Position numbers and translations under genes: made by a program. From assembly GCA_015485355.1 (NCBI GenBank), contig WFTQ01000029.1, forward strand, positions 1 to 46,884: a DNA stretch of 46,884 bases. Reading direction: 5' to 3'. Positions 1-46,884 of this stretch are shown here, piece after piece (the first letter of the stretch is position 1; each line of letters opens with the position of its first letter). Under the pieces are notes generated by a model. The model was not told where the DNA came from, did not search any database, and saw only the letters and a list, made by a program, of their open reading frames with translations. Source of the stretch: a bacterium. Its GTDB lineage: Bacteria; Calditrichota; Calditrichia; RBG-13-44-9; J042.

Positions 1-204
1 AATTTCCACACACGGGGCATCCTCACAATGATTACAGCGCATCACGGAAAACACCCGGCGGGAGTTGGGGAATTCCCCCTTCTCAATATATTTAACCCAG
101 GTTCGATTCACCCCAATGGGTACGTTATGTTCAGCTTTACACGCTACCGTACAGGCATGACACCCAATACACTTGCGGTTATCAATAATGAATCCGTAAT
201 TCAT
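1..204 (-). CDS. 4Fe-4S dicluster electron-transfer subunit, partial (N-terminal 68 residues)
   Basis: This is the N-terminal part of a ferredoxin-like subunit of the NrfC/PsrB/DmsB type; the rest lies beyond the left edge. The first cluster-binding motif is CIGCHACTVAC (residues 12-22) and a second Cys group, CNHCEDAPC, follows near residue 58. Family members pass electrons between a membrane quinol partner and a molybdopterin oxidoreductase. No signal peptide is visible, so the subunit is either cytoplasmic or exported together with a Tat-bearing partner. The ATG at 204 is preceded by GAGG and no usable upstream start stays open. It lies downstream of the sulfur genes on the same strand but behind a terminator, so it is probably a separate unit. 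The fold is clear; the exact complex cannot be named from this fragment. Confidence 0.85.
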   Translation of the reverse strand, partial: MNYGFIIDNRKCIGCHACTVACKAEHNVPIGVNRTWVKYIEKGEFPNSRRVFSVMRCNHCEDAPCVEI

Positions 205-475
205 AATGCCCTCATATTTAAGGTTTGTAAAAAGTCCACTCAGCCTTTGCCGAATAAAGGAATCGGGAATTAAAAAAACCCATTGTTGTTTTCATTCTCC
301 AAACAGACCGTCCTCCTCCATCCCAGGGAATTTCTGAAGATAGCCATCCCCGGTTAAAACGTCAAGTCTTGCCATCGGGAATTTGATATAATCGAAAATT
401 GCTGCAAGCACCGGCTTTGTTTTGCAGTTTCATGATGAAACACCCCTTTTTCCGGGATGTGGGTCAGCATCCAGT
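205..475. other. Intergenic region without a recognised gene
   Basis: This is the upstream region of the partial ferredoxin gene. Short open frames exist but none shows a ribosome-binding site or protein-like composition. It should hold the promoter of the ferredoxin gene, but I could not single out a convincing -35/-10 pair. Confidence 0.5.
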
Positions 476-506
476 AAAAAGGGGCGCGAGTCTTTCGCGG
501 CCCCTT
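476..506 (-). terminator. Rho-independent terminator of the sulfur operon
   Basis: On the minus strand the stem AAGGGGC/GCCCCTT is extended by an inner GCGA/TCGC pairing with one bulge, and it is followed directly by a run of five T. It overlaps the stop codon of the YeeE-like gene ending at 505 and so closes the sulfur operon. Confidence 0.85.
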
Positions 507-978
507 AACCGGCTTTTTTCGCCTCAATCTCGGGGGTCATTTGTTCTGAAGGCTCCGCGCGCGATGCCCGGGCCTTCCGGGAAAGCAGGATCCCGTATAT
601 ATAGGTTCCCATCACCAACCCGATAATGGTAAACAGGGCGCCCAACTTTCCTTCTCCCAGCATCACCAGTGCGGTGCCGGGACAGGCGCCGGCCAATCCC
701 CAGCCGATGCCGAACATCAACGAGCCCGGAATGAGTCCCTTCGTAAACGGCTTGGGTTCTAACACGATAGGGGATCTTTCCAGCAATGAAGAGGGCCGAT
801 ATTTTCGGATGCATCTTACTCCCACCATTCCAACGGCCGCTGCGGTTCCAATGATAAACATCAACTGGAAGTCTTGAAACAGAAACAGCCGGGCGTAATA
901 ATCATAGGTCGTGGCCCCGGCGCGGCTGAGTAAAAAACCAAAAATGATACCCATCATCAGAAAAACGATGCGTTTCAT
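505..978 (-). CDS. YeeE/YedE family membrane protein (sulfur transport type), second half
   Basis: This 157-residue, mostly hydrophobic protein has several predicted membrane helices and the conserved motif GACPGTALVMLGEG, whose Cys is the family's signature. YeeE/YedE proteins are related to the thiosulfate importer TsuA; short forms like this one occur as pairs of half-size proteins. The longer open frame reaches 1041, but the ATG at 978 has a perfect AAAGGAGGTG site seven bases upstream and begins a typical hydrophobic N-terminus. Only 13 bases separate it from the upstream half-transporter, so the two are co-transcribed and probably form one complex. By context it moves a sulfur species such as thiosulfate or polysulfide sulfur. 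The substrate is inference. Confidence 0.85.
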   Translation of the reverse strand: MKRIVFLMMGIIFGFLLSRAGATTYDYYARLFLFQDFQLMFIIGTAAAVGMVGVRCIRKYRPSSLLERSPIVLEPKPFTKGLIPGSLMFGIGWGLAGACPGTALVMLGEGKLGALFTIIGLVMGTYIYGILLSRKARASRAEPSEQMTPEIEAKKAG

Positions 979-991
979 CCTCGCACCTCCT

Positions 992-1492
992 TTATCCGAC
1001 CATGCGAAAGAGTAATTGAACAATGAATACCCCTCCTGCAAAGAAACCGGCCGCTGCTACAATGCTGGGTGGATTCAGCATGGCCATTCCGCTGATGGCA
1101 TGTCCACTGGTACAGCCGCCGGCCATCCGAGCACCCAATCCCATCAAAAGACCTCCAACAACCAGAACCATGCTTTTCGCCCAGAGGGCATCCGGGAAGA
1201 CGGAATCATAAAGTTTTCCCAGTGAAAAGCCGGCAACCCAGTCTCCAGGAGAACTCCAGGCGGCCAGCAATCCACCCAGTGGTAATCCGAAAATAAACCA
1301 CAACCGCCAGTTGAGGGGACCCTCTTTTTGCTTTTGCTCTATAAAAAAGGTGGCCCGGGAAAAGCACCCACATAGGCTACAATAACCGGATGAAACACCC
1401 AACATTTTACCGGTAACCACCAACTGGAACAAGACATACAGGCCTATTCCCAGTCCACCGATCCATCCATTCCATACAATAACCTCGGTCAT
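992..1492 (-). CDS. YeeE/YedE family membrane protein (sulfur transport type), first half
   Basis: A 166-residue membrane protein with about four to five helices. The motif GGCTSGHAISG in the C-terminal half is the YeeE/YedE signature containing the conserved Cys. An additional cluster CSLCGC sits near residues 38-43 and could handle sulfur or metal. I chose the ATG at 1492 because GGAGG lies at good spacing; the open frame continues to 1564 without a better site. It is followed after 13 bases by its partner half. It lies 241 bases downstream of the persulfide dioxygenase-like gene on the same strand, most likely in one operon under the ArsR regulator. Confidence 0.85.
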   Translation of the reverse strand: MTEVIVWNGWIGGLGIGLYVLFQLVVTGKMLGVSSGYCSLCGCFSRATFFIEQKQKEGPLNWRLWFIFGLPLGGLLAAWSSPGDWVAGFSLGKLYDSVFPDALWAKSMVLVVGGLLMGLGARMAGGCTSGHAISGMAMLNPPSIVAAAGFFAGGVFIVQLLFRMVG

Positions 1493-1733
1493 GGTCGACC
1501 TCCATCTATATGATAGTGAATGATTGGATTTTTGAGGGGCAACCTCTCTGCCAAAGCAGGTCAAAAAAGGCTATGCCTTTCCAGCGTTCCACTTGCGGCT
1601 TCCGTTGGTCGCAGGCTGCCCCGTTTATGGCGATCGCATCCGTCCGGGTTCGAGATCATCCCCACCCAGGATGTGGGCCTCATCCATCCCGCCTCGGAGT
1701 AAGGGCTCCGTGCATTCTTTTATCGGTAAGCAG

Positions 1734-3191
1734 TTAAACCGCCGTATTTTCCGCGGATTCGCTCACCAGCTCCCCTCGGGACAATTGCCAGCTCAATATT
1801 CCGCCTGCCAAATGGGTCACGTTAAAGCCCAGGCGTTCCAGGTAAGCCGCCGCGGCGGCGGAGCGATTGTTGGTTCGACAATACACCCAGACGTTTTTGC
1901 CCACCGGCAATTCTCTCCCGCGCGGAACCAGACGGGTATACGCAATGTTGGTGGCTCCGGGAAGATGGCCCTGTTGAAATTCTGAAATGTTGCGCACATC
2001 CAACAACACGGTATTCTCCGGCAAGGGTTGATGTTGCAGGGTTTCAATATCCATGGACGGCGTCTGCACCAATCGTCCCCCCTGGGATTGAAACTCCACC
2101 AGTCTCTCAGGAGGCGCATAACCCACCACCCGGTCCAACCCGATACGGATCAAATCCGTTACCGCTTCCCTCACCCGATGATCATCCACAATTAGATAGA
2201 TGGATTCCCGGGGTTCAATATAAGAGCCAACGATCGAAGGGAAGGAAGGTGTGAGCGGTGCATAGAGCGATCCCGGTAAATGTCCTGCACGAAAGGCCTC
2301 CCAATCCCGGGTGTCGACAATCACCGCGTTTTGTCCCACCAACTGGAATAAGGTGGCAACATCCAATCGTTGGGGTTTGGGGAGTTCTCCCAGGAGGGCG
2401 GGACCTTCCTTGTTTTCTTTTTTCATTCGAGCAAAATAGGGCGGCGGTTCCGGCTGGCCTTCCAGAATAAAACGAACAAAATCATCTTCGTTTTCGAAAG
2501 CCAGGGCCGGATTGAAGCGTTTTTCGTATCCCACGGTGGATTGGGGTACCGCTCCCAGGGCTTTGCCACAGGCGCTCCCGGCGCCATGACCCGGCCAAAT
2601 CTGCAAAAAATCCGGCAACTCTTTAAATCGCTGGAGGGAGCGAAATAGAGTGCGGGCCGATGGTTCCTTGGCCCCTTGCTGACCGGCCGCCGTTTCCAGC
2701 AAGTCCGGACGCCCCACATCGCCCACAAAAACAAAATCTCCCGTTACCATTCCAATCGGCTCTGTGGCTCCACCACCGAAATCGGTCACTAAAAAACATA
2801 GATGCTCGGGAGTGTGCCCCGGGGTATGGATAGCCTGAACACGAATGTTCCCAACCTTAAAGGTATCCCCATCCCTGAGCAACCGGTAATCGTAACTTCC
2901 CCCACCCTGTTTCTTATCCAGCCATTGATATTTCCAGTCGGCATCCCCCTCATCGGATACATATATTCGGGCACCGGTTCTCTCGGCCAATTCCCGCATT
3001 CCGGAAAGAAAATCCGCGTGAATATGGGTTTCGGTGATGGCCACAATACGCATCCCCTCGTTCTGCACGAATCGGATATAGCGATCCACATCCCGCTCCG
3101 GATCGATGACCAGGGCCTCCCCGGTCGCCTGACAACCGATGATATAGGATGCCTGAGCCAGCTTGTCGTCATACAACATACGAAAAAACAT
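1734..3191 (-). CDS. Persulfide dioxygenase-like MBL-fold protein fused to two rhodanese domains
   Basis: This 485-residue protein has an N-terminal metallo-beta-lactamase fold of the ETHE1/Blh type (about residues 1-240). Ligands are visible as THIHAD (H56, H58, D60), H126 in TPGH, D158 in GDVGRPDL and H202 in PGHG. Residues 275-370 form a first rhodanese domain with no Cys at the active site (LIVDDHRV instead). Residues 385-470 form a second with active loop CRTNNRS (C438). The family oxidises glutathione or protein persulfide to sulfite, and rhodanese domains move the sulfane sulfur. The ATG at 3191 matches the family start and has a G-rich site; an in-frame ATG exists at 3203. It is the first gene of the sulfur operon, with a promoter at 3416-3444. 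Confidence 0.9.
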   Translation of the reverse strand: MFFRMLYDDKLAQASYIIGCQATGEALVIDPERDVDRYIRFVQNEGMRIVAITETHIHADFLSGMRELAERTGARIYVSDEGDADWKYQWLDKKQGGGSYDYRLLRDGDTFKVGNIRVQAIHTPGHTPEHLCFLVTDFGGGATEPIGMVTGDFVFVGDVGRPDLLETAAGQQGAKEPSARTLFRSLQRFKELPDFLQIWPGHGAGSACGKALGAVPQSTVGYEKRFNPALAFENEDDFVRFILEGQPEPPPYFARMKKENKEGPALLGELPKPQRLDVATLFQLVGQNAVIVDTRDWEAFRAGHLPGSLYAPLTPSFPSIVGSYIEPRESIYLIVDDHRVREAVTDLIRIGLDRVVGYAPPERLVEFQSQGGRLVQTPSMDIETLQHQPLPENTVLLDVRNISEFQQGHLPGATNIAYTRLVPRGRELPVGKNVWVYCRTNNRSAAAAAYLERLGFNVTHLAGGILSWQLSRGELVSESAENTAV

Positions 3192-3415
3192 AATAACCCC
3201 CATGTTTTAGTTTAATTGAAGGATCACTCGATACTATGAGGGGATGACAGCTCCCAGCGTAACCGTTTCGGTCGACGTGCAGTCTGCCGGTTGCGAGATC
3301 GATCTATGCCAAACCTGTGGTGGCTTTCAACGCCGAACGGGAAACATCATCCCCGAACGTTTCTTTTCTTCACCGCCCAACTCCCGCCTACTACTTAATT
3401 ACATAACTATAAAGG

Positions 3416-3444
3416 AATATAATTTTGCACCCGGTCAAAATCAA
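3416..3444 (-). promoter_or_regulatory. Sigma-70-like promoter of the sulfur operon
   Basis: On the minus strand TTGATT (3439-3444) is followed by a 17-base spacer and TATATT (3416-3421). The predicted start is near 3409, leaving a leader of roughly 220 bases before the persulfide dioxygenase-like gene. The downstream AT-rich stretch shares the word GGAATATA (plus-strand reading) with the operator-like repeat at the regulator promoter. Confidence 0.65.
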
Positions 3445-3737
3445 GCCGAAAAATCGGGGAAACCAATTTCCTGCCAGGTTTGTGAAGGGTATTACCATAT
3501 TGGGGATGCGTCTGCATAAAATCTCCCTTTCACCATCTTGCCGTTTATTACCAGCCTCCCGGTTCTATGCAGGGTGCCTTCCAGGGAGCCCTGCCCATCC
3601 TATCGCCCATCCCTGCCGGATGCCCCGTTCAAGTCTCATCATCCCTCCGTTACCGTCCGGCAGACGGAAGCATCCCCCTCTTTTCCCGTAAAAGGAAATG
3701 GAAGAAAAAAGGCATCGGATCACCGGCATATATTCAT

Positions 3738-3766
3738 TTGGAATTTGTCCCTCCTGCTTCTATATT
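3738..3766 (+). promoter_or_regulatory. Sigma-70-like promoter of the ArsR-family regulator
   Basis: TTGGAA (3738-3743), a 17-base spacer and TATATT (3761-3766). The -10 box lies inside the left arm of the inverted repeat at 3760-3785, the usual geometry for autorepression. Confidence 0.65.
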
Positions 3767-3785
3767 TGTCCATATTGGAATATAG
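3760..3785. promoter_or_regulatory. Inverted repeat, candidate operator for the ArsR-family regulator
   Basis: The arms CTATATT (3760-3766) and AATATAG (3779-3785) are perfect inverse complements flanking a 12-base centre. The site covers the -10 box and start region of the regulator promoter. ArsR-family proteins bind AT-rich dyads of this kind, so autorepression is likely. Assignment of the binding protein is inference. Confidence 0.6.
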
Positions 3786-3807
3786 CCAAGGGGGAGTAAT
3801 TCAGTCC

Positions 3808-4155
3808 ATGAAGCAGATTATACCACCCTTCCTGCTGGAACGGGTTGCCCAACGATTCAAAATTCTGAGCGAGCCTTTGCGACTGCAAATACTCAACTTG
3901 TTGATGGTCCATGGGGAAATGTGCGTTTCCGAATTGGTGAAGACTCTGGGACAAAACCAGGCCAATGTAAGCAAACATTTAAATCTGATGGCGAAAGAGG
4001 GCATTCTGACCCGTCGGAAGGAAGGGTTAAAAATATATTATCAAATTCAGGATCCCAGTATACAGGGGATTTGCATACTGGTGTGCGGCCGCCTAAAAGA
4101 CGAGGCCAAGGAACTGCACGAGATGCTGCAAGCCGAGGAAAATCCCGAAGAGTAA
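3808..4155 (+). CDS. ArsR-family winged-helix regulator, probably sulfide/persulfide responsive
   Basis: A 115-residue ArsR/SmtB-type regulator. The recognition-helix region reads GQNQANVSKHLNLM (about residues 48-61), preceded by LSEPLRLQIL and followed by the beta-wing. Cysteines are C39, C89 and C93. One Cys early in the fold and one or two near the last helix resemble the reactive pair of BigR/SqrR sensors, but the spacing should be checked against a structure. It is divergent from the persulfide dioxygenase and YeeE genes, as in bigR operons of Xylella and Agrobacterium, so it probably represses them until sulfane sulfur appears. The open frame begins upstream, but the ATG at 3808 is the start that matches the family and follows the promoter and an AGGGGGAG site. 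Confidence 0.9.
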   Translation: MKQIIPPFLLERVAQRFKILSEPLRLQILNLLMVHGEMCVSELVKTLGQNQANVSKHLNLMAKEGILTRRKEGLKIYYQIQDPSIQGICILVCGRLKDEAKELHEMLQAEENPEE

Positions 4156-4847
4156 TGACCCAAGCGTTTTGCCCCGGGAAAGGGAACCGGCCATTATGGG
4201 AACGTCTTGTGCCCGGCTCCCACGCTGTACGGTGCTCTCCCCTTTATCGTGACCATCCCTGATCGCTGAGGTTACCCGGAAACGGTCTGGCGTTCTTCCC
4301 GGCATCAAAGCCGATTGGCCTTGTATTCCCCTCGACAATTCCCCAAATAGAGTAAGCATCCCGCTTGAGGACGGTTTCCGGGTGAAATCCATCGTAAACG
4401 AGATTTTCGTAAATTGCGGGTGATTCGCTCCGGAGGGGTAAACCACGCTTTTTGATCTTCCCGGAGCACCCCGGCTTATTGAACCGTTCATTCGGTTGCT
4501 TCTTCCAACGTCCAGCTTTTCGGGTAAAGGGAGGTGTACCATCTCCTTTGGAATAATCCGGATTGAAGGCCCTTCCCTTTCGGCACCCTCGGGCCACCCT
4601 GGAAGTCCATGCCCCTTCCACGCCGAGAAAAATTTTCGGGGTTCGAGCACGATGGGGGAATGTGACAGTCCCTCCGAATGCCACCCTCTCATAGCCAACG
4701 GTCCCCGCTTCCCGCTATTTTTCCACGGACCCTCATTTGAAAATCGGGGATTCAACGGGCTTCGCCCCGCCCTATCCCGGGTTCCGGGAACCGGATTTAT
4801 ATAACGGCCATGAAAAGGGTAAACAGGGGTGAAGAGTTGGGGGAATT
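4156..4847. other. Long spacer without a convincing gene
   Basis: About 690 bases with overlapping open frames on both strands (for example minus 4244-4684), none with a good ribosome-binding site or recognisable motif. The sequence is unusually rich in short GC-rich self-complementary words. It contains AAAATCGGGGATTCA, which recurs in the next spacer near 5790. It could be decayed coding sequence, but I cannot show that. Confidence 0.4.
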
Positions 4848-5567
4848 GTGTTGAGTGGGAACACGTTTTCCATAGGATCTTGCACACTGGTTCTGTTCGT
4901 ACTCTACGGAGGATTCTTATCATCGCAGGGGGTACAAGCCCAATCCTTACGGGATGGAACCCTATTCACCGGTGCCGTTATCAACCTCCCTACCCGATTG
5001 CAAATCTCCCAGCGAGGGAGTCCGGATATTCAATGGACGGCCCGTTTTCGCACCCGCCCATGGAAGGCCCCCTTTTATTATGCTCTGAAGATAGGACTGC
5101 AAATGCTTTCTGGAGAGTGGGAAATCCAATTTTTGCACCACAAACTTTATCTCACCCGTCTTCCGAAAGCAGTCCAGCATTTCGAAATAACTCATGGTTT
5201 TAATGTGCTTTCGGTCCACAAGCGATTTTTCATCCAACGAATGACCTTAATTGCCGGTGGAGGCATGGTCTTGCCCCACTCGGCATCGGAAATCCGCCGG
5301 CGGAAATACGCTTCCACCGGAGGTATTTTAAACACGGGTTATCGTGTGACGGGTCCGGCCATCATTCTGGGCGCCGGTTTGCAGTTCCCCCTCCGCAAAA
5401 AGCTCCATCTATCCCTGGAATTGCAACTCCTGGGCGCCAGAGCAACCGTTCCGGTTTATGATGGAAAGGCGCAATTGCTTCATGGTTCGATCCATTTGTT
5501 GCTGGGATTGCGATATGTACGGTACCATCCAGCGCGTTGTAAACCAGCTTTGTTTGAACATCCCTGA
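4848..5567 (+). CDS. Putative outer-membrane beta-barrel protein
   Basis: A 239-residue protein with an N-terminal signal peptide (hydrophobic about residues 12-26, cleavage expected after GVQAQ near residue 32). The rest consists of alternating short amphipathic strands and turns, as in small outer-membrane barrels. The stretch LHHKLYL near residue 97, followed by FEITHGFN, looks like a conserved core, and I recall similar His-rich strands in uncharacterised outer-membrane proteins. No enzyme motif could be assigned. The start is a GTG preceded by GGGGGA. It stands alone between two long spacers with no operon partner. Function unknown. Confidence 0.65.
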   Translation: MLSGNTFSIGSCTLVLFVLYGGFLSSQGVQAQSLRDGTLFTGAVINLPTRLQISQRGSPDIQWTARFRTRPWKAPFYYALKIGLQMLSGEWEIQFLHHKLYLTRLPKAVQHFEITHGFNVLSVHKRFFIQRMTLIAGGGMVLPHSASEIRRRKYASTGGILNTGYRVTGPAIILGAGLQFPLRKKLHLSLELQLLGARATVPVYDGKAQLLHGSIHLLLGLRYVRYHPARCKPALFEHP

Positions 5568-6045
5568 TTTCAGGTTCCTTTCGCGCACTCACGATGAGAT
5601 GGATTGAAGAGCGGGTTTTACCGGGGGCAATATTTTTTCTTTTCCCGAGGCCTCCTCGGACGACAGGAGAGTGTTCGAAAAGGAGGAAAGCTTGGGGTGA
5701 CCGAGGGAATTGTCACGGCAATCGGGAAAACGGCGGGCTTCTTCGTGCAACGGTATGGGGGGACATCCCAGCTTCAACCCGGCGCAAAATCGGGGATTCA
5801 TCCGCACACGGGGCCAGGAACGCACAAGGCACTCTGTAGATTGAGGAATCGAGACAACAACCGGAAGACGATATTCAGTTACCCGGTTACGCCCCTTTGC
5901 AAGCGTGTTTCTTTGTCCCGGTGTTATCCATCCGAAGCCGGGGTTCCGGGAGCAAGGTAAAGGTTCCCGGCAAAACGACAGCATGGGCAGCGTTCTTTGC
6001 CACCCTGTCAAGACAAAACCAATGGAATGTCTGCCTCTACCATTA
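5568..6045. other. Spacer between convergent envelope-protein genes
   Basis: About 480 bases between convergent genes. Open frames on both strands lack start signals and family resemblance. The word AAAATCGGGGATTCA near 5790 is shared with the spacer at 4156-4847. No clear terminator was found. Confidence 0.4.
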
Positions 6046-6816
6046 TCAATCGGGCGTGGTCATCCAGGCGATGTAGACAATAATGGCGGAAATCATTGCG
6101 ATTGAGTTCGCCACCAGTCCGGGGTAGGAACCGATCATTGTCCCCAGATACACGCCTTTATCGGCTTCCGTTTGCTGTAGATTACCCGTTAACGCTCCCG
6201 TCTGCGGATCCCTGGAGAGATTGCGTTCGTCCCGGAAACCGCCGGCATATTCCATCAACAGGCCGGGCCGCAACCAGTTTCTTATCTGCAAACTAATACT
6301 CATTTGGAAACCGGGCATGTCAAAGTTTCTACCTGTATCCCAGAGCACGACTCCCGCGGACACTTCCACGCTATTCCCTCCTCTCATCCATCTTTTGACC
6401 CGGCCGTTGAAACCACCCCGGAATGCCCCCTGAAACAGATCTGCTCCCACAACATGGGTAATTCCCACCGCCCAGTGACGATGAATGTTTCGCATGACCC
6501 CGATTTCGGATAGGGCGTAAAGTCTGCGGTCCCGCCGCATCTGTTTTTTCTCAAAAACGGGGTGGTAACTGGTAACGGTTTCCCTTGGAGAGGGGGTCAA
6601 ACGCCAGTGAATGCCCATTTCGGACACCAGAAATGTGGTGCTTTGCGGAAGCGGCTGGGGTTTCAAGCTCAGCTGCGCCCCGACATCAGGAGTCCCCATC
6701 AACAGCCCCAATGCAAAACTCAGAACAGGGTGAAAAAAGCGATGCCTGAAGAACCCCCATGCTCCCCTGGACCAGGCCGTCAGGATGAATCCCAAAACTT
6801 GCAACCGATCCCTCAT
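6046..6816 (-). CDS. Secreted/envelope protein of unknown function, paralog of the upstream gene
   Basis: A 256-residue protein that is clearly homologous to the next gene upstream (6878-7504). Shared blocks in order are KPxPxP, FLV with RLTPxPR, S-x-IG-x-M-x-NI, LW, PGF, EY, then GxYLGxxxGSxPGL. The N-terminus is long and basic with two hydrophobic stretches, the second ending near GAQ, so a signal peptide or anchor is likely. The middle has strand-like alternation, but the last 25 residues are continuously hydrophobic, unlike a barrel end. AAGGAGG precedes a GTG (6819) and the ATG (6816); I use the ATG. It lies 58 bases after its paralog, so the two are an operon. No known family recognised. 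Confidence 0.7.
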   Translation of the reverse strand: MRDRLQVLGFILTAWSRGAWGFFRHRFFHPVLSFALGLLMGTPDVGAQLSLKPQPLPQSTTFLVSEMGIHWRLTPSPRETVTSYHPVFEKKQMRRDRRLYALSEIGVMRNIHRHWAVGITHVVGADLFQGAFRGGFNGRVKRWMRGGNSVEVSAGVVLWDTGRNFDMPGFQMSISLQIRNWLRPGLLMEYAGGFRDERNLSRDPQTGALTGNLQQTEADKGVYLGTMIGSYPGLVANSIAMISAIIVYIAWMTTPD

Positions 6817-6877
6817 CACGGGTTACCTCCTTATTTTGCTTTCGCATACAATCCCGGCGGTAGCGGCGCACAGGCCC

Positions 6878-7504
6878 TCAGTCACCGGCCAGGGCAGACG
6901 CCACCCACAAAAGGGTCAGCATACCCGCCGCTCCCACGCCGGTGGCGATGAGTCCCGGCAGCGACCCTAATTCAACACCCAGATAAATTCCCAGGTCATT
7001 CTCCAGCATAGGAGCCCTTGAGGGAACGTATTCTGCAATCAGAGAAATTCCCAATGCCTGTCGCCATTTGAGATCGATGCTGCCGGTAAAACCCGGCGTC
7101 TTCCAATTCCGATCATCCGAATAATGCCACAGGATAATCCCCGGAGATAGGTCCACAGAGCTCCGCTCATTGAGCCACTTCCGGAAACCCAATTTCACTC
7201 CCCAGTTTACTCCATATTCCTGACCCAGGTAGGTGGCCAGGAAATTGGAAAATCCAATGGCATAGCGACGATTGATATTTTGCATATATCCAATATTCGA
7301 AACCACATAGTTTCTGGCCTTTTCTTCCGCATCGGTCACAGTCCGGGGTAAAGGAGTGAGCCGTAAAAAATAACCCAGATCGGTCACCAAAAAACTGCGG
7401 CACCGGGGATAGGGTTTGGGCTTCCAGGAAAACCGGGCTTGGCCGTAAGGTAGGGTGTAAAAGAAAACGATCAATAGGATCACCCGAAATCCATGGCTTC
7501 TCAT
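6878..7504 (-). CDS. Secreted/envelope protein of unknown function, first of a tandem pair
   Basis: A 208-residue paralog of the downstream gene. A cleavable signal peptide is clear (residues 1-22, ending YGQA). Next comes the shared KPKPYP block, FLVTDLGYFLRLTP, the central strand-rich region with GYMQNINRRYAIG, and LGVELGSLPGL. A hydrophobic C-terminal segment of about 22 residues ends the protein. That segment could be a membrane helix or part of the fold. The start ATG has GAGAGGAG upstream. The protein is shorter than its paralog because it lacks the extended basic N-terminus and an insertion near residue 220 of the other. Likely periplasmic or outer membrane; function unknown. Confidence 0.75.
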   Translation of the reverse strand: MRSHGFRVILLIVFFYTLPYGQARFSWKPKPYPRCRSFLVTDLGYFLRLTPLPRTVTDAEEKARNYVVSNIGYMQNINRRYAIGFSNFLATYLGQEYGVNWGVKLGFRKWLNERSSVDLSPGIILWHYSDDRNWKTPGFTGSIDLKWRQALGISLIAEYVPSRAPMLENDLGIYLGVELGSLPGLIATGVGAAGMLTLLWVASALAGD

Positions 7505-7843
7505 ATTATACTCCTCTCGTTTCTTTCCTTCGACTTCCCATCATGACATCCGGGACCATGGTTTCTCGGAAATCGTTACGCCCATAAAGGATCATGTTTC
7601 CCCCCACGGAACCATCAACAACATGACAATCTTGCAAAACACAGCAACCTTGTCCCCGTTTCGATAAAACCGCCAACCCTAAAGGCACACGAAAACGACC
7701 TTCCAGAAGATAATAATTTCATCAACTGACCGGAACCTTGGTCTTCCTCGTTTGCGCTTATCGGAGTCTCGCGGTCTTTCAGATGCCGGTTCTTTTCGAA
7801 AGATGTTCATCCGACCTGTAAACTTTTCCGTTTCAGAGATTCG
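7505..7843. other. Spacer without a recognised gene
   Basis: About 340 bases upstream of the tandem pair. Only short frames are present and none looks coding. It should carry the promoter of the pair, which I could not identify with confidence. Confidence 0.4.
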
Positions 7844-8728
7844 TTAGAACAACAGCTGTATTCGGGGTAAAAAAGCAATATGGCCGGGACCTGCTTCCGT
7901 GGGCGCGGCAACCCTCACGATTTGACAGCCAACACGCCATAGGAACGGCTTACCGGTGCGCTTCGCATCGGAAGGGCGCGAAATCGTTTTATATTTTCGG
8001 GTCAGATTGAACCCCACGACGCCACCGATGGGAGGGCACACGAGTACAGGAAGCAAGTGATTCATGGCCTTGCCCAGCAGACTTCCAACAGCGGCTCCGG
8101 CAACACTACCCAATAGCGTAGCGGAAAACGATCCCGTTTGCTGCCCCAGGCTCCCAACGGTCCATACGGCTCCGGCACTACCCAATGCACTTAAACCCAC
8201 GATCGCCGTCCACGCGGAGGGGGTTCCACCCCCTTCCATAGCCTCTCCGGGAAGCAGTGTGACCGCGGCGGCAAGTCCCACCGCGGAGCCGACTCCCCCC
8301 AGGAACAGTTCCGGGATTATCCAGCGGACGTCAACAGGAGGTTGGACGGCTCCGCCGCCATTTCCCCTCTCCGATAAAAGTTCCCGTATAATCGGTCGTC
8401 GTAGGGAACGAATGGTGTCTTCCCCCCGCTGAAGGATGCCTTCCCGCTGTCGCCCGCTCATCGAATCACCCCGGATAATCCGGACCCGATAGCCGGAGGG
8501 GCCGATCCTGTAGATAGGGGCGGATTGATATCCACTCACTTCAGGGAACAAGCCGCAGCGACGCCGTTCTTCAGCGTCGATCGTATCTCCCACAACGGCG
8601 CTGATGGGATACGGTTTTTCCCATCCCCGCTGGGCCTCCAGCAGCCCGATCCCTCCCATGAACAGTACCAAGGGTAACACACTGCTGAAAAAGGCCGCCT
8701 TTCTTTTAGCCTTCCCATCCTCTTTCAT
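7844..8728 (-). CDS. Glycine-rich envelope protein of unknown function
   Basis: A 294-residue protein with an N-terminal signal peptide (basic KAKRK then a hydrophobic stretch ending LLEAQ). An exported region follows with VVGDTIDAEERRR and a short conserved-looking FPEVSGYQSA. The central to C-terminal part (about residues 135-245) is Gly/Ala/Ser-rich and hydrophobic with repeated small-xxx-small spacing, resembling glycine-zipper membrane segments. Two starts are possible, ATG 8755 and ATG 8728; both have weak ribosome-binding sites. I use 8728 because the signal peptide then has normal length. It has no close operon partner. Function unknown; the family was not recognised. Confidence 0.6.
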   Translation of the reverse strand: MKEDGKAKRKAAFFSSVLPLVLFMGGIGLLEAQRGWEKPYPISAVVGDTIDAEERRRCGLFPEVSGYQSAPIYRIGPSGYRVRIIRGDSMSGRQREGILQRGEDTIRSLRRPIIRELLSERGNGGGAVQPPVDVRWIIPELFLGGVGSAVGLAAAVTLLPGEAMEGGGTPSAWTAIVGLSALGSAGAVWTVGSLGQQTGSFSATLLGSVAGAAVGSLLGKAMNHLLPVLVCPPIGGVVGFNLTRKYKTISRPSDAKRTGKPFLWRVGCQIVRVAAPTEAGPGHIAFLPRIQLLF

Positions 8729-8755
8729 TTCTGGAATCCCGACCCTGAGTCCCAT

Positions 8756-9288
8756 TGCACCATTCGAAAACCATGCCGGTAAATTTCCCTTGAGTTTTCA
8801 AGTCACTCAACCCATTGTTATTTGAAAGGTTACGTTACAACATGGCCGCGCCCGCCATTTCCTTCGACCGACCGTCTCGTCAAATTTGTCGAATATCGGG
8901 ATCGAACATTCGACAAATTTTTCCCTTGCCGGGTCCGGGCTTCAGGGAGACGATTCCGCCGGTCAGAATTTTTCAGGACATTGGGTATCCCGATCACTCC
9001 AAAAAATTCCGGTTTACCCGCCGGCCCTCGAAGAGCGATTCCAGAGCGTCTTGAAGCATGGCCGTTTCGAAGGCCGCTTTTAATGCTCTCCATTTCCGGG
9101 TCTCCGGCGAACCGTCGAGGAAGGGGTTGGGGAAGCGTATCGTTTTCACCCGAAAGCGGCCCCTCGGTAGGTTTTTCGCTCGTCCCGACAGCAGCAGCGG
9201 GGATATCCGCAGAACGGCTTGCCGACGGGAGGTTTACGGGTAACTAAAGAAAAAACAAAGAATGGCGGAGGCGAAAAAGCAAAAGCAT
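8756..9288. other. Long spacer with a perfect inverted repeat
   Basis: About 530 bases without a supported gene, upstream of the tRNA-Ala promoter. Frames on both strands overlap and lack start signals. Its one striking element is the 13-base perfect inverted repeat at 8882-8920. Confidence 0.45.
8882..8920. repeat. Perfect 13-base inverted repeat
   Basis: AAATTTGTCGAAT (8882-8894) and ATTCGACAAATTT (8908-8920) are exact inverse complements around a 13-base loop. It could be an operator, a recombination or structural site, or a hairpin; a short T run follows on the plus strand but no gene ends just upstream of it. Confidence 0.8.
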
Positions 9289-9317
9289 TTGACAACTCCG
9301 GTTCCTTTTATTATATT
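9289..9317 (+). promoter_or_regulatory. Strong promoter of tRNA-Ala
   Basis: TTGACA (9289-9294), a 17-base spacer and TATATT (9312-9317), close to the sigma-70 consensus. The predicted start lies about 24 bases before the mature tRNA 5' end. Confidence 0.8.
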
Positions 9318-9347
9318 GGGTGCGCTTGGATGCGGGAGGAACAAATT

Positions 9348-9423
9348 GGGGCCGTAGCTCAGCTGGGAGAGCGCGTGAATGGCATTCACGAGGTCAGGGG
9401 TTCGACTCCCCTCGGCTCCACCA
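9348..9423 (+). tRNA. tRNA-Ala (anticodon GGC)
   Basis: A full cloverleaf: acceptor GGGGCCG pairs with CGGCTCC (one G-U), D arm GCTC/GAGC, anticodon stem CGTGA/TCACG with loop ATGGCAT and anticodon GGC, T arm with GGTTCGACT. The CCA end is encoded. It reads GCC alanine codons and is driven by the promoter at 9289-9317. Confidence 0.95.
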
Positions 9424-9443
9424 CGATTAACATATGGAACTGA

Positions 9444-9605
9444 ATGGAATTTATTATCCTTACGGTTCTGATCATTTTGGCGGCCATTCTGTTTGCACTT
9501 TCCGGACGACAAAAGCGCGCCTTGCGAAATCGACGGGAACAAATTCTACAACGGATGCGCGAACGGCAATACAGCCGTCAACAAAATGAGGAAAAGGGAA
9601 CCTGA
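9444..9605 (+). CDS. Small single-pass membrane protein (53 residues)
   Basis: This short frame lies between two tRNA genes. It encodes a hydrophobic segment of about 18 residues at the N-terminus (from EFIILTVLI to FALSG). A strongly basic, Arg/Gln-rich tail follows, with repeated RxR and QQ pairs to the stop. That is a sensible single-pass small membrane protein with the tail inside by the positive-inside rule. The ribosome-binding site is weak (GGAAC), so expression is uncertain. It would be transcribed from the tRNA-Ala promoter. An overlapping frame starts at 9434 but has no such pattern. No family recognised. Confidence 0.5.
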   Translation: MEFIILTVLIILAAILFALSGRQKRALRNRREQILQRMRERQYSRQQNEEKGT

Positions 9606-9637
9606 AGCAGGGATGCTTCATTATGAACAATGCAAAG

Positions 9638-9710
9638 GGCGCCGTACCCAAGTGGCTAAGGGAGAGGTCTGCAAAACCTCGATTCGGCGGTTCGAATCCG
9701 CCCGGCGCCT
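9638..9710 (+). tRNA. tRNA-Cys (anticodon GCA)
   Basis: The cloverleaf is complete: acceptor GGCGCCG/CGGCGCC, anticodon stem GAGGT/ACCTC with loop CTGCAAA and anticodon GCA, T arm GGCGG/CCGCC, and discriminator base T as expected for Cys. CCA is not encoded, unlike in the neighbouring tRNA-Ala, so it must be added enzymatically. Confidence 0.95.
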
Positions 9711-9759
9711 CAGCTTCTTTTCCGCGCGGCATTATCTCCCCAGGATTACCGAGTAAAGA

Positions 9760-9788
9760 TTGAATTCCTCAAAAATCATAACTAATTT
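9760..9788 (+). promoter_or_regulatory. Promoter of the hybrid histidine kinase
   Basis: TTGAAT (9760-9765), a 17-base spacer and TAATTT (9783-9788). The predicted start near 9795 leaves a leader of about 70 bases. Confidence 0.55.
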
Positions 9789-9866
9789 TCCTTTGGACTA
9801 ATAATGCGGTGCCGGAAACCGAAAATTCTATGGTATGAAACGAAAGATTGAAAGCCCATTACACCC

Positions 9867-12800
9867 ATGAAGCCTATCATCGACCCTGCCCAGTGGATCT
9901 TCAAAGATACCGAGCAAAGCACCTTCAAGTCCTGGTTTCTAAAAATTCGTAAATTGGCCGATCTGGTCCAATACCGGGGACGCCTGCCCGAAGCGCGGTT
10001 CATGGAATTTTACGAAAACGTCATTCACGCTCTGGAAGGGGCGGAGTCGATCCCCATTTTTCATTTTCTCCAAAAATACCTCCCCCGGCTGCTGGCCCAC
10101 GACCTCAATCAACACACCATATTGATCGGGATTTCCGATCTGCGGACCCTATTGCTGGAAACCATTATCGAACATCCCAATTTAAACAAAGAAAGCCGCA
10201 ATTATTGGATTTCTCAGGTCCTGGAGCTCTTCGACAACATTCAGGGGCACATTCAAAAACTGTGTGCCGATTATAAAGCGGAACAATCTCGCACCACCTC
10301 CAAAGGCCGCCGCTTGACCTTGCACGGAATCCCGGCCATCCTGTTCGAAATCGAAAAGGATCGCTTCCTGGGACCGGGAAATTATAGCCCCACCTTCTAC
10401 CAATGGTTCAGCCACGAAATTCCTATCGGGGATCCCCCACCCGACTGGAAAACCCTGATTCATCCAGACGATGTTCCGGTCTTTCAAAACACACTGGAAC
10501 ACTGTAAAAAAAATCTCATTCCCTTTTACGAGGCCAGGTATCGTTTGAAAACCTCCGGCAACCTGTGGCGGCCGGTGATCGAGCGGGGGAAAATCCACTA
10601 CAGCCAGAAGGGGGAAACCCTCTCTTTTTCGGGCATTATCATCGAACAGCGACCGGAACAAAACGAAAATGAACTCCTCAAAAACCTACTGAAGGCCCTG
10701 GAAGATACCCGCTCCCGGAAGAAAGACCTTTTCCTGGTCATCGACTCGACCCAGGAGGTTCTGTTCGTCTCCCGAACGGTCGGCACCTTCATTTCCCCAA
10801 AAGAGAGCCACCCAACCACTCTGGAAGCCATTTTCCCGTCTCCTCTTCCGGAACAGGTTCGCCAGAAGATTCAGACCCTGCGGCAACGGCAACAGGCTTC
10901 CGCGACCATCGGCTTCACCCTTTCGGGCAACCATTTTTCTTTAGAAATACGGCGATTGCCCGTGCAGAGCTCCCTCGACTGGTTTCTATTTTTCGTCCCT
11001 CAACGGCTGAGGGAACAGCAAAAAGTACCGGAAAATTTCCTGCAACGATTAAACCTGCTCTTCGAAAAGCGTCTGGAGATCTCGCAAGATTTCCGTGTGG
11101 ATGAGGTGCTGCGGCAAGCCATGCAGCTGGCCCGCATCCTGATTCCCGCAGCCCAGGCGGGCAGCTTACTGGTGAAAGAGGGCGGCGGTTTCCGATATCG
11201 CGAAGGATTCGGGTACGAAATGGACCGTCTGCGGAACATCGTTCTGTTTGAACCCACCACCGAACACACCGAGGTGCAGGCCCTGCAATTGCGAGAAATG
11301 CATAACGGTTCCCGGGTTATTCATGTGGAGCAAATCCGCCGAGAAGCGCAACGCATCCTCCCCAGGAAGCAATACGAACTGTTACGTCAATACGGTCGCC
11401 TGGACGAAATTTACCATACCCTCAGTGCTCTGATTCAGATTGATCATGAACCGTTTGCCATTTTGAATCTGGATGCTTTCCAGAAAGAAAACCCTTTTAC
11501 GGAATTCGATCAAAAGCTCATGGATTTGCTCAGTCAGCAAATTTCCGATACCCTCAAAATCATTCAATTGGTGCAACGGGTAAAGGAGAGTGAAACCAAT
11601 TATCGTCAACTATTTGAGCGCTCTCCCATTGCGATTTACATTCTCCAGGACAACCGCTTTAAACTGTTCAATCCCAATTTTTTGCGGTTGACCGGTTTGA
11701 GTGAGAAGGAGGCCCGAGAAATTGAAGTATGGGATCTGGTTCATCCCGACGATCGCCCCGCCCTGCAAAAGCGCGCCATGGCCCGATTGCGGGGAGAAAA
11801 ACCGCTTTCGGAATACGAATTCCGTCTGATCAATAAGAACGGCGAGGTCCTTAACTGTTTAGGATCGTTCACTCGGGTAACATTTAACGGAAAACCGGCC
11901 ATCTTAGGCGAAATCATGAACATCACCCGGTTGCGGATGCTGGAAAGGCAGCTGCTGCAGGTGCAGAAGATGGAAACCGTAGGCACCCTCACGGCGGGCA
12001 TTGCCCACGACTTCAACAACATTTTAGGGGCCATATTGCCCAGCGCCCAGCTCATCCAGGACGATCCTCAGAATCCCGCCAATGCCTCCCGGGCACGCAT
12101 CATTGTGGAAATGGCCCAGCGCGCTTCCCAATTAACCCATCAGTTGCTGTCCTTCGCCCGGGCCGGCGAGTTCCATAAACAGGTGATCAACTTCAATGAA
12201 CTTATTCGAAACAGTCAACAGATTTTGGAAAAGCTGTTGCCCAGGCGGATTCAATTGAAACTGGAACTGGACGACACCACCCCGCCGGTGGAAGGCGATG
12301 CGAACCAGATCATTCAGGTCATCATCAATATGGTCATCAACGCTCGGGACGCCATTGAGGCCGCGGGACAGATCGTCATTCAAACATATCCCAGATCGGC
12401 GCGGGTCACCCGATTGCTCACCGTGGGCACTCTGCCGCCCGGTAAATATGCCGTCGTTTCCATTAAAGATAATGGATGCGGTATTCCCGATAATCTGCGT
12501 GACAAGATTTTCGACCCGTTCTTTACCACTAAACCGGTGGGCAAGGGCACCGGCCTGGGCCTGAGCACCGTTTACGGCATCGTCAAGCGCCACAAGGGCT
12601 GCATCAACCTGCGCACTCGTGTGGGCAAAGGAACCACATTCGAAATTTTCATTCCAGCTACCACCAAACGGGAAGACCGCCGACTGACCAAGCGCACGCC
12701 CAGGACCCGGGGCATCGAGCCAGGTCTGACCACCTTAATCATCGACGACGAAGACCATCTGCGGGAAATTTTGGGATTGATGCTGACCGAATTGGGGTTT

Positions 12801-13100
12801 CGGGTACTCAGTGCGGAGACCGGAAAGAAGGGAATCAAAATCTTTCGGGAACGCAAGGACGCCATCGACCTCATCATCCTGGACCACGTCATGCCCGAGT
12901 TAAACGGGAAGCAAACCCTGGAGGTATTGCGCCAAATCAAACCCGATGTTAAGGTGTTGCTGGCTACCGGGTATGGCGATCATAAATCACTAACGGATTT
13001 GTACCGTATGGGGATCGATGGTTTTCTAACCAAGCCGTTTACGTTCGATCAGCTGAAAGAAAAGATTCGAGAAGTGATGAGCGGCACGCTGAAAACGTAG
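9867..13100 (+). CDS. Hybrid sensor histidine kinase (PAS-PAS-GAF-PAS-HisKA-HATPase-REC)
   Basis: A 1077-residue cytoplasmic signalling protein with no membrane helix. Residues 1-125 form an uncharacterised helical domain. A PAS3-like domain (about 140-270) contains [10 protein letters not shown] weaker PAS-like region (285-380), a GAF domain (390-570) and another PAS domain (576-695) follow. The phospho-acceptor is in [10 protein letters not shown] (H714). The ATPase has an N box near 820 ([11 protein letters not shown]) and G boxes DNGCGIP and GKGTGLGLS. The C-terminal receiver carries [11 protein letters not shown] with D1006 and the conserved TKPF. Sensing several signals and passing phosphate internally is typical of this architecture; the final output partner is not encoded next to it. 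The ATG at 9867 lacks a strong ribosome-binding site. Confidence 0.93.
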
Positions 13101-13167
13101 GACCCCTTCAGCCGATCCGCCAACCGCACCACTCAGTCCGGACATTTCCTTGCCGGGCCGGCGCTTT

Positions 13168-14139
13168 TCAGGGACCGGCTCCGCCGTGATGGGTGTCCGT
13201 TGCGGGACACCAATCGGGAAACAGGCGTCGAATCAGTAAATTGGTGATCCGAATTGTTACCAGAGCCAGCAGCCCGCCGGCCACTACATCCACAAAATAA
13301 TGATAACGCAGGTAAACGGTGGAAAAAATCAACGGCGCACCAAAGGGGAAAATCCACTGAAACAATTTCCGGTGATAACGGAACGTATAATAAAACAGCA
13401 CCAGAACGATTGCGGTGTGCCCGCTGGGGAAGGCATCCCATTGAATATTTTCCAGGGAATTCAAGGTATTCTGGATGGCATCGAAGGCCCATACCCCTTT
13501 GAGGGGTATTTGTTGAAGGTGAGCCAGGAAAAATCGAGGACCCAGCGCCGGAAATATGACATATCCCAGATACGAAAGATAAAATCCCATGGCAATCAGG
13601 GTGATAAAATAATCCAGATGCCGAAACTGTTTTCTACTATACAAAACCCCGGCAACCACCGCCGGTAAAAAATAAAAACTGGTATAACACCATTGAAGGT
13701 ATTCGGTCAGCAGCGGATAGGTGATTTTCTCCGTCAATACGGTGGCATGATCCCCCAGAAGGATCAAATCCCACCGAATCAACCAACTATCGATGGTTCT
13801 TGGGTGCACCGCTGGAATCAGATAATGCAATGCCGTAAAAAACAGGGGAACATACAGCACCAGATAGAATTGGCGAAAGAAACCCGCCAGCGGGTGCTGA
13901 ACCGGATAAGCGGCAAACAGAAAAATATTCGTTATGAACAGCAGATGGAAGACCAGGTAAAACCAGGGGGAAGCCAGACGTTCCCAGGCCGACAGCATCA
14001 AAACAATCCAGATGATCAAATAGAGCAGCGTGGGCACATCAAAGACTCGAAATTCCAGGCGCAAACCTCCCACACGCCAGGAGTACGTCAATGTTGCCTG
14101 CTGTTTTAGACCCAGGGTTTCGTTTCCCACACCTGTCAT
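13168..14139 (-). CDS. PAP2-superfamily membrane phosphatase/phosphotransferase
   Basis: A 323-residue integral membrane protein with about six to eight helices. The three PAP2 motifs are in order: FPALGPR (196-202), PSGH (238-241) and STVYLRYHYFVD with R278, H280 and D284. The spacing and the FPALGPR form resemble the Aur1/inositolphosphotransferase-like branch (PAP2_3). Members remove or transfer phosphate on lipid head groups such as phosphatidate, sphingolipid or isoprenoid phosphates, with the active site facing outward. The substrate here is not determinable. The ATG at 14139 has no clear ribosome-binding site. A CTG after GGGAGG about 80 bases in would begin right at LEFRVFDV, so the start is uncertain. 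It is convergent with the kinase gene. Confidence 0.88.
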   Translation of the reverse strand: MTGVGNETLGLKQQATLTYSWRVGGLRLEFRVFDVPTLLYLIIWIVLMLSAWERLASPWFYLVFHLLFITNIFLFAAYPVQHPLAGFFRQFYLVLYVPLFFTALHYLIPAVHPRTIDSWLIRWDLILLGDHATVLTEKITYPLLTEYLQWCYTSFYFLPAVVAGVLYSRKQFRHLDYFITLIAMGFYLSYLGYVIFPALGPRFFLAHLQQIPLKGVWAFDAIQNTLNSLENIQWDAFPSGHTAIVLVLFYYTFRYHRKLFQWIFPFGAPLIFSTVYLRYHYFVDVVAGGLLALVTIRITNLLIRRLFPDWCPATDTHHGGAGP

Positions 14140-14177
14140 GAAAATCGTTATTGTTTCGTTTTATCCCTGAAACGGCG

Positions 14178-14206
14178 CCCCCCGTTTTTTACGGCCGGAC
14201 GGGGGG
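14178..14206 (-). terminator. GC-rich hairpin downstream of the carboxyltransferase gene
   Basis: CCCCCCGT (14178-14185) pairs exactly with ACGGGGGG (14199-14206) around a 13-base loop that contains the T run. It lies just after the carboxyltransferase stop. There is no T tract beyond the stem, so it may terminate weakly or only protect the RNA end. Confidence 0.4.
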
Positions 14207-14235
14207 AACGCTGAACCGCTCGCCATCGCTTCCGG

Positions 14236-15816
14236 TTACAGGGGAATATTGCCATGTTTTTTGGGTGGATTGCGATCCACCTTGGTTTTTAACAGTTCCA
14301 GGGCCCGGATGATTTTCGGCCGGGTCATCTGGGGTTCAATGACCTCGTCCACATAACCCCGTTCCGCCGCCAGGTAGGGATTGGCAAATTTTTCCCGATA
14401 TTCTTTTTCTTTTTCGGCCAGGGCTTTTTCCGGGTCCGGGGCACGGGCAATTTCCCGTTTAAAAATGATTTCCGCGGCCCCCTTGGGACCCATGACGGCA
14501 ATTTCCGCCGAAGGCCAGGCAAAGTTAAAATCCCCTCGAATATGCTTGGAACTCATCACGTCATAAGCTCCCCCGTATGCCTTATGCAAAATGACGGTAA
14601 TTTTGGGCACCGTCGCCTCGCTATAAGCATACAGCAATTTGGCCCCGTGCTTGATGATGCCGCCCCACTCCTGAGCCGTTCCGGGGAGAAATCCGGGAAC
14701 ATCGACGAAAGTGATGATGGGAATGTTGAACGCATCGCAAAATCGAACAAAACGAGCCGCCTTAATGGAAGCATTAATATCCAGCACTCCTGCCAGAACC
14801 GCCGGCTGATTCGCCACAATCCCTACCGACTGTCCGTTCAACCGAGCAAAACCGATCACAATATTCTGGGCAAACAGCTCCTGCACTTCCAAAAAGGTCT
14901 CCTTATCCACCACCCGATGGATGACCTCCTTAACGTCATAGGGCTTGGTCGGATTATCGGGTACGATCCGGATCAGTTCCGGATCCATCCTGTTCGGGGC
15001 ATCCTCGGTGGGCTGATAAGGGGCCTCCTCGGCATTGTTGAGGGGTAGATAGTCCACCAACCGACGGACTCTCATCAAACAATCGATATCGTTATCGGCG
15101 ACAAAATCGCAGACCCCACTTTTTGTGGCATGGGTCAGGGCGCCTCCCAATTCTTCGAAGGTAACCTCCTCGTGGGTCACGGTCTTCACCACATTGGGTC
15201 CGGTAACAAACATGTAGCTTTTATCGCGAACCATGAAAATAAAATCGGTGATGGCGGGAGAATAGACAGCGCCGCCGGCGCAGGGCCCCATGACCACGGA
15301 GATTTGGGGAATGACCCCGCTGGCCAGGGTGTTACGGAGAAAAATATCGGCATATCCTCCCAGGCTGACCACCCCTTCCTGAATACGCGCCCCCCCGGAA
15401 TCGTTTATCCCGATTACCGGAACACCAATTTTCATGGCAATATCCATGATTTTACAAATCTTCTGAGCATGGGCTTCCGATAAACTCCCGCCGAATACGG
15501 TAAAATCCTGGCTGAAAACCCCGACCGGACGTCCATTAATTTTTCCGAAGCCTGTAACGACCCCATCGCCCAGAATACGTTTTTTTTCCAGCCCGAAATC
15601 ATGAGACCGATGCTTAACCAGCATGTCCACTTCTTCGAAACTCCCCTCATCCAGCAGAACCTCCAGACGCTCCCGGGCGGTGAGTCTTCCTTGCTGGTGC
15701 ATCTTTTCAATGCGCTCTTCCCCCCCGCCTTTCAGCGCTTCCTGTTGAAGCCGGCGCAAGTGGGCTATCTTCTCCTCCATCGTCGGCCAGGAATTGTCCT
15801 TTCTCGACTTCGCCAT
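14236..15816 (-). CDS. pccB: Acyl-CoA carboxylase / methylmalonyl-CoA decarboxylase carboxyltransferase subunit
   Basis: This 526-residue protein is full length for the PccB/MmdA family. It transfers the carboxyl group between biotin and propionyl-CoA/methylmalonyl-CoA. The two crotonase-like halves carry the usual oxyanion-forming glycine motifs, [10 protein letters not shown] (139-148) and [12 protein letters not shown] (177-188). The CoA and biotin sites of the second half are seen around the [10 protein letters not shown] region. The ATG at 15816 has GAGGAG at five bases. The biotin carboxylase and carrier subunits are not nearby. A B12-binding methylmalonyl-CoA mutase subunit lies 1.4 kb away on the same strand, so a propionate/methylmalonyl route is likely. 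Direction (carboxylase versus sodium-pumping decarboxylase) cannot be settled from this subunit alone. Confidence 0.92.
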
Positions 15817-15947
15817 GGATACTCCTCTGTTTTGAATTGTTATTGCATTTTCCTTACCGCCCGGGCGCTTCCCTTCGCTCCGGGATACCCGGTTCCCTTA
15901 CGACATCCACCCATCTCAGAAAACGGCGTCTTCTCCGGATGGATGGC

Positions 15948-16658
15948 TTAGGGTTCTATCAAACCGGCCTCTTCAAAAGAGTAATATTGATCTCCCGCGA
16001 TGATGACATGATCCAACACCGGTATATCCAGCAACCGCCCCACTTTGACCAGCTGCTCGGTAATGAGGCGGTCGTGGTTCGACGGCCGGGCCTCTCCAGA
16101 AGGATGGTTGTGCACCAGGATGATACTGGCGGCCGATTCCAGAATAGCGGGGCGGAACACTTCCCGGGGATGGACCAGGGAAGCATTTAAGGTACCTTCC
16201 GAGATGCGAACATCGCGCATTAAGAAATTGGCACTGTTTAAAACCAGGATTATGAAAACCTCGCGGTTTAAATGTCCCAGCAAAGGGCCGTATTTCCGAA
16301 AAACGATTTCCGGCCCATCAATCTTCAGTTTCTCGGAAGCCGGAAAACTGGCCAGCCTTCGCCCCAGCTCGAAGGCCGCCAACAACGTAACCGCCTTAAC
16401 CGGTCCCACACCCTTCAGCCGATACAGCTCCTGATAAGGCATCTCCGCCAGTTTTTTTAAGTTGCCGCTATACCGTAAAATCGTTTTCGCCAGATCCACG
16501 GCGGTCTGGTCCCGACTGCCGGTGCGCAGCAAAATGGCCACCAATTCCGATTCCGTCAAATATCCCGGACCCAACTGCATCAACTTTTCCCGGGGCCGTT
16601 CCCCTTCCGGCCAATCGGGGATTTTACTCCGATAATACGTGGGTTCCTGAATTTTCAT
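15948..16658 (-). CDS. radC: RadC-family JAB/MPN domain protein
   Basis: A 236-residue protein of normal RadC length. An N-terminal helix-hairpin-helix region (LKGVGPVKA, residues 81-89) precedes the metalloprotease-like MPN/JAB domain. Its JAMM residues are all present: H183 and H185 in HNHPSG, and D196 in RPSNHD. RadC proteins are common near DNA-uptake and repair functions, but their biochemical role is still unclear and the old repair role in E. coli was withdrawn. The open frame extends to 16964. The ATG at 16658 gives the family N-terminus (the conserved W-x-x-GERPREKL follows). The ribosome-binding site is weak. Confidence 0.93.
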   Translation of the reverse strand: MKIQEPTYYRSKIPDWPEGERPREKLMQLGPGYLTESELVAILLRTGSRDQTAVDLAKTILRYSGNLKKLAEMPYQELYRLKGVGPVKAVTLLAAFELGRRLASFPASEKLKIDGPEIVFRKYGPLLGHLNREVFIILVLNSANFLMRDVRISEGTLNASLVHPREVFRPAILESAASIILVHNHPSGEARPSNHDRLITEQLVKVGRLLDIPVLDHVIIAGDQYYSFEEAGLIEP

Positions 16659-16797
16659 CGAACCAAAAACGGTTATCGTATACCCTTGGCGTCTTCCTGA
16701 AGCGGAATTATCTACCCTGTACCTGTAAAACCATGGAAAAAAATGCCCTCTGGTCATGCCCGCCCAGGGAATTGCGGACCATGTCCGGCAGGATGGG

Positions 16798-17220
16798 TCA
16801 AATTTCCAACGATTGTTTGGCCCGGTGTTTTCGATACCAATCCTGAATGTAGTGGACAATATCCTGGGTATTGGTTCCCGGGCCGAAAAGTTTCCCGACC
16901 CCCATTTTTTCCAGGGCTTCCATATCCTCATCGGGGATGATACCGCCCCCGGTGAGCAGGACATTCTTCAGGCCTTTTTCTTTCATTAAACGCAGGAGTT
17001 TGGGAAACAGGGCCATGTGGGCGCCCGAAAGGATACTGACCGCAATCACGTCCACGTCTTCCTGCAAAGCCGTTTCCACTACCATCTCGGGGGTTTGACG
17101 CAGCCCGGTATAAATCACCTCCATCCCCGCATCACGCAATGCGGCGGCCACCACCTTAGCCCCTCGATCGTGGCCGTCCAGACCGACCTTGGCCACCAGC
17201 ACCCGGATTTTACGTTCCAT
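16798..17220 (-). CDS. Methylmalonyl-CoA mutase B12-binding (C-terminal) subunit
   Basis: A 140-residue stand-alone cobalamin-binding domain. The B12 signature DGHDRG (D15, H17, G20) supplies the lower axial histidine; SILSGAH and LLTGGG complete the nucleotide-tail pocket. It is the small subunit of split methylmalonyl-CoA mutases, which convert methylmalonyl-CoA to succinyl-CoA, but it could also serve a related acyl-CoA mutase. The catalytic large subunit is not in this window. AGGAGGG lies six bases before the ATG. It overlaps the end of the upstream glycosyltransferase by 11 bases, which points to co-transcription though not to a shared pathway. Confidence 0.93.
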
Positions 17221-18334
17221 GTATCCCTCCTCGTTCTTTCTCTGCGAGTACCTGCAACAGATAATTTTCAAACCGATCCACGGATCGTTCAAACGAAAAA
17301 TTTTTTTCCACCCATCGGCGGGCTGCACGGCCCAATCGCTCCCGTTCATCCGGGGCCAACAAAAGCTCTAAGGCACGCTGGGTCATCAAATAGATGTCGT
17401 TCAAAGGCACCAGAACCCCGGTTTCTTCCGGTAGAATCAGTTCGCCGACCCCACCTACATCAAAGGCCACCACCGCCCGTTCCGCATGCATGGCCTCCAT
17501 CAAAGAACAAGGCAGACCCTCCACCTCGGAAGTTAACAGCACCAAATCGCACAATCGATAAATTTCCGGTAATTCGTCCGTGTGGTTGCCCAGCATGTAC
17601 AGACGATCCAAAATGTTCAAATCGTAGGCATATTGTTGAATTTCACCGCGCAGGGGACCATCCCCGACAATCAGAAAAATGGCTTCCGGCCATTCCTGAA
17701 GGATATTCCGGGCAACTTCCAGAAAAATGAGATGCTGCTTATAGCGCACCAACTGACCGAAGATCCCGATAACAGGTCTCTGGTCGGGTAAACCCAGCCG
17801 GCTCAGCAGTTGATTGGGAATCTGAGGAACCGTGGGGGTACATTTCACCCCCGGGGGAATCACTTTAATAGGATATCCGTTCATCCAGCGAATTTTTCGA
17901 TATTCCTTTTCCACGGCCGCGGCACTGGCAATGATGCCATCGGCCAGTTCCTTATACGTAAAGCGATAGCGCCAGTTATTCTTTAACAACGGGATGGCGT
18001 GGTATGCCAGCAGGACGGCGACCTTGCTCAATTGTCTGGCCATGCCGGCCAATCGGACATCGCGGGTCAAATGGGTTAACACCAGCTCGATGTGTAACTC
18101 TTTAAAAATTCGGGCCATTTTGACGGCCGATATCAGACTGACATCGCTGCCCATACGCAGGGGAAAGGTAGGAATACCGGCCTGCTCGGCCTTTTCCAGA
18201 AAACGGGAACCTTCCCTGCCTCCGCAAACGATCTCATGTCCCCGCGCTTTCAGAGCCACCGACAGCTTAACCAGCCAGCGATCACTCTCTCCCCAGGAAG
18301 GGGCTGGGGTACCGTTTTGGATAAACAAACGCAT
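17210..18334 (-). CDS. GT4-family glycosyltransferase
   Basis: A 374-residue GT-B fold glycosyltransferase of family 4. The C-terminal nucleotide-sugar domain has the [11 protein letters not shown] start of the second lobe, LIVGDGPL (222-229) and the E-x7-E motif EGLPCSLME (E272, E280). There is no signal peptide or membrane helix. It transfers a sugar from an activated donor with retention, probably in lipid- or polysaccharide synthesis; the sugar is unknown. The ATG at 18334 has GGAG at six bases; the GTG at 18349 sits on top of its would-be site. It lies 27 bases after the MsbA-like exporter gene, a frequent pairing for envelope glycolipid export. Confidence 0.92.
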
Positions 18335-18361
18335 GATCTCCAATACCACCCTTCCCTTTCG

Positions 18362-20215
18362 TTAAACAATCCACTGGAGTTCGTACAGCTGGCGATATCG
18401 CGGCGCCCGGGTCATCAATTCCTCATGCGTCCCCACATCCACGATCCGACCCTCCTCCAGCAAAACAATTTTATCGGCGTTGACTACAGAGGATAAACGA
18501 TGAGCGATGATAAAAACGGTGCGATGTTGCATTAAATTTTCAATCGCTTCCTGAATCAGCCGTTCGGATTCCGAATCCAGAGAAGAGGTGGCTTCGTCGA
18601 AAATCAGGATGGGGGGATTTTTTAAAATCGCGCGGGCGATGGAAAGGCGTTGGCGCTGTCCACCGGACAACCGCATTCCCCGCTCACCGATCCGGGTATC
18701 GAATCCCTCGGGTAACTGCCTGATGAAATCGTAAGCATTGGCCAGTTTCGCCGCCCGTTCAATCTCCTCCCGGGAGTATTCCGGCATCCCATAAGCAATA
18801 TTGTTGGCAACGGTGTCGTTAAAAAGCACCACTTCTTGAGATACGATTCCCATCATCCGACGCAAACTATGCAAAGAGAGGTTGCGGATGTCCACGCCAT
18901 CAATCCAGATGCTGCCCCGGGTCACCTCGTAGAATCGAGGCAATAGATTGACCAGGGTGGTCTTGCCGGCACCGCTGCCGCCCACCAGGGCCACTTTTTC
19001 GTTCTTCCGAACGGTTAACTGAATATCCTGAAGAACCCAGTCGCTCCCATCGCTGTACCGAAAATAGACCCGATCGTAGATGATGTGATCGTCGAACGTG
19101 GTCTTGTGGACGGCCCCGGGTTTTTCCACCACCTCCGGAGGATAATCCAGAATTTCGAAAATGCGCTGCCCGGAAGCCAGGGCGATCTGAATGTTATTGT
19201 TCACCTCCCCCAGGCTCTTGATCGGTTGCATCATGGAAAACAGTATCACAATAAACCGGATGAAATCTTCCGAGGAGATGAGCTGGCCGGTCAGAACTAG
19301 TTGTCCCCCGAACCAGAGCACGCTCACCATAATGCCCACCCCCAGGGTCTCCGACAGCGGCGACGACAGGCGATTCAATCGCACCTGCCGCAATACGGCG
19401 CGATAATGTTCTTCGGTCTTCTCCCGAAACTTCCGGTTTTCATAACGCTCCATGGAAAAGGCCTTCACCACTTTAATGCCGGTGATGGTTTCCTGCAAAA
19501 CCGTGGTTATGGCGGCGATCCGTTCCTGCACCCGCCGGCTTTTGCGTTTCAGGCTCTGACCGATCCGGTGAATCAAAATACCACTTAACGGGACGACCAC
19601 AAAGGCGACCAGCGTGAGCTGCCAGCTGATACTGATCAGTAAGAACAAGAAAATCAGTATCAGAAAAGGATCCCGAATCACCTTGGTAAAACTGCGGTTC
19701 ACCGCCACATTCAGCGTGTTGATATCGTTGACGATACGGGAGATCAGGTTGCCTGTCTGAAACCTTTCGAAAAATCGCAGGGGCTGATGGATCAGGTGTT
19801 CGTACACCTGGTTGCGAATATCTTTGGTCACCCGCTCTTCCAGAAAGCTTACCCAATATACTTCCCCAAACCAGGAGGCATTTTTGAGAAAAAAGGAGAG
19901 AAAAATAAGCACACACAGAATTTTCAGGGTTTCCACCCGATCATCCCGGTAAATCAAGCGGGACGTTTTCTCTTTCAACCATTGATTCAAGTTCCAGATA
20001 CCGGCGGACTCTGAGGATGTCTCGGCTTGCCGTTCCAGGACGGGTTGTTCCTGAAACAACGTGTTGATGAACGGAGCGACCATCCACACCGAAAGTGTAT
20101 TAAAAACAATGAACAATACATTGAAAAACACGACCAGGAGAATCTGCGGAATGTAAGGTTTAAGGTAGGATAAAACTCTCAGATAAAGCTCTTTATCCGT
20201 TTTTGCGGGCTTCAT
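18362..20215 (-). CDS. MsbA-like ABC exporter (fused permease and ATPase)
   Basis: A 617-residue half-transporter with six predicted membrane helices (about residues 15-320) and a C-terminal ATPase. Walker A is GGSGAGKT (K418), the signature is LSGGQRQR, Walker B ends in D540 with DEATSSLD, and the H loop is H572. This is the lipid A / lipid / drug exporter group of homodimeric ABC exporters. Position directly upstream of a glycosyltransferase favours lipid or glycolipid flipping, but drug export cannot be excluded. The open frame reaches 20329; the ATG at 20215 starts MKPAKTDKEL and gives the normal N-terminus, with a weak GGAA site. Confidence 0.92.
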   Translation of the reverse strand: MKPAKTDKELYLRVLSYLKPYIPQILLVVFFNVLFIVFNTLSVWMVAPFINTLFQEQPVLERQAETSSESAGIWNLNQWLKEKTSRLIYRDDRVETLKILCVLIFLSFFLKNASWFGEVYWVSFLEERVTKDIRNQVYEHLIHQPLRFFERFQTGNLISRIVNDINTLNVAVNRSFTKVIRDPFLILIFLFLLISISWQLTLVAFVVVPLSGILIHRIGQSLKRKSRRVQERIAAITTVLQETITGIKVVKAFSMERYENRKFREKTEEHYRAVLRQVRLNRLSSPLSETLGVGIMVSVLWFGGQLVLTGQLISSEDFIRFIVILFSMMQPIKSLGEVNNNIQIALASGQRIFEILDYPPEVVEKPGAVHKTTFDDHIIYDRVYFRYSDGSDWVLQDIQLTVRKNEKVALVGGSGAGKTTLVNLLPRFYEVTRGSIWIDGVDIRNLSLHSLRRMMGIVSQEVVLFNDTVANNIAYGMPEYSREEIERAAKLANAYDFIRQLPEGFDTRIGERGMRLSGGQRQRLSIARAILKNPPILIFDEATSSLDSESERLIQEAIENLMQHRTVFIIAHRLSSVVNADKIVLLEEGRIVDVGTHEELMTRAPRYRQLYELQWIV

Positions 20216-20423
20216 GTGTTCCAAAGAATTCTCATCCCCATCGCATTGAACTCTGAAACAAAAAATTTTAAGAAAATTTTCCCGCAAATACAAACGATTA
20301 AACCGAAAGAAAAATAAGCCAATGGTCAATCAGAGGGTTCAAGATTGTTTCGGACTTCTTTTCGGAGACGGGGTCGTTTTTCGATGTCCACTCGCCCCCC
20401 TCGGAAGGCCGGTCCGGTAAGAT

Positions 20424-21191
20424 TCAAATCACCGCCAGTTGTTCTTCCCGGATCCATCCCTGTTTACCATCGGGAAGCACAATTTTCGCCCACCCTGCCC
20501 GCTGTTCCTTCACTTCCACCTTTAACCCTTCATGAATGATAAACATTTCGGTGCTGTTCTCCTCCGGGGCGCTGTAGACGGTAACACTGGGCCCCATGAC
20601 TATGGCTTGAATCCGCCGGGAATCTTCCCGCGCATTTACCACAAAAAAGTACCCCGCCATCACCGCCATCATCCCCAGAATCCACAGCAAACTCTTCACC
20701 CATTGCCGAATTTGCTCCCGTGAAACGTACAAATAAACCACGCCGAGAAAGAAAAACCCCATCCATAAAGCAAGAAAGACCCGGGCCCATTGAGCCGGTG
20801 TCCAGAAATACTTTATGGTGTCCCACCACTGGAAAAGGAAAAACCGGGGAGGAACGTCCACCCGATCGATGATTCTCAACCGCGTCAGTTCCAGATTAAA
20901 CGCTATATCCGCATCATCGGGAGCCAGCTTTTGGGCCTTTTCGAAATACAGGATGGCCTTGCCGACTTCCCCCCGTTTAAAATGGCAGTTTCCCAGATTA
21001 AAATAAACTTCCGGACTCTCGTATCCCTGTTCCAGTATCTTCTGATACCAGTCGATAGCCGCGGCATAATCCTGCTGTCGATAAGCGGCATTTCCCTGTT
21101 CGAAATAATAGGTCAAATCCGGCTGGGCCAGCAGCCCCGTGCCGATTATTCCCCCGAATCCGATGATCAACAGGTCAAACATTCTCACCAT
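20424..21191 (-). CDS. batE: BatE-like TPR and SH3 domain membrane protein
   Basis: A 255-residue protein: signal-like N-terminus (to about 22), two to three TPR units (about 28-110), two membrane helices (about 137-160 and 165-185) and a C-terminal bacterial SH3 domain (about 200-252, with the GWIREEQL end). This is the layout of BatE, the last member of the Bat aerotolerance set. In family terms it is a periplasmic TPR scaffold with a wall- or protein-binding SH3 domain. It follows BatD after 67 bases and closes the array. An in-frame ATG also lies at 21182. Confidence 0.85.
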   Translation of the reverse strand: MVRMFDLLIIGFGGIIGTGLLAQPDLTYYFEQGNAAYRQQDYAAAIDWYQKILEQGYESPEVYFNLGNCHFKRGEVGKAILYFEKAQKLAPDDADIAFNLELTRLRIIDRVDVPPRFFLFQWWDTIKYFWTPAQWARVFLALWMGFFFLGVVYLYVSREQIRQWVKSLLWILGMMAVMAGYFFVVNAREDSRRIQAIVMGPSVTVYSAPEENSTEMFIIHEGLKVEVKEQRAGWAKIVLPDGKQGWIREEQLAVI

Positions 21192-21258
21192 TTCCGCTGC
21201 GGCCTCCTCACCGTGTGGCTTTCCATCTCCCTGCGGAGCGTTTTACCCATCCCAAAGG

Positions 21259-23070
21259 TTAAAAGTATTTCTCCAGCTCCTCCAAGAGCTTTTCGGCCGT
21301 TTGATAGCATCGCCGGGCGTCCTCAGGCGCCGCGCCCGTAGGAGCAAAGCGATAGAAATCGGCTTCGTCCAGGCACTGCATCAATCGGGACAACAATTCT
21401 CCATTCACCTGATGCTGCTTTAACAAAGATTCCACCTCTTCTTTTAGCAACCCCGCTGCGGGTCGATTGGTTTTATCGGCCAGGTAACCCGTTAATGCCC
21501 GGGAAATTTCCGCGTAACATTCAGCAAACCGGTTTTGCTTGAGCCATCGGTGCGCCTGCTTCAGCCGTTGGCGGGCTTGTTTGCTTGCCCTCCGCCGACG
21601 GGCATATTCGACGTTGGTTTGCATCTTTTCCCGATGTTCCCGATAACCATACGCCAACACCAATCCCAGCACCGGAACCAGTAAACCGATCCAGAACCAC
21701 CAAGCCCGATAGGGCCGATACCCGATGGGTTGGAGCCCTTCCAGTCGCTCTTTGATAAACCGAATGTCCTTGCCCAGAAACTTTACCTCTTCTTTGGCCA
21801 CAACGCCCCCGGCAAGCCGATCTTCAAACCCGCTTCCCTGTTTCACCTCTATATGATATTCCGGAGTTCGCAATACCCGGTACTCCTGTTTTGAAGGATC
21901 GAAAAAAGGAATGCGAAAAGAAGCGATGGTGAATTTCCCGGGTACACGAGGGATCAACACATATTCGTACGTTTTGCTGGTGGACATGGAGCGTCCCGTC
22001 AACCCCTTTTGCGTCTTGACTTTGGGCTCGTATACTTCGAAAGTCGAGGGGAACTGGAGAGGCAATTGATTCAAGAAATCCAGATGGCCGTTCCCGGTAA
22101 TCTTGACGGTATACGAAACGGCCTGATTGGTTTCCACTTCCTTTTGATCCATAGAGGTGGTCACCCGAAAGTCTCCCACCAGACCGGCGAAATCGGACGG
22201 TTGGCCTTCCGCCGGAAGGGGCTTCACCCGGATGGTGACCTCATTGGAGGTAAGGACCCGACGAATTCGTTTGCCAAAGGGGTTATCGAAAAAATTGTCA
22301 AAAATATCAAACGGATCCCGGCGCCTCTGACGCAGAATCACATCGACGGCCACTTTCATGGGCGTAATCGTGAGTTTCCCCGCCCGGGTGGGAAACAACG
22401 CCAACTTCCGCACTTCCACCACATTGTAAGGCACGCCATTGAGGGTCTCCTGGCGCACAGGTAGGCTTTTCAGGGGATACTCTTCCACCCAAAACCCCAC
22501 CGTTTCCGGAAGTTTAATGTATTCGGGATTTTGGATGTTAAGGCGAAAATAAATTTTGTAGACCAGATTCACCTGCTCGTGGAGGTAAACGGACTGCCGA
22601 GACGGCACCGCCCGCAAGAAAACACTTTTGGAAAGATCGGCCTCTTCCTTTCGGCCCCGCCGACTCCGCTGCCGGGAGGAAGGCTGACGGCGGGGGCTCC
22701 CCTGGACCACGGTCAATTCAATGGCGTTGGATCGGATCGTCTCTCCGCCATGGGTTGCCTCGGCGGGGGGAATGGTGAATCGTCCCGGCTTCTTCGGCAA
22801 TAAAACCAGTTGATACGTGCGGGTGGCGCTCATTTTAAAATTGATCATCTGAAAAGCCGTCGATACGCTGGGACCTGCAATGATGATGAAATCCTGAAAT
22901 TCCGGCAGCTCCACCTCCGGCAGAGAGCGGGTCTGCCCGCGAATTTCCACCGTGTAGGTAAATTCCTCGTCCACACCAACCGGGTTCTTGTTCACGGTCG
23001 CCGTGATGCTGAGCTCCTGAGCCACGACCGAATGAAGGGCCATCACAATGAACAAAATTATCCCACGCAT
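21259..23070 (-). CDS. batD: BatD-like oxygen-tolerance protein
   Basis: A 603-residue protein with a cleavable signal peptide (residues 1-17, HSVVAQ). A large exported part follows, made of several immunoglobulin-like beta domains with repeated YxVEI and GKFTI strand patterns. A membrane helix near 450-470 (WFWIGLLVPVLGLVL) leads to a cytoplasmic helical tail. Length and layout fit BatD. The family is thought to work with the VWA proteins BatA and BatB in envelope stress tolerance, but the molecular role is unproven. It starts four bases after the BatC stop, so the genes are tightly coupled. GGACTGGTAAGAG precedes the ATG. Confidence 0.88.
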   Translation of the reverse strand: MRGIILFIVMALHSVVAQELSITATVNKNPVGVDEEFTYTVEIRGQTRSLPEVELPEFQDFIIIAGPSVSTAFQMINFKMSATRTYQLVLLPKKPGRFTIPPAEATHGGETIRSNAIELTVVQGSPRRQPSSRQRSRRGRKEEADLSKSVFLRAVPSRQSVYLHEQVNLVYKIYFRLNIQNPEYIKLPETVGFWVEEYPLKSLPVRQETLNGVPYNVVEVRKLALFPTRAGKLTITPMKVAVDVILRQRRRDPFDIFDNFFDNPFGKRIRRVLTSNEVTIRVKPLPAEGQPSDFAGLVGDFRVTTSMDQKEVETNQAVSYTVKITGNGHLDFLNQLPLQFPSTFEVYEPKVKTQKGLTGRSMSTSKTYEYVLIPRVPGKFTIASFRIPFFDPSKQEYRVLRTPEYHIEVKQGSGFEDRLAGGVVAKEEVKFLGKDIRFIKERLEGLQPIGYRPYRAWWFWIGLLVPVLGLVLAYGYREHREKMQTNVEYARRRRASKQARQRLKQAHRWLKQNRFAECYAEISRALTGYLADKTNRPAAGLLKEEVESLLKQHQVNGELLSRLMQCLDEADFYRFAPTGAAPEDARRCYQTAEKLLEELEKYF

Positions 23071-23073
23071 CTC

Positions 23074-23919
23074 TTACCAGTCCTTTTCGACTTTTCGTTT
23101 TCCCCCTTTCAGGCGAAACGGTCTTAATTCTTGGTTCTCTTTGTTTCCCTGTAAGGCCTGCAATATTCGCTCGGCCTCTTCCCGGCTCAGTTCTTTTTCC
23201 TGTCCTTCGCCTTCCCGCGGGGAAGCGGTTTGCCGATCCGGTTCCTCTTCCCCCTCCCGCTGGGATTGCCGCTGCTGCTGCGCCTGATCTTCCGGTTGAT
23301 CTTCCGGGCCGCTCTCTGGCTGCTCCGGTTGTTGCTGCTCCTGGGAGGCGGAGGCATCCTGAGCAGACGATTCCCCCTGACCCGATGACTCCGGCGAGGA
23401 GGAATCCCCGCCCTGTTGGTGCTGTTTCCGGGCCATCTCTTTCAACTTGGCCCGCACCAATTCCAGATTGTGTTTGGCATCCCGGTCGTCAGGATCCAGC
23501 TCCAGCGCCTTCTTATAAGCGTTGATGGCTTCCTGGTATTGGTTCAAAAAGTAATAGGCGTTCCCCATGTTGTAATAGGCCTTTTGTTGGAGTTGAGGAT
23601 CGCTGGTATTCAGGGCTTTCTCGAACGCCTGCAGTGCTTCTTGGTATTTCTGTTTTTTATACAGAACATCGCCCACATTAAAATGCAATCGGGCATCCTG
23701 AGGCGCATCCAGAAGGGCATCCTGAAAATAGTTCAGGGCTTCGTCCCAGCGGGACTCTTGAAAGGCCTCCACCCCTTTTTTTACCTTCGTTCGATCCACA
23801 TCCGCAGCGCCCCACGCCGGAACAAGCCCCAGGAATACGCACAGCAAACCCGTCAGCCAGTGTCCGGAAAACAACCATTTTCGAGTGTTCATTCTCTTTT
23901 TCATCGTGAGCATCTCCAT
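23074..23919 (-). CDS. batC: BatC-like TPR protein with low-complexity tail
   Basis: A 281-residue exported TPR protein. The basic N-terminus and hydrophobic stretch (ending near VPAWGA, residue 38) form a signal peptide or anchor. Three to four TPR units follow (about 45-150; the third contains YYNMGNAYYFLNQYQEA). The C-terminal 110 residues are Gln/Glu/Ser/Pro-rich and low complexity, ending in a conserved-looking RLKGGKRKVEKDW. BatC homologs share TPRs and an acidic, Gln-rich tail. ATGs at 23919 and 23904 both have possible sites (AGGA and GGAG); I keep the longer. It starts 9 bases after the BatB stop. Confidence 0.85.
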   Translation of the reverse strand: MEMLTMKKRMNTRKWLFSGHWLTGLLCVFLGLVPAWGAADVDRTKVKKGVEAFQESRWDEALNYFQDALLDAPQDARLHFNVGDVLYKKQKYQEALQAFEKALNTSDPQLQQKAYYNMGNAYYFLNQYQEAINAYKKALELDPDDRDAKHNLELVRAKLKEMARKQHQQGGDSSSPESSGQGESSAQDASASQEQQQPEQPESGPEDQPEDQAQQQRQSQREGEEEPDRQTASPREGEGQEKELSREEAERILQALQGNKENQELRPFRLKGGKRKVEKDW

Positions 23920-23928
23920 CCGGTTTCC

Positions 23929-24960
23929 TTAGGTCACCGGTACCCGGCTCAGGGCCTTCATTCGCCGGCGCTCGCTGAGCAAGGCTTCCCCGATCAACAC
24001 CAGTAAAGCCAGCAACAGAAAGATTTGAAAACGATCCTCGAACTGGGTGAATTGCCGGGATCCCAGTTCTTTCTTTTCCATCCGGGAAATCTCTTCATAG
24101 ATTTTATCCAGCTCGCTTTCTCCGCTGCTGGACAGATAGAACTTGCCGCCCGTCTCGAAGGCAATTTTTTCCAGAGTCATCACATCCAGACGGGTGGTCA
24201 CAATCTGACCCTTCTTATCCTTTTGATAACCCGTTCGATTTCCATAGCGATCGTACAGGGGGATGGGGGCTCCCTGGGGCGAACCGATCCCGATGGCATA
24301 AATTACGATGCCCTCTTTGGCGGCCTCCCGGGCCGCTTCAACCGGGTCCCCTTCATGGTCCTCCCCATCGGTGATCAAAATGAGCACTTTATGTTTCAAT
24401 TCTTTGGTCACAAAAGACCGCCGCGCCGTTTTAATGGCCTCGGAAATGGCCGTTCCCGGCTGGGGGATGATATCCGTATCGATCTCATTCAGAAAAATTT
24501 TGGCCGCCCCATAATCCAGGGTCAAGGGGCAGTGCACAAAAGCCAAGCCGGCAAATGGAATTAATCCGATTCGATCCCCCTGCAGCCGATCGATAAAACT
24601 GGAAATTTCATGCTTCGCCCGCTTCAGGCGATTGGGCGCAACGTCCTCCGCTAACATACTGCGGGATACATCCAGAGCGACAAAAATATCCACTCCTTGG
24701 CGCCTGACCTCCTCCAATCGGGTGCCGATCTGGGGATCCGCCAGCGCAAGGATCAGAAAACAGACGGCCACGATTAACAACCCGGCCTTGCCCACCTGTT
24801 TTTTCCGGCTGACCTGGGAATTCAGCCGTTCTATCAGCACCGGGTCTCCCAATCGGCGCAACAATTTCCGCTTATAGCGAAACGACCAGACAAAGAAACC
24901 CATCAATGGCGGAACCAGGAATAATAAATACAGAAAATATGGATGAGCAAACCGAACCAC
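23929..24960 (-). CDS. batB: BatB-like von Willebrand factor A protein
   Basis: A 343-residue membrane-anchored VWA protein: helices at about 8-27 and 57-75, a VWA domain from residue 90 to about 285, and a C-terminal helix near 308-328. The metal-ion-dependent adhesion site is intact: DVSRS (D97, S99, S101) and ITDGEDHEGD downstream. VWA proteins of this set are predicted to be loaded or remodelled by the MoxR ATPase. The GTG start has GGGGGA at good spacing. BatC begins nine bases after its stop. The upstream gap of 115 bases separates it from BatA. Confidence 0.9.
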   Translation of the reverse strand: MVRFAHPYFLYLLFLVPPLMGFFVWSFRYKRKLLRRLGDPVLIERLNSQVSRKKQVGKAGLLIVAVCFLILALADPQIGTRLEEVRRQGVDIFVALDVSRSMLAEDVAPNRLKRAKHEISSFIDRLQGDRIGLIPFAGLAFVHCPLTLDYGAAKIFLNEIDTDIIPQPGTAISEAIKTARRSFVTKELKHKVLILITDGEDHEGDPVEAAREAAKEGIVIYAIGIGSPQGAPIPLYDRYGNRTGYQKDKKGQIVTTRLDVMTLEKIAFETGGKFYLSSSGESELDKIYEEISRMEKKELGSRQFTQFEDRFQIFLLLALLVLIGEALLSERRRMKALSRVPVT

Positions 24961-25075
24961 CGAATCCCCCGTAGGCTATTGTAGGATGTTTTTGACTCCC
25001 TATTAGAAACAACCACGTTTTTCAAACCGCCCATCGTCGGCGGCCGACTCTACGGCGACTTGTACCACCGGCAAC

Positions 25076-26071
25076 CTAAGGTATTTTTCGCAGCACCGTA
25101 TGGGACAGTAGTATTTCCAGAACCAGCAGCGCCAGAGCCATACCGGCATAATAAACAAACAATTCCTTATATCGGGTATACTCTTTGACTTCGATGCGGG
25201 TTTTTTCGAGTTCGCCGATCTGCCGGTAAATTTCCCGCAATTTGTTGGAATCGGTGGCCCGAAAATACTTTCCACCTGTCATCGAAGCGATGCGCCTCAG
25301 CAGTTCCTCGTCGATTTCCACCCGAACCGGTTGATACCGTCGTCCCCAGATGGGATCATCCACCGGGTACATGGCCACTCCGCGCGTGCCTGCCCCGATG
25401 GTATATACTTTGATGTCGAAAGTGCGGGCCACCTGCGCCGCGGTGATGGGATCGATTTCGCCGGCGTTGTTCACCCCATCGGTGAGCAATATGATGACCT
25501 TGCTTTTGGCCTTACTATCCTTTAATCGGGCCGCGGCCGTGGCGATGCCGTTCCCGATGGCCGTTCCATCCCATTCTTGAGGGGCCACATGCACCCGATC
25601 GATGATTTGCATAAGCACCCCGTAATCCAGGGTCAAAGGACATTGGGGGAAGGCTTCCCCGGCGAAAATGACCAACCCGATCCGATCATTCTGCCGACCC
25701 TGAATAAATTCTTTTGCGACCTGTTTGGCCGCCTGAATTCGATTTTTGGGTTTGAAATCTTCTGCCAGCATGGAGGTGCTTACGTCCATTACCAGCATGA
25801 TGTCGATTCCCTCGGTAATCACCTCCTGAAACTGGGTGCCCGACTGCGGACGGGCCAAACCCAGAATCACGAAGGTGATCACCAAAAGGCGGAGTACAAA
25901 CAGGTGGCGACGCAGACGCTGTTTCAGGGTCATCGGTACCGGGCGGATATGCCGCAAGGTGGAAAATTGCAGGCGCGCCGTTAAACTCCGCCGCCGATAC
26001 CAGAGGTAAATCCCCAGAGCCGGGATCACCAGCCATAACAAGAAATATTGTGGATCCGCAAATCGATACAT
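25076..26071 (-). CDS. batA: BatA-like von Willebrand factor A protein
   Basis: A 331-residue protein with the same plan as BatB: helices near 8-24 and 54-72, a VWA domain (about 88-290) and a C-terminal helix (about 305-325). The MIDAS motif is DVSTS (D96, S98, S100), with LTDGVNNAGEID later. The two VWA proteins are paralogous and typically form a pair. A GAGGG site lies six bases before the ATG. It follows the DUF4340 gene after a 110-base gap, so the exporter module is joined to the Bat set without a strand change or an obvious terminator. Confidence 0.9.
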   Translation of the reverse strand: MYRFADPQYFLLWLVIPALGIYLWYRRRSLTARLQFSTLRHIRPVPMTLKQRLRRHLFVLRLLVITFVILGLARPQSGTQFQEVITEGIDIMLVMDVSTSMLAEDFKPKNRIQAAKQVAKEFIQGRQNDRIGLVIFAGEAFPQCPLTLDYGVLMQIIDRVHVAPQEWDGTAIGNGIATAAARLKDSKAKSKVIILLTDGVNNAGEIDPITAAQVARTFDIKVYTIGAGTRGVAMYPVDDPIWGRRYQPVRVEIDEELLRRIASMTGGKYFRATDSNKLREIYRQIGELEKTRIEVKEYTRYKELFVYYAGMALALLVLEILLSHTVLRKIP

Positions 26072-26181
26072 TGTCGACCCTCTGCGTCCTCTCGCTATTG
26101 GTTCCTATGTGACCTTGAGCGTTCCCCCTGAAACACAAGCCATCCTTCCGCCTTCCTTGCCAGATCGTTTACCCTTCCCCC

Positions 26182-27558
26182 TCAGGAAATCACGTCGGTT
26201 TTCGTGGTATCGGTTTCCGCCGGGGCTTGCTCCAGCAGGTCTCCCTCTTTGAGTTTCCAGTCTTCCACATCTTCCTTCTTTATCAAATATACCGAACGGT
26301 ATTGGTTGGTGGTGGCGTAATAATGGTCTCCGCTGGCTTTGCCTATTCGGGCTTCCAATAGCACTTCGTCATCCTTAAACAAACGGATGACCATGGAGGG
26401 ACGATCGAGACCGTATCGCGCCTCGGAGAAGGTATCGTCCGCCACAAAATCGGCGATGCGGGTAAAATTCAAACTGGTCAGGAAACCGGACACTTCCGAT
26501 TTTTTGACTTTCTTTTCCCCGGGTTCCCGCAGCCACCATTGATCGCTGGTATCCTTTACCATCACCAGGCGGAGGTCATCATAATCCAGTTCGATCCGGT
26601 TTACCCGGTCCCGATCGAATTCGGCAAAATCCCGACTGCGGAAATCCTTTACACCTTTTCGGATTTCCCGCACCAGGGTGGAATCCACCTCGAAAATCGG
26701 TTTTCGGGAAACATCCCGGGCGTAATACTTGCCATCCACCGGACCGCTCACCAGCAGGGTACGGCTTCCTTTCTCAGCGCTCAAAAATAGAGTGATCTCG
26801 TATTGATGGGGCTTTAGTCCGTAACGTTGCAGCCGGGTGCCTTCCTCATCCACGAACGCCTTTGCCCGCCCATATTCCAACTTGGAGAATACCGTGTTCA
26901 ATTGGCCGGAATCCGCGGGTCGCTGGATGGAAGTCAGCACCCATTGGTCACCTTTTTCCCGTTTGAATTCGAGCGTGCTCCGGGGCCTTTTGATCAGCAC
27001 CCGCTGTACATCGGCTCGTTTAAAATGAAGCACTTTCTTATCCCGCCAATCAAACAAACGCTTTTCCAGAGCCGTTTTAACATACTGGGGAATGGTAAAC
27101 ACCACACTGTCGCCCCGACTCACAAACACATTGCCCCCCACAGGGGTCTTGTCTCCAAAGATCAACGAATCCCGTTCGCCATTGGTCAATTCCAGCCACA
27201 CCCTCACCGCTTTACCCGTAAGTCCAAATTCCCCTTTCTCTTCGGGACGGATGGTGAACCGGCTTTCCTTTTTGGCGTTTTTTAAATTGTTGAGTACCGT
27301 GGTAATGGGCGTCTTCTCGGCTTCGGTTTCCACCGGTTGAACAATCCGCCAGATGTCCTCCTGTTTTTGGAACCGAAACGTGCCATACTGGTTGCGCACC
27401 ACCAGCGTTTTCACGCTGTCTTTTTCGAAATGAAATATTTGCTCCGCCCGTTTTTTTTCTTCCTCTTTCTTTTTATACTGCTTGACCTCCACAATATACA
27501 CGTAACCCGCCAGAACGATAAAAGCCACGAATAAGAAGAGGGTTTGTTTGAATTTCAT
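26182..27558 (-). CDS. DUF4340 protein of a GldG-type ABC exporter module
   Basis: A 458-residue protein with one N-terminal membrane helix (residues 4-24) followed by a large exported region of repeated beta-rich units (each with a WxI or VRVWL-like strand and a FGDKTP-type turn). This is the DUF4340 family, found almost always beside GldG-like and ABC-2 genes. Its function is unknown; the anchored extracytoplasmic domain suggests an accessory or substrate-contacting part of the exporter. GGAGGACATC leads to the ATG. It starts 20 bases after the GldG-like gene, so the four exporter genes form one unit. Confidence 0.88.
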   Translation of the reverse strand: MKFKQTLFLFVAFIVLAGYVYIVEVKQYKKKEEEKKRAEQIFHFEKDSVKTLVVRNQYGTFRFQKQEDIWRIVQPVETEAEKTPITTVLNNLKNAKKESRFTIRPEEKGEFGLTGKAVRVWLELTNGERDSLIFGDKTPVGGNVFVSRGDSVVFTIPQYVKTALEKRLFDWRDKKVLHFKRADVQRVLIKRPRSTLEFKREKGDQWVLTSIQRPADSGQLNTVFSKLEYGRAKAFVDEEGTRLQRYGLKPHQYEITLFLSAEKGSRTLLVSGPVDGKYYARDVSRKPIFEVDSTLVREIRKGVKDFRSRDFAEFDRDRVNRIELDYDDLRLVMVKDTSDQWWLREPGEKKVKKSEVSGFLTSLNFTRIADFVADDTFSEARYGLDRPSMVIRLFKDDEVLLEARIGKASGDHYYATTNQYRSVYLIKKEDVEDWKLKEGDLLEQAPAETDTTKTDVIS

Positions 27559-27578
27559 GATGTCCTCCGCCTCCTTTT

Positions 27579-29087
27579 CTACCGTCTGCGATAGTAGATC
27601 ACCACACCCGTAATAATGATCACCAAAGGTAAAGCAAAGACGCTGGCGTAGAGGATCACTTTGCTATCCTTTGCCGTCAGGTTCACCCGACGATCGTCCA
27701 TTTCTTTGGGCCGAATGGTGATCATGTCCTCTTCTTCGGCCAGCCAGTTGATCATATTCAGGAACAGGTCATAATTTCCGGAATTTCGGATATAGGCGTT
27801 GGCGGCAAAATCACTGTCGCCGACGACCAGAATCCGGGCATTTTTCTGTTGGTCGATTTTCTTGGTGGCCACGACCGCCATGGGCACCGGTCCCGGTAAA
27901 TCTTTGCCTTTGTCGAAAGCCACGCGGGTGGAACGATAATCCACTTCCCCCCATCCATTGGGGGTGGATTCAAACAACACTTTGACCGTCACATCGGCAT
28001 CTCCTTGTTCCAGGGGGCGGACCGGGCAGGCCTCCGGATAGAAGGTCATGATGCGAAACTCTTTGAAAATTTCATGTTCTTTATACTTACTAACCAGGGG
28101 CACCCCGGGACCCATGCCGAATAATTGACCCAGCCCACTGGCGTCGATGACCAGGGCATCCTCCACTTTGATCTTATAATTGGCCAGAAAATCCACCAGG
28201 CCGGGCTTCCATTCCGGATCCAGAAGAACCATTAATTTTCCTCCGTTATCCACATATTCTCGTATCGAGTCCAGCTCCGGCTGGAAGAATTCCGCCCGGG
28301 GACCCGCAATGACCAGAACGGAGCAGTCGTCGGGAATGGTCTTGTCCACCGCCAGATTGATTTGCTTCACCAGATAATTATCCCGGCGGATTCCCTCGGC
28401 GGCGATTTTATAGCCCCGGGGCTCTTCACTCCCGATATCTTTCTCCCCGTGACCGGTGGTAAAGTAAATCACCTTGTCCTGTTCTCGGGTCACCCGCAAT
28501 ATGGCATTGGTTAAATTCCCCTCGTTCAGTTCCGTCAGGGTTTCCCGTTTGGTACCACTCTCTACAATCAAAGTCCCGTACTGGGTGACTTGATAGCGCT
28601 TGGCCGTACCCGGCTTCTGGTTGGGATCGATGAATTCGAAAGTGATATATTTCGTATGATACGCGTATTCTTCCAGCAAATCGCGAGCCCGTAACTCATC
28701 CCCTTTCTTATAGAAGGCCAGTATGGTGACTTCTTTATCCAGATTCTTCAAGACTTTTTTGGTCTGATCGGCCAGGCTGAACAGTCCCTTCGCGGTCAGG
28801 TCGGCCCGCAGGTGATGCCGACTGGAAATGAAGGCCAACAAGGCCAGAATGCCCAGAAAGATCACACTGTTCAACACACTGCTGGCGCCATATTGAACCA
28901 GTTTTTTGCTAACCACTTTTTCCCGAAACCTGCGCCGGTAGTAAATTCCCACTCCGGTAACGCCCAATCCCAGGATTAAAGAGATGGTGGAAATCCAATC
29001 CCACAGCTGATTGAGCGAAAAATTGATCAAACTGTACACGATCAGCAACACGCCCACGACCATGGCGAATGTGGTGTATTTTTTCAT
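27579..29087 (-). CDS. GldG-like ABC exporter auxiliary membrane protein
   Basis: A 502-residue protein: three predicted helices in the first 95 residues, a large extracytoplasmic domain and one C-terminal helix ending IYYRRR. The middle contains the GldG/ABC_transp_aux signature, including LFSLADQTKKVL and TGHGEKDI, followed by a Rossmann-like region (LVIAGPRAEF, DNGGKLMVLLDPE). In gliding Bacteroidota GldA, GldF and GldG form an ABC transporter; in other lineages the same trio is an uncharacterised exporter. This locus has no other gliding genes, so a motility role should not be assumed. GGGAGGATAAACGACA precedes the ATG. Confidence 0.9.
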   Translation of the reverse strand: MKKYTTFAMVVGVLLIVYSLINFSLNQLWDWISTISLILGLGVTGVGIYYRRRFREKVVSKKLVQYGASSVLNSVIFLGILALLAFISSRHHLRADLTAKGLFSLADQTKKVLKNLDKEVTILAFYKKGDELRARDLLEEYAYHTKYITFEFIDPNQKPGTAKRYQVTQYGTLIVESGTKRETLTELNEGNLTNAILRVTREQDKVIYFTTGHGEKDIGSEEPRGYKIAAEGIRRDNYLVKQINLAVDKTIPDDCSVLVIAGPRAEFFQPELDSIREYVDNGGKLMVLLDPEWKPGLVDFLANYKIKVEDALVIDASGLGQLFGMGPGVPLVSKYKEHEIFKEFRIMTFYPEACPVRPLEQGDADVTVKVLFESTPNGWGEVDYRSTRVAFDKGKDLPGPVPMAVVATKKIDQQKNARILVVGDSDFAANAYIRNSGNYDLFLNMINWLAEEEDMITIRPKEMDDRRVNLTAKDSKVILYASVFALPLVIIITGVVIYYRRR

Positions 29088-29132
29088 TGTCGTTTATCCT
29101 CCCAGTTTGTTATTGCCGTTTCTCAATTCGCA

Positions 29133-29915
29133 TCAAGCCCGCCATTTGATCGATTCCACCGACCGATAGGTGAGATAAATACCAAACGTGGTCAACAGCA
29201 GGTAGAAAATCACGTGTTGGCTATCGATCACCCCTTGCGCGAAATCTTCGAAATGGTTAATCACCGACAGATAATTCAACACCGCGGAGAGTCCCGGTCC
29301 GGAGAAATTGGCCGCCCAGCCGATGACCCACAGCACCAGCGCCAGTCCAAAGCCTCCGATGGCCGCGATAATCTGGTTTTCGGTCAGGGAAGAGATAAAC
29401 AATCCTCCTCCCACAAAAGCCGAACCCAATAACACCAGTCCCAGATATCCCGAAAAAACGGGCCAGAATTCCGGGTTCCCGTAAATAAACAGCAACGATA
29501 GGTAAAACACCGTAGGCAGTAACATCACCATGTAAAAGGTCAAACCGGCAACAAATTTTCCCAACACGATATTGGAAGTGGTGAGCGGAGTCGTATACAG
29601 CAACTCCACGGTACCGCTGCGCTTTTCCTCGGAAAACAGGCGCATGGTTACCAGAGGCAATACAAACAAGGAGATCAGGGCCAGGTTCCAGAAGTAGGGA
29701 CGGATAAGCTGGAGGTTGATATTGAATTTTTGCGGCGGTGTACGAAATTGCTGGGAACGAATCATATCCATGAAAGCCGCTTCGACAAAGCTGCTTAAAT
29801 AGAGATAGAAGAAAATTCCGGTGATGACCGCAAAGGCCGCAATTACAATATAGGCGATTGGGGAATAGAAAAAGTGTTTCAGTTCTTTCTGATAAACTGC
29901 CAGTGTTTTTCTCAT
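29133..29915 (-). CDS. ABC-2 type exporter permease (GldF-like)
   Basis: A 260-residue permease with six predicted helices. The N-terminus (TLAVYQKELKHFFYSPIAY) and the conserved cytoplasmic stretch TMRLFSEEKRSGTVELLYTTP near residues 86-105 are typical of ABC-2 permeases of the NosY/GldF group. It partners with the ATPase encoded immediately upstream: its ATG lies three bases from the ATPase stop, with GGAGG inside the preceding gene. The substrate is unknown. Confidence 0.92.
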   Translation of the reverse strand: MRKTLAVYQKELKHFFYSPIAYIVIAAFAVITGIFFYLYLSSFVEAAFMDMIRSQQFRTPPQKFNINLQLIRPYFWNLALISLFVLPLVTMRLFSEEKRSGTVELLYTTPLTTSNIVLGKFVAGLTFYMVMLLPTVFYLSLLFIYGNPEFWPVFSGYLGLVLLGSAFVGGGLFISSLTENQIIAAIGGFGLALVLWVIGWAANFSGPGLSAVLNYLSVINHFEDFAQGVIDSQHVIFYLLLTTFGIYLTYRSVESIKWRA

Positions 29916-29917
29916 CT

Positions 29918-30853
29918 TCAGGCCACCTCCTCTTTTGTGGTCAGATGCAGGAAGATTTCCTCCAGGGAATACGATTCGGTGCGCAGCTCATACAATCCCA
30001 GCCCCTGATCGACAATGGCCCGGGCCAGGTCGCGGCGGATATCCGAGGTCACCTCGATGGTGAACCGCATGCGCCCGTTTTGCTGGGCCTCTTTTTGAAC
30101 GCTGGCGATTTCGGGGAACTTTTGCAACACCTGTTCGGCGGCTCCACCATCACCGTCCATTTCCACAATCAGACGTTCGGTCCCTTTTAAACGGCGGGTC
30201 AGGCCTTCGGGGGTGTCTTCGGCCACCACCTCCCCTCTGTTGATGATGACCACCCGACCACAGGTCATTTCGACTTCCGGCAGAATGTGGGTGGAAAGAA
30301 TGATGGTATGTTCCCCGCCCAGGGATTTAATCAGTTCCCGGATTTCGATGATCTGACGGGGATCCAGCCCCACGGTCGGCTCGTCCAGGATCAATACTTC
30401 GGGCTCATTCAACAGGGCCTGCGCCAGCCCCACCCGCTGTTTGAACCCTTTGGACAGGCTGCCGATCACCTGCCGGTATACTTCTTCTAACCCGGCTTTC
30501 TGCACGGCACTGTTGATGGCACTCTTTATCCGATTGGAAGGCACTTCCTTAACACGGGCCACAAATTCCAGATACTCGGACACCCGCAGATCGTTATAGA
30601 GGGGGGGATTTTCCGGCAGATAACCCAGACGCTTTTTCACCTCCAGCGGTTGTTCCCAGATGTCGTATCCGGCCACCCGGGCCTCACCGGAAGTGGGGGG
30701 CATATAACAGGTTAATATGCGCATGGTGGTGGTTTTGCCCGCACCATTGGGTCCCAGTAGACCCAACACTTCCCCCTTTTGAACGGCAAAGGAGACGTCT
30801 TTAATCGCCATCTTATCTCCGTAATAGCGCGTTAAATTTTTTACCTCGATCAC
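29918..30853 (-). CDS. ABC exporter ATPase (GldA/CcmA-like)
   Basis: A 311-residue ATPase with Walker A GPNGAGKT (34-41), Q loop in LPENPP, signature LSKGFKQR and Walker B LILDEPTVGLD, followed by the H loop in STHIL. The C-terminal 80 residues form the extra domain common to ABC-2 exporter ATPases. It starts at a GTG preceded by GGAGGAGGAG. A possible promoter lies at 30920-30949, so the exporter genes may be expressed partly independently of the MoxR genes upstream. Confidence 0.93.
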   Translation of the reverse strand: MIEVKNLTRYYGDKMAIKDVSFAVQKGEVLGLLGPNGAGKTTTMRILTCYMPPTSGEARVAGYDIWEQPLEVKKRLGYLPENPPLYNDLRVSEYLEFVARVKEVPSNRIKSAINSAVQKAGLEEVYRQVIGSLSKGFKQRVGLAQALLNEPEVLILDEPTVGLDPRQIIEIRELIKSLGGEHTIILSTHILPEVEMTCGRVVIINRGEVVAEDTPEGLTRRLKGTERLIVEMDGDGGAAEQVLQKFPEIASVQKEAQQNGRMRFTIEVTSDIRRDLARAIVDQGLGLYELRTESYSLEEIFLHLTTKEEVA

Positions 30854-30919
30854 TGCTCCTCCTCCATCGCTTATGATTTCACGATTTATTTAACATCGAT
30901 CCGATGAATGTCTGCGCTC

Positions 30920-30949
30920 AATTTACGGATATTGATCGAATACCATCAA
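30920..30949 (-). promoter_or_regulatory. Possible internal promoter before the exporter module
   Basis: On the minus strand TTGATG (30944-30949), an 18-base spacer and TAAATT (30920-30925). The 131-base gap here is one of the largest inside the array, which supports a transcription start; the -35 and spacing are not ideal. Confidence 0.4.
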
Positions 30950-30984
30950 ACCCTGAAACCCGGAGAAAAGTTTCTTTCAATCCT

Positions 30985-31983
30985 TTAATTTTCCGATTTT
31001 TGACGCCCATTTTCCGGTACCTGGGATTCCACCTTTTCCAACACTTCCACGGCTTGAAATTCCAGCCGGGTGGCCTCGATGAAATGACGCACCCGCTGCA
31101 CCGCTTGATGTACCTCGTTGCCGTCCGGAACATAACGGGCAAACTTTACCAGATCACACAACTCCAGCGCGCCCTCCAATTGATCCAGCGCCTGAGAATC
31201 GATGTTCATTTCCCGCAAAGCGTACATCAACTCCGAAGTGGTGTCTTCCATCGCGGGAATAAAAAAGCGATGCTCCACATAGCGCCGAACAATCTCCGAA
31301 AGCAAGGTAAAAAAGATTTTCCATTCCCCCCGTTTCGGCAAGTCGCTGTGCAGCAGTTGTTGGAGCTCGGAAAAGGCCATTTCGTGCGCGGGTCGGATGA
31401 CCTCCTTTCGGAACAGCGGTTGTCCGCGCTGCCGCTTCCGGTAATAAAAATAGCCCGCACCGGCCAGCGCCATCACCAGGAGCAGCAAAAGACCAGCCCA
31501 CATCCAGCGCCGATAATCGATCGGTATCTCCAACGGCGGTTTAATGTCCCTCAATTCGGCGTCTGCGGATTGCAGCACACTCTCCACATCAATTTCCACG
31601 GCCTCCGAGGTGATGATCTGGGGCGTTGTGGCCGTATCCGAAGGGAAAAAAGCCACCGGAAACGGGGGAATGACAAACCGCCCCGTGTCGTATACCGAAA
31701 TGACATAGGTAAAGGTCTGTTCCACCACACCGTCCCTTTCCACCGGTTCGCCAATCCGGTAATCGTTAATCTCAAACATGCCCAGATTCACCCCGGGTCC
31801 GGGATTTTCTACCCGCAACGCCGGCGCATGACGAATGGTCAGAGTGTAGGTGACGCGATCGCCAATGGTGATGCGATTCCGATCCACGCTCGCTTCTATC
31901 TCAATAAGGGACGCCGATTCCGATAAACCGGAAGCCATCCATATGAACACCACCATGCCGACGAAGCTGCAATACTTTCCCAT
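30985..31983 (-). CDS. BatD-like / DUF4381-like single-pass membrane protein (BatD-like 2)
   Basis: A 332-residue protein: signal peptide (about 1-24), exported beta-rich domain (about 28-135) with BatD-like strands (RITIGDRVTYTLTI, GRFVIPPFPV), one membrane helix (160-181) and a helical cytoplasmic domain of about 140 residues. The cytoplasmic part contains WKIFFTLLSEIVRRYVEHRF, a pattern of DUF4381-type proteins that accompany MoxR/VWA genes. It is about half the length of BatD and has only one beta domain. Good CCGGAGTAAGCC site before the ATG, three bases after the upstream stop. Role inferred only from the neighbourhood. Confidence 0.75.
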   Translation of the reverse strand: MGKYCSFVGMVVFIWMASGLSESASLIEIEASVDRNRITIGDRVTYTLTIRHAPALRVENPGPGVNLGMFEINDYRIGEPVERDGVVEQTFTYVISVYDTGRFVIPPFPVAFFPSDTATTPQIITSEAVEIDVESVLQSADAELRDIKPPLEIPIDYRRWMWAGLLLLLVMALAGAGYFYYRKRQRGQPLFRKEVIRPAHEMAFSELQQLLHSDLPKRGEWKIFFTLLSEIVRRYVEHRFFIPAMEDTTSELMYALREMNIDSQALDQLEGALELCDLVKFARYVPDGNEVHQAVQRVRHFIEATRLEFQAVEVLEKVESQVPENGRQKSEN

Positions 31984-31986
31984 GGC

Positions 31987-32949
31987 TTACTCCGGAATGC
32001 GTTCTTCGTAGATCACCACCTTTTCGGCTTTCATCAACCGATCCACCAGCGCCTGATAGGCTTCTTGCTGCTTTTCCCGAATAAAATCCTGGGCCACCTG
32101 CTGGGCAACCTCGGTAAACGGGGGAATTCGGACAACCTTGCCCTGAGAATCTTTTTCGGCGTACTTCGCCTTATGTGCTTGGTAATACAACTCCACGTCC
32201 TTGTTGGAATAGCGATCCAGGTTGGCACGGGATTCGATTTCCTGCTGGAGCAATTTTTGCACCATCAGGGCCTTTTTTGCCTGGAAGGCCCCTTCCACCA
32301 CCTCGGGATCTTGATCCAGACCCTGTCGCTTGGCGGAATCGTAAAGCAATTCCTGAAGAATATATTGCTTCAGGAAATCGACCTTTGCCCGTCGGGAGCT
32401 CCGGATCTGCTCCCGCAAATAATCCGGAAGCCGCTGCAACTCGTAATTGAGGTCTCCCAGGGTGATGGTTCGGGAACCCACACGGGCCACCACGTCCCCG
32501 GGCCGTGATCGGGGTTTTTGGGCGTCCACCAGGGCGGCCTCCTGTTGCATCACCTGTTGGGCATCCGCGGAACGCTGCAATCGTTCCAGACAGGCCACAA
32601 TGTTTTTGCTGACTTCTCGATTCAAAGGCGAATCGGGATACAGATATTTAATGCGCAGATAGTAGGCCAGGGCGTTTTCGTAATCCCGTAAACGTTCAAA
32701 ATAAATGGTGGCGATCTGGTACGAGATGTTGGCCTGTTCCCGGGCATCCAGGGGGTAATTTTTCAAATAATCCTCATACTCGGCGACGGCCTGACGATAC
32801 AATTGCTGATTGTATAATACATTGGCGAAGGCGCGTTTTTGTTCCGCCGGTAGGGTTACCGGTTGCTGCTCACACCCGATCATCAGAACCATCCCGAGCA
32901 GCGACGACAGCAACCAGCGGGATGAAGGTTTGGCCACGACCTCCTCCAT
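31987..32949 (-). CDS. Lipoprotein with TPRs and a SurA N-domain-like region
   Basis: A 320-residue lipoprotein. The signal ends in the lipobox LMIGC with C26. Residues 40-130 contain TPR-like helices (YRQAVAEYEDYLKNYP; YENALAYYLRIKYLYP). From about 150 a SurA/PpiD N-domain-like segment appears: VARVGSRTITLGDLNYELQ, then long helices with LLQQEIES. It ends with a helical segment (AQDFIREKQQEAYQALVDRL). The proline isomerase domain that normally sits inside SurA proteins is missing. It may be a chaperone or scaffold for exported partners of this operon. AAGGAG precedes the ATG; it is followed directly by BatD-like 2. Confidence 0.7.
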   Translation of the reverse strand: MEEVVAKPSSRWLLSSLLGMVLMIGCEQQPVTLPAEQKRAFANVLYNQQLYRQAVAEYEDYLKNYPLDAREQANISYQIATIYFERLRDYENALAYYLRIKYLYPDSPLNREVSKNIVACLERLQRSADAQQVMQQEAALVDAQKPRSRPGDVVARVGSRTITLGDLNYELQRLPDYLREQIRSSRRAKVDFLKQYILQELLYDSAKRQGLDQDPEVVEGAFQAKKALMVQKLLQQEIESRANLDRYSNKDVELYYQAHKAKYAEKDSQGKVVRIPPFTEVAQQVAQDFIREKQQEAYQALVDRLMKAEKVVIYEERIPE

Positions 32950-32960
32950 AGCATCTCTCC

Positions 32961-33851
32961 TTAATGAAACCGTTTGGCTCGCATGCGAAAGAATCGGGTC
33001 AACGGCTGCAGATAGGGTCGATCGGTATAAATATCGATATAATCCACCCCAATGGACTTGAAGAACCGCTCCAATCGTTCATTCTCCGTCAGGGCATTTT
33101 CCGCGATGGAGTCTCGAATCTCGGTCACCGAGGTATCCACCAGCATCGTCTCTCCGGTTTCCAGGTCTTCCAGTTCCAGCAATCCCACTTGAGGCAATTC
33201 CTCTTCCAGAGGATCGCGAATATGCAGGGCCACCAGATCGTGGCGTTTATGGGCTACCTGCAAACTTTTTTCGAACCCGCCGGCCAGGAAATCGCTGATC
33301 AAAAACACGGTAGCCCGACGTTTTAAGATTTGATTGAGATATTCCAGCGCGGTATCGATGCGGGTACGCCGATTCTGCAAGGCCAGTTCTTCTTCCGCAT
33401 ACAGCAATTCCCGGATAACCCGGAGCACATGTTTGCGCCCCTTGCGAGGGGGAACAAACTTTTCGATGCGGTCGCTGAAGAGGATTAATCCAACCTTATC
33501 GTTGTTGCGAATCGCAGAAGCGGCCAGCAAGGCCGCTATCTCCACGGCAATCAATCCCTTCTCCCGCCCCCGGCTCCCAAATTTTTGGGACGAACTGGCA
33601 TCGAACAGCAACATGACGATAAGTTCCCGCTCTTCATCGAATACTTTTACAAAGGGATGGTTCATGCGAGCCGAAACATTCCAGTCGATATTCCGCACAT
33701 CATCTCCGGGTTGATATTCCCGCACTTCGGCGAATTCCATCCCGCGCCCTTTAAACACGGAATGGTATTCTCCGGCGAAGACTTCGTTCACCACGCCGCG
33801 GATGCCGATCTCGATTCGCCGCACTTTCTTTAGTAGTTCTTTGGTATCCAT
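32961..33851 (-). CDS. DUF58 (VWA-like) protein
   Basis: A 296-residue cytoplasmic DUF58 protein. The hallmark block GRGMEFAEVREYQPGDDVRNID (residues 36-56, quoted only in part: GRGMEF, YQPGDD, NIDWNV) and the VWA-like FDASSS (D84) are intact. DUF58 proteins are always found beside MoxR ATPases and are likely substrates or partners. The ribosome-binding site before the ATG is weak, but the MoxR stop lies only 19 bases upstream. The same gene order moxR-DUF58 precedes the bat genes in many bacteria. Confidence 0.93.
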   Translation of the reverse strand: MDTKELLKKVRRIEIGIRGVVNEVFAGEYHSVFKGRGMEFAEVREYQPGDDVRNIDWNVSARMNHPFVKVFDEERELIVMLLFDASSSQKFGSRGREKGLIAVEIAALLAASAIRNNDKVGLILFSDRIEKFVPPRKGRKHVLRVIRELLYAEEELALQNRRTRIDTALEYLNQILKRRATVFLISDFLAGGFEKSLQVAHKRHDLVALHIRDPLEEELPQVGLLELEDLETGETMLVDTSVTEIRDSIAENALTENERLERFFKSIGVDYIDIYTDRPYLQPLTRFFRMRAKRFH

Positions 33852-33870
33852 TTCAAATACGCATTCGTTT

Positions 33871-34860
33871 TCAGGGGACTTCCACCTGGCTTAAGACCCG
33901 GCGCACCACATCTTCCGAAGTTACTTCTTCGGCTTCGGCCTCGTAGGTCACAATAATCCGGTGGCGCAAGACGTCCAGTCCGACGGCTTTCACATCCTCG
34001 GGGGTTACATAGCCCCGTCGCCGTAAAAAGGCATGGGCCTTGGCGGCCAGCTTCAGATTAATCGATGCCCGGGGCGAAGCCCCGTAGGCAATTAACGGCT
34101 TCAGGTCTTCCAGCCCGTACTCCTCGGGATTCCGGGTTGCAAACACAATATCGACAATATATTTTTCGATCTTCTCATCCATATACACTTCGTTGACCAC
34201 GGCGCGCGCCTGAAGAATATCCCGGGGATGGACGACCGGTTGCACTTCAATGGCGTCCCCCCCGGCCATCCGGCGCATAATTTCCAGTTCCTCCTCCTTG
34301 GCGGGATAAGTGATGTTCAATTTGAGCATAAAGCGGTCCACCTGCGCCTCCGGCAGCGGATACGTTCCCTCCTGTTCGATGGGATTCTGGGTGGCCATCA
34401 CCAGGAAGGGGTCCTCCAGGGGGAAGGTGGTATCCCCGATGGTCACCTGACGCTCCTGCATGGCCTCCAGCAAGGCACTTTGCACCTTGGCCGGGGAGCG
34501 GTTAATTTCGTCGGCCAGAATGAGGTTGGCGAAAATGGGTCCCTTCCGGGTGGTAAACTCCCCGGTGCGCTGATTGTAAATCAGGGTACCGATCAGATCG
34601 GCGGGCAACAAATCCGGAGTAAACTGAATGCGCTGAAATTTGGCCTGAATGACCTGAGCCAGGGTTTTCACGGTCATGGTCTTGGCCAGCCCCGGAACCC
34701 CTTCCAGCAAAATGTGCCCGCCGGTGAGCAAGCCGATCAGCAGCCGCTCGATCATATAGCGCTGACCGACAATGACCCTGGACACCTCGGCGGTGATTTT
34801 TTCCACAAATGCACTTTCCTGCTGAATCTTCTGGTGAATCTCCTGAATATCTACCTGCAT
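33871..34860 (-). CDS. MoxR-family AAA+ ATPase
   Basis: A 329-residue AAA+ ATPase. Walker A is GVPGLAKT (54-61), Walker B LILADEIN (113-120) is followed by the sensor region MATQNPIEQEGTYPLPEAQ and RASINL. MoxR ATPases act as chaperones for metal-dependent VWA proteins, which fits the DUF58, BatA and BatB genes here. The open frame reaches 34896. AAGGAGGT precedes two adjacent ATGs and the second (34860) has the better spacing. Its A is the last base of the stop codon of BatD-like 1, so translation is coupled. Confidence 0.94.
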   Translation of the reverse strand: MQVDIQEIHQKIQQESAFVEKITAEVSRVIVGQRYMIERLLIGLLTGGHILLEGVPGLAKTMTVKTLAQVIQAKFQRIQFTPDLLPADLIGTLIYNQRTGEFTTRKGPIFANLILADEINRSPAKVQSALLEAMQERQVTIGDTTFPLEDPFLVMATQNPIEQEGTYPLPEAQVDRFMLKLNITYPAKEEELEIMRRMAGGDAIEVQPVVHPRDILQARAVVNEVYMDEKIEKYIVDIVFATRNPEEYGLEDLKPLIAYGASPRASINLKLAAKAHAFLRRRGYVTPEDVKAVGLDVLRHRIIVTYEAEAEEVTSEDVVRRVLSQVEVP

Positions 34861-35822
34861 CATACCTCCTTGACTTCTGGTCCACTGGCGTACCACATCT
34901 CCTTTCGTTTATTCAAAAAGGCCTCGATCGTACCATAAATTTCCATAAACTCAGCCGGCTCCACCCGCTTGCCGGCAAATTTGATTTCATCCAATTTCAG
35001 AAAAACACTTTCCAGACGGCTCATCTCCAGTTGATCCAGATTTTTTTCCCGAAGATGAGCCAGAATCTCAGCGGTGCTGGCCTCCAGGGTGGAACACTCG
35101 AATTCCCGGGCCAAATATTCTCGAAACAATCGAGACAATCGACGGGTCATCTCCGCCAAATTTGTCGAGCGGGGATCCACCTCCTGCCCAATTTTCGTCA
35201 GATACCGCTCCGCCAGAGGAACAGCGGCGGCCGGCGATTCCGACTCGGGCTGCCGACGACGACGAACAAATTGCACCACAAAATAGGCGACCGTGCCGAA
35301 AAACAACACCAACAGCACGATATAGATCAACGCCCGCACGTGCTTTCCCCCTTCGGCAACGGGTTCCACGATCTCCACCATAATGCGCTGAGATTGCAAT
35401 TGATCCTCCTCCCCGGTGACCCGATCCCGATATTGTACCAAAATCCCATCGATGTAGGCCATGCCCATCTCCATGGGACGGAACTGATACGTGATGGTTT
35501 TAACGGAACGATACTTCCCATCAGCCAGTGGAATCAAGCGATTGGCCGCACCACTGCCCTCCATCAATAGATTGGTGAGGATGGGCTGCTCGAGGGGCTG
35601 GATAGCATAGCGATCAAGCGGGCCGATCCAGGAAAGCTCCACATGAAACACGACCTTCTGGTTTAACGGCACCCGGCTCTGCTCCACATAGGCCCGAAAT
35701 TCGATTGCCGGGGGGGATGCAACCCGCGTGGTGTCTTCGGCCTCCTGAGCCCCAATCCAACCCGGAACAGCCAGTGCGCACAAAAGCCTGACAATCCATG
35801 CACCCAATCGTCTACAATGCAT
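34860..35822 (-). CDS. BatD-like single-pass membrane protein (BatD-like 1)
   Basis: A 320-residue protein with a signal peptide (to about residue 26, GWIGAQ), one exported beta-rich domain (about 40-170, starting FRAYVEQSRVPLNQKVVFHVEL, quoted in parts), a helix at about 180-200 and a basic-start cytoplasmic helical domain. The tail resembles that of BatD-like 2 and contains MTRRLSRLFREYLA. Two overlapping ATGs (35825 and 35822) follow AGGAA; the second has better spacing. It is the first gene of the MoxR array after the terminator at 35897-35931. Confidence 0.72.
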   Translation of the reverse strand: MHCRRLGAWIVRLLCALAVPGWIGAQEAEDTTRVASPPAIEFRAYVEQSRVPLNQKVVFHVELSWIGPLDRYAIQPLEQPILTNLLMEGSGAANRLIPLADGKYRSVKTITYQFRPMEMGMAYIDGILVQYRDRVTGEEDQLQSQRIMVEIVEPVAEGGKHVRALIYIVLLVLFFGTVAYFVVQFVRRRRQPESESPAAAVPLAERYLTKIGQEVDPRSTNLAEMTRRLSRLFREYLAREFECSTLEASTAEILAHLREKNLDQLEMSRLESVFLKLDEIKFAGKRVEPAEFMEIYGTIEAFLNKRKEMWYASGPEVKEV

Positions 35823-35896
35823 CATTTCCTGGAAATTTTAAATTATTGTTTAACGGTGCATTCTCGATTCAAGTTCCAGATCAACCGTTTTTCCCA

Positions 35897-35931
35897 TAAA
35901 AAAAGGGGTGAAGCGCACCCACAACACCCCT
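35897..35931 (-). terminator. Rho-independent terminator of the TPR lipoprotein gene
   Basis: On the minus strand AGGGGTG pairs with CACCCCT (35904-35910 and 35925-35931 in plus coordinates) and is followed by seven T. It separates the lipoprotein gene from the MoxR array. Confidence 0.85.
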
Positions 35932-35958
35932 CTTTTCTGTTTGATTTCTTCCTCACTT

Positions 35959-36366
35959 TTATTGGGTCGTTTCATCCATTTTCGCCTGACCCGTCTGAAG
36001 CTTCTCTTCTTTCAAAAAGGGCAGTTCGTCTATATTCTTCCCCATATTCTCCAACTCGTATCTGGCATCGTCCGCCAGCTCGTGATTGGGATACCGATCG
36101 ATGAATTGCCGGTAAAACTCCTTGGCTTTCTCGTAATTGTTCAAATAGTTGGCATTGATAAATCCCACCATGAACAAAGCTTTGGAGGTATACATTCCAT
36201 TGGGAAATTCCCGGACAATCTTCTCAAAATACGCTTCCGCCTGCTTCCAATCCTCCTTTGCCATGGATTGATTGGCTAAATCGTAATACTCTTTTTCCCC
36301 CATCTTCTTACCACAGGCGATCACCAATCCCAATATCAATAAAAACCCGAATGCCCGATGTTTCAT
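35959..36366 (-). CDS. TPR outer-membrane-type lipoprotein (YbgF/BamD-like repeats)
   Basis: A 135-residue lipoprotein with lipobox GLVIAC (C18) and two to three TPR-like units (YYDLANQSMAKEDWKQAEAYF region; FYRQFIDRYPNHELADDARYEL region, quoted only in parts). The repeat type is that of YbgF and BamD. The C-terminal 25 residues are polar and charged. It has its own promoter (36405-36433), a strong GGAGGGG site and its own terminator, so it is a single-gene unit although it points the same way as the MoxR array. Role unknown. Confidence 0.82.
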   Translation of the reverse strand: MKHRAFGFLLILGLVIACGKKMGEKEYYDLANQSMAKEDWKQAEAYFEKIVREFPNGMYTSKALFMVGFINANYLNNYEKAKEFYRQFIDRYPNHELADDARYELENMGKNIDELPFLKEEKLQTGQAKMDETTQ

Positions 36367-36404
36367 AACCCCTCCAATGATTGGTTCTTTGATTTTAGCG
36401 ACCT

Positions 36405-36433
36405 AATTTAGCCGTTCGACCGCAGAAATGCAA
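36405..36433 (-). promoter_or_regulatory. Promoter of the TPR lipoprotein gene
   Basis: TTGCAT (36428-36433), a 17-base spacer and TAAATT (36405-36410) on the minus strand, with a leader of about 32 bases. The -10 box is followed by AGGTC, exactly as in the tRNA-Arg promoter at 43744-43772. Confidence 0.7.
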
Positions 36434-36721
36434 GACCAAAAGATTTGGGTTTGCGACGGGATTCACAATACGGTAACCCCCGCGGTGTTTCCTCTGGACG
36501 GCGACCGAATTACCCCGAAAGACCTGGGGAAACATCGGTAGGCGTTTTGACGTCGTTCGGAATTTCTCCAAAAGCCCACGGGTGCTTTTCGGCCGCCGGG
36601 CAACCGCCTTTGGGGCGACGCTGAAGCCTTCTGCGGTTGCGGAAACGCCTTCCCGCAACGCCATTGCCACCATCCTTGTATGCATTGTTTCCTCCCCTTC
36701 CAACAAAACCCATATTGACGC
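36434..36721. other. Spacer between divergent genes, no gene seen
   Basis: About 290 bases between the divergent lipoprotein and Fe-S carrier promoters. A minus-strand frame (36395-36706) is present, but it overlaps the lipoprotein promoter, lacks a family match and has no supporting start signal. Confidence 0.45.
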
Positions 36722-36749
36722 TTGATTGAGAGAATAATTTTATTAAATT
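36722..36749 (+). promoter_or_regulatory. Promoter of the A-type Fe-S carrier gene
   Basis: TTGATT (36722-36727), a 16-base spacer and TAAATT (36744-36749), about 45 bases before the ATG. Confidence 0.6.
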
Positions 36750-36794
36750 AATGCATCGTAAAAAATTTACAGTAAAGAAAAATTGGGGTGTATT

Positions 36795-37130
36795 ATGATA
36801 GAGATTACCGAAAAGGCTATCGCACAGATCAAAGCGGTGCTCGCCTCCGAAGGGAAAGAGGGCCATGGTTTGCGCATTGGGGTAGAAGGTTGCGGCTGTT
36901 CGGGGTTTAACTATTTTTTAGAAATTCAGAAGGCGCCGCGTCCCACCGATCACGTGTTGCAGTTCGATGGGGTCACCATTTTCATTGATGAACCCAGTGC
37001 CGGTCACTTGCGGGGGGCGATTCTGGATTTCATAGAGGAAGAGCATATGAAGGGCTTTATTTTCCGGAATCATGAGAAGTCCCCTCCCTCTCATTCGCAT
37101 TCCCATTCTTGCGGCTGTGGTCATCACTAA
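36795..37130 (+). CDS. A-type iron-sulfur cluster carrier with His-rich tail
   Basis: A 111-residue IscA/ErpA/HesB-family protein. The conserved cysteines are C35 in GCGCSGF and C106 and C108 in the C-terminal CGCG; an extra Cys (C33) precedes the first. These residues hold an iron-sulfur cluster during transfer to target enzymes. Instead of the usual short linker, alternating His and Ser (HSHSHS) stand just before CGCG, and two further His end the protein. The ATG at 36795 with GGGGTG upstream is the family start; the frame opens at a GTG at 36783. It is a single gene with its own promoter and a strong terminator, apart from any isc/suf operon. Confidence 0.93.
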   Translation: MIEITEKAIAQIKAVLASEGKEGHGLRIGVEGCGCSGFNYFLEIQKAPRPTDHVLQFDGVTIFIDEPSAGHLRGAILDFIEEEHMKGFIFRNHEKSPPSHSHSHSCGCGHH

Positions 37131-37160
37131 TCGATCGGCACCGCAGGCGGCTTGATAGAC

Positions 37161-37192
37161 AGGCGGGGACCGTTGGGTCGGCCCGCCTTTTT
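37161..37192 (+). terminator. Rho-independent terminator of the Fe-S carrier gene
   Basis: AGGCGGG pairs with CCCGCCT, with an inner GACC/GGTC pairing, followed by five T. Confidence 0.85.
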
Positions 37193-37213
37193 AATTGGTG
37201 GTTGGAGAGAACT

Positions 37214-37240
37214 CCCGATTGGGGTTCATCCCCATTCGGG
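37214..37240. repeat. Hairpin with 11-base arms
   Basis: CCCGATTGGGG (37214-37224) and CCCCATTCGGG (37230-37240) pair with one mismatch around a five-base loop. It lies just after the Fe-S carrier terminator and may be a second stop or RNA-protection element; no T run follows. Confidence 0.55.
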
Positions 37241-37286
37241 GACTCCCGAACAGAGGTAAAAAGCTTTTGAATAGAATAGATTTTGC

Positions 37287-37314
37287 TTGACTGTTTCAAC
37301 TTTTCGTTTAAATT
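37287..37314 (+). promoter_or_regulatory. Promoter of the kinase-like gene
   Basis: TTGACT (37287-37292), a 16-base spacer and TAAATT (37309-37314). Confidence 0.6.
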
Positions 37315-37454
37315 CCAGACAATAATTCAAAGATTTTACTGGAATTACCCGGCGGGTGGTTGGGTCGGGTCAAGGCAGGGGTCCCGTGCCACAGCGCCGA
37401 TGATGGGTTTCGACGGCCGGGCATGGGGTTGATAGAAAGGATGCTTCGGAAAAG

Positions 37455-38519
37455 ATGACCGGACTGACTTCATCACAGCTGGACGATTTCCTGAATTTTA
37501 TTGATTTTTTCTTGATCCAAATTTCGGCGCAGGGGAATCTTTTATCCATACGCCCCGCCCATAAAACCTTTCTCCAATGGCGCAAGGAAAACTGGAAGCA
37601 ATTCAATTTTCGGGACCATTTTTTGACCCCCAACGACCTGACCATGGAGCTGTTTTTATCCTTTTTCGAGATCAAGGATTACAACAGCAACCACTTTTTA
37701 TGGAAAGGCCAGGATGGCAAAGTCTCCCCGCCGTTACCGACCTTTATGCGACTGGCCCGAAACCGGGAGGGACAACGGTTCTTTCTTATGTTTGTCAAAG
37801 ATCCTGAAGAGGCTGTCCGGGTCAGCATTCCGGCGACGGATAAGAAATTTCTTTTTCAGGCGCGAGGTTTTCCGGGATTGATTCACAACATCAACGGGCC
37901 GCTAGGCACCATTACCGGACGCATTGAGCTGATGCAATATCAGTATTCCGAAATCCAGGAATTCGATGAGATCATCCGTGTGGGCTACCGACTTCAAGGT
38001 ATTCTGGAGAATGTTTCCTTCAAGGTGATCAACGAAAAACACTTGAATCGTTCAAAAATCAATTTCAACCGGTTTTTAAGAGAAGAAATCACCTTCCTGA
38101 ACTGCGATTTATTTTTCAAACATCAAGTGGAAAAAGTCAACGATTTTTCTTCCAGCATACCCGAATTTGATAGTTCCTATGCCAAATTGAGCGGCATTTT
38201 TTCGGAATGTTACTATTTCTTCCGCCATTATGTGAATGAACGTAAAGAATACGTCTTTTTAGTCAAATCGTTCATGAACGGCTCCCACATTGGCTTTTCC
38301 ATCGATTTTAGCGGAGAATTCGAGCCGCCCCGGGGCTGCATGGCGCCCCTTCCTTTGTATCTGGAAGGCGATTTCCTGGAAATGGCGCGCACCCGAATTC
38401 CGGGCTTGGACACGCGTTTTCTATCCTTGTGTATGGAAGAAACCCGGGGCATTTTAAAAATGTCCTGCCGGCAGGACGGCATGAAGCTGCGTTATGAATT
38501 CCCGATACCCTTACCCTGA
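37455..38519 (+). CDS. Degenerate histidine-kinase-like protein (PAS-like, HisKA-like)
   Basis: A 354-residue soluble protein. Residues 8-115 look like a PAS fold. At 138-160 the stretch GLIHNINGPLGTITGRIELM resembles the H box of histidine kinases, with H144 in the phospho-acceptor place. The C-terminal 150 residues should be the ATPase, but I find none of the glycine-rich ATP motifs (no DxGxG, no GxGxGL). It therefore looks like a pseudokinase that could dimerise with or dock to a response regulator rather than phosphorylate one. GGAA lies four bases before the ATG. It is followed by uvrC in the same direction; the pairing may be accidental. Confidence 0.75.
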   Translation: MTGLTSSQLDDFLNFIDFFLIQISAQGNLLSIRPAHKTFLQWRKENWKQFNFRDHFLTPNDLTMELFLSFFEIKDYNSNHFLWKGQDGKVSPPLPTFMRLARNREGQRFFLMFVKDPEEAVRVSIPATDKKFLFQARGFPGLIHNINGPLGTITGRIELMQYQYSEIQEFDEIIRVGYRLQGILENVSFKVINEKHLNRSKINFNRFLREEITFLNCDLFFKHQVEKVNDFSSSIPEFDSSYAKLSGIFSECYYFFRHYVNERKEYVFLVKSFMNGSHIGFSIDFSGEFEPPRGCMAPLPLYLEGDFLEMARTRIPGLDTRFLSLCMEETRGILKMSCRQDGMKLRYEFPIPLP

Positions 38520-38639
38520 GGGGCCGCCACCCCGGTTCTTCCGATGGTGATCCCGGTAGCGATTCCGTCCTATCGGGAAACAAAATTCACCCTCAGGTTT
38601 TGAATCCCATGGAGGATGGACGACAACAGGAATAAAACA

Positions 38640-40514
38640 ATGGCCATCAAGACCCCTGCGATCGATCAAGAGACGCTTCAAAACTTACCCGCCCAGCCGG
38701 GAGTGTATCTGTTCAAAAACCGCACCGGCCAGGTCATCTACGTGGGCAAGGCGAAAAATCTGCGCCAGCGGGTGCGGAGTTACTTTCAACCGTCCCGCCC
38801 ATTCGACCCCAAAACAAGCGCTCTGCTCCACCAGACGGCTACCGTAGAAACCATTCTGGTGGACTCCGAAGTCGAGGCCCTGATCCTGGAGGCCAATCTG
38901 ATTAAACAACACCGTCCCCGCTACAATGTGTTTTTAAGAGACGATAAAAGTTATCCGTACATCCGGATTACCAACGAGCCCTATCCCCGGGTGATGGTTA
39001 CCCGCAAAATGGTATCCGATGGTTCCCGCTATCTGGGTCCTTATACCGATGTCAAACATTTACGGAACATCATAAAAACCCTGCGGCGCATTTTTCCCAT
39101 TCGTTCCTGTAAATATTGGATCGACGAGGCGGTCATCCAGGCCGGTAAGATCAAGCTCTGTCTGGACTACCACATCCACCGCTGTCAGGGACCCTGCCAG
39201 GGCCTGGTAAGCCGGCAGGAATATCAACGAATGATTCGCCAGGTGGAACAATTTTTAAAGGGCAAAACCCGGGAGCTTTTAAAAGAGTTGAACGAACGCA
39301 TGCAACAGGAGGCCCGCCGGTTGAATTTTGAGGAAGCGGCCCGATTGCGGGATCAGATTCGTATGATCGAAAATTACTACTTCGGGTCACCGAAGGTGGT
39401 GCTGACCGATTTTGAAGACCGGGATGTGATTGCTCTGGCGACTCAAGAAGAAGACGCCTGTGCGGTGGTCTTCCAGATCCGTGACGGCAAGGTCATCGGT
39501 CGGCAACACTTTTATCTGGAGGGCGGGGAACACAAATCCAGGGAAGAAATTTTGTCCGAATTTATTAAGCAATATTATATTCACACGGACACCATTCCGC
39601 CTCAGCTGGTGTTGCCCTTTCCCCCCGCGGAAGATCGGGAGCTGGTGGAAGCCTGGCTCACCCGGCAGGCCCAACAGAAAGTGGAACTCCTCATCCCCCG
39701 AATCGGTGAAAAGAAAAAACTGATCGAACTGACCCAGAAAAACGCCCAATTTCTTCTGAAAGAATTGTTGTTACAAAAATCCAAACGGCGGGATTACGTC
39801 CCCTACCACCTTCGGGAACTGCAGACGGCCCTGCATCTGGACACACCTCCCCGGCGGATCGAAGCGTTCGATGTATCCAACATTCAGGGACAGGATGCGG
39901 TGGCCTCCATGGTATGTTTTATCAACGGGAAGCCCCGGAAAAGCGAGTACCGCATTTTTACCATACGGAGCAAAAACACCCCGGACGATTTCGCCATGAT
40001 CCGGGAGGCCGTCCACCGCCGTTATAAACGCCTGCTGGAGGACAATCTTCCCCTGCCCGACCTCATTTTGATCGACGGGGGAAAAGGGCAGCTGAACAGT
40101 GCCCTGGACGCCCTTCAAGCGCTGGGTATTCGCGAGCAGCCGATTGTGGGATTGGCCAAACGACTGGAGGAAGTTTATTTACCCGGCATCAAAGCCCCTC
40201 AGAACATTCCTAAGAACAATGCCGGCTTACGTTTACTGCAACAGATCCGGGACGAATCCCATCGATTTGCGATCACCCATTTTCGCAAACGGCATCAAAA
40301 GCGCGCCATGAAATCGCCTCTGGATGAGGTAGCGGGTATTGGTCCCCGCCGGAAGGCATTCTTGCTTAAAACCTTCGGTTCCCTGAAAAAAATTCAGGCC
40401 GCATCGTTGGAAGAGTTACGATCCCGGGGTAAACTCCCCGAAAATGTGGCCCGTAACCTCTATCAATTTTTCCATCCCCAGCAGCAAGAACAAGCCGCTT
40501 CCCTGAAAACATAA
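38640..40514 (+). CDS. uvrC: UvrABC excision nuclease subunit C
   Basis: A 624-residue UvrC of normal length. The GIY-YIG nuclease comes first (GVYLF at 21-25, [16 protein letters not shown] at 34-49, quoted as two short motifs: YVGKAKNL and RVRSYF). It is followed by a UVR motif ([13 protein letters not shown]), the RNase-H-like C nuclease (FDVSNIQG with its Asp, and [12 protein letters not shown]) and a tandem helix-hairpin-helix tail ([18 protein letters not shown]). It cuts on both sides of a lesion during nucleotide excision repair. The frame opens at 38616, but GGAGG abuts that ATG; the ATG at 38640 has AGGA at nine bases and the family N-terminus. Confidence 0.96.
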
Positions 40515-40579
40515 GTTCAATTTGCACCCCTTCAAAAATTTGGTTAAAATTGCTGCCGGACGGGAACAGGAGCTTTTGC

Positions 40580-42805
40580 ATGCAAGAACCTCGGGTAACC
40601 CCGGCGCTGGCCCTGGAGCATGGCCTGAGCGAAGAGGAATACCAGAAAATCCTCGACATTTTAGGGCGCACCCCGACATTCACCGAATTGGGTATTTTCT
40701 CTGTAATGTGGAGTGAGCACTGTTCTTACAAGAATTCCATTGCCGAAATTAAAACATTGCCTCGGACCGGTCCGCGGCTTCTGGTCGGGGCGGGGGAGGA
40801 AAACGCCGGCCTGGTGGACATTGGCGATGGTCTGGCGGTCTGTTTTAAAATCGAAAGCCACAATCACCCTTCGGCCGTTGAACCGTATCAGGGAGCCGCC
40901 ACGGGGGTGGGAGGCATTATGCGGGATGTCTTTTCGATGGGGGCGCGTCCGGTGGCCGCCCTCAACTCCCTGCGATTCGGCCCCCTGGATCAGGCGCGCA
41001 ATCGCTATCTGCTGGACGGCGTGGTTCGAGGCATTGCCGATTACGGGAACTGCCTGGGAGTACCCACCATTGCCGGAGAAATCTATTTCGAAGACTGCTA
41101 TACCCATAATCCTCTGGTAAATGCCATGACGGTGGGTATTGTGCGCCACGATCAAACCGCCACGGCCGTGGCCCGAGGGGCCGGTAATCCGGTCTTCCTG
41201 ATCGGTTCCCGAACGGGACGAGATGGCATCCACGGGGCCACATTCGCCTCCGAAGAACTCACCGAAACCTCCGAAGAAAGGCGTCCCAATGTGCAGGTGG
41301 GCGATCCTTTTACCGAAAAACTGTTGTTGGAAGCCACCCTGGAAATGATCCGGAAGCGATTGCTGGTCGGCATTCAGGACATGGGTGCGGCCGGGATCAC
41401 CTGTTCCACCACGGAAATGAGCGCCAAGGGCAACGCCGGCATGGAGATTGACCTGGACAAAGTGCCTTTACGGGAGCCGGGCATGACGGCCTACGAAATC
41501 ATGCTTTCCGAATCGCAAGAGCGCATGCTGGCGGTGGTGAAAAAAGGCCGGGAAGAAGCGGTGCGCCGCATCTGCCGGAAGTGGGATTTGATTTGCGAAC
41601 AGATCGGCGAAGTCATCGATGAACCGATATTGCGGGTATACCACCAGGGAAAAACCGTGGCGGAAGTGCCGCCGTATTCGTGCGTATTAGGAGGCGGTGC
41701 GCCGGTATACCATCGGGAAGCTCGGCGACCCGCCTACCTGGACGAAGTGCAGTCCTTCGACTTCGAGCGACTCCCCCCGGTGGCCGACCTGGAAGCGGCT
41801 TTTCGGAAAGTCTTTTCCTCTCCCAACATCGTCTCCCGCCGCTGGGTCTACCAGCAGTACGATCACATGGTCCAAACCAGTACGGTGGTGCATCCCGGGG
41901 GCGACGCCGCGGTAATCCGCATCCGTGGCACCCGCAAGGGCATCGCCATGAAAACCGATGGAAACGGTCGTTATGTATATTTAAATCCCCGACGGGGGGG
42001 ACAAATTGCGGTGGCCGAAGCGGCCCGCAACGTGGTGTGCACCGGGGCCCTGCCCCTGGCCATAACCAACTGCCTGAACTTTGGTAATCCCTATAAACCG
42101 GAAATGTTTTACCTGTTCAAAGAGGCGGTGGCCGGAATCGGCGATGCCTGCCGGGTTCTGGAAACACCCGTTACCGGCGGCAACGTGAGTTTCTATAACG
42201 AAGGCCCCGAGGGCGCCGTCTATCCCACGCCCGTCATCGGAATGATAGGGTTAATCGAAGACATTGCTCAGGTAACGCCTGCCGCTTTCCAATCGGAAGG
42301 GGACGAGATTTACCTGATCGGCCGGACCGCGCCGGAAATTGGAGGCAGCGAGTTTTTAAAAGTCGTGTACCAAAAGATCACGGGGGACATTCCAGCCCTG
42401 GATCTCCGAAGGGAGAAGGCGACCCAACAGGCTGTTCTGGGGGCCATCCGCCGGGGATGGGTGCGTTCGGCCCACGACATCTCCGACGGCGGCTTGCTGG
42501 TGGCTCTGGCGGAGTGTTGCATCTTAAACCCGGAGCGGTCCCTGGGCGCCCACATTCACTGGGTTCCTCCAAAAGAGCGCCCGGAATGGTGGCTCTTCAG
42601 CGAAAGCCAATCTCGCTTCCTCCTGAGCGTCCCTCCCGACCGCCGGCGACAACTGGAAGAGTGGTTCCGCAACCAACATATTCCCATCCAACGGCTGGGT
42701 ACGGTGGGCGGATCGGAATTGCGCCTGGCGTCGATCTTGGCCCTACCCCTGAAGGAACTCCAGGAAATGTATTACCAAACGCTTCCCCGGATAATGGAAT
42801 GGTAG
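40580..42805 (+). CDS. purL: Phosphoribosylformylglycinamidine synthase subunit PurL
   Basis: A 741-residue PurL of the small (multi-subunit) type. It makes formylglycinamidine ribonucleotide with ATP and ammonia in purine synthesis, together with PurQ and PurS. Visible motifs include MWSEHCSYK (43-51), [28 protein letters not shown] and [17 protein letters not shown] eight bases before the ATG at 40580 fixes the start. PurQ and PurS are not adjacent, so the pathway genes are scattered. It lies 65 bases after uvrC on the same strand and may share its transcript. Confidence 0.96.
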
Positions 42806-42827
42806 CCTCAGGGCCGAGGCGCTTTTT
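42805..42827 (+). terminator. Probable terminator after purL
   Basis: GCCTC (42805-42809) pairs with GAGGC (42816-42820), followed by GC and five T. The stem is short. Confidence 0.45.
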
Positions 42828-42930
42828 CGGAAAAACTCGAATTTCCTGATTCAGTTCTTCGGGGAGCCGCCGATAATCGATAATCAGGTTTAAGTCTTTT
42901 AAAATTTGAGGGTTATTTTAGACAAAAGGC

Positions 42931-42958
42931 TTGACTTTCTTTGCATTTCATATATATT
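42931..42958 (+). promoter_or_regulatory. Promoter of the receiver-domain gene
   Basis: TTGACT (42931-42936), a 16-base spacer and TATATT (42953-42958), with a leader of about 30 bases. Confidence 0.7.
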
Positions 42959-42993
42959 GTTACTTGCGGTAATTCAAACGATGAGGAGGTCGG

Positions 42994-43470
42994 ATGAAAA
43001 AACTGGGTAACGTTATGGTGGTCGACGACGAAGAGAATATCCGGGAAGTGCTGTCCAATTACCTGACCAATCTGGGATATTTTGTGGTTACCGCCAAGGA
43101 CGGGACCGATGCTCTGGATAAGTTTCGTTCCCGGAGTTTCGATTTGATCATCTCAGACCTGCTCATGCCCAACATCGACGGCCTGGAACTCCTGAAACGC
43201 ATTCGAGAACAAGATAAGGACGTTATTTTCCTGATGATCACCGGATACCCTTCCATCGAAACCGCCGTGGAGGCCATCAAACAAGGCGCCTACGATTACA
43301 TCACCAAGCCCTTCCATATGGAAGACGTGAAGATTCGGATCGAACGAGCCTTTGAAAAAAAGAATCTCAAGGAACGCCTGAGCACCGTACAGGGTTTTGT
43401 GTGGGCACTCCTGTTCTCCATCCCCATCTGGCTGATTCTGGGCATCATTCTGGCCAAACTACTCAAATAA
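42994..43470 (+). CDS. Response-regulator receiver domain with a C-terminal membrane anchor
   Basis: A 158-residue protein. The receiver domain (about 5-122) has the acidic pair D11/D12, phospho-acceptor D55 in LIISDLLMP, T83 in MITG and K105 in TKPF, so all phosphorylation residues are intact. Instead of a DNA-binding output domain, a short basic linker leads to a hydrophobic segment (about 134-155) followed by AKLLK. That is a tail-anchored receiver, with the signalling domain in the cytoplasm. GAGGAGG seven bases before the ATG and a clear promoter make the gene secure. The cognate kinase is not next to it. Confidence 0.92.
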   Translation: MKKLGNVMVVDDEENIREVLSNYLTNLGYFVVTAKDGTDALDKFRSRSFDLIISDLLMPNIDGLELLKRIREQDKDVIFLMITGYPSIETAVEAIKQGAYDYITKPFHMEDVKIRIERAFEKKNLKERLSTVQGFVWALLFSIPIWLILGIILAKLLK

Positions 43471-43477
43471 TTCCCGC

Positions 43478-43642
43478 TTATCTCCGGGACTTCGTCACCT
43501 TGGTCAGACAGAACCGCTGCCCGACCGGTCCGGTCATTTCCAATAACCGACCCACTTGTCGGCCGTCCCGGATCAAAACCTGCACTTCGTCGATCCCGGC
43601 TACCGCCTGAATTGTTTCCCGGAAATTTCGCCCCATAGGGCA
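43478..43642 (-). CDS. Possible small ORF or gene fragment next to tRNA-Arg
   Basis: A minus-strand frame of 54 residues directly downstream of tRNA-Arg. Its sequence (ETIQAVAGIDEVQVLIRDGR then QVGRLLEM) reads like real protein and loosely recalls the end of GerMN-type domains (a GIDxVQxLxxG pattern). The ATG at 43642 has no ribosome-binding site and the protein-like part starts abruptly after the tRNA. It may be the remnant of a gene whose 5' part was lost, or a chance frame. Confidence 0.3.
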   Translation of the reverse strand, partial: CPMGRNFRETIQAVAGIDEVQVLIRDGRQVGRLLEMTGPVGQRFCLTKVTKSRR

Positions 43643-43658
43643 GGCGGAAGAAAAAGAG

Positions 43659-43730
43659 TACCCCCGGCAGGAATCGAACCTGCGCACATGGCTCCGGAGG
43701 CCATTGCTCTATCCACTGAGCTACGGGGGC
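43659..43730 (-). tRNA. tRNA-Arg (anticodon CCG)
   Basis: Minus-strand cloverleaf: acceptor GCCCCCG/CGGGGGT (first pair G-U), D arm GCTC/GAGC, anticodon stem ATGGC/GCCAT with loop CTCCGGA and anticodon CCG, T arm GCAGG/CCTGC. CCA is not encoded. It reads CGG codons. Its promoter is at 43744-43772. Confidence 0.93.
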
Positions 43731-43743
43731 AATTGCATGACCT

Positions 43744-43772
43744 AATTTAATGCAAAGCAGGGATTCAATCAA
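43744..43772 (-). promoter_or_regulatory. Promoter of tRNA-Arg
   Basis: TTGATT (43767-43772), a 17-base spacer and TAAATT (43744-43749) on the minus strand, 14 bases before the tRNA 5' end. The -10 box is followed by AGGTC, as at 36405-36433. Confidence 0.75.
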
Positions 43773-43882
43773 CGGCGAAATGGGTTTTTCTCCACCCGGC
43801 TCGCTCCTCACACTCCCCTTTCAACACCGTCGAATTCCAGAGGCGTTCCGGCTTCACCTCAGCGAACGGTCCCGCTCGAGAC

Positions 43883-44128
43883 TCATTTCAGCAACCACAC
43901 TATTCCCAGAATAATCAGTATCAAGGGAACAACCGGAATGATCACCAGGCCCAGTATGGGTAAGGCGACCCCCGCGAGGATGAATAAGGTCAATCCAAAC
44001 GCAAACAGGCCGATCAGAATCTTCAGCGGCAAAACCAACACGAATACCCCTGCTTTGACTAACCAGACCATGAGTTTGGTTACGCCCACCACCAAAGCCA
44101 GCACGATGAAAAGGATTAAAAATTCCAT
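43883..44128 (-). CDS. Small hydrophobic membrane protein
   Basis: An 81-residue protein that is almost entirely hydrophobic (Leu/Ile/Val-rich) with two to three membrane helices. Lys residues near positions 18, 25 and 36 mark the loops, and the protein ends WLLK. GAGG lies upstream of a GTG (44131) and the ATG (44128). No family motif is recognisable. The gene stands alone. Confidence 0.65.
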   Translation of the reverse strand: MEFLILFIVLALVVGVTKLMVWLVKAGVFVLVLPLKILIGLFAFGLTLFILAGVALPILGLVIIPVVPLILIILGIVWLLK

Positions 44129-44466
44129 CACGGTGGACCTCTTGATTGATCTTCTCTGTTCTACGGCGATTCACACCGTGGGTTTCGTCGCTTGCACGAG
44201 CTGCTGCACCTGCGGAGTGTATCGCATCGTTGACCGGATCCCCGGTAACCCCATGGCGACCACAACGAAGGAAGCCCCCCAACGGGTTTGGTCGGGCAAA
44301 CGGGGTTAAACCCGTTGACGGGAGCTCCCATGCGGTTTTTACCGCATTCCCTTCCGGCCCATTCGTTTGAAGCCCGTCCCTTTCCCCCCTGCTCAGTCGC
44401 TCGGCTCGGGGGCTTCAGAGGACCATCGCCTTCTTTCCTCATAAAAACACCGCACCATGAAGAGGG
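44129..44466. other. Spacer with three consecutive palindromes
   Basis: About 340 bases without a supported gene; a minus-strand frame (44161-44442) is Pro/Gly/Arg-rich and unconvincing. The notable content is three palindromic elements in a row at 44299-44347. Confidence 0.45.
44299..44347. repeat. Three adjacent palindromes or hairpins
   Basis: AACGGG/CCCGTT (44299-44304 and 44311-44316, six-base loop), GGGAGCTCCC (44320-44329, no loop) and ATGCGG/CCGCAT (44330-44335 and 44342-44347, T-rich six-base loop) follow each other within 49 bases. They lie upstream of the small membrane protein gene and downstream of the SpoIIM-like gene, so they could end the latter's transcript or structure the former's leader. 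Confidence 0.7.
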
Positions 44467-45057
44467 TTAGACATCGTCTTCATCCTTCATCCGTTCGGCC
44501 AGGACAATCAAGGCGGATTCCAGCAACGCGGCGATAAACAACAGAACCATCACGTACTTGACATACAGCGGCAAGAGTATCCAGAATTGTTCCTGCACCC
44601 GGCTCCAATCATGGCTGCTCCAGAACGCTTCGGATAGACGAAAACCCAAGGCAAAACTGATCCACGCGGCGGGGAATTCCAGCCAGGCTACCGGATTTAC
44701 CAACACCTGCCAGATGCCTCGCCATCCCAGCATATCGTAACTGATAACGGCCACATTCAATCCGGTCAGGAAGGCGGCTACGGGCGGACCGATCAGAATG
44801 AAGCCGGAAAGGAAACTGACGAAGAGCGATACATTGTTCAATGAAAAAATGATTAAAAAAAGTACCAGAAACGGATATTTTCGGGTAAAATATTTTTCCA
44901 TGAGGCGCCGCATCCAGCGGGGATAGCGCAGTAAGAAGCGGATGTTCTTTTCCACCACGTTGGGGGCCAGGTAAATGCCCGCCAGAAACAATACCGCAGA
45001 CAGAAAAAAATAAGTGTAGTCGACCCAATCAAACAGATTCCGAATCGCTTCGATCAC
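44467..45057 (-). CDS. SpoIIM-like membrane protein
   Basis: A 196-residue membrane protein with five to six helices. NNVSLFVSFLSGFILIG and the later WLEFPAAWISFALGFRL match, in order and spacing, the two conserved parts of SpoIIM/DUF95 proteins. The latter is the EhG-E-PA-like stretch that in the family reads HGxxExPA. In sporulating bacteria SpoIIM helps engulfment; in other lineages the family is an uncharacterised membrane protein often near MoxR/DUF58 genes. The start is a GTG preceded by GGGGTG. There is no sign of a sporulation context. Confidence 0.65.
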   Translation of the reverse strand: MIEAIRNLFDWVDYTYFFLSAVLFLAGIYLAPNVVEKNIRFLLRYPRWMRRLMEKYFTRKYPFLVLFLIIFSLNNVSLFVSFLSGFILIGPPVAAFLTGLNVAVISYDMLGWRGIWQVLVNPVAWLEFPAAWISFALGFRLSEAFWSSHDWSRVQEQFWILLPLYVKYVMVLLFIAALLESALIVLAERMKDEDDV

Positions 45058-45370
45058 GGAGACACCCCGGAGTTTAATACGGCCTTCCCGACATTTTATC
45101 CGCGCCGATATTCCGGATTTAAGATATTCAGGAAAGTCCGATAAAGCAAGTCGACCCGGACGATCCCATCTTCAAACCTCATCCATCTAAAGGGACCCTT
45201 CTTCTGGCAACCGATGGGCCCCTGTCGAAGGCGTCCCATAGGCAACACAGCGACAGCCGTCGGCCTCCTGTGAGAATCCCGCAAGCCGGGACAGGAGCCC
45301 GTATACTGGAATTCGAATCAAAAGACGGTTCCATCGGCATGATCGCCGGGCATGGCGGGTCCGGCACAGG
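45058..45370. other. Spacer without a supported gene
   Basis: About 310 bases. A minus-strand frame (45096-45284) has a protein-like end (IVRVDLLYRTFLNILNPEYR) but no ribosome-binding site and a random-looking start, so I do not call it. Confidence 0.4.
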
Positions 45371-45751
45371 TTATCCCCCGATCCCCAGCCAGGTCAATGC
45401 GGCAATGGCCGATAACACAACCCAGGAAAAGTGCCGTCCCCGGGAGATGATCAGGGAAAGGAAGGCACTGGCCAGATACCAACCCACCAGAATGTAACCC
45501 ACCGTGCGGACGTCGTCATTCAGGGGAAAGCGGGCCGCCAACAGCCACAGCACCAGAGCTGCAGCCACCCAGGCCAAGGTGATAAAGTGCCACGCCGTGC
45601 GAAGTGTGCGATTGATGAACAACTCCGTCCCCAGATGAAACGGCAATACCGGTTTATATAGACGGGGTAAAAAATACTTCTCTCCCATTAAAGAATGAAC
45701 CATGCCCATGAACAGGGATAATAATGCCGCAATGGTTAAACTGGTGTTCAT
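45371..45751 (-). CDS. Small four-helix membrane protein of unknown function
   Basis: A 126-residue membrane protein with about four helices. Conserved-looking blocks at the helix ends include HSLMGEKYFLPRL (about 19-31), RTAWHFITLAW (about 51-61) and SRGRHFSW (about 103-110). The His residues in these blocks could bind metal or haem, but no family is known to me. The frame extends to 45943, overlapping the lipase-like gene; the ATG at 45751 (AAGG site) fits the hydrophobic start and lies 14 bases after that gene's stop, indicating an operon. Confidence 0.72.
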   Translation of the reverse strand: MNTSLTIAALLSLFMGMVHSLMGEKYFLPRLYKPVLPFHLGTELFINRTLRTAWHFITLAWVAAALVLWLLAARFPLNDDVRTVGYILVGWYLASAFLSLIISRGRHFSWVVLSAIAALTWLGIGG

Positions 45752-45765
45752 CGGATATACCTTAT

Positions 45766-46746
45766 TTATTTTGACGTTCTCCTGGATGAACCGGGTGCGG
45801 GGGACGAGTCCCTGTTGGCCTCCGCCATTTCCCTTTCCCCTGCTTGCTGCAAGCGAAAAAGCCCCCGCGCGATATCCAGGTACACCTCTTTTATGCGATT
45901 TTCGTGTTGTATCCGTTCTCCCAGGGCGAAAATGTTCCACCATCCTACCTTCAACATCTTATTCAAATTCCACCAACCCACTTGTTCCAGATGATCGGCC
46001 CGAAACGGGAATTCCCGTTGCCGAATGCGCTTCACCCGCCCGTCGTTGCCGACCAGCCGTTCCACCCAGCGCTGCGAGACCCGGGACACCAGGCCGTCAT
46101 TTGCCCCTTCCTTCTCGAAAATATAATCCCAGGATTTCTGAAAAAGAAAAAATACGCGCTCGCGCTCCTGATGACTGGCGTAGGTCTGATAAACGACCGG
46201 GTTGGTCGCTTCCTGATGACGGGCCGTTTCGTTAAAACGTTGCACATGATAGGTCGTCACACTACTGATGCCCTCGAAACTTATAAAGAATTTAAAGGCC
46301 TCGATCAATTTATCCACTCCCATGGAAATGACGTAATCGGCAATGGGGGTTCCAAAATGGGGAGTACCGATCGTGGTTAAGCTGGCCACCCGATGGGCCA
46401 TATCTTCCCGGACGATCATATATCGGGCATCCAGCCCTCCCATGCTATGGGCGATAAGGTGGACCTTTTCCTCCCCGGTTTCCCGAAGAATGCGCAACAC
46501 TTCTGCTTTAAGATCCCGGGCGCGTGTTTCCACATGGGCGGCAAAACTCACCCGGGAATGATATACCCGGAAGCCATGCTTGCGCAAAAAGCCGGCGATT
46601 CCACGAAAATAATGAAAACGATCGGACAATAGACCGAAATCGTAGAGGGACAGGTTTAAAGTGCGAACGACAGAGTCGATGAAATAATCGGGTCTGGCCA
46701 TTCCATGGGCCAGGACAATGGGAAACGTTTGCTTGGCCTCAACCAT
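45766..46746 (-). CDS. Triacylglycerol-lipase-like alpha/beta hydrolase
   Basis: A 326-residue hydrolase with a complete catalytic triad: S101 in the nucleophile elbow AHSMGG, D217 in GANDGLVS and H252 in ADHLEQVG. The oxyanion-hole motif is LAHGMA (12-17). These are the motifs and order of true lipases (LipA/family I type). The N-terminus starts directly at the first strand with no signal peptide, so the protein appears cytoplasmic, which is unusual for secreted lipases. The C-terminal 25 residues are polar and disordered. AGAGG lies about 11 bases before the ATG. Likely substrates are acylglycerols or other lipid esters; not proven. Confidence 0.88.
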   Translation of the reverse strand: MVEAKQTFPIVLAHGMARPDYFIDSVVRTLNLSLYDFGLLSDRFHYFRGIAGFLRKHGFRVYHSRVSFAAHVETRARDLKAEVLRILRETGEEKVHLIAHSMGGLDARYMIVREDMAHRVASLTTIGTPHFGTPIADYVISMGVDKLIEAFKFFISFEGISSVTTYHVQRFNETARHQEATNPVVYQTYASHQERERVFFLFQKSWDYIFEKEGANDGLVSRVSQRWVERLVGNDGRVKRIRQREFPFRADHLEQVGWWNLNKMLKVGWWNIFALGERIQHENRIKEVYLDIARGLFRLQQAGEREMAEANRDSSPAPGSSRRTSK

Positions 46747-46884
46747 GAAAGTGCGCCTCTTCTCTCCCTGCCTTGGCGGGAACCGGAAAGCAAGCGGTTC
46801 TCTCGGCGGCCTGCGGGAAGCAAACCCCGCCGCGCTCTTCCCTTTCCATACGAGCAGAACCCATTGTTTTGGTCACCTCTACAC
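46747..46884. other. Right-edge upstream region
   Basis: About 140 bases upstream of the lipase-like gene, reaching the window edge. No gene or clear promoter is seen. Confidence 0.4.

Follow-up and report, generated by a model that had tools for sequence, protein, structure and literature searches.

A stand-alone receiver domain with a conserved, predicted C-terminal membrane helix in three bacterial phyla: a possible response regulator acting at the membrane

What can a response regulator act upon when the place of its output domain is taken by one membrane helix? The usual outputs of two-component systems are DNA binding, an enzyme, or a soluble protein contact. We examined this question for a gene within a 46,884-nucleotide stretch of Calditrichota DNA (the whole stretch analysed, hereafter the window). 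The gene lies at 42994..43470 on the + strand, starts with ATG, and encodes a 158-aa protein composed of a stand-alone receiver and a predicted C-terminal membrane helix (REC-TM). The original prediction, made from the letters of the window, proposed that phosphorylation of this protein would act at the membrane rather than on DNA.

The receiver domain (residues 7–116; 43012..43341, + strand) was delimited by Pfam, by alignment and by PDB fold matches; its match to Pfam Response_reg (PF00072) had an E value of 9.7e-32 and a score of 109.9 bits. The phosphorylation residues that had been claimed to be complete were indeed all there: the acidic pair D11/D12, the acceptor D55, T83 and K105. In a 35-row alignment of 25 Calditrichota, 4 Nitrospirota and 6 Desulfobacterota members (where some start codons were hand-chosen and the L166 and L168 rows start late), D11, D12, D55 and K105 were invariant in 35/35 rows, position 83 was T or S in all 35, and P106 was likewise among the invariant columns. 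REC-TM thus joins the profile match to the acidic pair, phospho-Asp, Thr/Ser and Lys by which a receiver domain is recognised. It departs from the CheY type of single-domain regulator in that all 35 aligned members have a conserved hydrophobic tail, and from the NtrC family (receiver plus AAA+ plus DNA-binding domain) in that PF00072 was matched alone and the protein ends at residue 158. In the search against NCBIfam, the best 25 of 100 matched models all fell below cut-off and no Prs model was among those 25; PrsR and PrsK are regulators of XrtA/PEP-CTERM polysaccharide systems. XrtA-associated models were matched only by a neighbour of REC-TM and by a distant cluster. A consensus scan of the DNA ahead of the gene showed a terminator-like hairpin plus tail at the end of purL (42805..42830, + strand, with the hairpin at 42805-42820) and a sigma-70-like promoter, TTGACT-16-TATATT (42931..42958, + strand), which suggests that REC-TM is transcribed separately from purL; these are consensus matches only, and neither the three promoter-like sites in the region (shuffle mean 1.0) nor the three terminator-like sites (shuffle mean 1.4) are by themselves evidence of function.

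Is the tail a membrane segment? Residues 134–154 (GFVWALLFSIPIWLILGIILA; 43393..43455, + strand) were marked by hydropathy and conservation and hold the motif G..WAL..SIP.WL.LGI. The best 19-residue window, 135–153, had a Kyte-Doolittle mean of 2.55, zero charged residues and a Wimley-White octanol sum of -17.7, and the protein ends five residues past this hydrophobic stretch; by hydropathy, REC-TM therefore has the layout of a tail-anchored protein, with a soluble N-terminal domain and one hydrophobic helix at the extreme C-terminus. Over the 35 aligned members the Kyte-Doolittle value of the tail ranged from 2.02 to 2.89. In the window genome, nine further short frames resembling receivers (those that passed the filter among 14 regions taken) reached a maximum of 1.59, so the tail is not generic to receivers. 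The best window inside the receiver of REC-TM itself was 1.37, and that inside the receiver of the relative L148 was 1.78. By hydropathy the tail is thus strongly predicted to be membrane-embedded, against the possibility raised at the outset of a prediction to the contrary.

A different origin for a short receiver of this kind would be decay: an NtrC-type regulator whose output was lost through a frameshift. The closest PDB folds, the receivers of NtrC1 and NtrX, are consistent with such an ancestry, but the relatives share the same end. No aligned member (0/35) continues into a longer output domain, as had been allowed for when the gene was first noted; a stop codon follows directly after 33 of the 35 rows, L012 has one extra residue and then a stop, and the L166 row was cut one codon late and so contains its own stop. 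With the common end and the conserved tail, we rule out a decayed or frameshifted regulator and give that reading next to no probability. The claim that a single C-terminal membrane helix stands in place of the output domain is upheld by hydropathy, by PF00072 being the only domain match and by conservation across three phyla.

The tail proved to be the better conserved part of the protein. The mean majority-residue fraction over the 35 aligned members was 0.81 for the tail (134–154) vs 0.69 for the receiver (6–124), and tail identity exceeded receiver identity in 10/10 comparisons within and between four groups; for example, identity was 78% in the tail vs 55% in the receiver between two Calditrichota groups, and 67% vs 43% between families f4–f6 and the Desulfobacterota. 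When compared with the congener, the tail codons showed 14 synonymous and 0 non-synonymous changes. Two further comparisons tell against the reading we favour below: the receiver codons likewise had few changes of the second kind relative to the congener (55 synonymous, 4 non-synonymous), and compared with L010 and L015, the tail codons showed 10 synonymous and 8 non-synonymous changes. By sequence, the tail is single, conserved and under purifying selection.

These results bear on the simplest reading of the helix, that it is a plain anchor which merely concentrates a CheY-like receiver at the membrane. The tail has the length of an anchor and is one hydrophobic helix; furthermore, conservation was not significantly concentrated on one helical face (shuffle p 0.26), so that any surface for a dimer or a partner would be conjectural. 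A plain anchor is nevertheless quite unlikely in our judgment, given that conservation is higher in the tail than in the receiver and that G134, P144, W146, L149 and G150 are invariant in the 35-row alignment across three phyla. A mere anchor need not be so conserved, and the tail would instead seem to be a specific conserved motif. No Pfam model matched it above cut-off, and its matches among PDB chains had E values of 0.06 at best.

How might the receiver and the tail be joined? An AlphaFold2 model of the REC-TM monomer, built on the alignment, was a canonical receiver (mean pLDDT 86.4) in which residues 109–157 (43318..43464, + strand) formed a single predicted helix, with receiver alpha-5 continuing into the membrane segment. 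Alpha-5 is therefore predicted to run straight into the membrane helix as one continuous helix, with lower model confidence at the receiver/tail joint (pLDDT 74 over residues 121–130). In NtrC-family receivers, the alpha4-beta5-alpha5 face together with the linker helix is the signalling route.

Relatives with the same architecture were sought, as had been proposed. The 12 best named relatives (L031–L042) were 80–97% identical to REC-TM, and ten of these were MAGs under the label Calditrichota, Calditrichaeota, Calditrichia or Caldithrix, the other two being called simply 'bacterium'; the window is assigned to the Calditrichota on this basis, and the phylum names used for other genomes are those of their record titles. 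A full-protein profile (E <= 1e-40) detected REC-TM in 36/40 Calditrichota genomes, including 21/23 of good quality, and the same 36 were strongly matched by a tail-only profile. There was one match per genome, except in G033, where two pieces lay on two contigs. The four genomes lacking REC-TM were G013 (62% complete), G038 (73%), G020 (96%) and G028 (94%). A scan of 41 genomes behind other receiver matches gave five matches at E <= 0.1: the tail was strong in two (one Nitrospirales genome, one Desulfatibia genome), and the other three (E 0.01–0.08) were regarded as chance. Further samples, scanned with the tail profile at E <= 1e-5, showed the tail in 4/198 genomes around the Nitrospirales genome and in 5/297 around the Desulfatibia genome, counts that include the prompting genomes G080 and G067, whose tails are also rows of the tail profile; the weakest match was G333 (E 1.9e-6). 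At the same threshold the tail was found in 0/247 genomes of an Acidobacteria-centred sample and 0/398 of a Betaproteobacteria-centred sample, neither of which contained a positive control, so that the zeros show little by themselves; they agree with the view that this form is uncommon as far as this tail outside the Calditrichota is concerned. Among viral relatives (28 loci), none aligned past query residue 140. The architecture is thus conserved across three phyla, and near-universal and single-copy among the Calditrichota genomes searched.

What would a switch of this kind act upon? The genes beside REC-TM differ between families. In the window family its neighbours are uvrC, purL and tRNA-Arg, with no polysaccharide gene among them; beyond the tRNA-Arg, an 82-aa frame (43883-44131, - strand) is nearly all hydrophobic and had no Pfam match at the threshold used. 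In the sister families f4–f6, REC-TM stands within an operon-like row of same-strand genes. A tblastn comparison placed a polysaccharide deacetylase directly upstream of REC-TM in 12/18 sister-family loci and an AraC-type gene upstream in 15/18; where more than 5.2 kb of upstream DNA was present, PorV/PorQ-like, radical-SAM-like and cadherin-repeat-like genes occurred in 10/10 loci and a geranylgeranyl-reductase-like gene in 8/10. The labels of these neighbours represent tblastn similarity to the genes of locus L111, with the models scored on single representatives: TIGR03006 (deacetylase), HTH_18 (AraC-type) and NF033709 on L111 genes, and PorV/PorQ on L111 and L037. The 18 loci omit G019, G029 and G033, whose matches were without fetched context, and the G016 locus, with just 212 bases upstream, is too short to be counted. 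A PorV/PorQ-like gene was also directly upstream of REC-TM in 3/5 loci viewed from family f2, and in family f3 REC-TM borders a row LapA-LapB-x-Crp-kinase-MqnA-PorV (the names LapA and Crp were given by eye, those of the kinase, LapB-type and menaquinone-biosynthesis genes by domain matches).

The AraC-type neighbour raises an alternative for the sister families, in which REC-TM would hold or release the upstream-encoded regulator at the membrane and so sequester a transcription factor. The gene's presence in most of those loci (HTH_18, as scored on L111) favours this, but its cluster is not beside REC-TM in loci of the window's order, nor was it seen in the Nitrospirota and Desulfobacterota loci, which were checked by eye only, and we hold sequestration to be decidedly improbable.

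In the other two phyla the neighbours were different again. FtsK and LolA genes were just upstream of REC-TM in 4/4 Nitrospirota loci (domain models scored on L147 only), i.e., envelope and cell-division genes, not polysaccharide genes. Sugar transferases adjoined REC-TM in 2/6 Desulfobacterota loci. Directly upstream in L165 is a transferase of exopolysaccharide type (Bac_transf, scoring below the NCBIfam cut-offs); in L169 the gene upstream of REC-TM encodes a Glycos_transf_4 (WecA-like) transferase, and downstream there is one for a Wzy_C protein. A directly adjacent polysaccharide gene was not identified in the other 4/6; these include L148 and L166, where none was seen by eye, L167, in which a gene resembling UDP-sugar dehydrogenase was seen by eye at a distance of a few kb upstream, and L168, viewed for REC-TM itself only. 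No single neighbour was common to all REC-TM lineages. In the window genome the deacetylase is encoded away from REC-TM, on contig C16, within a surface-polysaccharide cluster (8725-19438 of L198) that also includes a sugar transferase, Poly_export and a FemAB protein matching TIGR03019; the deacetylase there, a TIGR03006 match, is of the XrtA-associated type. The deacetylase was found in 0/4 Calditrichota genomes without REC-TM (E <= 1e-20; two of these are only 62% and 73% complete) and in 2/3 tested genomes with REC-TM, numbers too small to serve as proof. From the conserved neighbours outside the window family, we infer a connection to the envelope or to surface polysaccharide.

A partner kinase, which had been suggested as a thing to look for, did not emerge from the neighbourhoods: across the loci viewed, no histidine kinase consistently adjoined REC-TM. 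In family f3 a PAS-HisKA kinase is near REC-TM, and it has relatives in 39/40 Calditrichota genomes (E <= 1e-60). The row x, Crp/Fnr and PAS histidine kinase was seen in L184–L195, L125, L128 and L129, often together with LapA, LapB and a menaquinone-biosynthesis-like gene. This x-Crp-kinase core stands without REC-TM in 12 other loci, 10 of them from genomes that have REC-TM elsewhere; LapA and LapB genes accompany it in fewer of the 12, and in L191 the contig carries, apart from the kinase, just a portion of Crp. In L189, L190 and L195 the kinase block is adjoined by a related frame of 328–336 aa that bears a receiver, and L125 and L129 have frames of 307–308 aa a short way from it; a regulator other than REC-TM is therefore quite conceivable for this kinase. 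Because the block persists in loci that lack REC-TM and other genes with receivers lie near it, we rejected it as the partner.

The kinase question is also the ground of the strongest rival to a reading of the helix as output. REC-TM could be held at the membrane to serve as a phosphate sink, a relay step or a tuner, its helix pairing with the membrane helices of one histidine kinase, and its receiver draining, relaying or inhibiting kinase phosphorylation in a Spo0F- or FixT-like manner at the membrane. The protein has no output domain and an intact phospho-site, single-domain receivers are known to act by relay or kinase inhibition (PMC12471899), and the widespread PAS-HisKA kinase is near REC-TM in f3. 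That kinase, however, is tied to REC-TM in f3 only, its block occurring without REC-TM in the 12 loci described and with the other receiver-bearing frames near it, and no other kinase is consistently adjacent; we consider a sink or tuner rather unlikely.

Two further frames within the window were noted. A 354-aa protein (37455-38519, + strand) has an H-box-like stretch, IHNINGPLGTITGRIEL (by eye), and is possibly a degenerate histidine kinase; it had no Pfam or NCBIfam match. Its relatives occur in 34/40 Calditrichota genomes, including all four without REC-TM; in the sister families only its core is found, mostly within frames of ~520 aa. It is near REC-TM only in the window genome and the congener, and elsewhere the two are mostly on different contigs. 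As a partner kinase it is unsupported, being kept in genomes without REC-TM and near REC-TM in two genomes only. The second, a 1077-aa frame (9867-13100, + strand), is hybrid-histidine-kinase-like by eye and has a C-terminal receiver that matches REC-TM at 35% identity.

How does REC-TM compare with known systems? The NtrC/AtoC/NtrX receivers are its nearest family in receiver sequence and fold, and in them, too, alpha-5 continues into a linker helix; REC-TM is without the AAA+ and DNA-binding domains, and the membrane helix replaces the linker. CheY, Spo0F and DivK are single-domain response regulators. Such regulators, described as a group (PMC12471899), are like REC-TM in having one receiver, an intact phospho-site and no enzymatic or DNA-binding output; they are receiver only, whereas REC-TM adds a conserved membrane helix that is predicted to be fused to alpha-5. 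Stand-alone receivers are described as common in archaea, and REC-BcsA fusions are described in Methanobacteriaceae (PMC5847659). The theme shared with the latter is a receiver physically tied to a polysaccharide-synthase-like enzyme; REC-BcsA fuses a glycosyltransferase, whereas REC-TM fuses a bare helix and its polysaccharide link comes from gene neighbourhood only. The same source calls the rare archaeal MetOD3 (MetOD3-REC-MetOD2, Methanoregula; 4 proteins listed) membrane-anchored (PMC5847659). MetOD3 is thus, like REC-TM, a receiver-bearing protein with a membrane-anchored domain; it is archaeal and has a different domain order, the likeness being one of description and not of tail comparison. 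In the parts of the literature covered by our search, this archaeal protein was the only membrane-anchored response regulator, and no bacterial one of the REC-TM kind appeared, a mention in reviews of output domains being possible.

We favour the explanation, at a probability just short of even, that REC-TM is a phospho-switch in which the membrane helix serves as output and a partner in the envelope is the target. Support for the architecture is good, and the partner and process are what the conserved tail and the gene neighbourhoods lead us to infer. The receiver would lie in the cytoplasm with the C-terminal helix in the inner membrane, as predicted, and a histidine kinase encoded elsewhere would phosphorylate D55. 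This would change the alpha4-beta5-alpha5 face and may thereby alter the pairing or tilt of the alpha-5/membrane helix, whose fixed motif G..WAL..SIP.WL.LGI would bind one specific membrane partner, and phosphorylation could thereby recruit, release or gate that partner, most probably a component of the machinery in the inner membrane by which surface polysaccharide or the envelope is made. The conserved tail and the presence of REC-TM in most sampled members of the phylum suggest that the switch acts on a membrane target, not on DNA. Action at the membrane through a partner, as first proposed, would fit the conservation of the tail.

More tentatively, REC-TM may represent a class of membrane-integral response regulator, a core gene of the phylum, in which one conserved transmembrane helix is the output and an alpha-5 relay exerts direct control over the assembly of surface polysaccharide or envelope, with neither DNA binding nor a second messenger in between. 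Because this small family occurs in single copy and almost throughout one phylum, with a short exact motif to mutate, the question is directly testable. If this reading is true, phospho-signals would pass by way of REC-TM directly into the membrane, a route not met in those parts of the literature that were searched; and if the polysaccharide link is true, it would offer an entry to surface control in the little-studied Calditrichota.
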